Numbered from the stretch's first letter, positions 1-54,173 are shown. The stretch: DNA of 54,173 nt from Myxococcota bacterium (GCA_023150845.1 JAKLKD010000014.1:1-54173); one strand, 5' to 3'. Notes: generated by a model from the letters alone, not told the origin. Translations and numbers: made by a program.

Positions 1-833
1 GTCGGCGAGGCGGCGGCGGCCCCCCGGGCGGCGAGCAGGGCGCTGAGGTTCGTGGCGAGCTCCCGGGCGCGGCTCGGCCGAGGGGGCGCGGCGGGGCGGC
101 CCATCGCCTGCTGGTAGGCGGCGATGGCCTCCTTGAGCCCACCGAAGCGGTCGGCGAGGGTCGCGGCCAAGGCGAGGCCCTGCCCGGCGGGCAGCGCGGT
201 GTGCGCCGGGGTGTCCGCGGCGAGCCAGCCCCGGCAGACCGAGGCCAGGGGCTCCCCAGCGGCGAGGCGCTGCAAGGCCGGAGAGAGCGCCGGGGCGACG
301 ACGCGCTGGCCGGAGACGACGACGGTGTCGACGTCCCGGGCGCCGCGCACCCGCTTGAGCGCGTTGGGGCCGAGGCCCAGCTCGGGCAAGGCCCAGAGAG
401 CCTCGGCGACGACCACACCCGCGGCCCCGCAGGCCACGGCGGCGGCGGCGGTGTCCGGGCCCAGGCCCGCGTCGAGGATCGCGCCCGGGCCGTGGGCGGT
501 GAGCAACAGGAAGCCGTCCACGTCGGCGCCGACGCCCGAGGCCTCACGACCGCGCAGGATCACCCCTGCGTAGCCCTCCGGCGCGGGGCCGGGGCGGGTG
601 CGCTCGATGAGCGCCTGGCGTCCTTGGGGGGCCTCTCCTTCGCCCGCGACCAGCACCCAGCCGTCGCCGGGCGCGGCCTGCCCCGGCCGCACCCGCACAC
701 CCGCTCCCGGCGGGATCGTCGCCTCCTCGTCCAAGGTCAGGTCGATGACCGGGACGGCGCCCGCGGCGAGGACCACGGCAGCGAGGGAGGCCCGCTCGGC
801 GGGCAGCAGGATCAGCAGGGGCGGTAACGACAT
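1..833 (-). CDS. N-terminal part of a PUFA-synthase/HglE-like type I polyketide synthase (runs off the window)
   Basis: The frame is open from an ATG at 833 to the window edge, giving 277 codons of an incomplete protein. It begins MSLPPLLILLPAER and is alanine/valine rich with alternating strands and helices. Blocks such as AAAVACGAAGVVV, LGLGPNALKRV and LPAGQGLALAATLADRF resemble the nitronate-monooxygenase-like TIM-barrel region at the N terminus of PfaA/HglE-type iterative synthases of myxobacteria and cyanobacteria; this is a match from memory. No ketosynthase is visible because the rest lies outside. The gene has its own sigma-54-type promoter about 137 bases upstream and lies downstream of two lyase genes on the same strand. 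A stand-alone NMO-like protein is the main alternative. That the region codes is fairly sure; the family is moderately sure. Confidence 0.62.
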   Translation of the reverse strand, partial: MSLPPLLILLPAERASLAAVVLAAGAVPVIDLTLDEEATIPPGAGVRVRPGQAAPGDGWVLVAGEGEAPQGRQALIERTRPGPAPEGYAGVILRGREASGVGADVDGFLLLTAHGPGAILDAGLGPDTAAAAVACGAAGVVVAEALWALPELGLGPNALKRVRGARDVDTVVVSGQRVVAPALSPALQRLAAGEPLASVCRGWLAADTPAHTALPAGQGLALAATLADRFGGLKEAIAAYQQAMGRPAAPPRPSRARELATNLSALLAARGAAAASP

Positions 834-969
834 GAGGTCAGCCGTCCAGGGTGTAACGCAGGTGGCGGGGTGCGAAACAGACTACGCGACACGACCCCCG
901 GAGAAGCCATCTCCAGGGGCCCCGAGGGCGCTTGTGAGGCGCGGACGCAGCTCCGCGATGAACCTATTA

Positions 970-985
970 TGCAAGGGTGGTGCCA
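970..985 (-). promoter_or_regulatory. sigma-54 (-24/-12) promoter for the PUFA/PKS-like gene
   Basis: Read on the minus strand this is TGGCAC-CACCC-TTGCA, matching the RpoN consensus TGGCAC-N5-TTGCW in every defined position. It points at the ATG at 833, which would give a leader of about 125 bases. It sits just after the stop of the upstream lyase gene, so the synthase can be controlled separately from the lyases. The match is seen directly; activity is inferred. Confidence 0.75.
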
Positions 986-1004
986 AGCGTAGACCGCCTC
1001 AGGC

Positions 1005-2540
1005 TCACCAACCTCGACCCCCGTCGCCTTGGGCGAAGGCCCCGCCCCGGACCAAGGTGGCGACGGCGGCGAGGTCTCGGTGCAGCACACGGTCGTCGAT
1101 CCAGCGCGGGGCGACCGCCCGCACCGTGGCCAGGGCCGCGCCGACCGCCGGGGCCAAGGCCACCTTCGGGCCTTGCACCGGGGTGCCGTCGGCCTGGAAG
1201 CTGCGGCCCTCCCGGCGGAACTCCAGGCCCTGGGCGGCGACGAGGGCCTCAATGGCCAAGACCGACGCGGCGTCTTCAGTGATGTGCAGGAGGCCGCGGG
1301 CGGCGTTGGGGCCCATCGGGACGTGATCCTCGGCGTGTTGGCCCGTGGGGATCGAGTCCGCCGAGGCGGGGAAGCAGCGCCCCTTACACTCGCTCACCAA
1401 AGAAGCCGCGGTGTACTGGGCGAGCATGAAGCCGTTGTTCACGCCGCTCCCTTCGAGCAAGAAGCTCGGCAGGTTGCCCGTGAGGCGCCCGTAGGTGAGC
1501 CGGTACACCCGGCGCTCGGCGATGGAGATCACCTGGGTCAACGCGACCTTGAGGTGGTCGAGGGTGAGGGCCACCGGGGCGCCGTGGAAGTTCCCAGCCT
1601 CCACCGCGCCGTCCTCAAAGACCAGCGGGTTGTCGCAGGCGCCGTTGAGCTCCCGGGTGATCACCCGCTCGGTGTACTCCAAGGCGTCCCAGGCCGCGCC
1701 GTGGACCGCCGGGGCGCAGCGCACGGAGAAGGCGTCGGGCGAGCGCCCCGCCTGCACCAAGGCCGAGCCCTCCAGGGACGCCGCCACCCGCGCCGCGCTC
1801 TCGACGGCGGAGGGGTGCCCGCGGGAGGCCAAGGCCCGGGGGTCGAGGCAGCCCGCGTCGGCGAGCACGACCTCCATGCTCATCGAGAGGGTGCGCTCCG
1901 CGGTGCGTAAGAGGCGCCGCGCGCGGTGGGCCGCGAGGGCGCCCATCGCCGCGGTGAGCGTCGCGCCGTTGATGAGGCTGAGGGCCTCCTTGGGCTCCGG
2001 CGTGAAGCTCGGCAGGCCCTCCATCGCCTCGGCGTAGCCCCGCACGACGCCGCCGCGCTCGGCCTTGCCGCCCAGGCGAAACGCCACTTCAGCGAGATGC
2101 GCCAAAGGCGCGAGATCCCCGGCGGCCCCGACGCTGCCGAGGCTCGGGATCACCGGGTGAACCCCGGCGTTGAGCATCTCCAGGAGCAGGTCGATGAGCT
2201 CCGGGCGAACCCCGGAGAGCCCCTGGCTGAGCTGGGAGGCCCGGGTCAACATCAAGGCGCGCACGAGCGCCGTGGCCAAGGGTGGGCCGACCCCGGCGCA
2301 GTGGCAGCGCACGAAGGTGCTCACCCGCTGGGCCTGGGGGGCGCCGACGCCCTCAATGCCGAGGAGCCAGGTCTCTTTGCGGGCGAGGATGTCCGGCGGG
2401 CCGAGCCCCAGCCAGACCTCGTGGTTTCGGGCGACGCGCGCCCGGGCCTCCTCGCCGAGGCGCACCCGCGCGCCGTCCACGACGGCGACGAGGTCGTCTA
2501 CGGTGAGCGGGCCCTCGCCCAGGACGATCTCGGCCTTCAT
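1005..2540 (-). CDS. HAL/PAL-family lyase paralogue lacking the MIO serine (probable pseudoenzyme)
   Basis: The 511-residue protein has the aromatic amino-acid ammonia-lyase fold along its whole length: GSVGAAGDLAPLAHL around 135-149, NGATLT near 191, SVRC at 272-275, the DNPLVF/NFHG block and DSIPT...EDHVPMG. The tripeptide that cyclises to the MIO cofactor is normally Ala-Ser-Gly; here it is Ala139-Ala140-Gly141, with Ala140 encoded at 2121-2123. The catalytic-loop motif YGVNTGFG is reduced to LGIEGVG with Leu60 in place of Tyr, and the later active-site Tyr is Phe271; Arg274 is kept. Without the serine no MIO can form by the known route. The ATG overlaps the stop of the intact lyase gene (ATGA, 2537-2540), so the two are probably translated together and may form a mixed tetramer. 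Confidence 0.85.
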   Translation of the reverse strand: MKAEIVLGEGPLTVDDLVAVVDGARVRLGEEARARVARNHEVWLGLGPPDILARKETWLLGIEGVGAPQAQRVSTFVRCHCAGVGPPLATALVRALMLTRASQLSQGLSGVRPELIDLLLEMLNAGVHPVIPSLGSVGAAGDLAPLAHLAEVAFRLGGKAERGGVVRGYAEAMEGLPSFTPEPKEALSLINGATLTAAMGALAAHRARRLLRTAERTLSMSMEVVLADAGCLDPRALASRGHPSAVESAARVAASLEGSALVQAGRSPDAFSVRCAPAVHGAAWDALEYTERVITRELNGACDNPLVFEDGAVEAGNFHGAPVALTLDHLKVALTQVISIAERRVYRLTYGRLTGNLPSFLLEGSGVNNGFMLAQYTAASLVSECKGRCFPASADSIPTGQHAEDHVPMGPNAARGLLHITEDAASVLAIEALVAAQGLEFRREGRSFQADGTPVQGPKVALAPAVGAALATVRAVAPRWIDDRVLHRDLAAVATLVRGGAFAQGDGGRGW

Positions 2541-4162
2541 TCGGTCCTCCCTTGGGGCCAGCCCGACACCCCAGCGGCGGCGGCGGCGGCGCGCACGGGG
2601 TCAGGCCCGCCGCGCCAGAGCGCCTCATGCACCGCGGCCACCTGCTCCGCGGGGGTGGCGTCCTCGGTGAGGTGGGCCAAGGCGCGCTCGACGAGGGCCC
2701 GGGCGGCGCCGGTCCCCGCGCCGAGCTGCAGCGTCGGCTCCCCCCGCAGGCGCAGGCTCAGGGCCCGGGCGCCGCAGAGCAGCTCCACGCTGATCACCCA
2801 CTGCGTGTTGCGCAGCACGTCCGAGGCCCGCCGCGCGGCGGTGGTGGACATCGCGACGTGGTCCTCTTGGTCCTCGCAGGTGGGGATCGAGTCCACCGAG
2901 GCCGGCCAGGCCAGCGCCTTGTTCTCCGAGACCAAGGCCGCCGCCGTCGTCTGCAGCGCCAGGAGCCCGAGCCCCGAGCGCGCCTCGCGCAGGCTCGACG
3001 GGAGGTGGTCGGAGAGCGCGGCGGTGAGCAGGCGGTAGAGGCGCCGCTCGCTCAAGCTCGCGACCTCGGCGAGGGCGATCTTGAGGAAGTCCGCGGCCAT
3101 GCCGACGGGCTCGCCGTGGAAGAGCCCCGCGGAGAAGGCCTTGTCGTCGCCCTCGGCGTCGAGGAGGATGAGCGGGTTGTCCGTCGCCGCGTTCAGCTCG
3201 ACCTCCACCTGCCCCCGCACAAAACGCGCCGCGTCCCGGGCCGCGCCGAGCACCGCCGGGGTGCAGCGTAAGGAGTAGGCGTCCTGCACCTTGCCCGGCA
3301 CGGCGTCCATGAGCGCCGAGCCGTCGAGCAAAGCCAAGAGGTTCGCCGCCGTCGTCTGGGCGCCGGGGTACGGCCGCTGGGCGTGCACGAGGGGCAAGAA
3401 CGCCCGCCGCACCCCGCGGAGGGCCTCGATGGACATGGCCGCGGCGAGCTCGGCGGCGGCGAGCAGGCGCTCGGCGTCGTAGATGGCCAGGGCCGTGATC
3501 GCCGTGGTGAGCTGGGCGCCGTTGGTGAGCGCGAGGCCCTCCTTCGGGCCCAAGGCCAGAGGCGCGAGCCCGGCGCGGCGCAGAGCCTCCCGGCCGCTGA
3601 GGCGCTCGCCCTCAAAGAAGGCCTCGCCGGTCTCCGCCTCGGGGTCGGCGGGGTCGTGGGCGATGAGCAGGCCGAGGTGAGACAAAGGCGCGAGATCCCC
3701 GGAGGATCCGCAGCTTCCTTGGGTGGGCAGGACCGGCGTGACCCCCCGGTTGAGGAGCGCGAGGAGCAGCTCCACGAGCTCCGGGCGGCAGCCCGAGACC
3801 CCCCGGGCCAAGGCGTTCGCCCGCAGGAGCACCGTCGCCCGGGCGACGTCCTCGGCGGCGGGCTCACCCACCCCGGCGGCGTGGGAGCGCAGGAGGTTCC
3901 GCGACAGGGTGTTGAGGGACTCGGCGGGGATCCGCACCCGCGCCAAGGATCCGTAGCCGGTGTTCACCCCGTAGATCGCGCGGCTCTCACCCCGCGCGTC
4001 GACGAGCTCACCTCGCACGACAGACTCGACCCAGGCGCGGCTGCGCGACATCTCCGCCCGCGCGGCCTCCCCCAAGGCGACCGGGCGGCGAGCACGGGCG
4101 ACCTCAACCAGCTCTTCTAGGTGGAGGCTCGCGCCTCGCAGCACGACAGGGCTCTCTCTCAT
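2537..4162 (-). CDS. aromatic amino-acid ammonia-lyase (HAL/TAL/PAL family)
   Basis: The 541-residue enzyme has all hallmarks of the MIO lyases, which remove ammonia from His, Tyr or Phe. Tyr64 lies in IYGVNTGYG, the MIO tripeptide is Ser153-Ser154-Gly155 in GSCGSSGDLAPLSH (Ser replaces the usual Ala at the first position, which other family members tolerate), YSLRC carries the Tyr/Arg pair, and DNPLIL, LFHGEPVG and QEDHVAM follow. The substrate-pocket motif is Ser93-His94 (RSHAAGVGEP); His there is usual in histidine and tyrosine lyases and argues against a plain Phe lyase. No hutU, hutI or hutG lies beside it, so His catabolism is not supported by context. With the synthase downstream, supply of an aryl-acrylate starter is one possibility. 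Confidence 0.88.
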   Translation of the reverse strand: MRESPVVLRGASLHLEELVEVARARRPVALGEAARAEMSRSRAWVESVVRGELVDARGESRAIYGVNTGYGSLARVRIPAESLNTLSRNLLRSHAAGVGEPAAEDVARATVLLRANALARGVSGCRPELVELLLALLNRGVTPVLPTQGSCGSSGDLAPLSHLGLLIAHDPADPEAETGEAFFEGERLSGREALRRAGLAPLALGPKEGLALTNGAQLTTAITALAIYDAERLLAAAELAAAMSIEALRGVRRAFLPLVHAQRPYPGAQTTAANLLALLDGSALMDAVPGKVQDAYSLRCTPAVLGAARDAARFVRGQVEVELNAATDNPLILLDAEGDDKAFSAGLFHGEPVGMAADFLKIALAEVASLSERRLYRLLTAALSDHLPSSLREARSGLGLLALQTTAAALVSENKALAWPASVDSIPTCEDQEDHVAMSTTAARRASDVLRNTQWVISVELLCGARALSLRLRGEPTLQLGAGTGAARALVERALAHLTEDATPAEQVAAVHEALWRGGPDPVRAAAAAAGVSGWPQGRTE

Positions 4163-4176
4163 CGTCGCACCCTAAC

Positions 4177-4190
4177 GCGCGTACACGCGC
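4177..4190. promoter_or_regulatory. inverted repeat between divergent lyase and methyltransferase genes
   Basis: GCGCGT-AC-ACGCGC is a perfect 6-bp inverted repeat in the 54-base gap between the divergent starts at 4162 and 4217. It is placed where an operator could act on both genes. The sequence is GC-rich, so chance is a real alternative. Confidence 0.3.
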
Positions 4191-4216
4191 CCTGCTGTCC
4201 GTTGTAGTCTCTCGCC

Positions 4217-4990
4217 ATGGAACGACGTGACCCCGAGCTGTCCCCCGAGCAAGACTTCTACCGCCACCCCGAGCTCTATGACCTGGAGTATGAGGGCCTC
4301 GTCGAGGACATGGGCCATTATCTCAGGCTCGCGAAGGGCCTAGAGCGTGTCCTGGAGCTGGGCTGCGGCACCGGGCGGCTCACCCTGCCCATCGCCCGCA
4401 GCGGCGCTGAGGTCGTCGGCTTAGATCGTGCCCCGGCGATGCTCGATCGCCTGCGGGCGCGTGTGCGCGCCGAGCCGCGGCTGCGCGTGAGCCTCATCGA
4501 GGGAGATTTTCGCGACTTCCACGCGCCGGGCCTCTTCGACCTCGTGATCCTCCCCTTCAACGCCCTGCACCACCTGCGCGTCGCCGAGGACTTCCTCTCC
4601 TTGTCGCGCTGCGTGCAGACCGTGCTCAAGCCCGGCGGCGTCTTCGCCTTGGACCTCGTCGTGCCCGACCCGACCTTCTGGACCCGCGACCCCGAGGGCC
4701 AGCACGAGATCCGCTGGTACCCCGACCCCGAGGGCGGGAAGATGAAGAGCTGGGAGAACGGCTTCTACGACCCGATCACTCAGATCAACTGGGTGCGTTA
4801 CCACTACAAACGCGCCAGCGGCCGCCTGCAGGAGATCCGCGTGCCGATGCGGATGTTTTACCCGCAGGAGATCCAGGGCCTCGTGCGCATCGCCGGGTGG
4901 AGCGTTCGGCGGATGGACGGCGACTTTATGGGCAACCCCTTGCGCCCCGGGCACGGCAAGGTGGTGTTTGAGCTCACGCTGCGCGCCTGA
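4217..4990 (+). CDS. class I SAM-dependent methyltransferase
   Basis: The 257-residue protein has a Rossmann methyltransferase core. Motif I is LELGCGTGRLTLP (about 46-58), followed by the acidic VVGLDRAPAMLDRLRAR ribose-binding strand, GDFRDF, and the motif IV region FDLVILPFNALHHL. The C-terminal part, with WYPDPEGG, YRYHYKR-like strands and a final FEL strand, is the variable substrate lid. It is a small-molecule-type enzyme with no DNA- or rRNA-specific motif. It is divergent from the ammonia-lyase gene with only 54 bases between, so shared control and a role in the same secondary pathway are plausible, but the substrate is unknown. Confidence 0.85.
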   Translation: MERRDPELSPEQDFYRHPELYDLEYEGLVEDMGHYLRLAKGLERVLELGCGTGRLTLPIARSGAEVVGLDRAPAMLDRLRARVRAEPRLRVSLIEGDFRDFHAPGLFDLVILPFNALHHLRVAEDFLSLSRCVQTVLKPGGVFALDLVVPDPTFWTRDPEGQHEIRWYPDPEGGKMKSWENGFYDPITQINWVRYHYKRASGRLQEIRVPMRMFYPQEIQGLVRIAGWSVRRMDGDFMGNPLRPGHGKVVFELTLRA

Positions 4991-5050
4991 GCGCGAGCGG
5001 AACAGCCGAGGCCAGCCGACCTAAATCAGCGGCGCAAGGAACAGAAGAGG

Positions 5051-5117
5051 CCGGGCCTCCTCGATACCGAATGTGGGGGGGGGGGACGCACTCGGTATAA
5101 CTTGGAGGAGGTCCCGG
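5051..5117. terminator. large imperfect hairpin with an 11-G loop tract
   Basis: The left arm (CCGGGCCTCCTC..ATACCGA, 5051-5070) pairs with the right arm (TCGGTAT..GAGGAGG.CCCGG, 5092-5117), with a small bulge near 5099-5104. The loop carries an uninterrupted run of 11 G at 5075-5085. It lies between the convergent methyltransferase and repeat-lipoprotein genes, so a two-way terminator is the simplest reading, but there is no T tract. Confidence 0.4.
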
Positions 5118-5170
5118 CCAAAGCTGGCGCGAAGCCTCACGCTTCACTGAACACGGAGCTTATTCTAGGC

Positions 5171-5193
5171 GCGCGGCACCTGTCAAGCCGCGC
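5171..5193 (-). terminator. hairpin after the large repeat lipoprotein
   Basis: GCGCGGC-(9)-GCCGCGC forms a perfect 7-bp stem 14 bases past the stop codon at 5207 on the minus strand. There is no clear T run after it, so intrinsic termination is only probable. Confidence 0.4.
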
Positions 5194-5206
5194 TCCCAGA
5201 ATTTCA

Positions 5207-8092
5207 TCAGTACGTCGTGCACGGGGACGGAACGTAGACGGTGCCGTTCTTCTCGGCCTCCTCGACGTGCTCGTTGATCTTGTCCTCTTCCAGGACGGAG
5301 TAGGCCCAGCGGTCCTTCCGGATGGCCTCGACCTCAAACGTGCCCTTGAGCACGGCGAAGGACAAGGAGTCGCGACCCTGGAGGAAGATCTGGTAGTCGC
5401 CCTTCACCGAGGTGCCGACCTCAAAGGTCGGAGAGCCCTCGAAGCGCACGAAGGAGTAGTGGGTCTCGACGAAGTTATCGAGGCCCGCCTCAGACTCGTC
5501 GATCGGGCGCCAGGCGTTGTCCTCGACCTTGATCGTGAAGTCGGTCGGGTTCATGGCGCCGTAGGTGCCGAGCTCGGCCTCCCAGATGCGCGCGTAGCTG
5601 TTGATCTCCTCCGCGCCCTCGGCGTAAGCGTCGGGGTCGGGGTTCAGCGCGTCGGCGTCCAGGAAGTGGAAGTCGTTCGGGACGACGATGAGCTCGTCAT
5701 CGGCGAACTTCGCGTGGGCGAAGCCCGCGAGCCACTCCTGCGGCAAGCTCCAGAACACCTCGGCGTCGGAGGGGTTGATCTGCGCCGCGCCGGCGTTGAG
5801 GTAGTAGATCGTCTTGCCGTCCTCGTCCTTCGACCACTCCTCAAGGGTGTTGCCGTAGTTGAGGTTGAAGGGCATCGGATCGCCAGGATCTTCGGTGGCC
5901 TCGATGGTGTCGAAGGCGTGGTTGCAGTCGTCATCGAGGCGGTCGGCGTCGCCGTCGCTGTCGTTGTCGAGGCCGTCGCTGCACTGGGTCAGGCCCGCCG
6001 CGCCGCCGCCCTCGCTCGGGCCGCCGTTCACGCAGGTCGGGTCGCCGAGGTCCTTGTCGTTGTCGCCGCGGTCGATCCAGCCGTCGCCGTCGTTGTCGAT
6101 GCCGTCACCGCACTCGTCGAGCTCCTCGAAGCGGCTGTTCGCGATGGCGCAGTCGCCGTCGTCAGCGTCCACGTCGCCGTCACCGTCGTTGTCTACGCCG
6201 TCGTTGCAGGCGCTGGAGGTGAAGCCGACCTCGTACTCAGACTCCGAGCAGTCGGGGTCGGCGTTGTCCGCCCAGCCGTCGCCGTCGTCGTCGAGCTTGT
6301 TGCTGCAGGCGCCGATGGGGCCCTCGACGAGGGTGGCCGAGGTGACGCAGTCGATGTCCAGGGCGTCGGAGAAGCCGTCGCCGTCGTTGTCGATGCCGTC
6401 GCCGCACTCCATCGCCGAGTCGTCGGCCTCAGCGCCGCCCATCCAGCAGCCGTAGTCCGCGCCGTAGACGACGTCCTCGCCGGACTCCTCCACCGTGGCG
6501 CCGACGCCGTCGATGAAGCCGTCGCCGTCGTTGTCGATGCCGTCGGAGCAGTCGGCGTCGGCGGAGTCGTCCTCGGTGGCGCGCTGGGGCGCGACGCAGC
6601 CGAGATCCTCGGCGTCGATCAGGCCGTCCTCGTCGTCATCGACGCCGTTGTTGCAGATGTAGCCGGTGAAGCCGACCTCAGCGTTGCCGACGAGGCAGTC
6701 GGGGTCAGTGTCGTTGCCCCAACCGTCGAGATCGTCGTCGTCGCCAGCGCCGTCGCGGCAAGACGAGCCCGAGGTGCTGTTCTCGTTGTTGTCGAAGGCG
6801 CTCGTGCAGTGGCTGTCGTCGACGTCGATGTCGCCGTCGCCGCTGTCCTCGTTGTCTTCGCCGTCGTTGCAGGCGTAGAGGCCGAAGAAGGAGCCGTCCT
6901 CCTCCTCGCCGAGCACACAGTCGGGGTCGTCGAGGTCGACGTAGCCGTCGCTGTCGTTGTCGCTCTCGTCGGAGCAGGAGAGGCCGAGGTCGGTCTCCGC
7001 GCCGTCCATGGCGTCGACGCAGCCCGCGTCCGTGGCGTCGGTCAGGCCGTCGCCGTCGTTGTCGAGGCCGTCGCCGCAGGGGGCGCCGCTGAGGCCCGCC
7101 TCGGCCTCGCCGGTGAGGCAGTCGCTGTCGAGGCTGTCCACCCAGCCGTCGCCGTCGTTGTCGAGCTCGTCGGCGCAGGAGTCGCCGCTGAGGGCGCCGT
7201 CCTCGGCGTTGTCCCAGACGCTCTCGCAGCCCGCGTCGTCGAGGTCCTCGTCGCCGTCGCCGTCGTTGTCGACGCCATCGGCGCAGGCGTAGAGGCCGTT
7301 GGAGTCGCCCGTCTCTTCAGCGACGCCCCAGCCGATGGAGCAGTCCGGGTCCGCGTCGTCACGGAGGCCGTCGCCGTCGTTGTCCTGGTTGTCGTTGCAG
7401 GTCGAGGCGGCGGCCTCGGTCGCGTAGGCCGAGGTGCAGTCGGCGTCGGTGGCGTCCACGTCGCCGTCGTTGTCGTCGTCGAGGCCGTTGTTGCAGGAGC
7501 GGTGGGTGAAGCCGACCTCCCAGGCGTCGCCGAGGCAGTCGGGGTCGTTGTAGTCGGCCCAGCCGTCGCCGTCGTTGTCACCCTCGACATAGCAGGTCTG
7601 GCCGGACTCGATGCAGACCGTGGGCTGGTAGTCGGGGTCGATCACGAAGGCGAAGCGGAAGTCGTTGCCCGGCGCCACGTCGTCGAGGTCGTGGTGCACC
7701 GTGAGCTGGAAGTCGCTCTCCGAGGTGATGATCGCCTCAGAGCGCCAGGCGCTCACCTCACCCTGGTAGCCGTAGAAGATGTCGTCGCCGAGGCGCGAGA
7801 ACTGGGAGAACACCGGGCGGCTGGCGCCCGCGGCGCCCGAGCCGTCGTAGAAGTAGGGCTCGTCGAAGCGGTCATCGACGGGGTTCGGCGTGCCGAAGTT
7901 GCAGACGCTGCCCTCTTCTAAGGTCTCGGAGACGCAGTCCAGCGTGAAGCTCGCCTTGTCGAGATCCATCGAGCCGGTCGCGACCGCGGCGGACGAGCCC
8001 TTGGCGAGCCAGGCGTGAAAGGTGCCGCCGACGACCGCGTCGTTCGGGGTGCATCCGGCGAGCATCAGGACAACGAGCAGGGACATCAGCAC
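5207..8092 (-). CDS. large surface lipoprotein with 16 Cys-flanked DNDGDG repeats
   Basis: The 961-residue protein begins with a lipoprotein signal (MLMSLLVVLMLAGC), so it should be lipid-anchored in the envelope. After about 150 residues of non-repeat sequence come some 16 units of the pattern C-x-D-x-x-D-N-D-G-D-G-x-x-D-x-x-D-x-D-C, roughly 35-45 residues apart, like thrombospondin type 3 calcium loops and the MopE metal-binding motif. About 230 residues of mixed beta sequence follow, ending in PCTTY. The even Cys spacing suggests a disulfide in each unit. Calcium binding is inferred from the DxDxDG pattern. GAGG lies eight bases before the chosen ATG, and a sigma-70-like promoter lies just upstream. 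The repeats create long misleading open frames on the other strand. Confidence 0.85.
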   Translation of the reverse strand: MLMSLLVVLMLAGCTPNDAVVGGTFHAWLAKGSSAAVATGSMDLDKASFTLDCVSETLEEGSVCNFGTPNPVDDRFDEPYFYDGSGAAGASRPVFSQFSRLGDDIFYGYQGEVSAWRSEAIITSESDFQLTVHHDLDDVAPGNDFRFAFVIDPDYQPTVCIESGQTCYVEGDNDGDGWADYNDPDCLGDAWEVGFTHRSCNNGLDDDNDGDVDATDADCTSAYATEAAASTCNDNQDNDGDGLRDDADPDCSIGWGVAEETGDSNGLYACADGVDNDGDGDEDLDDAGCESVWDNAEDGALSGDSCADELDNDGDGWVDSLDSDCLTGEAEAGLSGAPCGDGLDNDGDGLTDATDAGCVDAMDGAETDLGLSCSDESDNDSDGYVDLDDPDCVLGEEEDGSFFGLYACNDGEDNEDSGDGDIDVDDSHCTSAFDNNENSTSGSSCRDGAGDDDDLDGWGNDTDPDCLVGNAEVGFTGYICNNGVDDDEDGLIDAEDLGCVAPQRATEDDSADADCSDGIDNDGDGFIDGVGATVEESGEDVVYGADYGCWMGGAEADDSAMECGDGIDNDGDGFSDALDIDCVTSATLVEGPIGACSNKLDDDGDGWADNADPDCSESEYEVGFTSSACNDGVDNDGDGDVDADDGDCAIANSRFEELDECGDGIDNDGDGWIDRGDNDKDLGDPTCVNGGPSEGGGAAGLTQCSDGLDNDSDGDADRLDDDCNHAFDTIEATEDPGDPMPFNLNYGNTLEEWSKDEDGKTIYYLNAGAAQINPSDAEVFWSLPQEWLAGFAHAKFADDELIVVPNDFHFLDADALNPDPDAYAEGAEEINSYARIWEAELGTYGAMNPTDFTIKVEDNAWRPIDESEAGLDNFVETHYSFVRFEGSPTFEVGTSVKGDYQIFLQGRDSLSFAVLKGTFEVEAIRKDRWAYSVLEEDKINEHVEEAEKNGTVYVPSPCTTY

Positions 8093-8125
8093 ACCTCTTC
8101 ACGCGGGGAGCCAGCGCGACTTCCC

Positions 8126-8155
8126 CTTATATGCGGGGAACATCCAGGGGGTCAA
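8126..8155 (-). promoter_or_regulatory. sigma-70-type promoter for the large repeat lipoprotein
   Basis: On the minus strand TTGACC (8155-8150) and TATAAG (8131-8126) are 18 bases apart, five of six matches each to the housekeeping consensus. It overlaps the stop of the epimerase gene and would start transcription about 27 bases before the ATG at 8092. Confidence 0.5.
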
Positions 8156-9123
8156 GCGTTGGACGCGAACACTGCGGGCACGCCCTCTTTGGGATCGGGA
8201 TACTTCCAGCTAAAACCCAGCTCTTTGGCCAATCTCTCCGTGCGCAGGCGAACGGAGTTGGTGTAGTGCCGGATGTTGTCAGGCGTGAAGCGCGGCTTCA
8301 CCCCGAGGCGGCTCCAGAGGCGCTCATTCTGACGGGCGACGCCGAACTGCACATAGGAGGGGATGTAGGTGGACCAGAACGTCGGCGCCCGACCGCCCAC
8401 AGCGGCGGCCACCAAGGCGTAGAGATCCTTGAGCTGGGGCTGGGCACGATCCGCGACGTGGTAGACCTCGCCGCGGCGCCCGCGGGCGGCGATCGCCTGA
8501 AGCGCGGCGACGCAGTCGTCGATATGAATCGTCGGGACGTGGTTGCGGCCCTCGCCGGGGAGGAGCGCGCGGCCGAGCCGAATGGGCTCCTCCATCATGA
8601 AGGGGAAGCCCTGGCCGTAGACCGCGGCGATGCGCGCGATGACCCCGGGCAGCTCACCCCGGGCCGTCGAGGCGCGCACCAGGGCCTCGGCGTCGGCCTT
8701 CGACCGCCCGTAGCGGGTGTTGGGCGAGGGCTCAAAGTCCTCCTCGACCCAGAGGTTGCTGCGATCGCCGTACACCGCGCAGCTCGACGCGAAGACGAAG
8801 GCGCGCAGGCTGGGCACCCCGGCGCAGGCGGCGATCACGAGCTCGGTGCCCCGGCGGTTGAGCAGGTCGGGGGTGATCCTCCCCGGGCCACGCACGCCGC
8901 CCGCGAGGTGGTAGACGACCTCGGCGCCTTCAGCGCCGCGCCGCAGGGCCTCGGCGTCGTCCATGTTGCCCCGCACCACCTGGGCGCCGAGGGCTGTGAG
9001 CGCCTCCGAGCCAGCGTCGGTGCGGGTGAGCCCGGCGACCTCATGCCCTGCGGCCCGCAAGGCGCGCACCAGCGGCAGGCCGATGCGGCCCGTGGCGCCA
9101 GTGACGAAGACGCGCTCACCCAT
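8152..9123 (-). CDS. NAD(P)-dependent epimerase/dehydratase (extended SDR)
   Basis: The 323-residue protein opens with the Rossmann signature VFVTGATGRIGLPL and has the extended-SDR active site: a Ser in FASSCAVYGDRS and YGRSK (Tyr-x-x-x-Lys). The central part holds VIARIAAVYGQG and HIDDCVAA, as in sugar-nucleotide epimerases and related reductases. The substrate cannot be read from the sequence. GGAG lies about six bases before the ATG, and the gene overlaps the end of the cytochrome gene by 8 bases, so it is the third cistron of an FG-GAP lipoprotein, cytochrome, epimerase run. Confidence 0.85.
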   Translation of the reverse strand: MGERVFVTGATGRIGLPLVRALRAAGHEVAGLTRTDAGSEALTALGAQVVRGNMDDAEALRRGAEGAEVVYHLAGGVRGPGRITPDLLNRRGTELVIAACAGVPSLRAFVFASSCAVYGDRSNLWVEEDFEPSPNTRYGRSKADAEALVRASTARGELPGVIARIAAVYGQGFPFMMEEPIRLGRALLPGEGRNHVPTIHIDDCVAALQAIAARGRRGEVYHVADRAQPQLKDLYALVAAAVGGRAPTFWSTYIPSYVQFGVARQNERLWSRLGVKPRFTPDNIRHYTNSVRLRTERLAKELGFSWKYPDPKEGVPAVFASNA

Positions 9124-10327
9124 CTTGTGCTCCGGTCGGGGGGTTCTCAGGGCTCTGCCCGGTCTCGGTTAACGTGCGGCGGGCCTCGGTGACCACCCGG
9201 CCCGTCGGATAGCCGTCGAGGGCGTGATACGCCGCGGCCTCCTCCGAGATCCGGCGGTGCTCGACGACGAGGGTGGCGACGGCGCCGCCCGCGGGCATCG
9301 GGAAGGTGAAGGGCACGACCCGGCGCTCGTTCGCGGCGAGGCGGTTGTCGTCGAGGCGCTCGGCCTCGGGCCACCAGCGCCAGCGCTGGCCGACGCGGTA
9401 ACGGGCGACGTAGATCACGCGGCCCGCGCCGTCGGACACGGTGACCGTCGCGAGCAGGTGGCGCTCGGGGTCGCCGCTCGGCAGGTGGTGGCCCGCGCGG
9501 GCGTTGTGCAGGATGAGCTGGCCCTCGACGAGGGAGCCCGCCGGGGCGTCGTCGGGGAGCAGAAGCTCGGCGTCGAGGCCCGCGGCGAAGAGCGCGTAGT
9601 AGGACTCCTCCTCGGCGGAGAGGGCGTCCTTGGGGATGAGGCTGCCCAAGAAGAGGTGGCGGCGGCCCTCACGAACGGGCCCGCCCGTAGCGACGGGGCG
9701 GGTGACCTCGGGCATGTGGCAGCCCTGGCAGGTGGCCTCGCCGCCCCAGGCCCGCCACTCCTCCCCTGTGTTGAAGGCGCAGGCCAAGGTCGGGCTCACC
9801 GTCGCGACGGCCTGGTGGCAGCCCAGGCAGACCTCAGCGCCGCGCAGGCGCTCGCTCACCTCGACGGGGTGGGGCGCGCGGCCGTCGCCGTAGACGCCGA
9901 GGATCTTGCCGTCCTGGACGTGGCAGCTCGCGCAGCTCACGCCCTCCTCACGCCACGCCGCGTTGAAGGTGGGGTTCACGGCGCGCGTAGGGCTCTTGGG
10001 ATCCCCGGTGGGCTCGGCGCGCTCGGCCTGCTGGTCCCCGGCGGGGGTGTGGCAGTTGAGGCAGAGCCAGCCGACGGAGGGGTCCTTCTTGAGCTCGCCT
10101 TGAAACTGGGCGTCGGTCCAGGCGTGAGCGTGCACCGAGGCCCGCCACTCCGCGGCGATCTCGACGTGGCAGGCGCCGCAGGACTCCGCGGTCATCGCGG
10201 TGAGGCCCTCGGGCGGCGCGGCCCCGGCGGGCACCCGCGGCGACTCCCAGGCGGGGCGCGGCTCCCCTGCCCTGGCCGGGAGCAAGGCCAGGAGCACGAC
10301 CAGGGCGAAGGGGAGCCCGCGGGTCAT
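9116..10327 (-). CDS. secreted pentahaem c-type cytochrome
   Basis: The 403-residue protein starts with a Sec signal (MTRGLPFALVVLLALLPARAG) and contains five CXXCH haem sites: CGACH, CLNCH, CASCH, CLGCH and CQGCH, all in the first half (about residues 50-210). The second half has no haem site and reads as a beta-rich domain with HLPSGDPERHLLATVTVSDG. This layout resembles periplasmic multihaem cytochromes of the c554 type. It is expected in the periplasm or on the outer membrane as an electron carrier or reductase; partner and substrate are unknown. It starts 10 bases after the FG-GAP lipoprotein stop and overlaps the epimerase gene. The ribosome-binding site is weak, which fits coupled translation. 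Confidence 0.85.
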   Translation of the reverse strand: MTRGLPFALVVLLALLPARAGEPRPAWESPRVPAGAAPPEGLTAMTAESCGACHVEIAAEWRASVHAHAWTDAQFQGELKKDPSVGWLCLNCHTPAGDQQAERAEPTGDPKSPTRAVNPTFNAAWREEGVSCASCHVQDGKILGVYGDGRAPHPVEVSERLRGAEVCLGCHQAVATVSPTLACAFNTGEEWRAWGGEATCQGCHMPEVTRPVATGGPVREGRRHLFLGSLIPKDALSAEEESYYALFAAGLDAELLLPDDAPAGSLVEGQLILHNARAGHHLPSGDPERHLLATVTVSDGAGRVIYVARYRVGQRWRWWPEAERLDDNRLAANERRVVPFTFPMPAGGAVATLVVEHRRISEEAAAYHALDGYPTGRVVTEARRTLTETGQSPENPPTGAQDG

Positions 10328-10337
10328 TCGAGGGGGC

Positions 10338-12689
10338 TCACTCCGTGGCCGTGGTGGAGGGGCGGCTCATGTAGAGCCCGCCGGAGACCTCGAGCATGAA
10401 GACCTCGCGGATCTCGTCGCCGTCACCGTCCGCGAGGAGCGCCGGCCCCGCGATGGACCGCCGGGTGTGCTGCACCCGCGCCGGGGCCACGGCGCCGACG
10501 AGGCCCAGGTGGATGGAGATGCGCCCGGTGCTGAGGTCGGTGAAGAGCACGTCCTCAAGGCCGTCGCCGTCGTAGTCGCCCAGGGTGGGCACCCCGCCCA
10601 GGGGCAAGCTCTCGGAGCTGCCCCAGCCGGTGAGGGTCGGGGCGTCGCCGCCCTCGATGACCTCATCGAAGCCGTCGAGGTCGAGGTCCGCGGCGAGCAA
10701 GGAGCAGCCCGCGGTCTCGCAGGTGACGAGCTCCGGGCCCGCGGCGCTGAGCGTCGCGACGGCGACGTCCTCGGCGCTCGTGGGGACCGAGGTCTGGCCG
10801 AGGAGGTTGAGGGTCGCGTCATAGGCCGCGACCTCACCGCCTCCGAGCACCACGACCGTGCCGAACACGTCGCCGTCGCCGCAGGCGATGGCCGAGGCGC
10901 TCACGTCGACCTGGGCGACGAGCGCGAGGGACTCGACGCCGACCGGGGTCGCCGCGTAGAGCGTCGTGCCGCCGTCGGAGATGAGCGCGAAGAGCACGCC
11001 GCCGCAGTACGCGAGGTCCAGGGCCGTCGCCGCGCCGCTCGCGCCGCCGTCGACGTCGATGCGCCCGGCGGTGCTGCCGGTGAACTTGAAGCCGCCCTCT
11101 CCGTCGCTCTCTACGTCGAGGGCCTGGAGCGCCACGACGCCGCTGATCGTGCGGGCCAAGAGCAGCTCCGTGCCCGCGCTGCCGTCGAGCTCAACGGTGA
11201 GCACCGGGCCCACGGCGGCGAGGCCACCGAAGAGCACGCTGCCCTCGCTGCGGGTCTTCCAGCGGGCCTCGACCTCCTCGTCACGCACGCCGGGCAGGCC
11301 GAAGATGACCTCGCCGTCGTGGAGGAGGATCTCGGGGAGGTCCTCGCCGTCGGTGTCGGCCACGGCGACGCTCTCCGTGGGCGGGATGTCCCCGGCGGTG
11401 CGGTTGATGAGCTGGCCGTCGTCGGTGTCTACGCTGATGATGCGCAGCACGTCCGGCTCCCGCTCGGTGACGACGAGGTCGGCGGTGCCGTCCCCGCTCA
11501 CGTCCGAGGGGGTCACCGAGAAGCTGCCCCACGAGAGCTCATAGACCTTCGTGCCGCTGGCGAAGGTGTACATCGCCAAGGGCTGCTGCCCCGTGGTGTC
11601 CGGGGGCACACCGACGACGAGCAGCTCCTGGAGGCCGTCCCCGGTGATGTCTACGCCCGGCAACACCCGGCTGCCGGGGCGCATGGGGCGGTCGAGGTCA
11701 TCGGCCAAGGTGATGCCCGCCGTGGCCCAGCCGGTCTCGCCGAGCTCGTAGCGGTAGACGACGCCCATGCCGTCCTCGTCCGAGGCCAACATCGCCAGCT
11801 CGTCCTGGCCGTCGTTGTCCCAGTCTCCGGCGCTCACGCCCCAGAAGTCGAAGAAGAGCTCGCGTGGCTCCGTGGGCTCGAAGCCCCAGACGCCGTCGCC
11901 GCTGAGGAGCTGCACGCCGCCCTCGGCGCTGTCGGAGTAGAGGATCGCCACGTCCGCGGACAAGGCGCTGTCCAGGCGGCCGATGGTCACGCCGCGCACC
12001 GTCTTCTCGGCCTCGTAGCCGACCTTGTACCCGAAGCCGCCGCCCGGGCGCCCGCGGAGCAGGTGGACCTCGCGGTCACGCCACACCGCGACGTCTTCAG
12101 TGCCGTCCTCGTCGATGTCCCCGACGGCGATCCCGGCGAGATCCGGGAAGGTCGCGACCTGCCGCGTCGGGCTGCCCGCCTCAAAGGCCTGCCAGGTGAG
12201 CGTGCCGCCCTCCCGCATGAGCAGGCCGCCGTTGATCGCGATGACCTCGTCCGCCGTCGCCTGGGCGAGCCAGCCGGGGAAGAAGCCCGTGTTGAGGTCG
12301 GCGCCGCCGGTGATCGTCGCCGTGCCCGTGGCGCCGCTGCCGCCCGTCGAGGCGTTGGTGACCGTGACGAGCACCTCCTGCGGGGTCGTGCTGGAGAGCT
12401 CCACCTCGCCGTAGCCCCAGGGGTCGAGAGCCAGGGTCGCGGTGCTGTCGTCCAGCGCCTCCCCGGCGAAGGACAAGGTGACCTCCCCGGTGAGGTTGGC
12501 CACGGCCACGCCGTAGCTGTTGGTGACACGCACGGGGATGAGCACGCTCCCCGAGCCCACCGACGGGTCTACGACGACCGCCGACGGGCTGGGCGCGTCC
12601 ATGGCCGTGACCGCGGGCTCGAAGCCCTCCTCCTTCCTGCAGCCCACGATCAGTGTGGCGCTGGCGACAAGCGCGAGTGTCAACCGCAT
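10338..12689 (-). CDS. FG-GAP/VCBS repeat lipoprotein
   Basis: The chosen ATG at 12689 has a perfect AGGAGG six bases upstream and starts a lipoprotein signal (MRLTLALVASATLIVGC). This trims 103 codons from the longest frame. The 783-residue protein has an Ig-like beta region (about 30-150) and then repeated VCBS/FG-GAP blades: GDIDEDGTEDVAVW, GDWDNDGQDELAML, DITGDGLQELLVV, DVSGDGTADLVVT, DTDGEDLPEILLH and GDYDGDGLEDVLFT. Each has a calcium-binding-type DxDxDG loop, and together they suggest a beta-propeller exposed on the cell surface. Such proteins often serve in adhesion or complex assembly; the role here is not known. It is the first gene of the run that carries the pentahaem cytochrome. 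Confidence 0.88.
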   Translation of the reverse strand: MRLTLALVASATLIVGCRKEEGFEPAVTAMDAPSPSAVVVDPSVGSGSVLIPVRVTNSYGVAVANLTGEVTLSFAGEALDDSTATLALDPWGYGEVELSSTTPQEVLVTVTNASTGGSGATGTATITGGADLNTGFFPGWLAQATADEVIAINGGLLMREGGTLTWQAFEAGSPTRQVATFPDLAGIAVGDIDEDGTEDVAVWRDREVHLLRGRPGGGFGYKVGYEAEKTVRGVTIGRLDSALSADVAILYSDSAEGGVQLLSGDGVWGFEPTEPRELFFDFWGVSAGDWDNDGQDELAMLASDEDGMGVVYRYELGETGWATAGITLADDLDRPMRPGSRVLPGVDITGDGLQELLVVGVPPDTTGQQPLAMYTFASGTKVYELSWGSFSVTPSDVSGDGTADLVVTEREPDVLRIISVDTDDGQLINRTAGDIPPTESVAVADTDGEDLPEILLHDGEVIFGLPGVRDEEVEARWKTRSEGSVLFGGLAAVGPVLTVELDGSAGTELLLARTISGVVALQALDVESDGEGGFKFTGSTAGRIDVDGGASGAATALDLAYCGGVLFALISDGGTTLYAATPVGVESLALVAQVDVSASAIACGDGDVFGTVVVLGGGEVAAYDATLNLLGQTSVPTSAEDVAVATLSAAGPELVTCETAGCSLLAADLDLDGFDEVIEGGDAPTLTGWGSSESLPLGGVPTLGDYDGDGLEDVLFTDLSTGRISIHLGLVGAVAPARVQHTRRSIAGPALLADGDGDEIREVFMLEVSGGLYMSRPSTTATE

Positions 12690-12794
12690 TGAGTCCTCCT
12701 GGCGTGCCCCAGCATAGCGCGAAGCGAGGCCCAACGGGCGACGGCTCGGCGGCGGGAGGCGTAAGCTCAGCGTAGACAGCGGAGGAGCCCGGCG

Positions 12795-13523
12795 ATGCGT
12801 TTCCTCAGTGAAGGTCTCTGGTCCGCGGGCCCTGAGCGCGGGCGCCGCCGTGTCCTGCTCCTGCCGGGCCTCTTCGGGGACGCCCGGGAGATGTCGCCCC
12901 TCGCCGAGCGCCTCGCCGAGCGCCGCCCGGTGCTCGCCTGTGATCTCCCGCCCGGCGGTCCACGCGCCGCCGCCGCCGCCTTGGTCGCCCGGCTGCATGA
13001 CGCGGATCAGCTAAACAACGGTCCGCTCGACGCCGTCACCGGCTCCTTCGGGGGACTCGTCGCCGCCTGCTTGCCCCCGCGGCTGCTCCGCTCACTCGCC
13101 GTGATCGCCACCCTGCCGAGCCCCGCGCTCATCCCCCAGGCCGCCCGCTGGAAGACGACCCTGCTCAGCCTCGCGCCCGCCCCGGTCGTCGAGGCGCTCT
13201 ACCGCCGCCGCCAGCGCGGGGTGCTCGCCCGAGACGGCGTGCCCGAGGAGCTCATCAACACCCTCACCTCGGGCCCGGGGATCACCAAAGACACGCTCAT
13301 CACCCGGCTTCGGGGGGTGCTCGACTGGGAGGTAGACACGCCCCCGGCGGTGCCGACGCTCTGGATCCTCGGCGCGACGGACCCGGAGACCCCCTGGTGT
13401 GTGGCCGACGTCCTGCAGCACCGCCCCGAGGTCGAGGTCAGCCACGTCCCCGGCGGCCACCGGCCCTACGCCTCTCACCCCGGGCCCCTCACCACTCGGC
13501 TGGAGAGCTTCTGGTCTGATTGA
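12795..13523 (+). CDS. alpha/beta-hydrolase family protein
   Basis: The 242-residue protein has the alpha/beta-hydrolase layout: the LLLPGLFGDAREMSPLAERL oxyanion-side loop, a nucleophile elbow TGSFGG (Ser in S-x-G-G context; the usual first Gly is Thr), an acidic strand LWILGATDPETPW and a C-terminal His in GGHRPY. It lacks a signal peptide, so it is cytoplasmic. Family members cleave esters, thioesters or C-C bonds; the substrate cannot be told. A GGAGGAG ribosome-binding site precedes the ATG. It is divergent from the FG-GAP lipoprotein gene. Confidence 0.8.
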   Translation: MRFLSEGLWSAGPERGRRRVLLLPGLFGDAREMSPLAERLAERRPVLACDLPPGGPRAAAAALVARLHDADQLNNGPLDAVTGSFGGLVAACLPPRLLRSLAVIATLPSPALIPQAARWKTTLLSLAPAPVVEALYRRRQRGVLARDGVPEELINTLTSGPGITKDTLITRLRGVLDWEVDTPPAVPTLWILGATDPETPWCVADVLQHRPEVEVSHVPGGHRPYASHPGPLTTRLESFWSD

Positions 13524-13588
13524 GGCTCCCGCGCGCAGCCCCCCTGCGCGGTCGGCTATGGTGCGCGCGCGACCTCTCAGGAGTCTTC

Positions 13589-14704
13589 ATGTCCCGCTCG
13601 TGCCTCCTCTTCGCCCTCCTCCTCCCCCTCGCCGCGGGCTGCGGTGACAAAGACGGCACGACGCCCCCCGCGGACGACACCGGGACCGAGACCCCCGATC
13701 CCGGCGATCCGGTGAACGAGGACGCGGACGGCGACGGCGCGACGGTTGAGGACGGCGACTGCGACGACAACGACCCCGCGCTCTTCCCCGGCCGCGCTGA
13801 AGACTGCGACGGCCTCGACAACAACTGTGACGGCCGCGCCGACGAGGGCTTCACCGACACGGACTCCGACGACACGCCGGACTGCCTCGACGTCGAGGAC
13901 TGCGACGGCGTTGACAACGACGGCGACGGCGCCTCGGACGAAGACTTCGTCGACTCCGACGGCGACGGCTTCGCCGACTGCGTGTCTGTCGAGCGCTGCG
14001 ACGGCGTCGACAACAACGGCGACGGCGAGATCGACGAGGGCTTCGACAAGGACGGCGACGGCTTCACGGCCTGCGACGAGGAGCCCCAGGACTGCGACGA
14101 CGACGACAGCGCCGTGAACCCCGACGCCGAGGAGCTCGACTCCACGGGCGTCGACGAGGACTGTGACGGCCTCACCGACGAGACGAGCTGGGCGGAGGGT
14201 GACCTCGTGATCACCGAGATCATGCTCAACCCCAGCCGCGTCGCGGACCCCGAGGGGGAGTGGGTGGAGCTCCTCAACACCACCTCCCGCGAGCTGACCC
14301 TCAACGGCGTCACCCTCGCCTCCACCGGGGACGACGACTACCGCGTACAGTCCGGCCTGCCCATCACCGTGGCGCCCGGCGCCCTCGTGGTGCTCGGCGG
14401 CGAGCTGATCCCCCGGGACAACGGCGGCGTCGAGGTCGACGCGGCCTGGGCCGGCCTGAGCCTCAAGAACTCCGGCGGCGACTCCTTCTCGGTGAAGGTC
14501 GGCGATCTGGTCATTGACGAGGTCGCATGGGACGGCGGCGCGACGTTCCCCAACCCGGAGGGCGCGAGCCTGAGCCTGTCGTCGAGCGCCTTCAGCTCGA
14601 CCCTAAATGACCTCGGTTCTTCCTGGTGTATCTCGACCGCCGCCTGGGGCGACGAGACCGACATGGGCACGCCCGGCGCGACCAACCCAAGCTGCTCTCG
14701 CTGA
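13589..14704 (+). CDS. MopE-type repeat lipoprotein with C-terminal lamin-tail domain
   Basis: The ATG at 13589, with AGGAG seven bases upstream, starts a lipoprotein signal (MSRSCLLFALLLPLAAGC); the longer frame from 13520 is not supported. The 371-residue protein has about five Cys-containing DNNCDG/DNDGDG units in residues 40-200, typical of the MopE metal-binding motif. The C-terminal domain, from GDLVITEIMLNPSRV through GEWVELLNTT, LTLNGVTLAS and GALVVLGG, is a clear lamin-tail (LTD) Ig-like domain, a surface module in bacteria often linked to nucleases or adhesion. No catalytic domain is present, so it is probably a binding protein. Confidence 0.87.
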   Translation: MSRSCLLFALLLPLAAGCGDKDGTTPPADDTGTETPDPGDPVNEDADGDGATVEDGDCDDNDPALFPGRAEDCDGLDNNCDGRADEGFTDTDSDDTPDCLDVEDCDGVDNDGDGASDEDFVDSDGDGFADCVSVERCDGVDNNGDGEIDEGFDKDGDGFTACDEEPQDCDDDDSAVNPDAEELDSTGVDEDCDGLTDETSWAEGDLVITEIMLNPSRVADPEGEWVELLNTTSRELTLNGVTLASTGDDDYRVQSGLPITVAPGALVVLGGELIPRDNGGVEVDAAWAGLSLKNSGGDSFSVKVGDLVIDEVAWDGGATFPNPEGASLSLSSSAFSSTLNDLGSSWCISTAAWGDETDMGTPGATNPSCSR

Positions 14705-14752
14705 GGCGCCAAACGGCACGACGGGCTGGCCCAAAGAAGATCAGAATCCAAT

Positions 14753-14780
14753 CTGCGCCCAAGCGCAGGTTGTGTATACT
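14753..14780 (+). promoter_or_regulatory. hairpin/operator and -10-like element before the VWA lipoprotein gene
   Basis: CTGCGC-CCAA-GCGCAG (14753-14768) is a perfect 6-bp inverted repeat, and TATACT at 14775-14780 is a good -10 hexamer 29 bases before the ATG at 14810. No convincing -35 is present; the inverted repeat occupies that place and could bind a regulator. Confidence 0.35.
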
Positions 14781-14809
14781 GAACCTTCCCCCCCACGGAG
14801 CCAGCCCCC

Positions 14810-16816
14810 ATGCGCCTCCTCTCCGCAGCCGCCGGATTGTCGCTGCTCATCGCCTGCACCAAAGGCGGCGACGACACCAGCAACGCTGACACGCAGCCCG
14901 ACAACATCTCTTGGGCAGACAGCGACGGCGACAACATCCTCGACCTCCATGAAGGCTTCGATCTTGAGCGCGCCGAGGATGGCACAGAGGTCGAGATCAC
15001 GGTTGACACCGACGCCGACGGCCTCGCCGACCACCTCGACACCGACACCGACGCGGATGGGGTGCCCGACGACCGCGAGGCCGGGGATGCAGACGCGCTC
15101 ACCTTGCCCTGGGACACCGACGGCGACGGCGTGGAGGACTTCCGCGACGACGACTCCGACGGCAACTGCATCCTCGACAAGGACGAGGGTCTAGAGGACT
15201 TCGACGCCGACGGCATCGAGGACTTCCACGATCTGGACGATGACGGGGACGGGATCCTTGACCTCTGGGAGATCGGCGCGGAGTGCGCGCTAACGGACTC
15301 CGACGGCGACACCCGCCCGGACTACCGCGACAAGGACGCCGATGGGGACGGCGTGGCGGACATCTACGAGGCGGGCACCTCGGCGTGGGAGGATGAGCCT
15401 CGGGACACCGACGCCGACGGCATCTACGACTACCTCGACCTCGACAGCGACGGCGACGGCGTGACGGACGCTGAGGAGTCCGGCGGCTCTGAGCCCCCCC
15501 GCGACAGCGACGGCGACGGCGTCTACGACATCGCCGACACCGACAGCGACGGCGACGGCCTCACCGACCAAGAGGAGCGCGACGTCTACGGCACGAGCGC
15601 CTACTCGAACGACACCGACGCCGACGGCTTCTCCGACGGCGCCGAGATCGCCGCGGGCACCAACCCCAAGGACCCCGGCTCGATCATCACCGGCGTCTAC
15701 GTCACCGTCGAGGAGCGCACCCGGGTCGAGAACGACTTCACCTTCACCCTCTCGGTGCAGCTCGGCGACGTGGCGTTCTTGCTGGACACGACGGGCTCGA
15801 TGTCGAGCCTCGTGAACACGATGGGCAGCGAGTTCTCGACCATCGTCTCCCAGCTCAGCACCACGCTGCCCGACGCGCAGTACGGCGCGGCGACCTACGA
15901 CGACTACGTCTACAGCAGCTACGGCTCCTCGGGCGACAAGCCCTTCATCCTCGTCCAGCAGATCAGCTCCGACACCGCGCTCGTGAGCTCCCGGCTCAAG
16001 TCGTTGCCGCTGCATTACGGCGGCGACACCCCCGAGTCCGGCATGGAGGCGCTCTACCAGGGCCTCACCGGCGTCGGTTATGACCAGGACTGCGACAACG
16101 TCTACGACTCGAACACCGACGTGCGGCCCTTCATCGCGTCCTCCTCCGACGCCTTCGGGGGCGCGGGAGGCTCCTCGTTCAGCTCGTCGAGCGCGGGCGG
16201 CGGCAGCATCGGCGGCTTCGGCTTCCGCGACTACGCCCTGCCGATCCTCGTCTACGCCACCGACGCCGCCCTGCGTGACCCCGACACTGGCTACGGCGTG
16301 CCCCCGGCCTGCTCTTTGCCCGCGGGCTCCTCTGAGGTGGTGGCCGCGGCCTTGGACACCGGCGCCTACCTCATCGGCATCACGGTGAACGGCACCGCGG
16401 CGCAGTCGCAGATGAACGACCTCGCCACGAAGACCGGCTCCTACGCCGACACCGATGGCGACGGCATGGCCGATGACCGCCTCGTCTTCAACTGGTCCTC
16501 GGGCGGCGCCTCAGCCCTGCGCAAGACCATCGTGGACGCCATCGGCGACCTCGTGAGCTCAGTGCAGTTCAGCACGGTCTCTTTGGAGATCGAGGGCGAC
16601 GAGTGGGGCTTCGTCACCGGGGTCTCGCCGGAGAGCTACGCGCTCTCGTCGAGCGCCTCGGGCCAAGAGGTCACCTTCTCCTTGAGCTTCCGCGGCACCA
16701 TGCCCGCCACCACCGAGGACCAGCTCTTTAAGCTCACCCTCAACGTGCTCGGCGACGGCACCGTGCTCCTCGACACCTACGACATCTACGTCCGCGTCCC
16801 CGGGAGGTCCTTCTGA
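14810..16816 (+). CDS. lipoprotein with calcium-type repeats and a von Willebrand A domain
   Basis: The 668-residue protein starts with a lipoprotein signal (MRLLSAAAGLSLLIAC). Residues about 40-290 carry repeated DTDADGxxD / DSDGDGVxD loops of thrombospondin type 3 style without cysteine pairs. Residues about 320-600 are a VWA domain, with the metal-ion-dependent adhesion site seen as FLLDTTGSMSSL and helix/strand alternation after it; GGDTPESGMEALYQG fits the second MIDAS loop. A beta-rich tail closes the protein. It should act outside the cell in ligand binding or adhesion. The stop overlaps the next ATG by one base (TGATG), so the two lipoproteins are probably made together. Confidence 0.88.
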   Translation: MRLLSAAAGLSLLIACTKGGDDTSNADTQPDNISWADSDGDNILDLHEGFDLERAEDGTEVEITVDTDADGLADHLDTDTDADGVPDDREAGDADALTLPWDTDGDGVEDFRDDDSDGNCILDKDEGLEDFDADGIEDFHDLDDDGDGILDLWEIGAECALTDSDGDTRPDYRDKDADGDGVADIYEAGTSAWEDEPRDTDADGIYDYLDLDSDGDGVTDAEESGGSEPPRDSDGDGVYDIADTDSDGDGLTDQEERDVYGTSAYSNDTDADGFSDGAEIAAGTNPKDPGSIITGVYVTVEERTRVENDFTFTLSVQLGDVAFLLDTTGSMSSLVNTMGSEFSTIVSQLSTTLPDAQYGAATYDDYVYSSYGSSGDKPFILVQQISSDTALVSSRLKSLPLHYGGDTPESGMEALYQGLTGVGYDQDCDNVYDSNTDVRPFIASSSDAFGGAGGSSFSSSSAGGGSIGGFGFRDYALPILVYATDAALRDPDTGYGVPPACSLPAGSSEVVAAALDTGAYLIGITVNGTAAQSQMNDLATKTGSYADTDGDGMADDRLVFNWSSGGASALRKTIVDAIGDLVSSVQFSTVSLEIEGDEWGFVTGVSPESYALSSSASGQEVTFSLSFRGTMPATTEDQLFKLTLNVLGDGTVLLDTYDIYVRVPGRSF

Positions 16817-17886
16817 TGCGCGCCCTTCTCACGCTCAGCGCCGCCCTGGCCATGGTCGGCTGCAAGTCTGACAACACGATCCGCGCGCTGTCCGACGTGC
16901 CCGGCGGCGACGGCCTCAACATCGAGGGTCGGGTCTGCGACTACGACCGCAACACCTGGCTTGAGGGCGCCCGCGTCTACACCCACATGATCACCGAAGA
17001 CGGCTGGTTGGCCGACACGGTGACCTCGGTGACCGACGCAGAGGGCAAGTTTAAGCTGGAGAACATCTACGACAACACCGACTACCGGGTCTATGTCGAG
17101 GAGGGCAACGAGCTCCTGGAGATCATCGAGGTGAGCGTCGGCACCCAGTCCGTCGTCTTGCCCGATCCCGACTGCGGCGGCGGCGCCCTGAACGTCGCCG
17201 TCGTCACCGGCTCCTACGATGACTTCCAGTCCGTGCTCGACGCCTTGGGCTACGGCACCTACGACGTCATCAACGGGCAGACCGGCGAGGAGCTCCAGCA
17301 GTTCTTGCTCAACAGCGAGGGCCTGGCGATCTACGACGTGATCTTCTTCAACGGCGGGCACTTAGAGGAGGACCTCTTCTACGACACCGACGGCTCGGAC
17401 ACCTCTGGGGTCGTGGCCTCGGTGCAGGCGTCGGTGAAGGCCTACGTTCAGTCCGGCGGCGTGCTCTACGCGACGGACTGGGCCTATGACGTCGTCGAGC
17501 AGGGCTGGCCGGGCAAGATCGACTTCGTCGGCGACGACAAGCTCCCCAACGACGCCCAGCTCGGCGAGACGGGCACGGTGACGGCCTTGGTCGCCGATGA
17601 AGACCTCAAGGAGACCATGGGCCAGGAGACGTTTAAGGTCAACTACGACCTCGACGTCTGGCCGCCGATCACCGCGAAGGGCGACGGCACCCGGGTCTGG
17701 GCCTCTGGCGACATCCAGTGGCGCTCGGGCTCGCAGTCCCAGACGCTCAGCGACTCGCCCCTGCTCGTGTCCTTCCAGGACGGCGAGGGCCGCGTCGTGT
17801 ATGGCACATGGCGCAACGCCGCGAACCTGAACACCACAGGCGGGGCGCTGAAGGCCGTGAAGTATCTCCTTGAGCGCGACCTCTGA
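16816..17886 (+). CDS. lipoprotein with carboxypeptidase-regulatory-like and ThuA/GATase-like domains
   Basis: The 356-residue protein has a lipoprotein signal (MRALLTLSAALAMVGC). Residues about 30-115 form a beta-sandwich of the carboxypeptidase-regulatory type (LNIEGRVCDYD, ARVYTHMI, GKFKLENI). Residues about 120-355 look like a class I glutamine-amidotransferase/ThuA fold: LNVAVVTGSYDDF, VIFFNGGHLEED, VKAYVQSGGVLYATDW and a late GRVVYGTWRN strand. No nucleophile Cys stands at the expected elbow, so an enzyme role is doubtful. It is coupled to the VWA lipoprotein gene and has GGGAGG before its ATG; the pair may form an envelope complex. Confidence 0.75.
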   Translation: MRALLTLSAALAMVGCKSDNTIRALSDVPGGDGLNIEGRVCDYDRNTWLEGARVYTHMITEDGWLADTVTSVTDAEGKFKLENIYDNTDYRVYVEEGNELLEIIEVSVGTQSVVLPDPDCGGGALNVAVVTGSYDDFQSVLDALGYGTYDVINGQTGEELQQFLLNSEGLAIYDVIFFNGGHLEEDLFYDTDGSDTSGVVASVQASVKAYVQSGGVLYATDWAYDVVEQGWPGKIDFVGDDKLPNDAQLGETGTVTALVADEDLKETMGQETFKVNYDLDVWPPITAKGDGTRVWASGDIQWRSGSQSQTLSDSPLLVSFQDGEGRVVYGTWRNAANLNTTGGALKAVKYLLERDL

Positions 17887-17929
17887 GCGAGGAGCAGATA
17901 AGGGGCCTCCGACACCCGACGGAGACCCC

Positions 17930-19042
17930 ATGAGCGAGACCGACCCGACCCTCTTCCAGCTCCTTCTGCGAGTGCTGGAGCGTGAAGAGGAGCCCCTTCG
18001 GGCAGACGAAGACGAGGGCATCATCCGCGGCGCGCTCACCTTGCGCCGCGCGACGGTGCCCCTCTTCGCCCGTGTGCGTGAGACGCAGTTCCTCGTGCTC
18101 ATCTACACGATCCTCCCCGTGCGCTGCCCCGAGAACAAGTTCCCCGAGATGCTGGAGCTGCTCACCCGGGCGAACTGGGGCCTGCCCCTGGGCAACTACG
18201 AGATGGACCTCTCCGACGGGGAGATCCGCTTCAAGACCTCCGTAGACGTTGAGGGCGTGCCCCTCGACCAGCCCGCGGGCGCCCCAGCCGCCGAGATGGC
18301 GATCCAGAACACGCTGATGGCGAACAAGGTCGCGATGGACCGTTACCTCCCGGCCATCCTGGGCCTCATCTACGGCGACGAGAGCGTCGTGACCCTCATC
18401 GACCGCGCCGAGGGCCGCGCCGAGGAGCCCCACGCGGTCTCCGACGAGGAGGACCCCGAGGACCAGGCCGTCTTCGGCGACGACGAGCCCCTCGCCCAGA
18501 TCGAGGACGACGAGCTGCGGGAGCACCTGAGCGACCTCATCGAGACGACCCGGGCGACCTTGGAGGGCTTCGAGGTGCGGGTCCAGGTCTTCGGCCCCCA
18601 GGCCGACGAGACTTTAGAGCGCCGGGTGATGTTCAGCGAGAACGGCGAGATCGTCGAGATCTCCGAGCCCCTCATCGTGCCCAGCGACCACGACGACGAG
18701 CCGACGAGCGACGACTCCAGCCAGGAGCCCGACGCTGACGGCGAGGACTCCACGCTGAGCCAGCCCGCCCCAACCATCGCCGACCTCTGCGTGGCCTTCG
18801 GCCTCATCCCCCCCGACGAGCCGCCGCCCCGGGAAGAGGCCGCCGAGCTCCTCCGCCGCCTCACCAAGTCCCCCCAGGGCCCGGTGAACCTCTCCCTCGC
18901 CGCCGGCCGCCGCGCCCTGCTCACGGCCTTAGGCGCCCAGCTCCGCGAGCTGCACGCCCTGCGCTTCGACCCCGCCGCCGTCTTGTTGGGCCAGGCGACG
19001 CCGAGCCTCTGGATCGCGCTCCTGGTGCAGCCGGAGGGGTGA
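17930..19042 (+). CDS. YbjN-like domain protein with acidic linker
   Basis: The ATG at 17930 is preceded by GGAG at the right distance; the longer frame starts inside the previous gene. The 370-residue soluble protein begins with about 150 residues resembling the YbjN/sensory-regulator fold (PVRCPENKFPEMLELLTRANW, LGNYEMDLSDGEIRFKTSV), which in other bacteria acts as a chaperone-like binding domain. A highly acidic segment (about 170-200 and 260-295) links to a C-terminal part with RLTKSPQGPVNLSL. There is no signal peptide. It follows the ThuA-like lipoprotein by 43 bases on the same strand. The function is not known. Confidence 0.7.
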   Translation: MSETDPTLFQLLLRVLEREEEPLRADEDEGIIRGALTLRRATVPLFARVRETQFLVLIYTILPVRCPENKFPEMLELLTRANWGLPLGNYEMDLSDGEIRFKTSVDVEGVPLDQPAGAPAAEMAIQNTLMANKVAMDRYLPAILGLIYGDESVVTLIDRAEGRAEEPHAVSDEEDPEDQAVFGDDEPLAQIEDDELREHLSDLIETTRATLEGFEVRVQVFGPQADETLERRVMFSENGEIVEISEPLIVPSDHDDEPTSDDSSQEPDADGEDSTLSQPAPTIADLCVAFGLIPPDEPPPREEAAELLRRLTKSPQGPVNLSLAAGRRALLTALGAQLRELHALRFDPAAVLLGQATPSLWIALLVQPEG

Positions 19043-19051
19043 GCGAAAGAA

Positions 19052-19103
19052 CGTATGATGGATTTATCGTACGACAGAATTGACGTACGATAAATTCCTC
19101 GTA
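19052..19103. repeat. left motif pair: 16-bp CGATAAATTCATCATA-like units
   Basis: One unit is on the minus strand (19054-19069, one mismatch to CGATAAATTCATCATA) and one on the plus strand (19088-19103, two mismatches). Their facing parts create a perfect 12-bp inverted repeat, ATTTATCGTACG-(10)-CGTACGATAAAT (19062-19095). It overlaps the predicted promoter of the ATPase genes, so regulator binding is plausible. Confidence 0.7.
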
Positions 19104-19107
19104 TATT
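19080..19107 (+). promoter_or_regulatory. sigma-70-type promoter of the ATPase operon
   Basis: TTGACG (19080-19085) and TATATT (19102-19107) are 16 bases apart, five of six matches each. Transcription would begin close to the ATG at 19115, giving an almost leaderless message. The spacer holds one of the 16-bp motifs, so a protein bound there would block the promoter. Confidence 0.45.
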
Positions 19108-19114
19108 GAGGTGC

Positions 19115-20275
19115 ATGAACACCGCCACTTACGACCTCCCCGCGCCTGGCGCCGCGCTCCCTCCCGAGAAGATCTACGGGAGGGACATGATCATCGCCGA
19201 ATACTGGAAGATCCTGGCGAAGACGAGCATCCTGCTCACCGCGCCGCGGCGGATGGGCAAGTCTTCAGTGCTCACCAAGATGGCGAGCGCGCCCCCGGCC
19301 CATGTGCGGGTGATCAAGTCCGACCTTCAGGCGCTCAAGACGCCGATGGCGCTGGTGCAGGCGCTGGCTGAGCACGCCGCGGTGCACCTTGGGGTCTCCA
19401 CCCGCGCGAAGACATGGTTCTCGTCGTTTTTCCAGCGCTTTCAGGGTGTTGACACCTCTGTCGTGAAGCTCACAGTCACCGAGGCGAGCTGGGCCACCGA
19501 CCTCACCAACCTCTTTGACGAGCTGCAGCGCTGGGCCGAGCAGGAGAATCGCGCGGTGCTCCTGATGTGGGACGAGTTCACCTGGTTCTTGATGAACCTC
19601 GTGCAGCATGAGCAGAGCGAGCGCGCGCAGCAGATCCTCGATCTGTTGCGCTCGATCCGCCAAGATGGGCAGCACCCTCGCCTACGCTTCGTGTTGACGG
19701 GCTCCATCGGCATGTCGGAGGTGCTCGATCGTCTTCGGAGCGCGGGCTACGCCTTCGAGCCGCTGAACGACGTGAGCAAGCAGGTGCTTCCGGTGATGGC
19801 GATCGAGCAAGGGGTTGAGCTCGTGCTGCACCACCTCCCGCCTGAGCACGGTGCGCTGGCCGAGCCCCTCGTCCGGCGATGTGAGGGCCACCCCTACATC
19901 ATGCAGCACGTCTTGGGCCGTCTGGACAGCGCGAGGTCATGGTCCGACGAGGCCATCCAGGGCGCCTACGACGCGCTTGTCGGCGAGGTTCAAGACCCCT
20001 TGGAGCTCGGCGCCTACGAGCGTCGTCTGGAGCAGTATTACCCGGAGCTGGCCCCGGTGATGCGCCGCGTGCTTGACGAGATCGCGCAGAGAAAACGCAC
20101 CATCGACGAGCTCACCTTGCAGCTCGGCGTTGACCGGGATCAGGTGCTCGTCGTCATCAGGCGCCTTGAGCGTGACCTCTACCTCAGACGGGTCGGCAAG
20201 CAGTACACCTTCGCCTTAGAGCTCCTTCGCCGCTACTGGGCCCAGCACCGCGACCTCAAGATCCGGAGGCGCTGA
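19115..20275 (+). CDS. P-loop ATPase with C-terminal winged helix (ATPase_2/AAA-like), first gene of pair
   Basis: The 386-residue protein starts at ATG 19115, after TGAGG, rather than at the TTG nine bases earlier. It has an N-terminal YGRD box, a Walker A of the form APRRMGKSS (43-51; the usual first Gly is Ala), Walker B VLLMWDE (148-154) and a sensor strand RFVLTGSIG (191-199). The C-terminal 80 residues form a winged helix (AQRKRTIDELTLQLGVDRDQV, then LERDLYLRRVG). This is the layout of the PF01637-type ATPases related to ORC and STAND NTPases, often found in mobile and conflict loci. It overlaps the second ATPase gene by one base (TGATG), so a two-protein complex is likely. Its exact function is unknown. 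Confidence 0.8.
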   Translation: MNTATYDLPAPGAALPPEKIYGRDMIIAEYWKILAKTSILLTAPRRMGKSSVLTKMASAPPAHVRVIKSDLQALKTPMALVQALAEHAAVHLGVSTRAKTWFSSFFQRFQGVDTSVVKLTVTEASWATDLTNLFDELQRWAEQENRAVLLMWDEFTWFLMNLVQHEQSERAQQILDLLRSIRQDGQHPRLRFVLTGSIGMSEVLDRLRSAGYAFEPLNDVSKQVLPVMAIEQGVELVLHHLPPEHGALAEPLVRRCEGHPYIMQHVLGRLDSARSWSDEAIQGAYDALVGEVQDPLELGAYERRLEQYYPELAPVMRRVLDEIAQRKRTIDELTLQLGVDRDQVLVVIRRLERDLYLRRVGKQYTFALELLRRYWAQHRDLKIRRR

Positions 20276-23037
20276 TGTCCAACACCATCCTCAGCTCACG
20301 CTTCTCCCCCCGCATCGTGCCCGCCGACGCCCTGGAGAAGACCTTCGTCGGGCGCCACAGGCTCCTCGACCACCTCACGACGATCCTCTTGCAGAGCGCG
20401 AGGCGCAAGGTGGGCCGATACGGCCTCGTCCACGGGCCTCGGGGCGCGGGCAAATCTCACCTGATGGCGCTGTTGGGCCATCGGCTGCGCCCGGCCGCGA
20501 CGGCTGGTGAGCTGCTGCTCGTGGAGCTTGGCGAGGAGGAGCACATCGCCCAGCTCGTCGCGTTCTTTGCCAAGATCCTCGGGGCCTTGCCCGAACGAGC
20601 GGGTGAGCCCTCTCCCGCCGAGCTGGTGCGCACGATCCAGAAGACCCCCCGGGCGGATCAGCTCCGACGCGCGATCGGGCTCCTGGAGGAGCGGGTCGGC
20701 GCCCAGCCCCTCGTGCTCCTCGTCGAGAACCTCGATCGCCTCTTCGACGCCATCAAACCGGAAGGCCAGTCCCGGCTGCGCGCCTTGCTCGCGGCGCACC
20801 CCGGCTGGTGTTTGTTCGGCGCGAGCTGCACCTACGGCGAGGCGTTCACCAGCCCCGAGGCCCCCTTCTTCCAGAGCTTCGAGCGGTTCACGCTCCCCGA
20901 GCTGAGCCTCGACGACAGCGTCGAGATGCTGCGAAACCTCGCGCGACTTCACAACGACTTCAAGCTGCTTGGCCAGCTCGGTGACACGAGCGGTCGCGCC
21001 CAGGTCGGGGCGATCCGCCACCTGCTCGGCGCAAACCCACGGGCCTTAGCCCTGGTGTTCCCCTTCTTGCGTCACCGACGCCTGAACGACCTTGAGGGCG
21101 TGTTCCTCGATCTCGCGGAGGAGCTGACCCCCTACTTTCAGGAGCAGATGGCCCGGCGAGCGGCAGGCCAACAACCTTACCTGGAGCAGCTCGCCGAGAC
21201 CTGGGGAACCTTGTCCGTGAGTGAGTTGGCCGAGCGCTGCTTTGACAGCCCGACCACGGCCTCTGGGCAGCTCCGATACCTGCACCAAGACGGCCTCGTG
21301 CGCAGCTTCCGCCTAGGCCGCGAGACCTTCTATGAGCTAGCCGACCCGCTCCATCGCATCGCCTGGGCGATGAAGCGCCCCGAGCGCCTGCCCGCGACCC
21401 TGGCGAAGTTTGTGGCGGCGTGGATTCCGCGACGTGAGGTGGGGGAGAGGGTGGGGGGGCTTGGCGGGGTGGATCTGTCGGGCAGCGCGTACGCCATGGC
21501 GCTCAATCTGCCGTTCGAGGACGAGTCGGAGCACGCCGAGCGCCAGATGGAGCGGATCGAGCAGCGAGAGGACAAGGCTCCAGAGGAGGCGTACGAGGAG
21601 GCGAAGGCGCTGGCGGAGCGGGAGCCCCTGTTTGCGCACCTGTTGAAGGCGTTTCAGCTGGCCTGTCGGCTCGGTGCACCAGAGCTTGAGCACTACGCGG
21701 ACAAGATCTTGGAGATCGCGGAGGTTCCACCGCTGCCGGATGAGGAGGAAAAGAACGAAACGGGAGAGTCCACAGAGCAGGTCTTGGTCAACATCATCTC
21801 GCTCGCACTTCTCGGTCAACTGGTCGTTCAGAAGCGCCGCCTTTCCGCCGGCGTGATGACCCGGCTGCGCGCGCTCGCCAGACTAAGCTCCGATCCCGAC
21901 GTTTGGGAGTTGCTCCTCATCGAGCACGGCGCCGAGCGTGAGGTGTTGGTTGATGTCACTGAGAGGCTTGTCGCCCACTACAAGGCAGGGAACACGATTC
22001 GATATCGAGGACTCTTACGGCTGCTCTCCCTCGCCGAGGACTCTGAGCTCGTCAGCCTCCTTGGCTTGGCTGTTCCGGCACGCTCTCTCAGCGTCCATGA
22101 CCGCACTCGTCTGGTGTTGGCGTTGCTCAACCAGAACGACGAGGCTGCACTGCGGAGTTTAGGCGACACGCTGAATGAAGGGGCTCGTGGTGAGCACGCC
22201 CACTCACTCAAGGCGCTGCGTCTCGTGCTCATTGATCCCAACGCGGCGCTCAAGATCGCTCGAAGCGCGCTTAAAAAGTGGCCGGAAAGCTTCCTTCTGC
22301 TCATCGCGGCGCAACGAGCCTCGCTCCAACTCGGCTTATGGCGGGACACCATTCACTACGCCAATCGCTTGATGAATACACTCCCAGAAGTGCTAGTCGG
22401 TCTACACAGCGTCGTAGCGCTCGCACACCATCAGCTTGGCGAGCATGACGCCGCACAAGGCCACATGGCTGAGGCCCTGAGAGGTCCCCCTCACGCCATA
22501 ATCTACGCGAACATCGCCGCGATGTTCCTCGATGACCCTCCACGGATCCTGCAGACACTCACCAACCATCATCACCCCTCGTCCGAACGAATCAAGGCGC
22601 TGGCCCGGCTCGCCCGCGGCGAGCGCGTCGAACCGATCGAGCCGATCGCGCAGCCCGCGCACTTCATGGAGGTCTTCACTGTCTTCATGCTCGCGGCAAG
22701 CGCGTTGATCCATGACGACTCGCCCGCGAACCTCACGCGCTGGCTAAACTCCCTGCCCTTCGACGCGCACCCTTACGCGCTTGACGCGCTCTGCGTCTGG
22801 GTCATCACCCTACGCACCGGCACCCGACCGACGCGGCTCAGTTCCGCGCAGTGGGAGGTGCTAGAGCCCAACATTCCTGAGGGCGGCGCGGTGATGCTCC
22901 GCGCGCTGGACGCTCTGCCTGAGAACCCCCGCATCTACTCTCAGCTTGCCGAGCCCGCCCGGGCATTGCTCCGCACAAGACTTAAAGAGTTGGAGGCTAC
23001 GGCTCTGCTCGCGGCTCTGCCGGACGAATCCTCGTGA
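20275..23037 (+). CDS. large STAND-like ATPase with winged helix and helical-repeat C terminus, second gene of pair
   Basis: The 920-residue protein has an ORC-like VGR box (FVGRHRLLDHL, 25-35), Walker A HGPRGAGKSH (53-62), Walker B LVLLVENLD (146-154) and an arginine-bearing helical part. A winged helix lies at about 300-360 (LSVSELAERCFDSPTTASGQ, then YELADPLHRIAWAMK). The remaining 500 residues are helical, with TPR-like stretches such as ALKIARSALKKWPESFLLL and LGEHDAAQGHMAEAL. The sensor or effector is not recognisable; no nuclease, TIR, protease or membrane motif was seen. Base composition drops in the second half (line 22381-22440 is 60% G+C by hand count, against 73% for 24301-24360 in aspS), consistent with transfer. 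Confidence 0.78.
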   Translation: MSNTILSSRFSPRIVPADALEKTFVGRHRLLDHLTTILLQSARRKVGRYGLVHGPRGAGKSHLMALLGHRLRPAATAGELLLVELGEEEHIAQLVAFFAKILGALPERAGEPSPAELVRTIQKTPRADQLRRAIGLLEERVGAQPLVLLVENLDRLFDAIKPEGQSRLRALLAAHPGWCLFGASCTYGEAFTSPEAPFFQSFERFTLPELSLDDSVEMLRNLARLHNDFKLLGQLGDTSGRAQVGAIRHLLGANPRALALVFPFLRHRRLNDLEGVFLDLAEELTPYFQEQMARRAAGQQPYLEQLAETWGTLSVSELAERCFDSPTTASGQLRYLHQDGLVRSFRLGRETFYELADPLHRIAWAMKRPERLPATLAKFVAAWIPRREVGERVGGLGGVDLSGSAYAMALNLPFEDESEHAERQMERIEQREDKAPEEAYEEAKALAEREPLFAHLLKAFQLACRLGAPELEHYADKILEIAEVPPLPDEEEKNETGESTEQVLVNIISLALLGQLVVQKRRLSAGVMTRLRALARLSSDPDVWELLLIEHGAEREVLVDVTERLVAHYKAGNTIRYRGLLRLLSLAEDSELVSLLGLAVPARSLSVHDRTRLVLALLNQNDEAALRSLGDTLNEGARGEHAHSLKALRLVLIDPNAALKIARSALKKWPESFLLLIAAQRASLQLGLWRDTIHYANRLMNTLPEVLVGLHSVVALAHHQLGEHDAAQGHMAEALRGPPHAIIYANIAAMFLDDPPRILQTLTNHHHPSSERIKALARLARGERVEPIEPIAQPAHFMEVFTVFMLAASALIHDDSPANLTRWLNSLPFDAHPYALDALCVWVITLRTGTRPTRLSSAQWEVLEPNIPEGGAVMLRALDALPENPRIYSQLAEPARALLRTRLKELEATALLAALPDESS

Positions 23038-23081
23038 GCCTCACTCAGCTCACGTTGAGCTTATACGAGCACTCAATCACA

Positions 23082-23115
23082 CGATAAATTCATCATACGA
23101 TAATTTCATCATACG
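23082..23115 (+). repeat. right motif pair: tandem 16-bp units
   Basis: CGATAAATTCATCATA (23082-23097) is followed at once by CGATAATTTCATCATA (23098-23113), one mismatch apart, 44 bases after the second ATPase stop. The same motif occurs before the first ATPase gene, and the outer unit is the inverted partner of the left end. Confidence 0.75.
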
Positions 23116-23227
23116 ACTAACCCAACCTTCTTAGCCCCGTCAGCGCCCACGTCGAAGACCCCGTGCGCCGCCGCCCGTGCCGGATTAGTTGAGCGCCTGT
23201 CCTCTCCTCGGAGGCCCAGGAGATCCC

Positions 23228-24991
23228 ATGCTGAAGAACGTTCGTCGCACCCACCGCTGCGGAGAGCTCCGCGCTGAGCACATTGGCCAACACGTCGTCC
23301 TGCAGGGCTGGGCCCAGTCGGTCCGAGACTTTGGCGGCGTGGCCTTCGTGGTGCTGCGGGATCGGTATGGGCTCGCCCAGGTCACCGTGGACGAGCGCTG
23401 CGCGCCGTCGGTGAAGGATGAGCTGGGTCTGGTGCGCTCGGAGTACGTGATCGAGGTCAGCGGTGAGGTCGTGGCCCGGGCCAACCCCAACCCGAACCTC
23501 CCCACCGGCGCCATCGAGGTCTTGGCCTCGGGCATCCGGGTGCTCAACAAGACCGAGCCCCTGCCCTTCACCGCCGAGACGGCCATGCAGGCCCAAGAGG
23601 AGACCCGCCTCAAGTGGCGCTTCTTGGACCTGCGCCGCCCCACGCTCCAGCGGCACCTGATCATCCGCCACAAGGCCAGCCAGGCCGTTCGCCGCTTCTT
23701 GGACAGCGAAGACTTCGTCGAGGTCGAGACGCCGATCCTCAACAAGTCCACCCCTGAAGGCGCCCGCGACTACCTCGTCCCCTCCCGGGTTCACCCCGGC
23801 CAGTGGTACGCCCTGCCGCAGTCCCCGCAGATCTTCAAGCAGATCCTCATGGTGGCGGGCATGGACCGCTACTTCCAGATCGTGAAGTGTTTCCGCGACG
23901 AGGACCTCCGCGCCGACCGCCAGCCCGAGTTCACCCAGATCGACATCGAGATCTCCTTCCCCACCGAAGACACGGTGATGGAGGTCGCCGAGGGTGTGCT
24001 GCGCGCGATGTTCACCGAGATCCGCGGCATGACCATCGGCGAGATCCCCCGGCTCACCTACGCCGACGCCATCGACCGCTACGGCATCGACTCCCCGGAC
24101 ACCCGCTTTGAGATGCACCTCAAGACGCTGACCGACCTGGTCGCGAACAGCGCCTCGACGGTGATCTCCGGCGGCTTGGCGAACGGCGGCGTCTGCCGCG
24201 GCATGAACGTGAAGGGCCACGCCGAGGCCGCCTCGAACAAGGTGCTCAACGGCTACACGGACTTCGTGAAGCGGTACGGCATGGGCGGGCTCCTGTGGGG
24301 CAAGGTCGGCGCCGAGGGCCTCACGGGCTCCTTGGCGAAGCTGCTCTCCGCCGAGGAGGCCGCCACCGTGGTTGCCGCCTTGGGCGGGGCGCCGGGCGAC
24401 CTGTTGCTCGTCGGCGTCGGCGCCAAGAGCGCCGTGAACCCCGGCCTCGGCCGCCTGCGCGCCCAGCTCGGCCGCGACCTCAGCCTGCACCAGCACGAGT
24501 TCAGCTTCTGCTGGGTCAACGACTTCCCGGCGTTTGACTGGGACAAGGACAGCCAGCGCTGGGTGGCGATGCACCACCCCTTCACCAGCCCCAAGGCTGA
24601 GGACATCCACCTGCTCGGCACCGACCGCGCCGGGGAGATCCGGGCGAGCGCCTACGACCTCGTCTGCAACGGCTACGAGATCGCGGGCGGCTCGATCCGT
24701 ATCCACGACTCGGCGGTGCAGTCCAAGGTGTTCACCGCCTTGGGCATCGGTGAGGAGGAGGCCGAGGAGCGCTTCGGCTTCTTGCTCTCGGCCCTGCGCT
24801 GCGGCGCGCCGCCCCACGGCGGCATCGCCTTCGGCTTCGACCGCAGCGTGATGCTGTTGGCGGGCACGGAGAACATCCGCGACGTCATCGCCTTCCCCAA
24901 GACGACGAAGGCCCAGGACATGATGGCCGGCAGCCCCAGCCCCGTGGACCCGGCGCAGCTCGCCGAGCTGCACGTCAAGAACCTCGGTTGA
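23228..24991 (+). CDS. aspS: aspartyl-tRNA synthetase, bacterial type
   Basis: The 587-residue enzyme charges tRNA-Asp. The ATG at 23228 has AGGAG six bases upstream and gives the usual N terminus MLKNVRRTHRCGEL; 13 extra codons in the longer frame are dropped. The OB-fold anticodon domain, class II motif 1, motif 2 (FRDEDLRADRQPEFTQIDIE) and motif 3 (GGIAFGFDRSVMLL) are all present, as is the bacterial GAD insertion (about 290-410). At the anticodon-domain position where His or Leu tracks with loose or strict tRNA choice, this enzyme has Phe (VRDFGGVAF), so discrimination cannot be predicted. It is coupled to the next gene. Confidence 0.97.
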   Translation: MLKNVRRTHRCGELRAEHIGQHVVLQGWAQSVRDFGGVAFVVLRDRYGLAQVTVDERCAPSVKDELGLVRSEYVIEVSGEVVARANPNPNLPTGAIEVLASGIRVLNKTEPLPFTAETAMQAQEETRLKWRFLDLRRPTLQRHLIIRHKASQAVRRFLDSEDFVEVETPILNKSTPEGARDYLVPSRVHPGQWYALPQSPQIFKQILMVAGMDRYFQIVKCFRDEDLRADRQPEFTQIDIEISFPTEDTVMEVAEGVLRAMFTEIRGMTIGEIPRLTYADAIDRYGIDSPDTRFEMHLKTLTDLVANSASTVISGGLANGGVCRGMNVKGHAEAASNKVLNGYTDFVKRYGMGGLLWGKVGAEGLTGSLAKLLSAEEAATVVAALGGAPGDLLLVGVGAKSAVNPGLGRLRAQLGRDLSLHQHEFSFCWVNDFPAFDWDKDSQRWVAMHHPFTSPKAEDIHLLGTDRAGEIRASAYDLVCNGYEIAGGSIRIHDSAVQSKVFTALGIGEEEAEERFGFLLSALRCGAPPHGGIAFGFDRSVMLLAGTENIRDVIAFPKTTKAQDMMAGSPSPVDPAQLAELHVKNLG

Positions 24992-25815
24992 TGCTGGGCG
25001 TCGGGCTCCTCCTCTCGGCGGCCTTGGCGGCGGAGCTGCCCGGCGCCGCCGCCGCGGGGCTCAAGTCTGAGGTCGGCGCCGAGGCCACGGTGATCTGCTC
25101 CCGGCACGTCCGGGTGCAGGTCAGCCCCTTGAGCCCGCCGGGCCCCCTCGACCTCGACGCCGCCCGGGCCAAGAAGGACAAAGACGACGCCTTGGCCTAC
25201 GCCGACGTGCCGCGGGTGGACGGCCAGGGCGGGGTGCGGGGCACGGCGGACCTCCTCGCGCTCTCCCAAGCCCGGGGCTACTTCAACAGCGAGCAGCACC
25301 AGATCTGGGCCTGGGCGGCCTCGGCTCGGGTCGGCGGCGCCGTCTCTCCGGCCTGGCTCATGGAGCTGGAGCCCTTCGGGGGCACCGCCGGGAACGGCCC
25401 TGACCTCCTGCCCTTCGGCGGCCCGGGCGAGCGCCTCTCGACCATCGCCGTCGCCCACGACACGGACTGGCTCTTGGGTCGGCTCTTCGGCCTCGGCCCC
25501 CTCGCGGGGCTCGCCACCATCGACGCCGAGGCGGCTTACCAGCTCAAGCGCCTAGGCGCCGCCGGGCTCATGCGGCCCACCGCCGCCGAGAAGCTCAACC
25601 CCGCCAAACCCGTCGCGCACCCTGTCGTCGACGCCAAGATCACCGAGCTCCTCTGGGACACCTCTGAGGAGCTCTACGGCGGCGCCATGGGCCTAAGCCA
25701 AGGCGTGTACGGCTGGGAGGTGGCCTACACCCCCAACTACTCGCCCACCGCCCCCGACGGCGCCCGAGGCAAGGCCTGGTGGACGGAGCCCGGCTGCACG
25801 CTCAGCGCCGACTGA
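24991..25815 (+). CDS. secreted protein of unknown function
   Basis: The ATG at 24991 overlaps the aspS stop by one base (TGATG). The 274-residue product starts with a Sec signal (MLGVGLLLSAALAAE) and has two later cysteines (VICSRH near 37 and EPGC near the C terminus) that could pair. The middle part is rich in Trp and Gly (IWAWAASARVGG, MELEPFGG), and ELLWDTSEELYGG with GVYGWEVAYTPNYS closes the protein. The family was not recognised. Coupling to aspS need not mean a functional link. The protein is expected in the periplasm. Confidence 0.72.
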   Translation: MLGVGLLLSAALAAELPGAAAAGLKSEVGAEATVICSRHVRVQVSPLSPPGPLDLDAARAKKDKDDALAYADVPRVDGQGGVRGTADLLALSQARGYFNSEQHQIWAWAASARVGGAVSPAWLMELEPFGGTAGNGPDLLPFGGPGERLSTIAVAHDTDWLLGRLFGLGPLAGLATIDAEAAYQLKRLGAAGLMRPTAAEKLNPAKPVAHPVVDAKITELLWDTSEELYGGAMGLSQGVYGWEVAYTPNYSPTAPDGARGKAWWTEPGCTLSAD

Positions 25816-25934
25816 GCCGCCGCGGGCTGAACCGCCTCGAACCTGATCAAGGTCCTGGTGGCGCGCGCCTCGCCGACGACCCCGAGCGGCGCCGAGCGGA
25901 GCGCGGAGCCTGGGCTCGTGGTGGCCTGAAGCGA

Positions 25935-25962
25935 CTCGGGCCCGGACACCGAGGTGCCCGAG
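25935..25962. terminator. bidirectional hairpin between convergent genes
   Basis: CTCGGGC-(14)-GCCCGAG forms a 7-bp stem between the aspS operon and the minus-strand ATPase-SLOG gene. No T tract is present on either side. Confidence 0.45.
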
Positions 25963-25990
25963 CCCGATCGTGGGGTCACGCCTGGGGAGC

Positions 25991-27250
25991 TCAGCTCGCG
26001 GCGTGCTGCCCGAAGCTGCGCTCGAAGAGGGCGTTCACCGCGCGGGCGCCGGCCTCGGTGAGGTACCGGGTACCCGTGCCGCAGAAGTGGGGGCTCTCGA
26101 TGACGGCGACGCCAGCGACCCAGCGCTCACCCGTCCAGTGGAACCAGGACTCCTTCTCTTGATCGTAGACCCAGAGATCCTTGTGCCACATGCGCGCGAG
26201 CTCAACGGACCAGCCCGTGCCGCCGGTCACCGTGCCGTCGTCGAGGATCGTGCCCACGACGAAGACCTGCTGGGCCCGGCTCACCTGATGCCACAAGCTC
26301 TGGAGCACACGACGGATCATCGTGCCCTCGGAGTAGGTGCGGTTCAGGCGCTTGGAGACGTAGACCAACGACACGTCACCGGCGGCCAGCTCACGCTCGG
26401 CCAACATGTGGCGGCCGCGCTCGCGGACCTGCTTGTGCCCGTCGAAGGTGAAGTTCATCTCGGTGACGCCGAAGCGCTCGGCGGCCTCGCCGAAGACGGC
26501 CTCCGCGCCCGGGGCGCCGCCGGAGTACACCGTGCAGTCCGCGGGCTTCGGAGAGGGCGGGGCCGAGGCCGCGTCCCAAGTGTCCTCGCCAGAGAGCAGC
26601 ATGGTGCTGGGGTCGAGCTGGAGGCCCATGGCCTCCGCCGCCGCGCCACCCGCGCGCTCCACCTTGAGCTCGATGACGGTGTCAACGGGGTCGAGGCGGA
26701 TGAGGGTGTCCCAGGCGCTCTCGGTGCCGATGGCGGCGCCGCCGTCTACGCGGGCGGACGTCCAGATCGACAGGTTGCGGGCCTTGGCCAGCTCCGCGAG
26801 GCCCTTGACCTCGGCCTCGTTGGCCGTGTCAAAGCCGTCCACCACGACGAGGTCGGGCACGAAGTGCATGACGTCGGCGGTGAAGCTGATGGCCTTGTCC
26901 AGATCCGCCGCGCCGAAGCCGCGGTCGAGGTAACACTGGACGAGGCGACCCTTCTCGATCTTGACCAGGGCGCGGTCGCGGTCGGGGCCCTTGAGCCGGG
27001 ACACGCGGGCGATGCCCTCGAAGATCTCGCTGTAGAAGGTGCGGACGTGCTCCGCGCCCTCACGGAGGGAGATGTGAAGCACCTTCTGGTCGCGGAAGAG
27101 GCGATCAAGGGCGACGTGCACGAGGAGGGCGCTCTTGCCCACCCCGGCGCGACCGATGATCGCTCCGAGCTGACCGTTGGCGAGCCCACCGTTGGTGGAC
27201 CGCTCGAAGATGCGCATGGGGCTGCGCTCGAAGAGCTCTGCGTACGACAT
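25991..27250 (-). CDS. RecA/KaiC-like ATPase fused to a SLOG-like nucleotide-binding domain
   Basis: The 419-residue protein has two halves. Residues 1-230 form a RecA/KaiC-like P-loop domain with Walker A GRAGVGKS (33-40) and Walker B LVVVD (134-138). Residues 239-405 match the SLOG (YspA/LOG-like) Rossmann fold: TVYSGGAPGAE (240-250), YVSKRLNRTYSEGTMIRR, VFVVGTI, TGGTGWSVELA (342-352) and a late CGTGTRYLTEAG. SLOG domains are known as sensors or processors of nucleotide-derived signals, often in conflict systems. The gene starts 11 bases after the fusA stop, with GAGGAG before its ATG, so it is co-transcribed with a translation factor. A link to ribosome status or nucleotide sensing is a guess. 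No transmembrane part. Confidence 0.75.
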   Translation of the reverse strand: MSYAELFERSPMRIFERSTNGGLANGQLGAIIGRAGVGKSALLVHVALDRLFRDQKVLHISLREGAEHVRTFYSEIFEGIARVSRLKGPDRDRALVKIEKGRLVQCYLDRGFGAADLDKAISFTADVMHFVPDLVVVDGFDTANEAEVKGLAELAKARNLSIWTSARVDGGAAIGTESAWDTLIRLDPVDTVIELKVERAGGAAAEAMGLQLDPSTMLLSGEDTWDAASAPPSPKPADCTVYSGGAPGAEAVFGEAAERFGVTEMNFTFDGHKQVRERGRHMLAERELAAGDVSLVYVSKRLNRTYSEGTMIRRVLQSLWHQVSRAQQVFVVGTILDDGTVTGGTGWSVELARMWHKDLWVYDQEKESWFHWTGERWVAGVAVIESPHFCGTGTRYLTEAGARAVNALFERSFGQHAAS

Positions 27251-27261
27251 GGCTAGACTCC

Positions 27262-29340
27262 TCAGCTCGCCTTCTTGCTGGCTTCGAACTTCTTGATGAG
27301 GTCTTCGGTGACGCTCTGCGGCGCCGCGGCGTACCGGGAGAACTCCATCGTGAACTCAGCCTTGCCCTGGGTGGCGGAGCGGAGCACCGTCGCGTAGCCG
27401 AACATCTCGGCCAGCGGGACCTCAGCCTCGACCGCAGAGTAGCCATCCGCCTCAGTGGAGCCTAGCACGATGCCGCGACGCTGCATGAGCGTACCGACCA
27501 TGTTGCCATAAAACTCCGCCGGGCCTTCAAGCGCGACCTTCATGATGGGCTCAAGCACGATGGGCTTGGCCTTGAAGTAGATCTCGCGGAAGGCGCCACG
27601 GGCGGCCTCTTGGAAGGCCTGGTCGCTGGAGTCAACGGCGTGGAACCCGCCGTCGTTCAGCACGATCCGGAAGCCCATGACCTGCGCGCCGATGAGCCGA
27701 CCCTTCTCGAACATGGAGCGGAAGCCCTTGTCGACCGCGCCGATGAACTCGCGGGGGATCGAGCCGCCGACCACCTCGTCAACGAACTCGTAGGTGTTCG
27801 TCTCGTTGGGCTCGAAGTAGCCCGCGACCTTGCCGTACTGGCCAGAGCCGCCGGTCTGCTTCTTGTGCGTGTAGTTGTAGTCGGCGCGCTGGCTGATGGC
27901 CTCGCGGTACGCGACGCGGGGCGGGGACACCTCGACGTCCACGCCGTACTCACGCTTCATCCGCTCGATGTAGATGTCGAGGTGCAGCTCACCCATGCCC
28001 CAGATGATCGTCTCGCCGGTCTCGGGGTCCGAGGAGAGGCGGAACGTGGGGTCTTCCTTGGTGAAGCGCTTGAGCGCCTTCGCCATGTTGTTCTGGGACT
28101 TGCTGTCCTTCGGGTTCACCGTGAGCGAGATCACCGCGGCGGGGACGTGGATAGACGTCATCGCCATGTTGACCGAGCCGTCGGTGAAGGTGTCACCGGA
28201 GAAGCAGTCCACGCCGAAGAGCGCCACGATGTCGCCCGCGCACGCGTCCTCGATGTCCTCCATCTCGTTGGAGTGCATCCGGACGAGGCGGCCGACCTTC
28301 ACCTTCTGGCCCGAGCGGGCGTTGATGATGGTGTCGCCCTTCCGCAGGGTGCCCTGGTAGATGCGCACGTAGGTGAGCTGGCCGTAACGACCATCCTCAA
28401 GCTTGAACGCGAGCACGGCGAGGTACTTCGACGGGTCGGACGGGATGATCATGTCCGAGTTGTCGTCGAGGTTGATCGCGTGGTTCTCGACGTCCGGCGG
28501 CGCGGGCAAGAACTCGAGCACGCCGTCGAGGAGCTTCTGCACGCCCTTGTTCTTGTAGGCCGAGCCCAGCATGACGGGCACGATCTTGAGGCTGATGGTG
28601 GCCTTACGGATGGCGGTGCGGAGGATCTCCTCGGTCACCTCCTCCATCAGGATGGCCTCGGTCAGCTCGTCGGAGAACATCGAGACCGAGTCGAGCATCT
28701 TCTCGCGGTACTCGTTGGCCTGATCGACGTACTCGGCGGGGATCTCCTCCTCGCGGATCTGCTCGCCCTTGTCACCGTCGAAGTAGTAGGCCTTCATGGT
28801 GATGAGGTCGATGATGCCGGCGAAGTCGTCCTCGAGCCCGATCGGGAGCTGGAGCATCACGGACTTGTGCCCGAGCTTCTCCTGGATCTGGCCGGCGACG
28901 CGGATGGGGTTCGCGCCCTTACGATCGCACTTGTTGACGAAGGCGATGCGGGGGACGCCGTAACGCTTCATCTGGCGGTCGACGGTCAGCGACTGCGACT
29001 GCACGCCGGCCACCGAGCACAACACCAAGATCGCGCCGTCGAGAACGCGCAGCGCGCGCTCGACCTCGATCGTGAAGTCGACGTGCCCGGGGGTGTCGAT
29101 GATGTTGATGAAGCTGTCCTTCCAGTTGCAGTACGTGGCTGCAGACTGGATGGTGATCCCGCGCTCACGCTCGAGGTCCATGGAGTCCATCGTCGCGCCG
29201 ACGCCGTCCTTGCCCTTCACCTCGTGGATCGCGCGGATCCGGTTGGTGTAGAAGAGGATGCGCTCGGTCAGCGTGGTCTTGCCGGAGTCGATGTGGGCGC
29301 TGATGCCGATATTACGAATTTTGCTGAGCTGGGTGATCAC
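27262..29340 (-). CDS. fusA: elongation factor G of the spdEFG1/mitochondrial EFG1 type
   Basis: The 692-residue GTPase moves tRNA and mRNA through the ribosome. G1 is AHIDSGKTT (15-23), then [19 protein letters not shown] and NKCD, followed by EF-G domains II-V with GGSGQYGKV in domain IV. Signature stretches such as [28 protein letters not shown] and [18 protein letters not shown] match mitochondrial EFG1 and the EFG1 of spirochaetes, planctomycetes and deltaproteobacteria rather than the common bacterial EF-G; this is from memory of those families. The start is GTG with GGAG six bases upstream. The usual rpsL-rpsG-tufA neighbours are absent from this locus. Confidence 0.93.
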
Positions 29341-29503
29341 CGCTCGCTCCAGAGTCGGTTCGATTGAGCGGCCCTGCTATCATGACGCGGCCCTCGCGCA
29401 AGGTGTAAGTCGTCTAGGCGGGGGCTCGTTGCCAGGCTGTCACTCGTAGAAGCTCGCGTAGAAGCGCGCTTGCGAGCGGCTGTGCGCGGTCATAAAGTCA
29501 GGA

Positions 29504-29520
29504 CGTCCCATCGCGGGACG
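29504..29520 (+). other. small hairpin in the leader of the short lipoprotein gene
   Basis: CGTCCC-ATCGC-GGGACG forms a 6-bp stem ending 10 bases before the AAGGAG ribosome-binding site at 29531-29536. It may affect translation. No clear promoter was found in 29341-29542 for either divergent gene. Confidence 0.3.
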
Positions 29521-29542
29521 CGAACCAACCAAGGAGAGTGTG

Positions 29543-29920
29543 ATGAAGCGCCTCGCGTCGAGCCTGGTTTTGGGCTCTGTGGCAGTGTTCAGTCTGGCCT
29601 GTGGCATGTTGGGCGGGGAGGAGGCCGAGGTCGAGCTGACCCCCGTGGCCGAGGAGGCCCCCGCTGAGGCCGCTCCCGTCGAGCCGCCGCCCCCGGTCGA
29701 GCCCGTCGCCCCGGTCGAGGAGGCCCCCGCGGGCGCGCCGGAGCCTGAGGCTGAGAAGGAGGAGGCCCCCGCGGCCGCCCCGGCGAAGTCCACCACCCGC
29801 TCGGCCCCCCTCGCCCCGACCAAGCGCCCCCCGCCGGTGCAGAACAACCAGCCCGGCAAGAAGCAGGGCGGCGGCGGCAACAACGCCGACGCCCAGGAAG
29901 GCGGCTCTCGCCGTCGCTGA
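29543..29920 (+). CDS. short Pro/Ala/Glu-rich lipoprotein
   Basis: AAGGAG six bases upstream selects ATG 29543; a GTG one codon earlier is less likely. The 125-residue product has a lipoprotein signal (MKRLASSLVLGSVAVFSLAC). The mature part is a disordered stalk of Pro, Ala, Glu and Val (EEAPAEAAPVEPPPPVEP), then a basic, Gly/Asn-rich tail ending GGSRRR. It has no recognisable domain. Such proteins can span the periplasm or bind peptidoglycan by charge. It is divergent from fusA and converges on the hydroxylase beta gene. Confidence 0.75.
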   Translation: MKRLASSLVLGSVAVFSLACGMLGGEEAEVELTPVAEEAPAEAAPVEPPPPVEPVAPVEEAPAGAPEPEAEKEEAPAAAPAKSTTRSAPLAPTKRPPPVQNNQPGKKQGGGGNNADAQEGGSRRR

Positions 29921-29934
29921 CCTCGGGTCAGCGC

Positions 29935-30945
29935 TCAGGCGCTCGCGGCGCGCAGCTCCTGGAGCGCGCGCCGCGTGAACACCCCGGCCATGGCACGGCG
30001 CCAGTCGGGGTCACCGATGATCGAGCCCTGGGGACGGGTCTGCTTGTGAACCAGGGCGGCGATCGCGTCGATGCCCTCGTCGGTGAGCGGGCGGCCCAGC
30101 CACTCGTCTAAGCCCCGCACGGGCTTGGGCTGGGGGTTGATCGCGCCGATGACGATCTCCAGGGCCTGGGGCGCGTCGCCCTCCCAGGCCCCGGTCACGG
30201 CGACGGAGAGCTCGGGGAAGTCGATGGAACCCCGGGTGCGGAGCTTGTGGTAGTGGCCGCGGAAGCCCGCGGCGGGCTTGGGGACACGCAGCTCGGTGAG
30301 CAGCTCGCCGGGGGTGAGGGTGAGGTGGTCAAAGCCGTTGTAGCGGTAGAGCTCCCGCAGCGAGACCTCCCGCTCACCGCCGAGGCCGACGAGGCGCAGG
30401 CGGGCGTCTAAGGCGAGGAGCACCGGCACGCAGTCGCTCGACTGGGCCGCCACGCAGGTCTTGGGGCCGCCGACGACGTGGCACCAGGTCCCCTCCTTCT
30501 TCAGGCAGTAGCCGAGGGCCTGACGCCAGGACTCGGTCTGGTTGTAGAAGAGGCAGCGGGTGTCGAGGAGCACGTTGCCGCCGATCGTGCCCATGTGGCG
30601 GATCTGGGGCCCGGCGACCTTGCCCGCGGCGACGGCCAGGGGCGGCAGGACGGCCTGGATGAGGGGGTGGTCGGCGAGGGTCTGGAGCTTCACGCCAGCG
30701 TCGATGCGCAGGCTGTCGCCCTCATCGACGATCTCAGGCCGGGGCAAAGCCAGCGAGATCAGGTGCTTGGGCGTGAACAGGCGGTGCTTGATGTTGGGCA
30801 GGAGGTCGGTGCCGCCCGCGAGGTACATCGCTGACCACACCGCGTCTTTGCCCCGGCCTTCAGCGCCGCCGTGGCCATGCCACAGCTCGACGGCCTCTTG
30901 GGCGCTCCGGGCGCGGTGAACTTGGAACTCAGGCATCCTCAGCAT
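29935..30945 (-). CDS. FAD- and 4Fe-4S-binding beta subunit, 4-hydroxybenzoyl-CoA reductase type
   Basis: The 336-residue protein is a molybdenum-hydroxylase FAD subunit: AGGTDLLPNIK near 43-53 and the IRHMGTIGGNVLL loop (115-127) bind FAD. It also has the insertion typical of the 4-hydroxybenzoyl-CoA reductase beta subunit. Cysteines 131, 147, 155 and 164 are spaced 16, 8 and 9, the same spacing as the four 4Fe-4S ligands of the Thauera enzyme (as remembered: 122, 138, 146, 155). That extra cluster is a mark of this reductase branch, which removes a phenolic hydroxyl using low-potential electrons. The ATG follows a perfect AGGAGG, 9 bases after the gamma-alpha gene. The natural substrate may differ. 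Confidence 0.85.
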   Translation of the reverse strand: MLRMPEFQVHRARSAQEAVELWHGHGGAEGRGKDAVWSAMYLAGGTDLLPNIKHRLFTPKHLISLALPRPEIVDEGDSLRIDAGVKLQTLADHPLIQAVLPPLAVAAGKVAGPQIRHMGTIGGNVLLDTRCLFYNQTESWRQALGYCLKKEGTWCHVVGGPKTCVAAQSSDCVPVLLALDARLRLVGLGGEREVSLRELYRYNGFDHLTLTPGELLTELRVPKPAAGFRGHYHKLRTRGSIDFPELSVAVTGAWEGDAPQALEIVIGAINPQPKPVRGLDEWLGRPLTDEGIDAIAALVHKQTRPQGSIIGDPDWRRAMAGVFTRRALQELRAASA

Positions 30946-30954
30946 GGCGGCCTC

Positions 30955-33765
30955 CTACTTGCTGGCGAGGCGCGCGGCCTCGGCCTGGCCGATCGCGGCG
31001 AGCACCCGGGCGGGCGTGAACGGGATGCGGCGCAAGCGCACACCCACGGCGTCGAAGATCGCGTTGGCGATGGCGGGGATGATGGGGTGCAAGGGGCCCT
31101 CACCGGCCTCTTTGGCGCCGTAGGGGCCGCCGGGATCGATGGTCTCGATGATGTGGGTGAGGATGTCGGGGGTCTCGACCGAGGTGGGGATGCGGTAGTC
31201 GAGGAGGTTCGGGCCGAGGTGCAGGCCGCCCTCACGGAAGGTGTGGGCCTCCATGATCGCCTCGGCGAGGCCCATGTAGACCGAGCCCTCGATCTGGCCC
31301 TCGACGAGCTGGGGGTTGAGCGCCCGGCCGCAGTCGTGCGCCGCCCAGACCTTCTCGACGGTCACCTGGCCGGTCTCGGGATCGACGCTGACCTCGGCGA
31401 CGTGCGCGGTCGTGGAGTAGGCCGGGGACGCCCCGATGCTGCCGCCGCGGTAGTCGCCGCCGAGCTTGCGGGTGCGGTAGGCGCCGACCTCACCGAGGGG
31501 CCCGTAGGCGGCCTCGGCGAGCCAGATGGCGTCCTTGGAGGAGATCTGCCGGCCCGGCTCGTCCTTGTCGTACAAGAAGCCCAAGGCCACGCCGACGCGC
31601 TCCTCGGGGAGCTTCCAGGCCCCGGCGACGCCGCCGATGAGCTTCTGGCGGAGCTTGCGCCCGGCCTCTTGGGCCGCCGTGCCGCACATGAACGTCACCC
31701 GGGAGGAGTAGGCGCCGAGGTCTACGGGGGTGAGGTCGGTGTCGGAGGAGACGACGACGATGTCGTCGGGGAGGATGCCCGTCTCTTCGGCGAGGATGTA
31801 GGCCAACATCCCGTCGCTGCCTTGGCCGATGTCGGACGCGCCGCAGAAGACCGTGAGGCGCCCGCTGCGGTCGGCCTTCACCTGCACCGCCGACTGGGGC
31901 ATCTCGTTGGGGTAGATGGGGTAAGCGGTGCCCGAGATGTACATCGAGCAGGCCACGCCGAGGCCGCGCCCGTAGGGGAGCTTGCCGTGGCGCTCCTTCC
32001 AGCCGGAGCTGCGCTCCACGGCGTCTAAGCAGGCGTTGAGCCCCGTAGACGGCACGAGCTGGCCGTTCACCGTGCGCTGCCCCGACTGGAGCGCGTTCTT
32101 GCGGCGGATCTGGATGGGGTCGAGCTTGAGCTTCTCGGCGAGCTCATCGAGGCCACACTCAAAGGCGAAGCGCGGCTGCACCGAGCCGTGGCCGCGCTTG
32201 GGGCCGCAGCAGGGCTTGTTCGTGTACACCCGCTTGGACTTGAAGCGGTACGAGGCCATGTCTACGGGGCCGGTGAGGAGCTGACCGGCGTAGTAGGTCG
32301 TCACCATGCCGAAGCTGTGGTAGGCGCCGCCGTCGATGAGCACGTCGCTGTCGACGGCCTTGAGCGCGCCGTCGGCGTCCGCGCCCAAGGTCATCTTCAT
32401 CAGCATCGGGTGGCGGCCGCGGTGGCTGTAGAAGACCTCCTCGCGGGTGTAGAGGATCTTCACCGGGCGGTTCGCCTTGCGGGAGAGCGCCGCGGCGCAG
32501 AACTCCAGGTCGAAGGGCTCGGACTTGCCGCCGAAGGCGCCGCCCAAGACCGGCTGGATGACGCGGATCTTGGAGGTGGGCAGGCCGAGCACCCGGGAGA
32601 GCTCGCGGTGGAGGTAGTGCGGCACCTGGGTCGCCGACCAGAGGGTGAGCTGGCCGTCGGGGTTGAAGGTCGCCAAGGCGCAGTGGGGCTCGATGGGCGC
32701 GTGGGTGGAGCCCTCGTAGAACCACTCGCCGCTCACCACGGCGGCGCTCGCGGCGAGGTTGGCGTCTACGTCGCCGAAGTCAAGCGCGACCTCTTTACAC
32801 ACGTTGTCTTGGCGGGGGCGGCCCTTCCAGTCGGTCTCGTGGATGAGCGGGGCGCCGTCCTTCAAGGCGTCTTCAGGCTCGACCGCCGCGGGCAGCACCT
32901 CGTAGTCCACCTCGATGAGCGCCAGCGCCTTGATCGCCGTGTCTTCGTCCACCGCCGCCACCGCCGCCACGGCGTCGCCGATGTAGCGCACCTTGTCGAT
33001 GGCCAAGGCCGTCTCGTCGGGCGTCCAGGGGATGACGCAGTAGGGCGTCGGGAGCTCGCTGCCGACGAGCACGGCGTAGACCCCAGGCAGGGCCTCGGCG
33101 CGCTCGGTGCGGATCGCCCGGATGCGGGCGTGGGCGTGGGGCGAACGGAGGATCTTGCCGTGCGCCATACGCGGCAGGGTGATGTCGTCGGTGTAGATGG
33201 CCTCGCCCGTGGCCTTCTGGATGGAGTCGGCCTTGCGGCCCCGGGCGCCGAGCACCAAGAAGCCCTCAGCGGGCTCGCCGTAGCGCACCGGGGACTGGCG
33301 ATCGAGGCCCTTGGCGGCCAGGCGCACGGCCTCGAAGATCTTGGTGTAGCCCGTGCAGCGGCAGAGGTTCCCGCCGAGGGCCTCGCGGAGCTGCTCGTCG
33401 CTCGGCTGGGGGCAGCGGTCCAAGAGCGCCTTCGCCGAGAGGATCATCCCCGGCTGGCAGAAGCCGCACTGCAAGGCGCCGCAGACGTCGAAGGCGCGCT
33501 GGATGGGGTGCGGGCCGTCTTTGTCGGCGACGCCCTCGATGGTCGTGATCTCGCTGCCCTCACAGGTCGCCGCCAAGGTGCAGCAGGCGAGCACGGGCTC
33601 CCCATCGCGCAGGACCGTGCAGGCGCCGCAGTCGCCCTTGTCGCAGCCCTGCTTGCTGCCCGTGAGGCCCAGCTCGTAACGGAGCGCCTCTAGGAGCGAC
33701 CAGTGCTGGTGGACCGCGAGCTCGTGGGTCTCACCGTTCACGCGCAGAGGGAGGATGGTCTTCAT
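30955..33765 (-). CDS. fused gamma-alpha subunit of a molybdenum hydroxylase (4-hydroxybenzoyl-CoA reductase type)
   Basis: The ATG at 33765 ([12 protein letters not shown]) gives 936 residues; 47 codons of the longer frame are dropped. Residues 1-160 hold two 2Fe-2S sites: Cys41, Cys46, Cys49 and Cys61 or 62 (QGCDKGDCGACT), and Cys100, Cys103, Cys135 and Cys137 (QCGFCQPG, CRCTGY). Residues from about 165 are the molybdopterin part with the hammerhead AIYTDDITLPRMAHG, the Mo-binding GGAFGGKSE and the late KEAGEG that carries the catalytic Glu. The sum of HcrC and HcrA lengths matches this fusion. The gene overlaps the HD-GYP gene by 35 bases and is followed by the beta gene, so the enzyme is a two-polypeptide version of a normally three-gene system. 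No maturation gene is nearby. Confidence 0.9.
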   Translation of the reverse strand: MKTILPLRVNGETHELAVHQHWSLLEALRYELGLTGSKQGCDKGDCGACTVLRDGEPVLACCTLAATCEGSEITTIEGVADKDGPHPIQRAFDVCGALQCGFCQPGMILSAKALLDRCPQPSDEQLREALGGNLCRCTGYTKIFEAVRLAAKGLDRQSPVRYGEPAEGFLVLGARGRKADSIQKATGEAIYTDDITLPRMAHGKILRSPHAHARIRAIRTERAEALPGVYAVLVGSELPTPYCVIPWTPDETALAIDKVRYIGDAVAAVAAVDEDTAIKALALIEVDYEVLPAAVEPEDALKDGAPLIHETDWKGRPRQDNVCKEVALDFGDVDANLAASAAVVSGEWFYEGSTHAPIEPHCALATFNPDGQLTLWSATQVPHYLHRELSRVLGLPTSKIRVIQPVLGGAFGGKSEPFDLEFCAAALSRKANRPVKILYTREEVFYSHRGRHPMLMKMTLGADADGALKAVDSDVLIDGGAYHSFGMVTTYYAGQLLTGPVDMASYRFKSKRVYTNKPCCGPKRGHGSVQPRFAFECGLDELAEKLKLDPIQIRRKNALQSGQRTVNGQLVPSTGLNACLDAVERSSGWKERHGKLPYGRGLGVACSMYISGTAYPIYPNEMPQSAVQVKADRSGRLTVFCGASDIGQGSDGMLAYILAEETGILPDDIVVVSSDTDLTPVDLGAYSSRVTFMCGTAAQEAGRKLRQKLIGGVAGAWKLPEERVGVALGFLYDKDEPGRQISSKDAIWLAEAAYGPLGEVGAYRTRKLGGDYRGGSIGASPAYSTTAHVAEVSVDPETGQVTVEKVWAAHDCGRALNPQLVEGQIEGSVYMGLAEAIMEAHTFREGGLHLGPNLLDYRIPTSVETPDILTHIIETIDPGGPYGAKEAGEGPLHPIIPAIANAIFDAVGVRLRRIPFTPARVLAAIGQAEAARLASK

Positions 33766-35650
33766 GGGGGTGTGCTCCGTGATCGTGACGCCCGGGGTCC
33801 AGAAGTCCCTCGGGGGCGCGCGCTCCGACGATGCCCTCCCACAGCCGCTTGCCGATGAACAGCTCGACGGCGGGGCCCTCGATGTGGCCCGCGTCGACCT
33901 CGGCACGAAGGATACGCGTGGCCTGCTCGATGGCCATGCTGTCCTTGTAGGGGCGGTCCCCGGCGGTGAGGGCGTCGAAGATGTCGGCGATCGTCATGAG
34001 CCGGGCGCCATAAGGGATCTGGTCACCGGAGAGCCGCAGCGGGTATCCCGTGCCGTCTAGCTTCTCGTGGTGGGCGTGGGCCAGCTCCGGCACCCGCTTG
34101 AGGTTGCGGGTCCAGGGGATGACCTTGAGGAAGTTGTAGGTGAACGAGACGTGGGCCTCAATCGCCCGGCGCTCGTCGGGATCCAAGGATCCTTGGGGGA
34201 TACACAGCCGGGCGCACTCTAGCGCCGTGACCACGGGGCCGGGCTGGTCGGTGAGCCACCAGCGCCCGGAGATGTGGTTGAGCGCGGCGACGTCGGCCTC
34301 GGTGTAGCGGTAGCCCGTGCGGTTCATGCGGCGGACGAGCTGCAGGTCGCGGTCTAGCTCGCTGAGCAGGCCCTCCAGCGGCCCGGCCCCGAGGCCCTCG
34401 GCGCGCACGGCCTCCAGGCGGGTCTGGAGCGCGGCGACCCGGAAGCGCCCCTCCACCCGCTCTAGCTCCCAAGGGTGGAGCTTGTCGGCCTTGAGCAGCA
34501 CATGCTCAGGCACGCCGACCTTGCCGAAGTCGTGCAGGATCGAGGCGTAGTAGAGCTCCTCTAGCTCCACGGGGGTGAAACGCACCCCGGCGAACTCGCG
34601 CTCGTCGCTGTCGTGGACCTCCCGGGCGAGGCGGGAGGTGAGCCGGGCGACGCGGTGGGAGTGGCCCGCCGTGGACGGGTCTCGGGCCTCGATCACGGTG
34701 ACCGCGGCGGTGACGAAGCCGTCGAAGAGGTCGCGGATCTCTTGGTAGAGCCGGTGGTTCTCCAGCGCCACGCTCGCCTGGGAGGCGATGGAGCGGGCGA
34801 GGTCGGCGTCGTGCTCGGTGAAGGGCAGCACCCGGTCAAAGCCGGCGAGGGGGGCGCCGGGCTCAGACTTGCGGTTGTAGAAGGCGAGCACACCAAAGAC
34901 GGCGTTGTCCCGGTCAAACATCGGGACGAGCAGGGCCGAGCGCGTCTCGTAGCCGAGGCGCTGGTCGTTCACGAAGTTCGGGCGGTTCGGCAGCTCAGGG
35001 CCGATGGTCCGAAGGTCGTCGTGGCGGAGCAGCTCGCCGTTTCGCGCGGCGAAGCCCGCCATGGAGCTGTCATCGACGGCCAAGGTGGCCCGTACGGGCT
35101 CGAAGCGGATGGTGTCGTTCTGGGCGGCGGCGAAGCGCATCACCCCGTCGGCGACGAGGTAGATGCTGCCGCCGTCGGCCCGCAGCGCCCGGCGGGCGTG
35201 GGAGAGCAGGCGGTCGAGGAGCTGGCTCGTGTCGGTGATCGCCGAGAGCGAGAAGCCGAGCTCGTTGAGCACACGGATCGTCTCGCGCTCCTTCTGGATG
35301 CGGGCCCGGTGCTGCTGGACCTCGATGAGGTTGGTGAGCGCCCGGCGGAGGCGCTCCTGCACCTGATCGGGGTGGATGACGTCGTAGCAGTCGAGGTCGT
35401 CCCGGGTGGAGATCGCGATGACCTGCCGCCCCAGACGCCGGGTGACCATGACCTGGGTCAGATCGACGACGAGCAGGCGGCCCACGACGTCGTAAGGCAC
35501 GGCGAGATCGACCGGCACAAACGCCGCACCGGCCTTCGCGGCGATCCCCCGGACGAGCGGCGCGTACTGGCTCGTCGCGGGCACGACGGCCACCTCTACC
35601 CGGAGGAGGTCCAGCGCGTCTTCGTCAGCGTCGTGGCGGGGCGTGCTCAA
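33731..35650 (-). CDS. GAF plus HD-GYP domain protein (probable c-di-GMP phosphodiesterase)
   Basis: The proposed start is TTG at 35650, with GAAGAG six bases upstream; it yields 639 residues and avoids overlap with the divergent gene at 35761 that the ATG at 35785 would cause. The N terminus resembles a receiver-like domain without a clear phospho-Asp ([19 protein letters not shown]). A GAF domain follows (about 150-320). The HD-GYP domain has [25 protein letters not shown] and [11 protein letters not shown], the metal and GYP motifs of c-di-GMP-cleaving members, separated by a long insertion (about 430-500). It overlaps the hydroxylase gene, so the signal protein and enzyme are co-expressed. 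Confidence 0.82.
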
Positions 35651-35760
35651 GACCAGCTCTTCACGGCGGAAGGGGTGGGGGGACGGCGGCTCCCCAACAT
35701 ATCCCCTGGAGCCCGGTCGCGCCGGTTCGGCTATGATTCCAGACCCTAGGAGCGGAGCGT

Positions 35761-36258
35761 ATGGAGGAGAGCCTGCCGTGGTCACGGGCCTTCGAGGCCC
35801 TGATGGAGCAAGAGGACGCCCAGCGCGCCCTGGCGCTGGGCCTGCCCGCCCGTGGCCGGGGCCTCACCTTGCACCTCGACCCGCCAGAGCTGCGCGGCGC
35901 GGCGACCTGGGCGCTCGACACCTGGGCCTCCCCCGTGGTGATCCCGCTGCGGGTGCAGCGCCAGGATCACGGCGACGCCGATCTCCTCCTCGCCCGGGTC
36001 GGCGCCTGGCCGGCGCTGCTCGACGGTGACCTCGTGATCCGCGGCGAGCGCCTCACGCCCCCGGCGGATCCCGAGGCCCTCGTGCGTGGCCTCGGCGCCT
36101 TCTTGGTGCCCGGGGCCCTCGCCGAGCTGCTGCGCCTCAACCTGGAGCGCCACAGCCGCGTGGGGGTGCCCCAGCCCGACGTGCTCCTCGCCGGGGTCGA
36201 GCGCCTCTACGACGGCGTGACCGAGGTGCTCACCGCCCGGCTGCTCGTCGGGCGCTGA
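35761..36258 (+). CDS. small soluble protein of unknown function
   Basis: The 165-residue frame starts at an ATG preceded by AGGAG about eight bases upstream, and is divergent from the HD-GYP gene. It reads MEESLPWSRAFEAL and is rich in Leu and Ala with alternating strands and helices (LTLHLDPPEL, VVIPLRVQRQ, DLLLARVG, GAFLVPGALAEL). There is no signal peptide, membrane segment or known motif. It may be a small regulator of the neighbouring signalling gene, but nothing in the sequence shows this. Confidence 0.6.
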   Translation: MEESLPWSRAFEALMEQEDAQRALALGLPARGRGLTLHLDPPELRGAATWALDTWASPVVIPLRVQRQDHGDADLLLARVGAWPALLDGDLVIRGERLTPPADPEALVRGLGAFLVPGALAELLRLNLERHSRVGVPQPDVLLAGVERLYDGVTEVLTARLLVGR

Positions 36259-36413
36259 GCGGCTCGCCCAAGCTCCAGCCCATGCCACCGTGAGCGCCGC
36301 GCTGGCCGTGCGCGCCGCCCCTGCCTGGGCGGATCCTGGCCCGGAGACTGACGCCCCTGGACAATCGCGCAGAGATCACGGATGATCTCAAGACTCCAAC
36401 CCAAGGATCCTCG

Positions 36414-36920
36414 ATGCGCGCCGTCAAGCTCCTCCTCACGCTCTCCGCGCTCCCCCTGCTCGCCTGCTCGGGCGACTTCTTTAAGGCCTGCACGGCGACG
36501 GTCGTGGGCACCACGGTCGAGACCACCAAAGAGGTCACCACGGGCGTCGCCGAGGGCATCGCCGAGGGGCGCAAGTCCGGCGCGTCCATCGACGGGGCGC
36601 TCCTGGTGAGCTCGATGGAGGAGGTCAACGCCAACGGCGGCCTCACGGTGATCAGCGTCGAGGCCATCGAAGGTGGGGGCAGCAAGGTCACCCTCGCCGT
36701 CGAGAACAAGGGTGAGCAGCCGATGCGGGTGATGAACCTGGAGCTCTCCGCCCTAGACACCGACGGTTTTGTGCAGCGCCCGCGCAGCTCCGTCAGCGGT
36801 GAGCTCACCGTGCCCCCCCGCGCCAAGGAGCGGATCATCGTCGAGCTGGACATTCCCGCGGAGAAGGTCGGGGTGCTGCGCGCTTGGACCACCGACCTCC
36901 CGCTGCCCGCCCCGCAGTAA
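36414..36920 (+). CDS. small lipoprotein with an Ig-like beta domain
   Basis: The 168-residue protein has a lipoprotein signal (MRAVKLLLTLSALPLLAC) and AAGGA eight bases before its ATG. A Thr/Val/Glu-rich linker (about 28-50) leads to a single beta-sandwich: LTVISVEAIEGGGSKVTLAV, MRVMNLELSALDTDG, SGELTVPPRAKERIIVELDI. This resembles FxLYD or late-embryogenesis-type domains seen in envelope proteins. The ligand is unknown. A strong hairpin follows the gene. Confidence 0.72.
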   Translation: MRAVKLLLTLSALPLLACSGDFFKACTATVVGTTVETTKEVTTGVAEGIAEGRKSGASIDGALLVSSMEEVNANGGLTVISVEAIEGGGSKVTLAVENKGEQPMRVMNLELSALDTDGFVQRPRSSVSGELTVPPRAKERIIVELDIPAEKVGVLRAWTTDLPLPAPQ

Positions 36921-36956
36921 CGACGGGCGCTGGGCGCTGAGGGGCCAAACGCCGAA

Positions 36957-36985
36957 CCCCCGCCTCGGGCGCGCCGAGACGGGGG
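36957..36985. terminator. strong bidirectional hairpin
   Basis: CCCCCG-C-CTCGG, loop GCGCG, CCGAG-A-CGGGGG: eleven pairs with one mismatch. It lies between the convergent genes ending at 36920 and 37007, where a shared terminator is expected. It has no T tract, but the stem is very stable. Confidence 0.6.
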
Positions 36986-37006
36986 ACGGGGCGCCGCGGC
37001 GCGGGC

Positions 37007-38539
37007 TTACTTACGCTCGCTGGCCACGCCGGGGCAGGCCTGGAACTCCAGGACGTACCAGTTGTTCGGGTTGGCCTTGGGGTTGGTGCAGTCGCCCTCC
37101 CAAACCCAGGTCGCCCCGGCCGCGGTGATGCTGCTCACGCCGGAGGACCAGCGGGAGAGGCACTTCGTCGCCTCGGTGTCGGGGACCATGCCCGCCGTAG
37201 AGGTCTCCCAGCCCGTCGCCGGGGTGGTCGCCGTGGCCAAGAAGCTGCCCTCGCCGGTGACGTAGGCCACGCCGCCGTCGATGTACACCGCGGAGATGAA
37301 GCCGGTGACGACGCCGCTGTTGTCCTTCGCGGCGAAGGCGAGGTGGTGGGTGCCCCCGGTGATGGCCTGGGTCCAGCTCCCCACGTCGGACCAGCCGCTC
37401 GTGTCGCCGAGCTTCACGCCGTCGAGGTACGCCGTCAGGGTGTCATCGGCGGCGGCGAGCACGCCGAGCTCGTACTTGCAGTCCTCGTCTACGGTGCCGT
37501 CGCCGTCGTTGTCCACGCAGTCGCCGCACTCCTCGGTGTCTACGCAGTCGGCGATGCCGTCGCCGTCGGTGTCGGCGAAGTCCTCATCGACGCGGCCGTC
37601 GCCGTCGTTGTCCTCGCCGTCGCACTCCTCCACCGCCGGGGGCGACTCGCAGACCTCAAACTCAAGCACCCACCAGTTCTCGCCGTAGGTGCGCACGTCG
37701 GCGCAGTTGTCTTGCCACACCCACTCCGCCCCGGCGGCGATGAGGTCCGCCGGGCGGCCGTTCCAGCGGCCCGGGTCGCAGGCCATGGCCGAGACCTCGG
37801 CGCTGAGGCCCGCCGTGGAGGTCTCCCAGCCGACGCCGGGGTCCACGGCGCTGCCGAGCCAGGAGCCGTCGCCGGTCTGGGAGAAGACCACGCCGTCGAG
37901 GCTCACCGAGGCCAAGAAGCCCGCGACGGCGCCGCCGACGTCTTCGGCCTTCACCGCGATGTGGTGTACGCCCGTCGTGGTGAGGGACTGCGACCAGGTC
38001 TCGGTGGTGGACCAGCCGGTGTTGTCGCCGAGCAGCACCCCGTCGACGTAGACCTGGTAGTAGTCATCCGCGGTCATCATCATCGTGAGGTTCCACTTGC
38101 AGTCCTCGTCGATGGTGCCGTCGCCGTCGTTGTCAGCGCAGTCGCACTCCTCGGCGTCGATGGCGTCACAGACGCCGTCGCCGTCGCTGTCGCCCAGCCC
38201 CTCGTCGATGAGGCCGTCGCCGTTGTTGTCGATCCCGTCGCACTCCTCGGCGTCGAGGCCGTCGCAGAGGCCGTCCTCGTCGACGTCCCCTTGGCCCTCA
38301 TCGACCTCGCCGTCGCCGTCGTTGTCGATGCCGTCGCAGCCCTCGTCGTCGAGGCCGTCGCAGAGGCCGTCCTCGTCGGCGTCGGGGAGTCCCTCGTCGA
38401 TGGCGCCGTCGCCGTCGTTGTCCAGGCCGTCACAGAGCTCGCAGTCGTCCTCGGTGGGCTCGGGCTCCTCAGTGGGCACGCCGGTGCAGGCGATGAGGCC
38501 GGAGAGGCCGACGGAGAGCAGAAAGAGGCGGGTGGTCAT
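37007..38539 (-). CDS. repeat lipoprotein with a duplicated lectin-like beta domain
   Basis: The 510-residue protein has a lipoprotein signal (MTTRLFLLSVGLSGLIAC). Four or five Cys-containing DNDGDG units come first, then a beta domain, two more units, and a second copy of the same beta domain. The copies share YLDGV.LGD..GWS, HH.A..A.D..G...GF, GWETSTAG and WVW...C...NW.VLEF. Each is about 150 residues and may bind sugar or another surface ligand. The duplication is internal and clear. It lies 76 bases downstream of the sigma-54-controlled gene on the same strand and is likely in its transcript. Confidence 0.85.
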   Translation of the reverse strand: MTTRLFLLSVGLSGLIACTGVPTEEPEPTEDDCELCDGLDNDGDGAIDEGLPDADEDGLCDGLDDEGCDGIDNDGDGEVDEGQGDVDEDGLCDGLDAEECDGIDNNGDGLIDEGLGDSDGDGVCDAIDAEECDCADNDGDGTIDEDCKWNLTMMMTADDYYQVYVDGVLLGDNTGWSTTETWSQSLTTTGVHHIAVKAEDVGGAVAGFLASVSLDGVVFSQTGDGSWLGSAVDPGVGWETSTAGLSAEVSAMACDPGRWNGRPADLIAAGAEWVWQDNCADVRTYGENWWVLEFEVCESPPAVEECDGEDNDGDGRVDEDFADTDGDGIADCVDTEECGDCVDNDGDGTVDEDCKYELGVLAAADDTLTAYLDGVKLGDTSGWSDVGSWTQAITGGTHHLAFAAKDNSGVVTGFISAVYIDGGVAYVTGEGSFLATATTPATGWETSTAGMVPDTEATKCLSRWSSGVSSITAAGATWVWEGDCTNPKANPNNWYVLEFQACPGVASERK

Positions 38540-38615
38540 TGGAGAGTTCCTCGTCTTCGAAGCGGGTGCGCCAGGCGGCGCGGGGGGTTCAACAGGGGCT
38601 GGGCGAAGGGGCGGA

Positions 38616-39131
38616 TCAGAAGACCTGGAGGCTGTGCTTGCCGCTCGGGAGCAGCTTCGCGCCGCTGATCACGGCGAGCGCGGTCTCGCGGGCGTAGCCG
38701 TCGGTCACCTGGGGCACGCGGGGGGCGAACACCGTGTTGTTCATGCCGAGGGGCCAGGCGCTCACGAAGTCGGCGGTGGTGCCCTTGGCGACGCCGTTCG
38801 AGCGCAGGATGTGGTAGCCGCCGCTGAGGTCACGCCAGAGCAGGCCGAAGGCCACGCCGTCCACGACGCCGTTGGCGACGACGCCCTCGATGACGAAGTT
38901 GCCCGTGGGCACCTCGCCCTTGATGGTGTACTGCTTGGTGACGATCTGGCTGGAGAAGTTGGGGATGTCCTTCACGGTGGTCCAGCTCAGGGCGCCGTTG
39001 GTGTCCTTGGTCTCGAAGGACAAGGTGGCGACGCCGCTGCCGTCGTAGAAGGCGACGAGCTGCAGGGTGCCGTTGGGCAGCGCGCTGGAGCGGTTGGAGC
39101 TGAGGTCGTCGGTCTGAAAGGTGATGGCCAT
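38616..39131 (-). CDS. sigma-54-controlled protein of unknown function
   Basis: The ATG at 39131 (MAITFQTDDL) has GAGG upstream and gives 171 residues; the longer frame would run through its promoter. The protein has no signal peptide and no cysteine, and is rich in Ser, Thr, Gly and beta-forming residues (GTLQLVAFYDGSGVATLSFE, GNFVIEGVVANGVVDGVAFG, HILRSNGVAKG). This looks like one or two beta-sandwiches, possibly an assembled structural or spore/biofilm component. No family was recognised. A perfect sigma-54 promoter lies 70 bases before the ATG, with phased upstream boxes and a divergent activator, so strong conditional expression is expected. Confidence 0.75.
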   Translation of the reverse strand: MAITFQTDDLSSNRSSALPNGTLQLVAFYDGSGVATLSFETKDTNGALSWTTVKDIPNFSSQIVTKQYTIKGEVPTGNFVIEGVVANGVVDGVAFGLLWRDLSGGYHILRSNGVAKGTTADFVSAWPLGMNNTVFAPRVPQVTDGYARETALAVISGAKLLPSGKHSLQVF

Positions 39132-39200
39132 GGTGCTGTCCTCGTTGTGTGGGACGGGGCGTCGCCCCGGCGGGCCGTCCAGGCTCGCGCCGCTCGTAAG

Positions 39201-39216
39201 TGCAACAGGTGTGCCA
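39201..39216 (-). promoter_or_regulatory. sigma-54 (-24/-12) promoter
   Basis: The minus strand reads TGGCAC-ACCTG-TTGCA, identical to the RpoN consensus. Transcription would start near 39190 and lead into the gene at 39131. The TGTGCAG array lies 70 to 150 bases upstream, the usual distance for activator sites. Confidence 0.8.
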
Positions 39217-39284
39217 CCCCTCGTATGGGCCTCCTGAGCCGTTCTGAGGCCGATCCCGGCGCGTGAAGGGTTCACGCAGGGGCC

Positions 39285-39365
39285 TGTGCAGCGCTGTGCA
39301 GCCCGAGGCGCGCCGCCCTGTGCAGCGCTGTGCAGCCCTGTGCAGCCGAGGACGCCGCTGTGCAG
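39285..39365. promoter_or_regulatory. six phased TGTGCAG boxes (probable activator binding array)
   Basis: TGTGCAG occurs at 39285, 39295, 39319, 39329, 39339 and 39359. Steps of 10, 24, 10, 10 and 20 bases put most copies on one face of the helix. The array lies between the sigma-54 promoter and the divergent activator gene, so it is probably an upstream activating sequence and may also control the activator itself. Confidence 0.65.
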
Positions 39366-39387
39366 GCCGCCGCGCTATGATCCGGGG

Positions 39388-42063
39388 ATGTACACGCTCT
39401 TCCAGTCCGCCCCGGCCACGCTCCAGGCCGCGCTCCAAGACGCCCTCCTCGCCGCCCGGACCGGGGGAGCGCCGCGATTACCGCGGGTGGTCGAGCTGAG
39501 CCCGGAGCGCCTCCTCCGGGCGCTGCATGTGCTCGCCGTCGAGGAGGAGGGCCGCTGGTTCCCCTGCGGCTGGCTGCGGCAGGGCCACGCGCCGGGGCTC
39601 CTGCACGCCCTGGCCGGGGGCTGGCTCTACCTGCCTGAAGCACCGACCCCGGCGACGGTGGACGAAGCCCGGCGCCTGGGCGTGACCTTGTGGGCGCCCG
39701 GCGAGGAGCACCACGCCGACCTCGGCTGGCGCGCCCGGGTCGAGGCCGTCGAGCGGGTGGCGTTCACCGCGCTGGACCCAAGCCTCGCCGACCTCCGCCG
39801 CGCCATGCTCGCCAACGCCCGGGGGGCCTGCGCGGTGCACCTCAGCGGGGAGCAGGGGGTGGGCCGGGCGAGCCTCGTCGCCTGGGCCCACGCCGTTCTC
39901 GACGATCGCCCCCTCGCTTGGATCGAGGCAGGCGAGGGCGCGCCGCGGCCTGGGCAGTGGAGCCTGTTCCGCGACCTGGATCGCCTGGGGTCGGACTCCT
40001 TGGCGGCCTTGGCCGAGCTGCAGCGCGCCCGGGCGCCGCGCCCTCCCCCGCCGCCGCCTCGCCCCGGCCGACCCCGCCCGGCGCACCCGGCCCTCGACAG
40101 CGTGCTTGGCGAGAGCCCGGCGATGTCGAGCCTGCTCGCCGAGGCCCTGGAGCTCGCGCCGACGCCCTTGAGCCTCTTGCTCACCGGGGAGCCCGGCGTC
40201 GGCAAGGAGGTGCTCGCCCGGGCGATCCACCGCCTGAGCGGCCGGGAGGGGCCCTTCGTCGCCGTGGACCTCGGCGCGATCCCCGAGGGCCTCGCCGAGA
40301 GTGAGCTCTTCGGCCACCGCAAAGGCGCGTTCACCGGGGCCGACCGCAGCCGCCCCGGCGCCTTCCGCGCCGCCGAGGGAGGCACCCTCTTCTTGGACGA
40401 GCTGGGCAACTTGCCCCTGGCCTTGCAGGCGAAGCTCCTGCGGGCGCTGCAGTCGCGGGAGGTCTCCCCTGTCGGCGAGGACCACCCGGTGAAGGTGGAC
40501 GTGCGGGTGCTCTCGGCGACGAACGCCGACCTCACGGCGATGGTGGCCCGGGGCCTGTTCCGCGCCGACCTCTTGGGGCGCCTCGACGAGGCCCGGCTCA
40601 CCCTGCCGCCGCTCCGTGAGCGGGGTGAGGACGTGCTGCGCCTGGGCCGGGTGCTGCACGTCGCCGCCCGAGGCGGCCCGGCCCCGGAGCCTTGGATCAC
40701 CCCCGAGGCCGCCCGGGCGCTGCTCGCCTGGCGCTGGCCGGGCAACGTGCGGGAGCTGCAGAGCCTCATGCGTTACGCCGCCGCGGTCTGCCCGCCCGGC
40801 GCCCCCGTCGCCCCTGAGCACCTCGGCCCGCTCTCGCCCAGCGCCCGGCGCCCGACCCCCTTGTTCACCACGGGCCCCGCGGAGACCGAGCCCAGCCTCG
40901 ACGCCCTCATCCACGGGGCGAGCCGCCTGCGGGTGCCCCCGCTGCGGGAGCGTGGCCCCACAGCCCTGCGCGCGGCGATCCTCTGGCTGCTCCAGGGGCG
41001 CGGCGTCACCCCCGAGGCCTTGGCGGAGCTGGAGCGGCGGCCCTGGTGGGGCGGCTGGCCGGAGCTGCACGCGGCGATGGCGGCGATCCGGGCCGTGGAG
41101 CCTGAAGTCGTGAGCTTAGAGACCGTGCGCCGCCACCTGCCGGGGGTGCCCGACGGGGCCTCGGCGCCGATCGTGCTCTTGGTCTCCCCGGCCCTGGAGC
41201 CCGACGGGCGCGTCGGCGGCCTGCGCCGGGATCTCGCCGCGGCCTCGGCGCTGTTCGGGCGGGCGCGCTCCCTGCAAGAGCTTCGCGGCGCCGCCGCCCG
41301 AGGGGATGGCCGGGCCGGGCGCTGGATGGAGACCATCTCCCGCCTCAGCCCCCAGCACGAGCCCGCCTGCGTCGAGATCGGCTGGCAGCGCCGCCTGAGC
41401 CGGGCCCAGGCGCTCCTCACCCGCGACGCCCAGGGCCTCGTCGTCAACGCCCTGCCCGACGTCGCCGCCGCGCTCTTCGCCGCGCCGCTCCTGCCCAACG
41501 CGCCCCTGCGCCGGGTCAGCCCGGACGCCCCGGCCTCCCTCGGCGCAGGGGGGGAGCTGCGCCTCGTGGACACCCACGGCGAGCTGCTCGTCCAGCTCTT
41601 TGTGCTCTTGGGGCCCCTGGCGCTCGCCGAGCGCGGCGCCGAGGCCCTCAGCCGCGCCGAGGCCGTCTCCGCCGCCGGGGCGCTCACCCGGGGCGAGGCC
41701 CCGCCGGAGGTCGGGGTCGCCGCCGAGCCGCAGAACCACGAGCCCCCGGTGAACCGCGTCTTTGTGTGTGACGCCGGGGAGCGGGCCGCCCTGAACCACC
41801 TGCTCGTGAGCTTTGAGGGCGGCTCCTTGAAGGACCATGTGCTCGCCGCCACCCAGACCTGGGCGGCGCTGCCGAGCCTCCGGCGCCTGCGGGAGTTCTT
41901 CTCCGACGCCCCGCGCCTCTCCCAGTACCTCAGCAGGCTCTACGCCATGGACGAGAACTCCGCCCTGCGAGAGGGGCTGAGGGAGGCCCTCGCCGCGCGC
42001 TGGGACGGCGACGAGCGCCTCAAGCGCCTGCCCAAAGGGGTGCGGGACGCCTTGGCCAAGTGA
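39388..42063 (+). CDS. sigma-54-dependent activator with FHA-like C terminus
   Basis: The ATG at 39388 gives 891 residues; the longer frame runs through the TGTGCAG array. The central AAA+ domain (about 235-490) has Walker A TGEPGVGKE (266-274), the sigma-54-contacting GAFTGA (313-318), Walker B GGTLFLDELG (331-340), LSATNADL and WPGNVREL. Before it lies a degenerate P-loop-like stretch (SGEQGVGRAS, 153-162) in which the essential Lys is Arg. The C-terminal third has FHA-like strands (ISRLSPQHEPACVEIG, LSRAQALLTRDAQGLVVNA), suggesting phosphothreonine-dependent control as in myxobacterial FHA activators. No Fis-type helix-turn-helix is evident. The gene is divergent from the sigma-54 promoter it probably serves. 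Confidence 0.87.
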   Translation: MYTLFQSAPATLQAALQDALLAARTGGAPRLPRVVELSPERLLRALHVLAVEEEGRWFPCGWLRQGHAPGLLHALAGGWLYLPEAPTPATVDEARRLGVTLWAPGEEHHADLGWRARVEAVERVAFTALDPSLADLRRAMLANARGACAVHLSGEQGVGRASLVAWAHAVLDDRPLAWIEAGEGAPRPGQWSLFRDLDRLGSDSLAALAELQRARAPRPPPPPPRPGRPRPAHPALDSVLGESPAMSSLLAEALELAPTPLSLLLTGEPGVGKEVLARAIHRLSGREGPFVAVDLGAIPEGLAESELFGHRKGAFTGADRSRPGAFRAAEGGTLFLDELGNLPLALQAKLLRALQSREVSPVGEDHPVKVDVRVLSATNADLTAMVARGLFRADLLGRLDEARLTLPPLRERGEDVLRLGRVLHVAARGGPAPEPWITPEAARALLAWRWPGNVRELQSLMRYAAAVCPPGAPVAPEHLGPLSPSARRPTPLFTTGPAETEPSLDALIHGASRLRVPPLRERGPTALRAAILWLLQGRGVTPEALAELERRPWWGGWPELHAAMAAIRAVEPEVVSLETVRRHLPGVPDGASAPIVLLVSPALEPDGRVGGLRRDLAAASALFGRARSLQELRGAAARGDGRAGRWMETISRLSPQHEPACVEIGWQRRLSRAQALLTRDAQGLVVNALPDVAAALFAAPLLPNAPLRRVSPDAPASLGAGGELRLVDTHGELLVQLFVLLGPLALAERGAEALSRAEAVSAAGALTRGEAPPEVGVAAEPQNHEPPVNRVFVCDAGERAALNHLLVSFEGGSLKDHVLAATQTWAALPSLRRLREFFSDAPRLSQYLSRLYAMDENSALREGLREALAARWDGDERLKRLPKGVRDALAK

Positions 42064-42067
42064 GGGC

Positions 42068-43852
42068 TCAGCGCAGGCAGATCCGCACGTCGTCGATGCC
42101 GAAGGACTCGTCCCCGGCGTCTTGGTTCAGCGCGGAGGTGGCGCTGAGCGTGATCGTGTCGGCGCTGTGGGCCACGGTGGCGCTGAGCTCGTGGCGCTCG
42201 TCGTAGCTGCCCTCGTAGCCGCGGTTCCAGCCGCAGACCTCGGCGCCGTCGTAGTAGTAGAGCGCCTCGCTCCAGAAGTTCACGCCGTCGATGGCGGCGC
42301 TCGCCGCCTCGCCGTCCCAGGAGTCGAGCTTGATGTAGGCCAAGGAGACCAGGGCCTCGGTGTGGGGGTAAGCCGAGACGTCCCAGGTGGCCTGGATCGT
42401 GCCCCCGGCGATGATGCCGTAGCCGCCGAGGATGGTCGAGAAGCTGCTGCAGCCGTACGTCGTCCTGAGGCTCCAGGCGCTTGAGGCCCCGGACTCGAAG
42501 TCCTCGTCCACGACCACGGCGCAGCCCTCGTCCATGTCGCACTCCACGACGCTGACCACGCCGTCGGAGGAGACGCTGTAGTCGCCGCTGGGCGCGCTGG
42601 GCTGGTCGGCGAGGATCTCCCCGCAGCTCGACGCCGCGCAGGCCGCGCCGCTGCCGAGCACCCCGTCGTCGATGCCGCCGTCGCAGTCGTTGTCGAGGCC
42701 GTCGCAGGCCTCGGCGGCGCCGGGGTTGATCCCGCCGTCGCCGTCGTCGCAGTCGGTGTTGTCGCTCACCGAGCCGCTCGGCGCGGCGCAGGCCCGGGAG
42801 ACGGCGGCGGGGTCGCCGTAGCCGTCTCCGTCGCCGTCGTCGTAGAAGCTCTGGGCGTCGGCGGCGTCGGGCTCATCCGTGGTGCCGTCGCAGTCGTTGT
42901 CCACGCGGTCGCAGACCTCAAGGCCGTCGGGGCTCACCGCGCCGTCGCCGTCGTCGCAGTCCTCCGCCGTCGAGACGTAGCCGGTGGGGGTCTCGCAGGC
43001 CGCGAGGCTGTAGTCGGCGTCGCCGTGGCCGTCGCCGTCGCGGTCGGCGTAGTAGGTCTGGGCGTCGGCGGCGTCGGGCTCGTCGATGGTCCCGTCGCAG
43101 TCGTTGTCCCGGGCGTCGCAGAGCTCCGTGGCGTCGGGGTTCACCGCGCCGTCCTCGTCGTCGCAGTCCTCAGCGCGGGCGGCGTAGCCCTCGGGGAGCT
43201 CGCAGCTCTGGAGGGGGAAGTCGGCGTCGCCAAACCCGTCGCCGTCGGTGTCGGCGTAGACGGTCTGGGCGTCGGCGGCGTCCGCCCCGTCGGTGAGCCC
43301 ATCGCAGTTGTTGTCTCGGCCGTCGCAGACCTCGACGGCGTCGGGGTTCACCGCGGCGTCGCCGTCGTCACACTCTTGGCAGGCGGCGAAGCCGTCGCCG
43401 TCCTCGTCGGCGTAGCCTGTCGAGCCGTCGCAGTTGTAGTCGTTGGGGTCGGCGCAGTCCGTCTCCTCCGCGCCGGGGTTGTAGCGGGCATCAGCGTCGT
43501 CGCAGTCGCCGTCTTGGCTCACGGCGCCCTCGGGGGCCTCACAGGCCAAGATGGGCTCCCCGGCGCCGAAGCCGTCGCCGTCCGCGTCGGTCGTCCAGGA
43601 GCTCGCGTCGGTGGCGTCGTCGTCGATGGCCCCGTCGCAGTCGTTGTCGACGCCATCACAGCGCTCCTCGGCGGAGGGGCTCACCGCGGGGTCGGCGTCG
43701 TCGCAGTCCTCGCCCTCGGGCACGCCGTCGCCGTCGCCGTCGACCTCACCGCCGCTGTCCGAGGGAGGGAGGCTCTCCGGGGGCGTCTTGTCGCCGTCGT
43801 CGCCGCAGGCCGCGAGGCCAAAAAGCAGGAGAAAGAGGAGCTTCTGGGTCAT
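42068..43852 (-). CDS. MopE-repeat lipoprotein with fibrinogen-like segment and beta-sandwich tail
   Basis: The 594-residue protein has a lipoprotein signal (MTQKLLFLLLFGLAAC). Residues about 40-390 hold six to seven long MopE-type units, each with DCDD.D..VNP.A.E.CD..DNDCDG and a YYADRDGDGHGD arm. Then SCGEILADQPSAPSGDYSV resembles the start of a fibrinogen C-terminal domain, and the last 150 residues form a beta-sandwich with SLAYIKLDSWDGE and FGIDDVRICLR, like carbohydrate-binding modules. Metal binding by the repeats is inferred from MopE. It ends four bases from the activator gene on the other strand. Confidence 0.86.
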   Translation of the reverse strand: MTQKLLFLLLFGLAACGDDGDKTPPESLPPSDSGGEVDGDGDGVPEGEDCDDADPAVSPSAEERCDGVDNDCDGAIDDDATDASSWTTDADGDGFGAGEPILACEAPEGAVSQDGDCDDADARYNPGAEETDCADPNDYNCDGSTGYADEDGDGFAACQECDDGDAAVNPDAVEVCDGRDNNCDGLTDGADAADAQTVYADTDGDGFGDADFPLQSCELPEGYAARAEDCDDEDGAVNPDATELCDARDNDCDGTIDEPDAADAQTYYADRDGDGHGDADYSLAACETPTGYVSTAEDCDDGDGAVSPDGLEVCDRVDNDCDGTTDEPDAADAQSFYDDGDGDGYGDPAAVSRACAAPSGSVSDNTDCDDGDGGINPGAAEACDGLDNDCDGGIDDGVLGSGAACAASSCGEILADQPSAPSGDYSVSSDGVVSVVECDMDEGCAVVVDEDFESGASSAWSLRTTYGCSSFSTILGGYGIIAGGTIQATWDVSAYPHTEALVSLAYIKLDSWDGEAASAAIDGVNFWSEALYYYDGAEVCGWNRGYEGSYDERHELSATVAHSADTITLSATSALNQDAGDESFGIDDVRICLR

Positions 43853-43912
43853 CGGGGGCCATCCTGGCGGGGGTGTCCAACCAGGATAGCCGAAGCTTCA
43901 GAGGCTCGGGCT

Positions 43913-44893
43913 TTAGATGTCGGCGCAGGCGATCGTGTAGTAGCCGCCGCCGATGAAGTTGAAGCCGTCGGGGCAGACGTCGCCGGGCGAGGGCAGGTCG
44001 TCGTAATGTACGCCGTCGACGTCATCGTTGAGGAGGAGCACGTTGCCCGGCGAGCCGCCCTCACAAGAGACGTTCTCGTAGCCGCCGCCGAGGTAGGTCC
44101 AGCCCTCGGGGCAGACGTCCCCCTCGTTCGGCAGGTCGCTCATGTGCACGAGGTCCTTGTCCTTGTTGAGCGTGCCGATGGCGCCGCCGCCGTCCTTGGC
44201 GCAGACCTGGGTGTAGTAGCCGCCGCCGACGTGCTGCCAGCCCTCGGGGCAGACGTCGCCCGGCGAGGGCAGGTCGTCGTAGTGCACGCCGTTCTTGTCG
44301 TTGTTGAGGTACACCACGGCCCAGCGCGCCGGGGCCTGGCAGACCTGGGAGTAGCTGCCGCCGCCGAGGTGCGCCCAGCCCTCGGGGCAGACGTCGCCCG
44401 GAGAGGGCAGGTCGCTGTAGTGGGCTCCGTTCAGGTCTTGGTCGAGGTAGACCGGCTGGCCCTCGTTCCCGGCCTTGTGGCAGCCTACGGTGTCGTAACC
44501 GCCGCCGATGTACTCCCAGCCGTCGGGGCAGACCTCCCGCTCGTGGCTGAGGTCGGTGTAGTGCACGCCGTCGACGTTCTCGTCGATGAGGGCGACGACG
44601 CCCGGGGAGCCGCTGGAGCAGGCCACGGTGTTGTAGCCGCCGCCGAGGTGGACCCAGCTCTCAGGGCAGACGTCGCCGGGGTGCGGCAGGTCGCTGTAGT
44701 GCGTGCCGTCGGCGTCGTTGTTGAGGTAGGCCACGGCGTCCGGCACGTCGGGGAGGCTAGGGATCACCGTGCCCCCGTCGTCCCCGGTGTCGCCGCCAAA
44801 GAGGCCGTCGCCGCCGCCGTCGCCCTTCCCGGGGCCTCCGCAGGCCAGAGAGAGCGCGAGGGTCAGCGCGACGAGGGCGGAGGAGTGGCGCAT
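43913..44893 (-). CDS. lipoprotein built of six tandem GGGY/CPEGW repeats
   Basis: The 326-residue protein has a lipoprotein signal (MRHSSALVALTLALSLAC) and a Gly/Asp linker. The rest is six near-identical units of about 46 residues: LNNDxDGVHYxDL, PSPGDVCPEGW, HLGGGYxTVxC. Each has two cysteines and a short DxDG loop. The repeat was not recognised as a named family; each unit looks like a small disulfide-stabilised fold. It should be surface-exposed. It is 61 bases beyond the MopE lipoprotein start, on the same strand. Confidence 0.82.
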   Translation of the reverse strand: MRHSSALVALTLALSLACGGPGKGDGGGDGLFGGDTGDDGGTVIPSLPDVPDAVAYLNNDADGTHYSDLPHPGDVCPESWVHLGGGYNTVACSSGSPGVVALIDENVDGVHYTDLSHEREVCPDGWEYIGGGYDTVGCHKAGNEGQPVYLDQDLNGAHYSDLPSPGDVCPEGWAHLGGGSYSQVCQAPARWAVVYLNNDKNGVHYDDLPSPGDVCPEGWQHVGGGYYTQVCAKDGGGAIGTLNKDKDLVHMSDLPNEGDVCPEGWTYLGGGYENVSCEGGSPGNVLLLNDDVDGVHYDDLPSPGDVCPDGFNFIGGGYYTIACADI

Positions 44894-44988
44894 GAGGGGG
44901 CTCCGAGCGGCCGGGCGCGGCCACGGGCGGCTTATTCAGCCGACGTGCGGGCCGCTACCCTCGTCCTGCCACACGCTGGCGCGTCCGC

Positions 44989-45564
44989 TCAGCGGGTGAC
45001 CTCCCCCTCAAACGAAGGCGTCGAGCCCGGCCAGGACCCCCGCAGCGCACGAAACCGGCGCATGCCCTCGGGGTCGTCATGCTCCTCCTCCATGCCTACG
45101 GCCAGGGCGGTGCGTTGGCTCGCCACGTTGTTCACCGCCGCCCGCCAGATGAGCTCCTCCCAAGGCCAGGCGCTGAAGCCCCAGCGCAGCATCACCCGGA
45201 GCACCGCCGACCCGAGCCCACGCCCGGCCTCATCGGCGCGGATCCACATGCCGATCTCCACCCGGCGCGCCGCCAGGCTGTCGTTGCGCGGGTGAAAGCC
45301 CGTGCCCCCCAAGAGTCGACGACCGTCGGGGCTCACGATGGCGATGGTGAAGTCTTGGGACAAGAGCCAGCGGCCCCGGAAGCGGCGGGCGTCGCGCTCG
45401 GCGTCGGCCTCGGTGGAGTGGGGCCGCGCCCAAGGCATGAAGGCGCGCAGGTGCTCGTAGGAGGCGTTGGTGGCTTCAGCGAGCAGGGGGCCGTCGTTGA
45501 CCTCGTAGGAGCGCAGCACGAAGCCCGGGGTCTCAACCCGCTCGGGAGGGATCAGGTAGTCCAT
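44989..45564 (-). CDS. GNAT acetyltransferase, RimJ/RimL-like
   Basis: The 191-residue protein follows the RimJ/RimL pattern of N-terminal and small-molecule acetyltransferases: TPGFVLRSYEVNDGPLLAEA at the start, FTIAIVSPDGRRLLGGTGFH, VEIGMWIRADEAGRGLGSAV with the acetyl-CoA loop AGRGLG, and AAVNNVASQRTALAVGM near the end. The substrate may be a protein N terminus or an amine; it is not known. GGAGG lies nine bases before the ATG. Confidence 0.88.
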   Translation of the reverse strand: MDYLIPPERVETPGFVLRSYEVNDGPLLAEATNASYEHLRAFMPWARPHSTEADAERDARRFRGRWLLSQDFTIAIVSPDGRRLLGGTGFHPRNDSLAARRVEIGMWIRADEAGRGLGSAVLRVMLRWGFSAWPWEELIWRAAVNNVASQRTALAVGMEEEHDDPEGMRRFRALRGSWPGSTPSFEGEVTR

Positions 45565-45616
45565 CGGCGCGGCCTCCAGGCTCAGCGTAACCGTGAGGAC
45601 GAGGGGCCCGCGGCCC

Positions 45617-47308
45617 TCACTCCATCACCCTCGGCGCCGGGAGCCCTGAGCTCAGCCCGTCCCCCGGCGCGCGCTCGCCGGGGTCTTCGTTGAGGTCAAA
45701 GGCCCAGTCCCGGCCGTCGCTGTGCACCACACGCTTCCGGGCGCCGTCGGTGACCGCCGACCGCGCCGCCATGACCTCACCCCAGTCATGCCAGGGCCGC
45801 CGCGTGCGCCAGCCCGAGGTCGTGTAGACCGGGCTCGGGTGCTCGGCGTACACCAGGCGGCCGCTGAGCGTCTCTTCCCCGCGGATCGCTGGGCCGAGGT
45901 CGAGGCCAAACACCCCCTCCAGGCCCGGCAGGCCCAAGAGCGCCAGGGCCGTCGGCGCCACGTCCGCGATAGACACCGGCGCGTCCAGCCGACGCCCCAC
46001 GGGCAGCCCCGGCCCCGCCATCACCCAGGCGATGCGCACGATGGGCTCATACAGGCCGGTGTTGTGCCCGTAGAACCCGTGCTCACCCATCATGTCGCCG
46101 TGGTCGGAGAGCGCGATGACCACGGTGTCTTCTGGCAGGCGGCGGATCACCTCCCCGAGCAGGTGGTCCGCGGCCAAGGTGCAGCCGTCCAAGAGCGCGT
46201 CGTTCAACGCGGCCAGCTCTTCAGGCACCCCCAGGCCGAAGATCTGCGCCATGTGGCCCGCCTCCCCCGCCGCCTCCAGGGCCCGGGGCGCGGCGTCGGT
46301 GAACGCGCCGCGCTGGGCCAAGGGCACCTCCTGGTAGGGCCCGTGGGCCTCCATGAGGTTCACGAACAAGAAGAAGCTGCGGTCGGGGTTCCGCCGATCG
46401 AGCCAGGCGTCCACGGCGGAGACGATCGCCGCGCCCCCCTTGTCCCGGTCACGCCCCGTCAGGCCGTTCGCCACCCGCGCCGCGAGCAGGGTCTCCCCGG
46501 CGGTGAAGTCGCGCCAGAAGGGCTCAAAGTGCGTGAAGCCCTGGGCGAGCCCCGAGCCGATGCCCGCGAAGGGGTTCGCCGAGAGCCCCACGGTCTCGTA
46601 CCCCGCGCGCCGCAGGCGCTCCGCGAGGAGCGTGTCCGCCCCCAAGGTGTAGCCCTCACGCTGGTTCGTCCCGTGGTCGTGGGGCAGCCGCCCAGAGAAC
46701 AAGGAGGCGTGGGCGGGCAAGGACCAGTTCGCCGTGCTCCAGGCGCGCTCCATGAGCACCCCGCGCCGCGCCAAGGCGTCGAGGTTCGGGCTCGTCGGCC
46801 GGGCGTAGCCGTAGGCCGAGCAGCGGTCCCGCACCAGGGTGTCGAGCACGATCACCGCGAGGTTCGGCCCACGCGCCGCCGGGGTCGTGAGCGGCGGGCG
46901 CGCGGGCTCCTCCTGCGGGCGCGCCGGCCACCAGGCGAGGCCCCACAAGACCAGCGCCAGGGGCCAGGCCCGGCTCTGCGCCAAGAGGGAGAACAGGCCC
47001 GCCGCCAACAGCACGAGGCTCAAGGAGAACATCGGTTGGTTGGACAACCAACCAAACATCCCGAGGGTCATGAGGCAGACGAAGAGGCGCCAGCGCGGGG
47101 CGAGGCCGCCGCGGGCGGCGAAGAGATCCACGGCGCCGAAGACCAAGGCGTAGACGCAGGCGGCGGCGGCGACGTGGCCGAGCACACCCCCGGCCTTGAA
47201 GCCGCGCAGGAGGTTGCGGAGGACCAGGCCGGTCTCGGAGACGCTCAGGCCGAGCGCAAAGGACAGACCGACGAGGGGCCAGGGGCGTTGGGGGGATGAC
47301 GGGCTCAT
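45617..47308 (-). CDS. membrane-anchored sulfatase-fold enzyme without formylglycine motif
   Basis: ATG 47308 (MSPSSPQRPW) gives 563 residues; hundreds of extra codons upstream are antisense of the acyl-CoA dehydrogenase gene. Four or so hydrophobic helices occupy about 10-125, then the alkaline-phosphatase-type catalytic domain: NLAVIVLDTLVRDRCSAYGY, ANWSLPAHASLFSG, NLMEAHGPY and ALSDHGDMMGEHGFYGHN. The sulfatase C/S-x-P-x-R motif is S-L-P-A-H here, with no Cys and no Arg, so maturation to formylglycine is unlikely and a phospho- or glycerophospho-transferase with a Ser nucleophile is more likely. The active domain should face the periplasm. It lies between the GNAT gene and a divergent acyl-CoA dehydrogenase gene. 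Confidence 0.85.
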   Translation of the reverse strand: MSPSSPQRPWPLVGLSFALGLSVSETGLVLRNLLRGFKAGGVLGHVAAAACVYALVFGAVDLFAARGGLAPRWRLFVCLMTLGMFGWLSNQPMFSLSLVLLAAGLFSLLAQSRAWPLALVLWGLAWWPARPQEEPARPPLTTPAARGPNLAVIVLDTLVRDRCSAYGYARPTSPNLDALARRGVLMERAWSTANWSLPAHASLFSGRLPHDHGTNQREGYTLGADTLLAERLRRAGYETVGLSANPFAGIGSGLAQGFTHFEPFWRDFTAGETLLAARVANGLTGRDRDKGGAAIVSAVDAWLDRRNPDRSFFLFVNLMEAHGPYQEVPLAQRGAFTDAAPRALEAAGEAGHMAQIFGLGVPEELAALNDALLDGCTLAADHLLGEVIRRLPEDTVVIALSDHGDMMGEHGFYGHNTGLYEPIVRIAWVMAGPGLPVGRRLDAPVSIADVAPTALALLGLPGLEGVFGLDLGPAIRGEETLSGRLVYAEHPSPVYTTSGWRTRRPWHDWGEVMAARSAVTDGARKRVVHSDGRDWAFDLNEDPGERAPGDGLSSGLPAPRVME

Positions 47309-47374
47309 GAGGCGCCTCGGCTCAGGCGCAAAGCATACACCTTCCACCGCCGGAGGTGAACCCGGGCGGTCTGC

Positions 47375-47394
47375 CTCGCGCGATCGCGCGCGAG
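47375..47394. promoter_or_regulatory. palindrome in the divergent promoter region
   Basis: CTCGCGCG-ATCG-CGCGCGAG is a perfect inverted repeat with 8-base arms, between the divergent starts at 47308 and 47492. It could be an operator for a TetR- or FadR-like repressor of the acyl-CoA dehydrogenase gene; none is encoded here. High GC makes chance matches more likely. Confidence 0.35.
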
Positions 47395-47491
47395 CCCAGC
47401 GGGTTACACTCCCGCAGCCTCTCTCTCGACGGGCGCGCTCATCCCGCAGGTCCGTCCTACCCCGCTCATCCCCCCACGCCTCGGAGCCGCG

Positions 47492-48646
47492 ATGTCCATC
47501 GATTTCAGCCTCAGCGAAGAGCAGGAGTCCCTGCGTGAGCTCGCCGCCCAGTTCGCGCGCGACGTCATCCGCCCGGCCGCCCCCCACCACGACGAGACCG
47601 GGGAGTACCCCCACGCCGTGCTCAAGGAGGCCCACAAGCTCGGCCTGATGAACACCCACATCCCCAGCGAGTACGGCGGCCTCGGCCTCGGCGCCATGGA
47701 CGGCATCCTCATCGCTGAAGAGCTCGCCTGGGGCTGCACCGGCATCGGCACCGCCATGGAGGCCAACGGCCTCGCCCAGCAGCCCGTCATCTTGGGCGCG
47801 TCGGACTTCTTGAAGAAGAAGTACCTCGCCCCGATGGTCGATGAGTACAGCCTCTGCGCGTACTGCGTCACCGAGCCCGGCGCGGGCTCCGACGTCCAGG
47901 GCCTCAAGACCACCGCGGTCAAGAAGGGCGACAAGTACATCCTCAACGGCAGCAAGATGTGGATCACCAACGGCGGCGTCGCCGACTGGTACTTCGTCGT
48001 CGCCCTGACCGACGCTGAGAAGAAGGCCCGCGGCGGCATGACCGCCTTCATCGTCGAGCGCAACAGCCCCGGGGTGAGCGTCGGCAAGAAGGAGCCCAAC
48101 ATGGGCCAGCGCGCCTCGGACACCCGGGCGATCTCGTTTGAGGACGTCGAGGTCCCCGCGGAGAACGTCGTCGGCCGCGAAGGCGACGGCTGGTCCTTGG
48201 CCATGGCCGCCTTCGACTACACCCGGCCCTCCGTCGCCGCCGCCGCCGTCGGCCTCTCCCGCGCCGCGATGGAGTACGCCGTGCAGTACGCCACCGAGCG
48301 CAAGACCTTCGGCGTGCCCATCGCCTCGCACCAGTCCATCGCCTTCATGATCGCCGAGATGGCCATGAACATCGAGGCCGGGCGGCTCCTCTGCTACAAG
48401 GCCGCCTCGCTCAAGGACGCCCACAAGCGCAACACCCGCGAGGCCGCCTACGCCAAGGCCTTCTGCGCCGACATGGCCATGAAGGTCGCCACCGACGCCG
48501 TGCAGGTCTTCGGCGGCTACGGCTACAGCCGGGAGTACCCCGTCGAGAAGCTCATGCGCGACGCCAAGATCTTCCAGATCTACGAGGGCACGAGCCAGAT
48601 TCAGCGCCTGATCATCTCCAAGGAGATCTTCCTGCGCAACAAGTGA
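47492..48646 (+). CDS. acyl-CoA dehydrogenase (short/medium-chain type)
   Basis: The 384-residue flavoenzyme introduces the first double bond of beta-oxidation. The family landmarks are [12 protein letters not shown] and WITNGG for FAD and substrate, [34 protein letters not shown] and the catalytic Glu in [12 protein letters not shown]. The last two motifs are those of medium-chain and related short-chain dehydrogenases. GGAG precedes the ATG. Electrons pass to electron-transfer flavoprotein, not encoded here. It is first in a four-gene plus-strand run. Confidence 0.95.
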
Positions 48647-48678
48647 GCCACCCCAGCACGCGGGAGGAGCAGCAGGCC

Positions 48679-49686
48679 ATGAAGGTCGTCGTCACGGGCG
48701 GGACCGGGTTCATCGGCGCCAACGTCGTGCGGCTGCTCCTCCAGCGCGGGGACGAGGTCGTCTGCCTCACGCGGTCGAGCTCTCCGGGCCTGTGCCTGGA
48801 GGGCCTGCCCGTCACGCTCAACAAGACCCCGCTCACCGACGCCGAGGGCCTGCGCCGGGTGCTGGACGGGGCCGACGAGGTCTACCACCTCGCCGGGGTG
48901 TTTGACCCCTCCCCCCAGGGGCCGAGCTTGATGGCCGACGTCCACGTCAAGGCGACGGAGGCCTTGGGGGAGGCGGCCCTGGCGGCGGGGGTGCCGCGCC
49001 TCGTCGTCTGCTCGTCGTCGATCACCGTCGGCTTCGGCGACCGGGCGAGCCCCGGCGACGAGGACACGCCCATCGCGGATCTCGACGAGGTCTACGGCAA
49101 ACGTGGCCCGCTGCGGGCCTACCACGACACCAAGGCTGAGGCCGAGGCCCTGGCCGTCTCTTTCGCCGGGCGTGGCCTCGGCGCGGTCATCGTGAACCCC
49201 GACTACATCATCGGGCCCTGGGACATCAAGCCCACCTCGGGCGCCTTGATCGTGACCATGGCGAAGGGCTGGCTGCCGGTCTACCCCCAAGGCGGCAAGT
49301 GCTTCCAGAGCGCCCAGGACTGCGCCTTGGGCCACCTTCTCGCCGCGGCGCGCGGACGCCCCGGGCGGCGTTACCTGCTCGGCGCCCACAACCTGAGCTA
49401 CCGCGAGTTTATGGGCGTCGTCGCCGAGGTCTTGGGGACGCGGCCGCCGCTCTTGCCCATGCCCCGCCGGGCCGGTGAGCTGCTGGGCCTCGTCGGCGCC
49501 GTCGGCAGCCGCTACGACGCCCACCGCTTCGCCGGGCTCGACCGTTACGTGCTCCGGGCCATGGCCCAGCCCCGTTACCGCAGCGGGCGCCGGGCTGAGG
49601 AGGAGCTGGGCGTGCCCGTCTCGCCGATCCGCGACGCGGTGAAGGCCGCCGTGGACTGGTTCCGGGGACAAGGCATGATCCCGTGA
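48679..49686 (+). CDS. NAD-dependent epimerase/dehydratase, HpnA/dihydroflavonol-reductase-like
   Basis: The ATG at 48679 follows GGAGGAG and gives 335 residues beginning MKVVVTGGTGFIGANVV; a GTG overlapping the previous stop has no good ribosome-binding site. The extended-SDR site is CSSSITVGF...YHDTK, with Tyr-x-x-x-Lys. VIVNPDYIIGPWDIKPT and GRRYLLGAHNLSYREF strongly recall hopanoid-associated HpnA proteins. No other hopanoid gene is in the window. It overlaps the methyltransferase gene by 4 bases. Confidence 0.83.
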   Translation: MKVVVTGGTGFIGANVVRLLLQRGDEVVCLTRSSSPGLCLEGLPVTLNKTPLTDAEGLRRVLDGADEVYHLAGVFDPSPQGPSLMADVHVKATEALGEAALAAGVPRLVVCSSSITVGFGDRASPGDEDTPIADLDEVYGKRGPLRAYHDTKAEAEALAVSFAGRGLGAVIVNPDYIIGPWDIKPTSGALIVTMAKGWLPVYPQGGKCFQSAQDCALGHLLAAARGRPGRRYLLGAHNLSYREFMGVVAEVLGTRPPLLPMPRRAGELLGLVGAVGSRYDAHRFAGLDRYVLRAMAQPRYRSGRRAEEELGVPVSPIRDAVKAAVDWFRGQGMIP

Positions 49687-51002
49687 GGGGCCTGCCGGAG
49701 CCCGAGGCCCTCGCCCCGGGGCGCCGCTGGGAGGCGCAGATCCCCGCCGACCGGCGCAAGCGCCTCGGCCAGTGGCTCACGCCGTGGTGGGCCGTGGAGG
49801 CCGTCACCGCCGAGGCGCTCACGGGGCTCGGCCCGCGGCCGGTGATCCTCGACCCGGCCTGCGGGGACGGGCGCTGGCTCTTGGCGGCGGGCGCGCTCCG
49901 CCCCGACGCGATCCTGATGGGCTGGGACATCGACGCCGACGCCCTCAACGCCGCCGCGGAGGTCGGCGCCCGGGCGGGGCTCACGCTGCAGCTCAGCCGA
50001 CGCGACGCCTTACAAGGCGAGGAGCGGGGCGTCGCCGACGTGATCCTCGGCAACCCGCCTTATGTGCGGCCCCAGAACCTCCCCGCCGCCGACCGGGCGC
50101 GCATCTGGGCGCGTTACCGCTCCGCCACGGACAAGGCCGACCTCTACGCCCCCTTCATGGAGCGCATGGTCGAGCTGAGCCGGGGGCGCCTCGCCGTCGT
50201 CGTCGCCGACACCTGGCTGAGCATGGTGAGCTTCGCGGCCCTGCGGGACCTGCTCTTCGCCGAGCCCATCGACCTCCTCGCGCGCCTGCCCGCCGGGAGC
50301 TTCGGGGCCCGGGTGGGCACCGTGGCCCTGGTGATTCACCCCGCGGGCCGGGCCCGGCGCGGGGCGCTCAGCCCCGAGGGCCTCGTGGTCCACGGGCCGC
50401 TCACCCGCGCCGAGGGGGTGGTAACCTTGGGGGAGACCCCGGCGCTGACACTCGACGGCGACGGCCACCTCGGCGATCGTTGGCGCCTGCGTATGGGTGT
50501 CGTCTGCGGCGACTACGCCCGCTGGGTGCACCCCGGCCCGCCCGAGCCCGGCGACCAGCCGACCATCCGAGGCCGGGACGTGGCCCGCTTCGTGATCCAC
50601 GACCGCGGCGAGCGCCTGCGCTACGACCCCGCGGCGATCCTCCAGCGCACGCCTTACGCCGCGCCGAAGCACGCCGGGCTCTTTGATGTGCCGGAGAAGG
50701 TCGTGCTCTCCGGGGCGTCGGGCGCCGTGCTGCGCGCCGCCGTCGACACCGCCCGGCGTTTCCCCCTCGACTCCTGCTACGTCTCTGAAGGCGCCGGGGA
50801 TCCCTGGGCGCTCTGCGGGCTCCTCAACTCAGCGTCGGTGAACGCCTGGTACGGCGCCCGCTTCACCGGGGCGCGGGTGAAGGCCGTCGAGCTGCACGGT
50901 CTGCCTTGGCCCGCCGGGGACCTCCGCGCCCTCGCCGAGGCCGCCCGAGCGAGCGACCAGGCCGGGGTGGACGCCGAGGCCGCCCGGGCCTATGGTCTCT
51001 GA
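49683..51002 (+). CDS. orphan adenine-specific DNA methyltransferase (TaqI/Eco57I-like)
   Basis: The GTG start at 49683 overlaps the upstream stop (GTGA). The 439-residue protein has the SAM motif ILDPACGDGRWLL (about 54-66), a second acidic motif GWDIDADALNAA and the catalytic NPPY in LGNPPYVRPQ, typical of N6-adenine methyltransferases of the gamma class. The C-terminal region, with WALCGLLNSASVNAWYGARF and KAVELHGLPWP, is the target-recognition part of TaqI/Eco57I-like enzymes. There is no nuclease domain or neighbouring restriction gene, so it looks like an orphan with a host or epigenetic role. Confidence 0.83.
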   Translation: MRGLPEPEALAPGRRWEAQIPADRRKRLGQWLTPWWAVEAVTAEALTGLGPRPVILDPACGDGRWLLAAGALRPDAILMGWDIDADALNAAAEVGARAGLTLQLSRRDALQGEERGVADVILGNPPYVRPQNLPAADRARIWARYRSATDKADLYAPFMERMVELSRGRLAVVVADTWLSMVSFAALRDLLFAEPIDLLARLPAGSFGARVGTVALVIHPAGRARRGALSPEGLVVHGPLTRAEGVVTLGETPALTLDGDGHLGDRWRLRMGVVCGDYARWVHPGPPEPGDQPTIRGRDVARFVIHDRGERLRYDPAAILQRTPYAAPKHAGLFDVPEKVVLSGASGAVLRAAVDTARRFPLDSCYVSEGAGDPWALCGLLNSASVNAWYGARFTGARVKAVELHGLPWPAGDLRALAEAARASDQAGVDAEAARAYGL

Positions 51003-51004
51003 CC

Positions 51005-51742
51005 ATGCGACTCCCCCGCCCGCTCCTGCTCTCGCTCCTTCCCCTGCTCGGCTGCCCCGCGGAGCAGCTCGGCGTACACATCCCGGAGGGGGGCCCCGAC
51101 GCCGTGAGCCACGAGGACCTCACCCGAGACGCCCACGCCCTGGTGAAGCTCGGGGATCGGCGCCCGGGCGCGGCGGGGGCCCGGGCGGGCGCTGAGATCA
51201 TCCAGCGCCGCCTCGGCGAGATGAAGACCTTGCCCGCCTTCGGCCAAGGGTACGTCGCCCAGGGGCCGACGGGCTGGGCGGTGTGCGGGCAGAAGGACGG
51301 GCGGAGCGACCGGGCCGTGCTCATCGTCGCCGAGGACGCCGGGGACGGCGCCGGGGACAGCGCCGCGCCCACGGCGGCCTTGATCAGCCTCGCGAAGTCC
51401 TACGACCTCAACCAGCCGCCGCCGGAGACCTTGATCTTCTGCGCGGTCAGCGCCACGGGCGGCTGGGACACCCTCTGGGCCTCACCGCCAACGCCCCAGC
51501 AGGCCGTGAAGACCCTCGTCGTGCTCGGGCCCCTCGGCGAGCGGGAGGGCTTCACCTTGACCGAGCTGACCCGGGAGGCCCCCGGCGGCCCCTTGCGTGG
51601 GGTGCTCGCCAGCACCGGGGCCCTGGCGCTCCACGAGGGCCCGGAGGACCGCATGGAGCGCCTGGACTATGTGGGCCTCGTGACGAGCCTGCTCGCCGTC
51701 CGGGCCCACATCGAGGCTGAGGTCAGCGCGCGGACACCCTGA
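51005..51742 (+). CDS. lipoprotein resembling a degenerate M28 peptidase
   Basis: The start at 51005 begins a lipoprotein signal (MRLPRPLLLSLLPLLGC); a longer frame would overlap the methyltransferase gene. The 245-residue mature protein follows the M28 aminopeptidase pattern in outline: LGDRRPGAAGARAGAEIIQRR, then AVLIVAEDAGDGAGDSAAPT where the metal-binding His-x-Asp is expected, and LIFCAVSATGGWD. The His and the later Glu-Glu pair are missing, so catalysis is unlikely. It may bind peptides at the surface. Confidence 0.65.
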   Translation: MRLPRPLLLSLLPLLGCPAEQLGVHIPEGGPDAVSHEDLTRDAHALVKLGDRRPGAAGARAGAEIIQRRLGEMKTLPAFGQGYVAQGPTGWAVCGQKDGRSDRAVLIVAEDAGDGAGDSAAPTAALISLAKSYDLNQPPPETLIFCAVSATGGWDTLWASPPTPQQAVKTLVVLGPLGEREGFTLTELTREAPGGPLRGVLASTGALALHEGPEDRMERLDYVGLVTSLLAVRAHIEAEVSARTP

Positions 51743-51756
51743 CCTCACCCGGCGGC

Positions 51757-53238
51757 TTAGTTCGGGGCGCCCTCGGTGATCCAGGTCTCGATCTTCGCGA
51801 GGTCGGACGCGGACAAGGTGCTGCCCTTGGGCATGGTGGCCCCGGTGCCGCCCACGGAGGCGTGGGTGCCCTTGAGCTTCAGCCAGAGGTAGCTCTTCGA
51901 GGTGCTGCCGGGCTCGATGAGGTCGTAGCCGGACACCGACGACGCCACGTTCACCGTCGCCGAGTAGCCGCTGTCGAGCTTGAGCTTGCCGCTGGACCCG
52001 CCGCCGGTGTGGCAGCCCTTGCAGCTCGCGCTCCAGATCGGCTGGATGTCGGCGTCGTGGGTGTAGGTGTAGGTCACCTCATCGACGTCGCCGTCGCAGT
52101 CGTTGTCGACGCGGTCCTCGACCTCGGTGGCGGCGGGGTTCACCGTGGAGTCGGTGTCGTCGCAGTCGTCGCTCGTCGTGGCGTAGCCGCGGGGCTGGTC
52201 ACAGGCCTTCGTGGTGCTCGACGAGCTCGACGAGCCGTAGCCGTCGGAGTCCTTGTCGACGTAGAAGGTGCTCGTGCCGGTGACGCTGGAGTCGCTGTCG
52301 TCGGCCAGGCCGTCGCAGTCCTCATCGACGTCCTTCACGTCACAGACCTCGGTGGCCTTGGGGTTCACGGACTTGTCGCTGTCGTTGCAGTCGGACTTGT
52401 CCGCGACGTAGCCCTTGGGCGCGGAGCAGGCGGCCGTAGACGAGGAGGGGTTGCCGTAGCCGTCGCTGTCGCTGTCGGCGAAGTAGGTCGAGGTGACGCC
52501 CTCATCGACGCTGCCGTCGCAGTTGTTGTCGAGGCTGTCGCAGGTCTCCGACGCGTCGGGGTTGACCGCCGAGCTGGTGTCGTCACACTCTTCGCAGGCG
52601 GCGTAGCCGTCGCCGTCGCTGTCGGCGAAGCCCGTGGACCCGTCACAGTTGTAGTCCGTGGGGTCGGTGCAGTCGTCCTCGACGGCCGCCGGGTTGAAGG
52701 TGGCGTCCCCGTCGTCGCAGTCACCGGCGAGCTCGACGTAACCCTCCGGGGCGGTACAGGACTCGACGCCTACGCTGTCGTCGCCATAACCGTCGCCGTC
52801 GGAGTCGAGGTAGAAGGTGTCACCACCGCCGCTGCCGTCGGGGTCTACGAGGCCGTCGCAGTCGTTGTCGGCGCCGTCACAGACCTCGGCGGCGGCGGGG
52901 TTCACCGCGTCGTCGCCGTCGTTGCAGTCCGCGCCCTTGGCGTAGCCGTCGCCGTCGAGGTCGTCGTCGGGGCTCGTCGCGTCGCAGTCGTCATCGACGC
53001 CGTTGTAGGGCGTCTCCGTGGCGCCGGGGTTCACGGCGGCGTTGTTGTCGTCGCAGTCGCCGTCCTCCGTGGTGAAGCCGTCGGCGTCCGCGTCACCCGC
53101 GGGCTCGCTGGTGTCGTCGGTGACGTTGGAGTCGTCCGTCGGGACGGAGTCGTCCCCGGTCTCTTTGTCGCCACAGCCGAGGGGCAGGAGCGCGGTGAGC
53201 GCCAGAGCGAGGGCGGCGCGAAGGGTCAAACGGGTCAT
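51757..53238 (-). CDS. MopE-repeat lipoprotein with C-terminal monohaem cytochrome domain
   Basis: ATG 53238, with GGAG eight bases upstream, starts a lipoprotein signal (MTRLTLRAALALALTALLPLGC); 16 codons are trimmed. The 493-residue protein carries about eight MopE-type Cys/Asp units (residues 45-390) and then a c-type haem domain: [18 protein letters not shown], with MPKGSTLSASDLAKIETWI as the distal part, where Met may be the second ligand. It could carry electrons at the outer surface while the repeats bind metal. The haem domain is shared almost word for word with the next lipoprotein gene. Confidence 0.87.
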   Translation of the reverse strand: MTRLTLRAALALALTALLPLGCGDKETGDDSVPTDDSNVTDDTSEPAGDADADGFTTEDGDCDDNNAAVNPGATETPYNGVDDDCDATSPDDDLDGDGYAKGADCNDGDDAVNPAAAEVCDGADNDCDGLVDPDGSGGGDTFYLDSDGDGYGDDSVGVESCTAPEGYVELAGDCDDGDATFNPAAVEDDCTDPTDYNCDGSTGFADSDGDGYAACEECDDTSSAVNPDASETCDSLDNNCDGSVDEGVTSTYFADSDSDGYGNPSSSTAACSAPKGYVADKSDCNDSDKSVNPKATEVCDVKDVDEDCDGLADDSDSSVTGTSTFYVDKDSDGYGSSSSSSTTKACDQPRGYATTSDDCDDTDSTVNPAATEVEDRVDNDCDGDVDEVTYTYTHDADIQPIWSASCKGCHTGGGSSGKLKLDSGYSATVNVASSVSGYDLIEPGSTSKSYLWLKLKGTHASVGGTGATMPKGSTLSASDLAKIETWITEGAPN

Positions 53239-53299
53239 CGTGAAGCTCCAGAGGGTGCAGAGAGGCTCAGGCGGGGCGCGCCCCACCCGACGCCTGGCA

Positions 53300-53911
53300 T
53301 CAGGGGTTGGCGCCTTCGGTGATCCAGGTCTCGATGGTGGTGAGGTCCGCCGCCGAGATCGAGCCGGACTTCGGCATCTGGACGCCCGAGCCGCCCGCGG
53401 CGGTGTGGGTGCCCTTCAGCTTCAGCCAGAGGTAGCTGGTGTTCGGGTCGCCGGGCTCGATGAGGTCCATCTTGCTGAGCTGGAACGAGGGCTTGTTCAC
53501 CGTGGCCGAGTAGCCGCTGTCGAGCTTGAGCGAGCCGCTGGACCCGCCGCCGGTGTGGCAGCCCTTGCAGCTGTTGTTCCAGATGGGCTGGATGTCCGTG
53601 GCGTGGGACTTCTCGGGGTCGGCGTCGGAGTCGCTGTCGGTGTCGGAGTCCGCGTCGCTGTCCGAGTCCGAGTCGCTGTCGGCGTCCGAGTCGCTGTCGG
53701 CGTCTGAGTCCGCGTCGCTGTCCGCGTCGGTGTCGGAGTCCGCGTCGCTGTCGGCGTCGGCGTCCCCTTCGGTCTCGGAGTCGTCCGCGCTGGAGTCGTC
53801 AGCGGTGGAGTCGTCCGTGGTGCCGGAGTCGGTGGTGTCTTTGTCGCCGCAACCGAGGCTCAAGCCCAAGGACAGCGTGGTGAACAGGAAGAAGCGCAGC
53901 GTCGAGGTCAC
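53300..53911 (-). CDS. lipoprotein with an Asp-Ser/Ala stalk and monohaem cytochrome domain
   Basis: The start is GTG at 53911, with GAGGAG five bases upstream. The 203-residue protein has a lipoprotein signal ([21 protein letters not shown]), an acidic stalk of about 75 residues made of DSD/DAD/DTD steps, and the same haem domain as its neighbour ([37 protein letters not shown]). The stalk is like the Ser-Asp repeats of surface adhesins and would hold the haem away from the membrane. A sigma-70 promoter lies upstream. Confidence 0.87.
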
Positions 53912-53951
53912 GTGGTCTCCTCAGGGGTAGGCCGCACCACCTTAGTCCCGA

Positions 53952-53980
53952 CTTATCGGGGGTCGCAAGCGTCTCGTCAA
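53952..53980 (-). promoter_or_regulatory. sigma-70-type promoter for the stalked cytochrome lipoprotein
   Basis: On the minus strand TTGACG (53980-53975) and GATAAG (53957-53952) are 17 bases apart, five and four matches to consensus. The start of transcription would be about 34 bases before the GTG. Confidence 0.5.
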
Positions 53981-53987
53981 ACTCCAG

Positions 53988-54173
53988 TCAAGGACCGCCC
54001 GGCCCAGCGGCGTGTTCTGACCGCCGAAGGGGGGCCTTGGCCGCCTCCAGCGCCGCCTTCGCCCGGCTGAGATCCGCCTCCGCGGCGGCGGTGAGGCGGG
54101 TGAGCTCGGCCTGGGCCTCGGCCTCGGTGAGCTCCCCGGCGCGTAGCCGCGCGGCCACGCCCTCGGCCTCGGC
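53988..54173 (-). CDS. C-terminal tail of an Ala/Glu-rich coiled-coil protein (runs off the window)
   Basis: The minus-strand frame is open from the window edge to a TGA at 53988-53990, giving 61 residues. It reads as a charged helical tail (AEAEGVAARLRAGELTEAEA, LSRAKAALEAAKAPLRR) and ends GPGGP. The heptad-like Leu/Ala spacing suggests a coiled coil. The start and the rest of the protein lie outside, so the family is unknown; a chance frame cannot be excluded. Confidence 0.5.
   Translation of the reverse strand, partial: AEAEGVAARLRAGELTEAEAQAELTRLTAAAEADLSRAKAALEAAKAPLRRSEHAAGPGGP

Follow-up and report, generated by a model that had tools for sequence, protein, structure and literature searches.

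Two adjacent ammonia-lyase genes, U and D, in a 54,173-nucleotide stretch of DNA from a Myxococcota bacterium (JAKLKD010000014.1, assembly GCA_023150845.1; this whole stretch is hereafter the window) are predicted to encode a histidine ammonia-lyase (HAL) that is an obligate heteromer of their two products, with a composition fitting U2D2, and would feed the hut pathway of histidine degradation. We put the probability of this reading at roughly 0.6. Both genes are full-length open reading frames on the minus strand and they share the four bases ATGA. The features on which the argument depends are the following:

2537..4162, minus strand: U, putative catalytic ammonia-lyase subunit, 541 aa, with tripeptide Ser-Ser-Gly (AlphaFold2 pLDDT 90.0, pTM 0.92)
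1005..2540, minus strand: D, MIO-less ammonia-lyase paralogue, 511 aa, with tripeptide Ala-Ala-Gly (AlphaFold2 pLDDT 90.2, pTM 0.92)
2537..2540, minus strand: ATGA, shared by the stop of U and the start of D; most linked relatives show an overlap or near-overlap
3698..3706, minus strand: MIO tripeptide of U, Ser153-Ser154-Gly155
2118..2126, minus strand: degenerate tripeptide of D, Ala139-Ala140-Gly141, with the Ala140 codon at 2121-2123
3971..3973, minus strand: U Tyr64, equivalent to the loop tyrosine Tyr53 of HAL, retained in 47/47 U
3275..3277, minus strand: U Tyr296, equivalent to HAL Tyr280, retained in 47/47 U
2361..2363, minus strand: D Leu60, which replaces HAL Tyr53 in a shortened loop
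1728..1739, minus strand: D Pro268-x-x-Phe271, which replaces HAL Gln277-x-x-Tyr280
1413..1445, minus strand: D C-part motif G-V-N-N-G-F-M-L-A-Q-Y (GVNSGFMIAQV in HAL), present in D and absent in U
1323..1340, minus strand: D Gln401-His-Ala-Glu404-Asp-His406, the HAL Glu414 region
2948..2980, minus strand: U degenerate C-part R-S-G-L-G-L-L-A-L-Q-T, at the site of the missing GxNSGFM motif

Matches to PF00221 extend over nearly the whole length of both proteins (536 bits for U; 424 bits for D, covering positions 1-449 of 466), and AlphaFold2 predicted for each, as a single chain, a confident full lyase fold (pLDDT 90, pTM 0.92). The best Foldseek matches of the predicted D structure are histidine ammonia-lyases. 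U and D are the sole PF00221 genes in the source genome (7.1 Mb, 444 contigs). Elsewhere in the window, a 961-aa open reading frame at 5207-8092 (minus strand) consists mostly of DNDGDG-type acidic repeats.

For all comparisons, residues are numbered as in P. putida HAL. A first-pass annotation of this DNA had described D as a full-length lyase fold in which the MIO tripeptide is Ala-Ala-Gly, the loop tyrosine is Leu and a second active-site tyrosine is Phe, in a gene overlapping its upstream neighbour by ATGA. All of this was confirmed: the Ala140 codon reads GGC on the plus strand and GCC on the coding strand, Leu60 stands at the Tyr53 site in a loop about 10 residues shorter, and Phe271 replaces Tyr280, together with Pro268 for Gln277. 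The equivalents of His83, Asn195, Arg283, Phe329 and Glu414 are retained in D, where the pocket residues are His80, Asn191, Arg274, Phe318 and Glu404. D has the lyase fold without the defining MIO serine and is not classed here as an ammonia-lyase. The description of the upstream gene as intact held for the catalytic residues, all of which are present, but not for several conserved C-terminal positions, which are lost. U has what defines a HAL catalytically but not the C-terminal motif, and at 499 bits it falls below the curated NCBIfam hutH equivalog cut-off of 539, while passing that of the broader PRK09367 subfamily (533 bits for a cut-off of 524).

The coupling of an active and a MIO-less gene proposed in the first-pass annotation is real. 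A search for co-occurring Ser and non-Ser pairs found D homologues in 44 of 58 genomes from one order of Myxococcota (source genome counted), each of which also has a U homologue; U is present in 49 of 63 order genomes, and the sole U without a D reaches the end of its contig. Relatives whose D keeps Ser, which would have spoken for a recent mutation or sequencing error, were looked for and are absent: among full-length D homologues, position 143 (the MIO Ser) is Ala and position 280 is Phe in 47/47, and neither the loop Tyr53 nor Tyr280 occurs in any (0/47 for each). These counts come from a combined alignment that includes the D and U sequences of four genomes added after the first survey. 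Asp145 of the MIO loop is also gone in 12/47 D; the equivalents of His83, Asn195, Arg283 and Glu414 are found in 47/47 and that of Phe329 in 44/47. In U, the Ser-Ser-Gly tripeptide is kept in 47/47 sequences, as are Tyr53, His83, Asn195, Gln277, Tyr280, Arg283, Phe329 and Glu414.

A heteromeric lyase is supported by the way in which the losses of the two proteins are distributed over 73 positions at which 33 canonical HALs are conserved. Nine of these positions are lost in D alone (Y53, T57, G58, G60, L154, G190, V276, Q277 and Y280) and eight in U alone (A142, N328, F370, G376, S379, S418, R469 and D478), and only A411 is lost in both. The change of A142 to Ser in U is probably harmless for MIO formation. 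Every one of the nine D losses precedes residue 340, and six of the eight in U follow it (Fisher p = 0.002; p = 0.0005 with a looser conservation cut and 0.06-0.2 with the strictest, 100%-invariant positions), a split that rests on 17 positions and on a dividing residue picked after the pattern was seen. The GxNSGFM motif of the C-terminal pocket and its neighbours are absent in U and present in D. Met occupies position 382 in every bacterial HAL described (PMC11432326); it is found there in 47/47 D but in only 19/47 U. Pairwise identity among D sequences is 0.73 in the C part but 0.54-0.56 N-terminally and in the middle. The canonical HAL consensus is matched better by D than by U in the C part (0.55 vs 0.49), the reverse being true of the N-terminal and middle parts. 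Two observations fit the split poorly, namely the loss of N328 in U, which falls in the middle segment, and the presence of Glu414 in U. As judged from the alignments, the losses are complementary: D lacks catalytic residues of the N-terminal and middle parts, and U lacks the C-terminal pocket motif.

In HAL and PAL structures, the MIO, the Tyr53 loop, His83 and Asn195 come from one subunit, Tyr280, Arg283 and Phe329 from a second, and the Met382 helix and Glu414 from a third. The assumption in the first-pass annotation that family enzymes are tetramers with multi-subunit active sites agrees with the literature, in which MIO enzymes have four sites, each combining residues of three interlocking subunits (PMC9002059, PMC11432326). 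Because the losses are complementary and MIO sites are built from three subunits, an obligate U2D2 heterotetramer fits the data. In such an enzyme, U would form the MIO and give the equivalents of the loop tyrosine, His83, Asn195, Gln277, Tyr280 and Arg283; D, lacking the MIO, the loop tyrosine, Gln277 and Tyr280, would give the C-terminal wall of the active site, that is GxNSGFM, Met382 and the Glu414 region. The tetramer would have two working sites, in which U and U' provide the catalytic parts and D the C-terminal part, alongside two dead sites; unless the first two roles fall to U and the third to D, each site would be missing a part. D could plausibly take a place in a tetramer, since AlphaFold2 gives it a confident full lyase fold whose best structural matches are HALs. 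We infer from the residue patterns that U and D associate physically, in this stoichiometry, and that U would be active only with D. The more specific proposal, that a three-subunit MIO site was split between the paralogues by reciprocal degeneration, so that neither U nor D would be complete alone and the sole productive form would take MIO and Tyr280 from two U and the C-terminal wall from D, is held more tentatively, at slightly less than even odds.

The first-pass annotation had suggested a pseudoenzyme that could tune or stabilise an active partner. The complementary losses support a pseudoenzyme within a heteromeric lyase, but this wording undersells D: because D keeps the C-terminal wall lost in U, it more likely supplies part of a working active site. 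A regulatory or stabilising partner, in a tetramer whose working sites form between U chains and in which histidine or urocanate acts as an effector bound in the residual pocket of D, would account for the conservation in D of His83, Asn195, Arg283, Glu414 and mostly Phe329 despite MIO loss, as expected of a ligand pocket without chemistry; it leaves unexplained why the C-terminal motif was lost from U and kept in D, and we regard it as unlikely. In the heteromeric enzyme proposed here, too, ligands could bind at the dead site of D, which retains His, Asn, Arg and Glu, and an effector role is possible.

The link of the pair to histidine degradation comes from genome content. The source genome encodes a urocanase (921 bits) and an imidazolonepropionase (362 bits), and no further histidase was found in it. 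Urocanase is present in 41 of the 44 pair genomes, the three without it being 72-81% complete, and hutI in most of the 44; no other PF00221-type lyase was found in pair genomes. Eleven order genomes without the pair have hutU, and 8/11 carry a different, single histidase-like gene: a canonical hutH adjoining hutU and hutI (G026), a histidase of Ala-Cys-Gly type (G005, G014 and G016), a related one of Ala-Ser-Gly type (G038), or a long divergent type (G002, G027 and G036). In G019, G023 and G049, which have hutU and hutI, neither the pair nor any ammonia-lyase was found, and the cause may lie in gaps of the assemblies or in a different route to urocanate. Three further genomes (G010, G041 and G043) have neither hutU nor the pair. 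With hutU and hutI present, no further histidase found, and a different one in most hutU genomes that lack the pair, the pair is most likely the histidine ammonia-lyase of the order, and this co-occurrence points to histidine as its substrate.

A heteromeric MIO enzyme acting on a substrate other than histidine would be suggested by position 411, which is invariantly Glu in U and invariantly Gln in D versus Ala in canonical HALs, by the hutH score of U (499 vs 539) and by the location of the pair, around which no hut operon was found. Such an enzyme is hard to reconcile with hutU and hutI in genomes that hold no other histidase, with the separate histidases of most pair-less hutU genomes, and with the retention in U of Glu414 and of the Ser-His motif (47/47), to which the recognition of histidine by HALs is attributed (PMC11432326). 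We consider another substrate improbable.

Some histidases of the phylum have Ala-Cys-Gly and not Ala-Ser-Gly, with a natural Cys at the MIO position (L088 3909-5432, minus strand; L090 4637-6169, plus strand; L097 5-1255, plus strand; and L138); three of these come from members of this order that lack the pair. The urocanases of G005, G014, G016, G027 and G038 score only 411-430 bits versus about 900 in other genomes; they represent a second type of urocanase, found mostly together with histidases of the Ala-Cys-Gly group.

The pair is old and always co-retained. In a tree computed without trait columns, all D sequences form one clade and all U sequences another (SH-aLRT 100 for each), and the sub-branches of both clades mostly track the same families. 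Distances among D and among U correlate at 0.93 over 41 genomes, a correlation that shared ancestry alone could yield. A Thermoflexales genome supplies the nearest outgroup of U, a HAL that stands alone, belongs to the canonical set and has the GxNSGFM motif intact. D is about 49-58% identical to its homologues and 93% identical within the genus. The D profile scores 570-830 bits inside the order and at most 458 bits elsewhere among 379 genomes of the phylum; a DNA motif for Gly-Ser-x-Gly-Ala-Ala-Gly-Asp-Leu-Ala-Pro was found in 36 of these 379, all in this order, and the reversed motif gave zero matches among the same genomes. The nearest named relative, and the only one of D in a scan of contigs with the single D sequence, is JAKLKE010000104.1, a Myxococcota MAG. 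Compared with a same-genus genome, D has dN 0.048 and dS 0.368 (dN/dS about 0.13, and about 0.07 for U) and, on these estimates, is under purifying selection.

The genes next to the pair vary by family (epimerase, methyltransferase, cytochrome, Band 7, FG-GAP and unknown), and across families this context pointed to no pathway. In one genus (G009, G013, G028, G050 and G056; L078-L087), U and D are on separate contigs, in several cases away from contig ends, and both are retained. In G051 (L071 397-6440), D and U do not show the usual overlap: they are on one strand, separated by about 2.9 kb.

D might instead form homomers of its own and have acquired a new function independent of MIO, as an enzyme or binding protein, being only co-transcribed with U. 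Its full lyase fold, the purifying selection and the unlinked genes of one genus are compatible with this, but D is never found without U, the genes usually overlap and their losses are complementary, and we give a separate D little credence. Reading D as a pseudogene, as recently mutated or as the product of a sequencing error has nothing in its favour beyond a MAG-like, fragmented assembly (as were most of the genomes surveyed) and is already refuted by Ala in 47/47 order-wide homologues, intact frames and a dN/dS of about 0.13, which leave it a negligible probability; a recent mutation inside the order is likewise excluded, D being one old clade. An ordinary HAL variant spread beyond the order was also rejected, as the D profile scores at most 458 bits elsewhere in the phylum and 481 bits among 350 Chloroflexota, whose two best matches encode Ala-Ser-Gly, vs 570-830 bits for D. 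A search of 398 Pseudomonadota, run without a positive control, gave no match below 1e-130.

HutH (PF00221, TIGR01225; P. putida HAL 1b8f, T. acidophilum 7tqr) has the same fold as the pair; U has every HAL catalytic residue, the predicted structure of D best matches HALs, and pair genomes hold the downstream hut enzymes. Known HALs, however, are homotetramers with four identical sites (PMC11432326), whereas here two diverged paralogues with complementary losses always occur together and one of them is unable to form MIO. The working principle proposed for U and D resembles that of the trypanosomatid deoxyhypusine synthase DHSc/DHSp, in which a catalytically dead paralogue joins an impaired one in a heterotetramer; two of its sites are live and two dead, and activity increases 3000-fold (PMC3663545, PMC7581365). 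Here too a conserved paralogue without catalytic residues is always found alongside an active one; DHS, however, belongs to an unrelated, eukaryotic family, and the complex and activation shown there are proposed for U and D from sequence. Pseudomonas HutH1/HutH2 (P. fluorescens hut region) are also two histidase-family genes in one genome but not an overlapping pair, and we know of no report of a mixed HutH1/HutH2 complex. Plant PAL isoenzymes form heterotetramers which, like the proposed U-D enzyme, mix MIO-enzyme paralogues, although all their subunits are active and carry MIO.

The first-pass annotation knew of no heteromeric lyase of this kind, and no description of a MIO-less partner, a heteromeric MIO enzyme or a heteromeric histidase was found in the literature searched, the scope of which excluded most subscription papers. 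To our knowledge, no other MIO enzyme is an obligate heteromer, and U-D would be the first. MIO ammonia-lyases (HAL, PAL and TAL) are textbook homotetramers and heavily engineered, and PAL is used for phenylketonuria. If our reading is true, the pair would be a clear natural example of complementary loss within one shared active site, would show how such a site is divisible between paralogues, one without the cofactor and the other without the substrate wall, and could allow the catalytic and substrate-facing parts to be varied independently. It would also be a directly testable case of an obligate heteromer evolving from a homomer, and D-type genes annotated as histidine ammonia-lyase are probably not lyases by themselves.

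Two further PF00221 proteins, from Mesorhizobium (L040 6738-9227, plus strand) and Thermoleophilia (L041 7617-9305, plus strand), have a MIO loop one residue shorter (GSIGAGDL and GSIGSGDL, respectively) and Leu at the Tyr280 position. The tripeptide of the Mesorhizobium protein contains no Ser, and proteins of this type may represent a second, unrelated MIO-less group.
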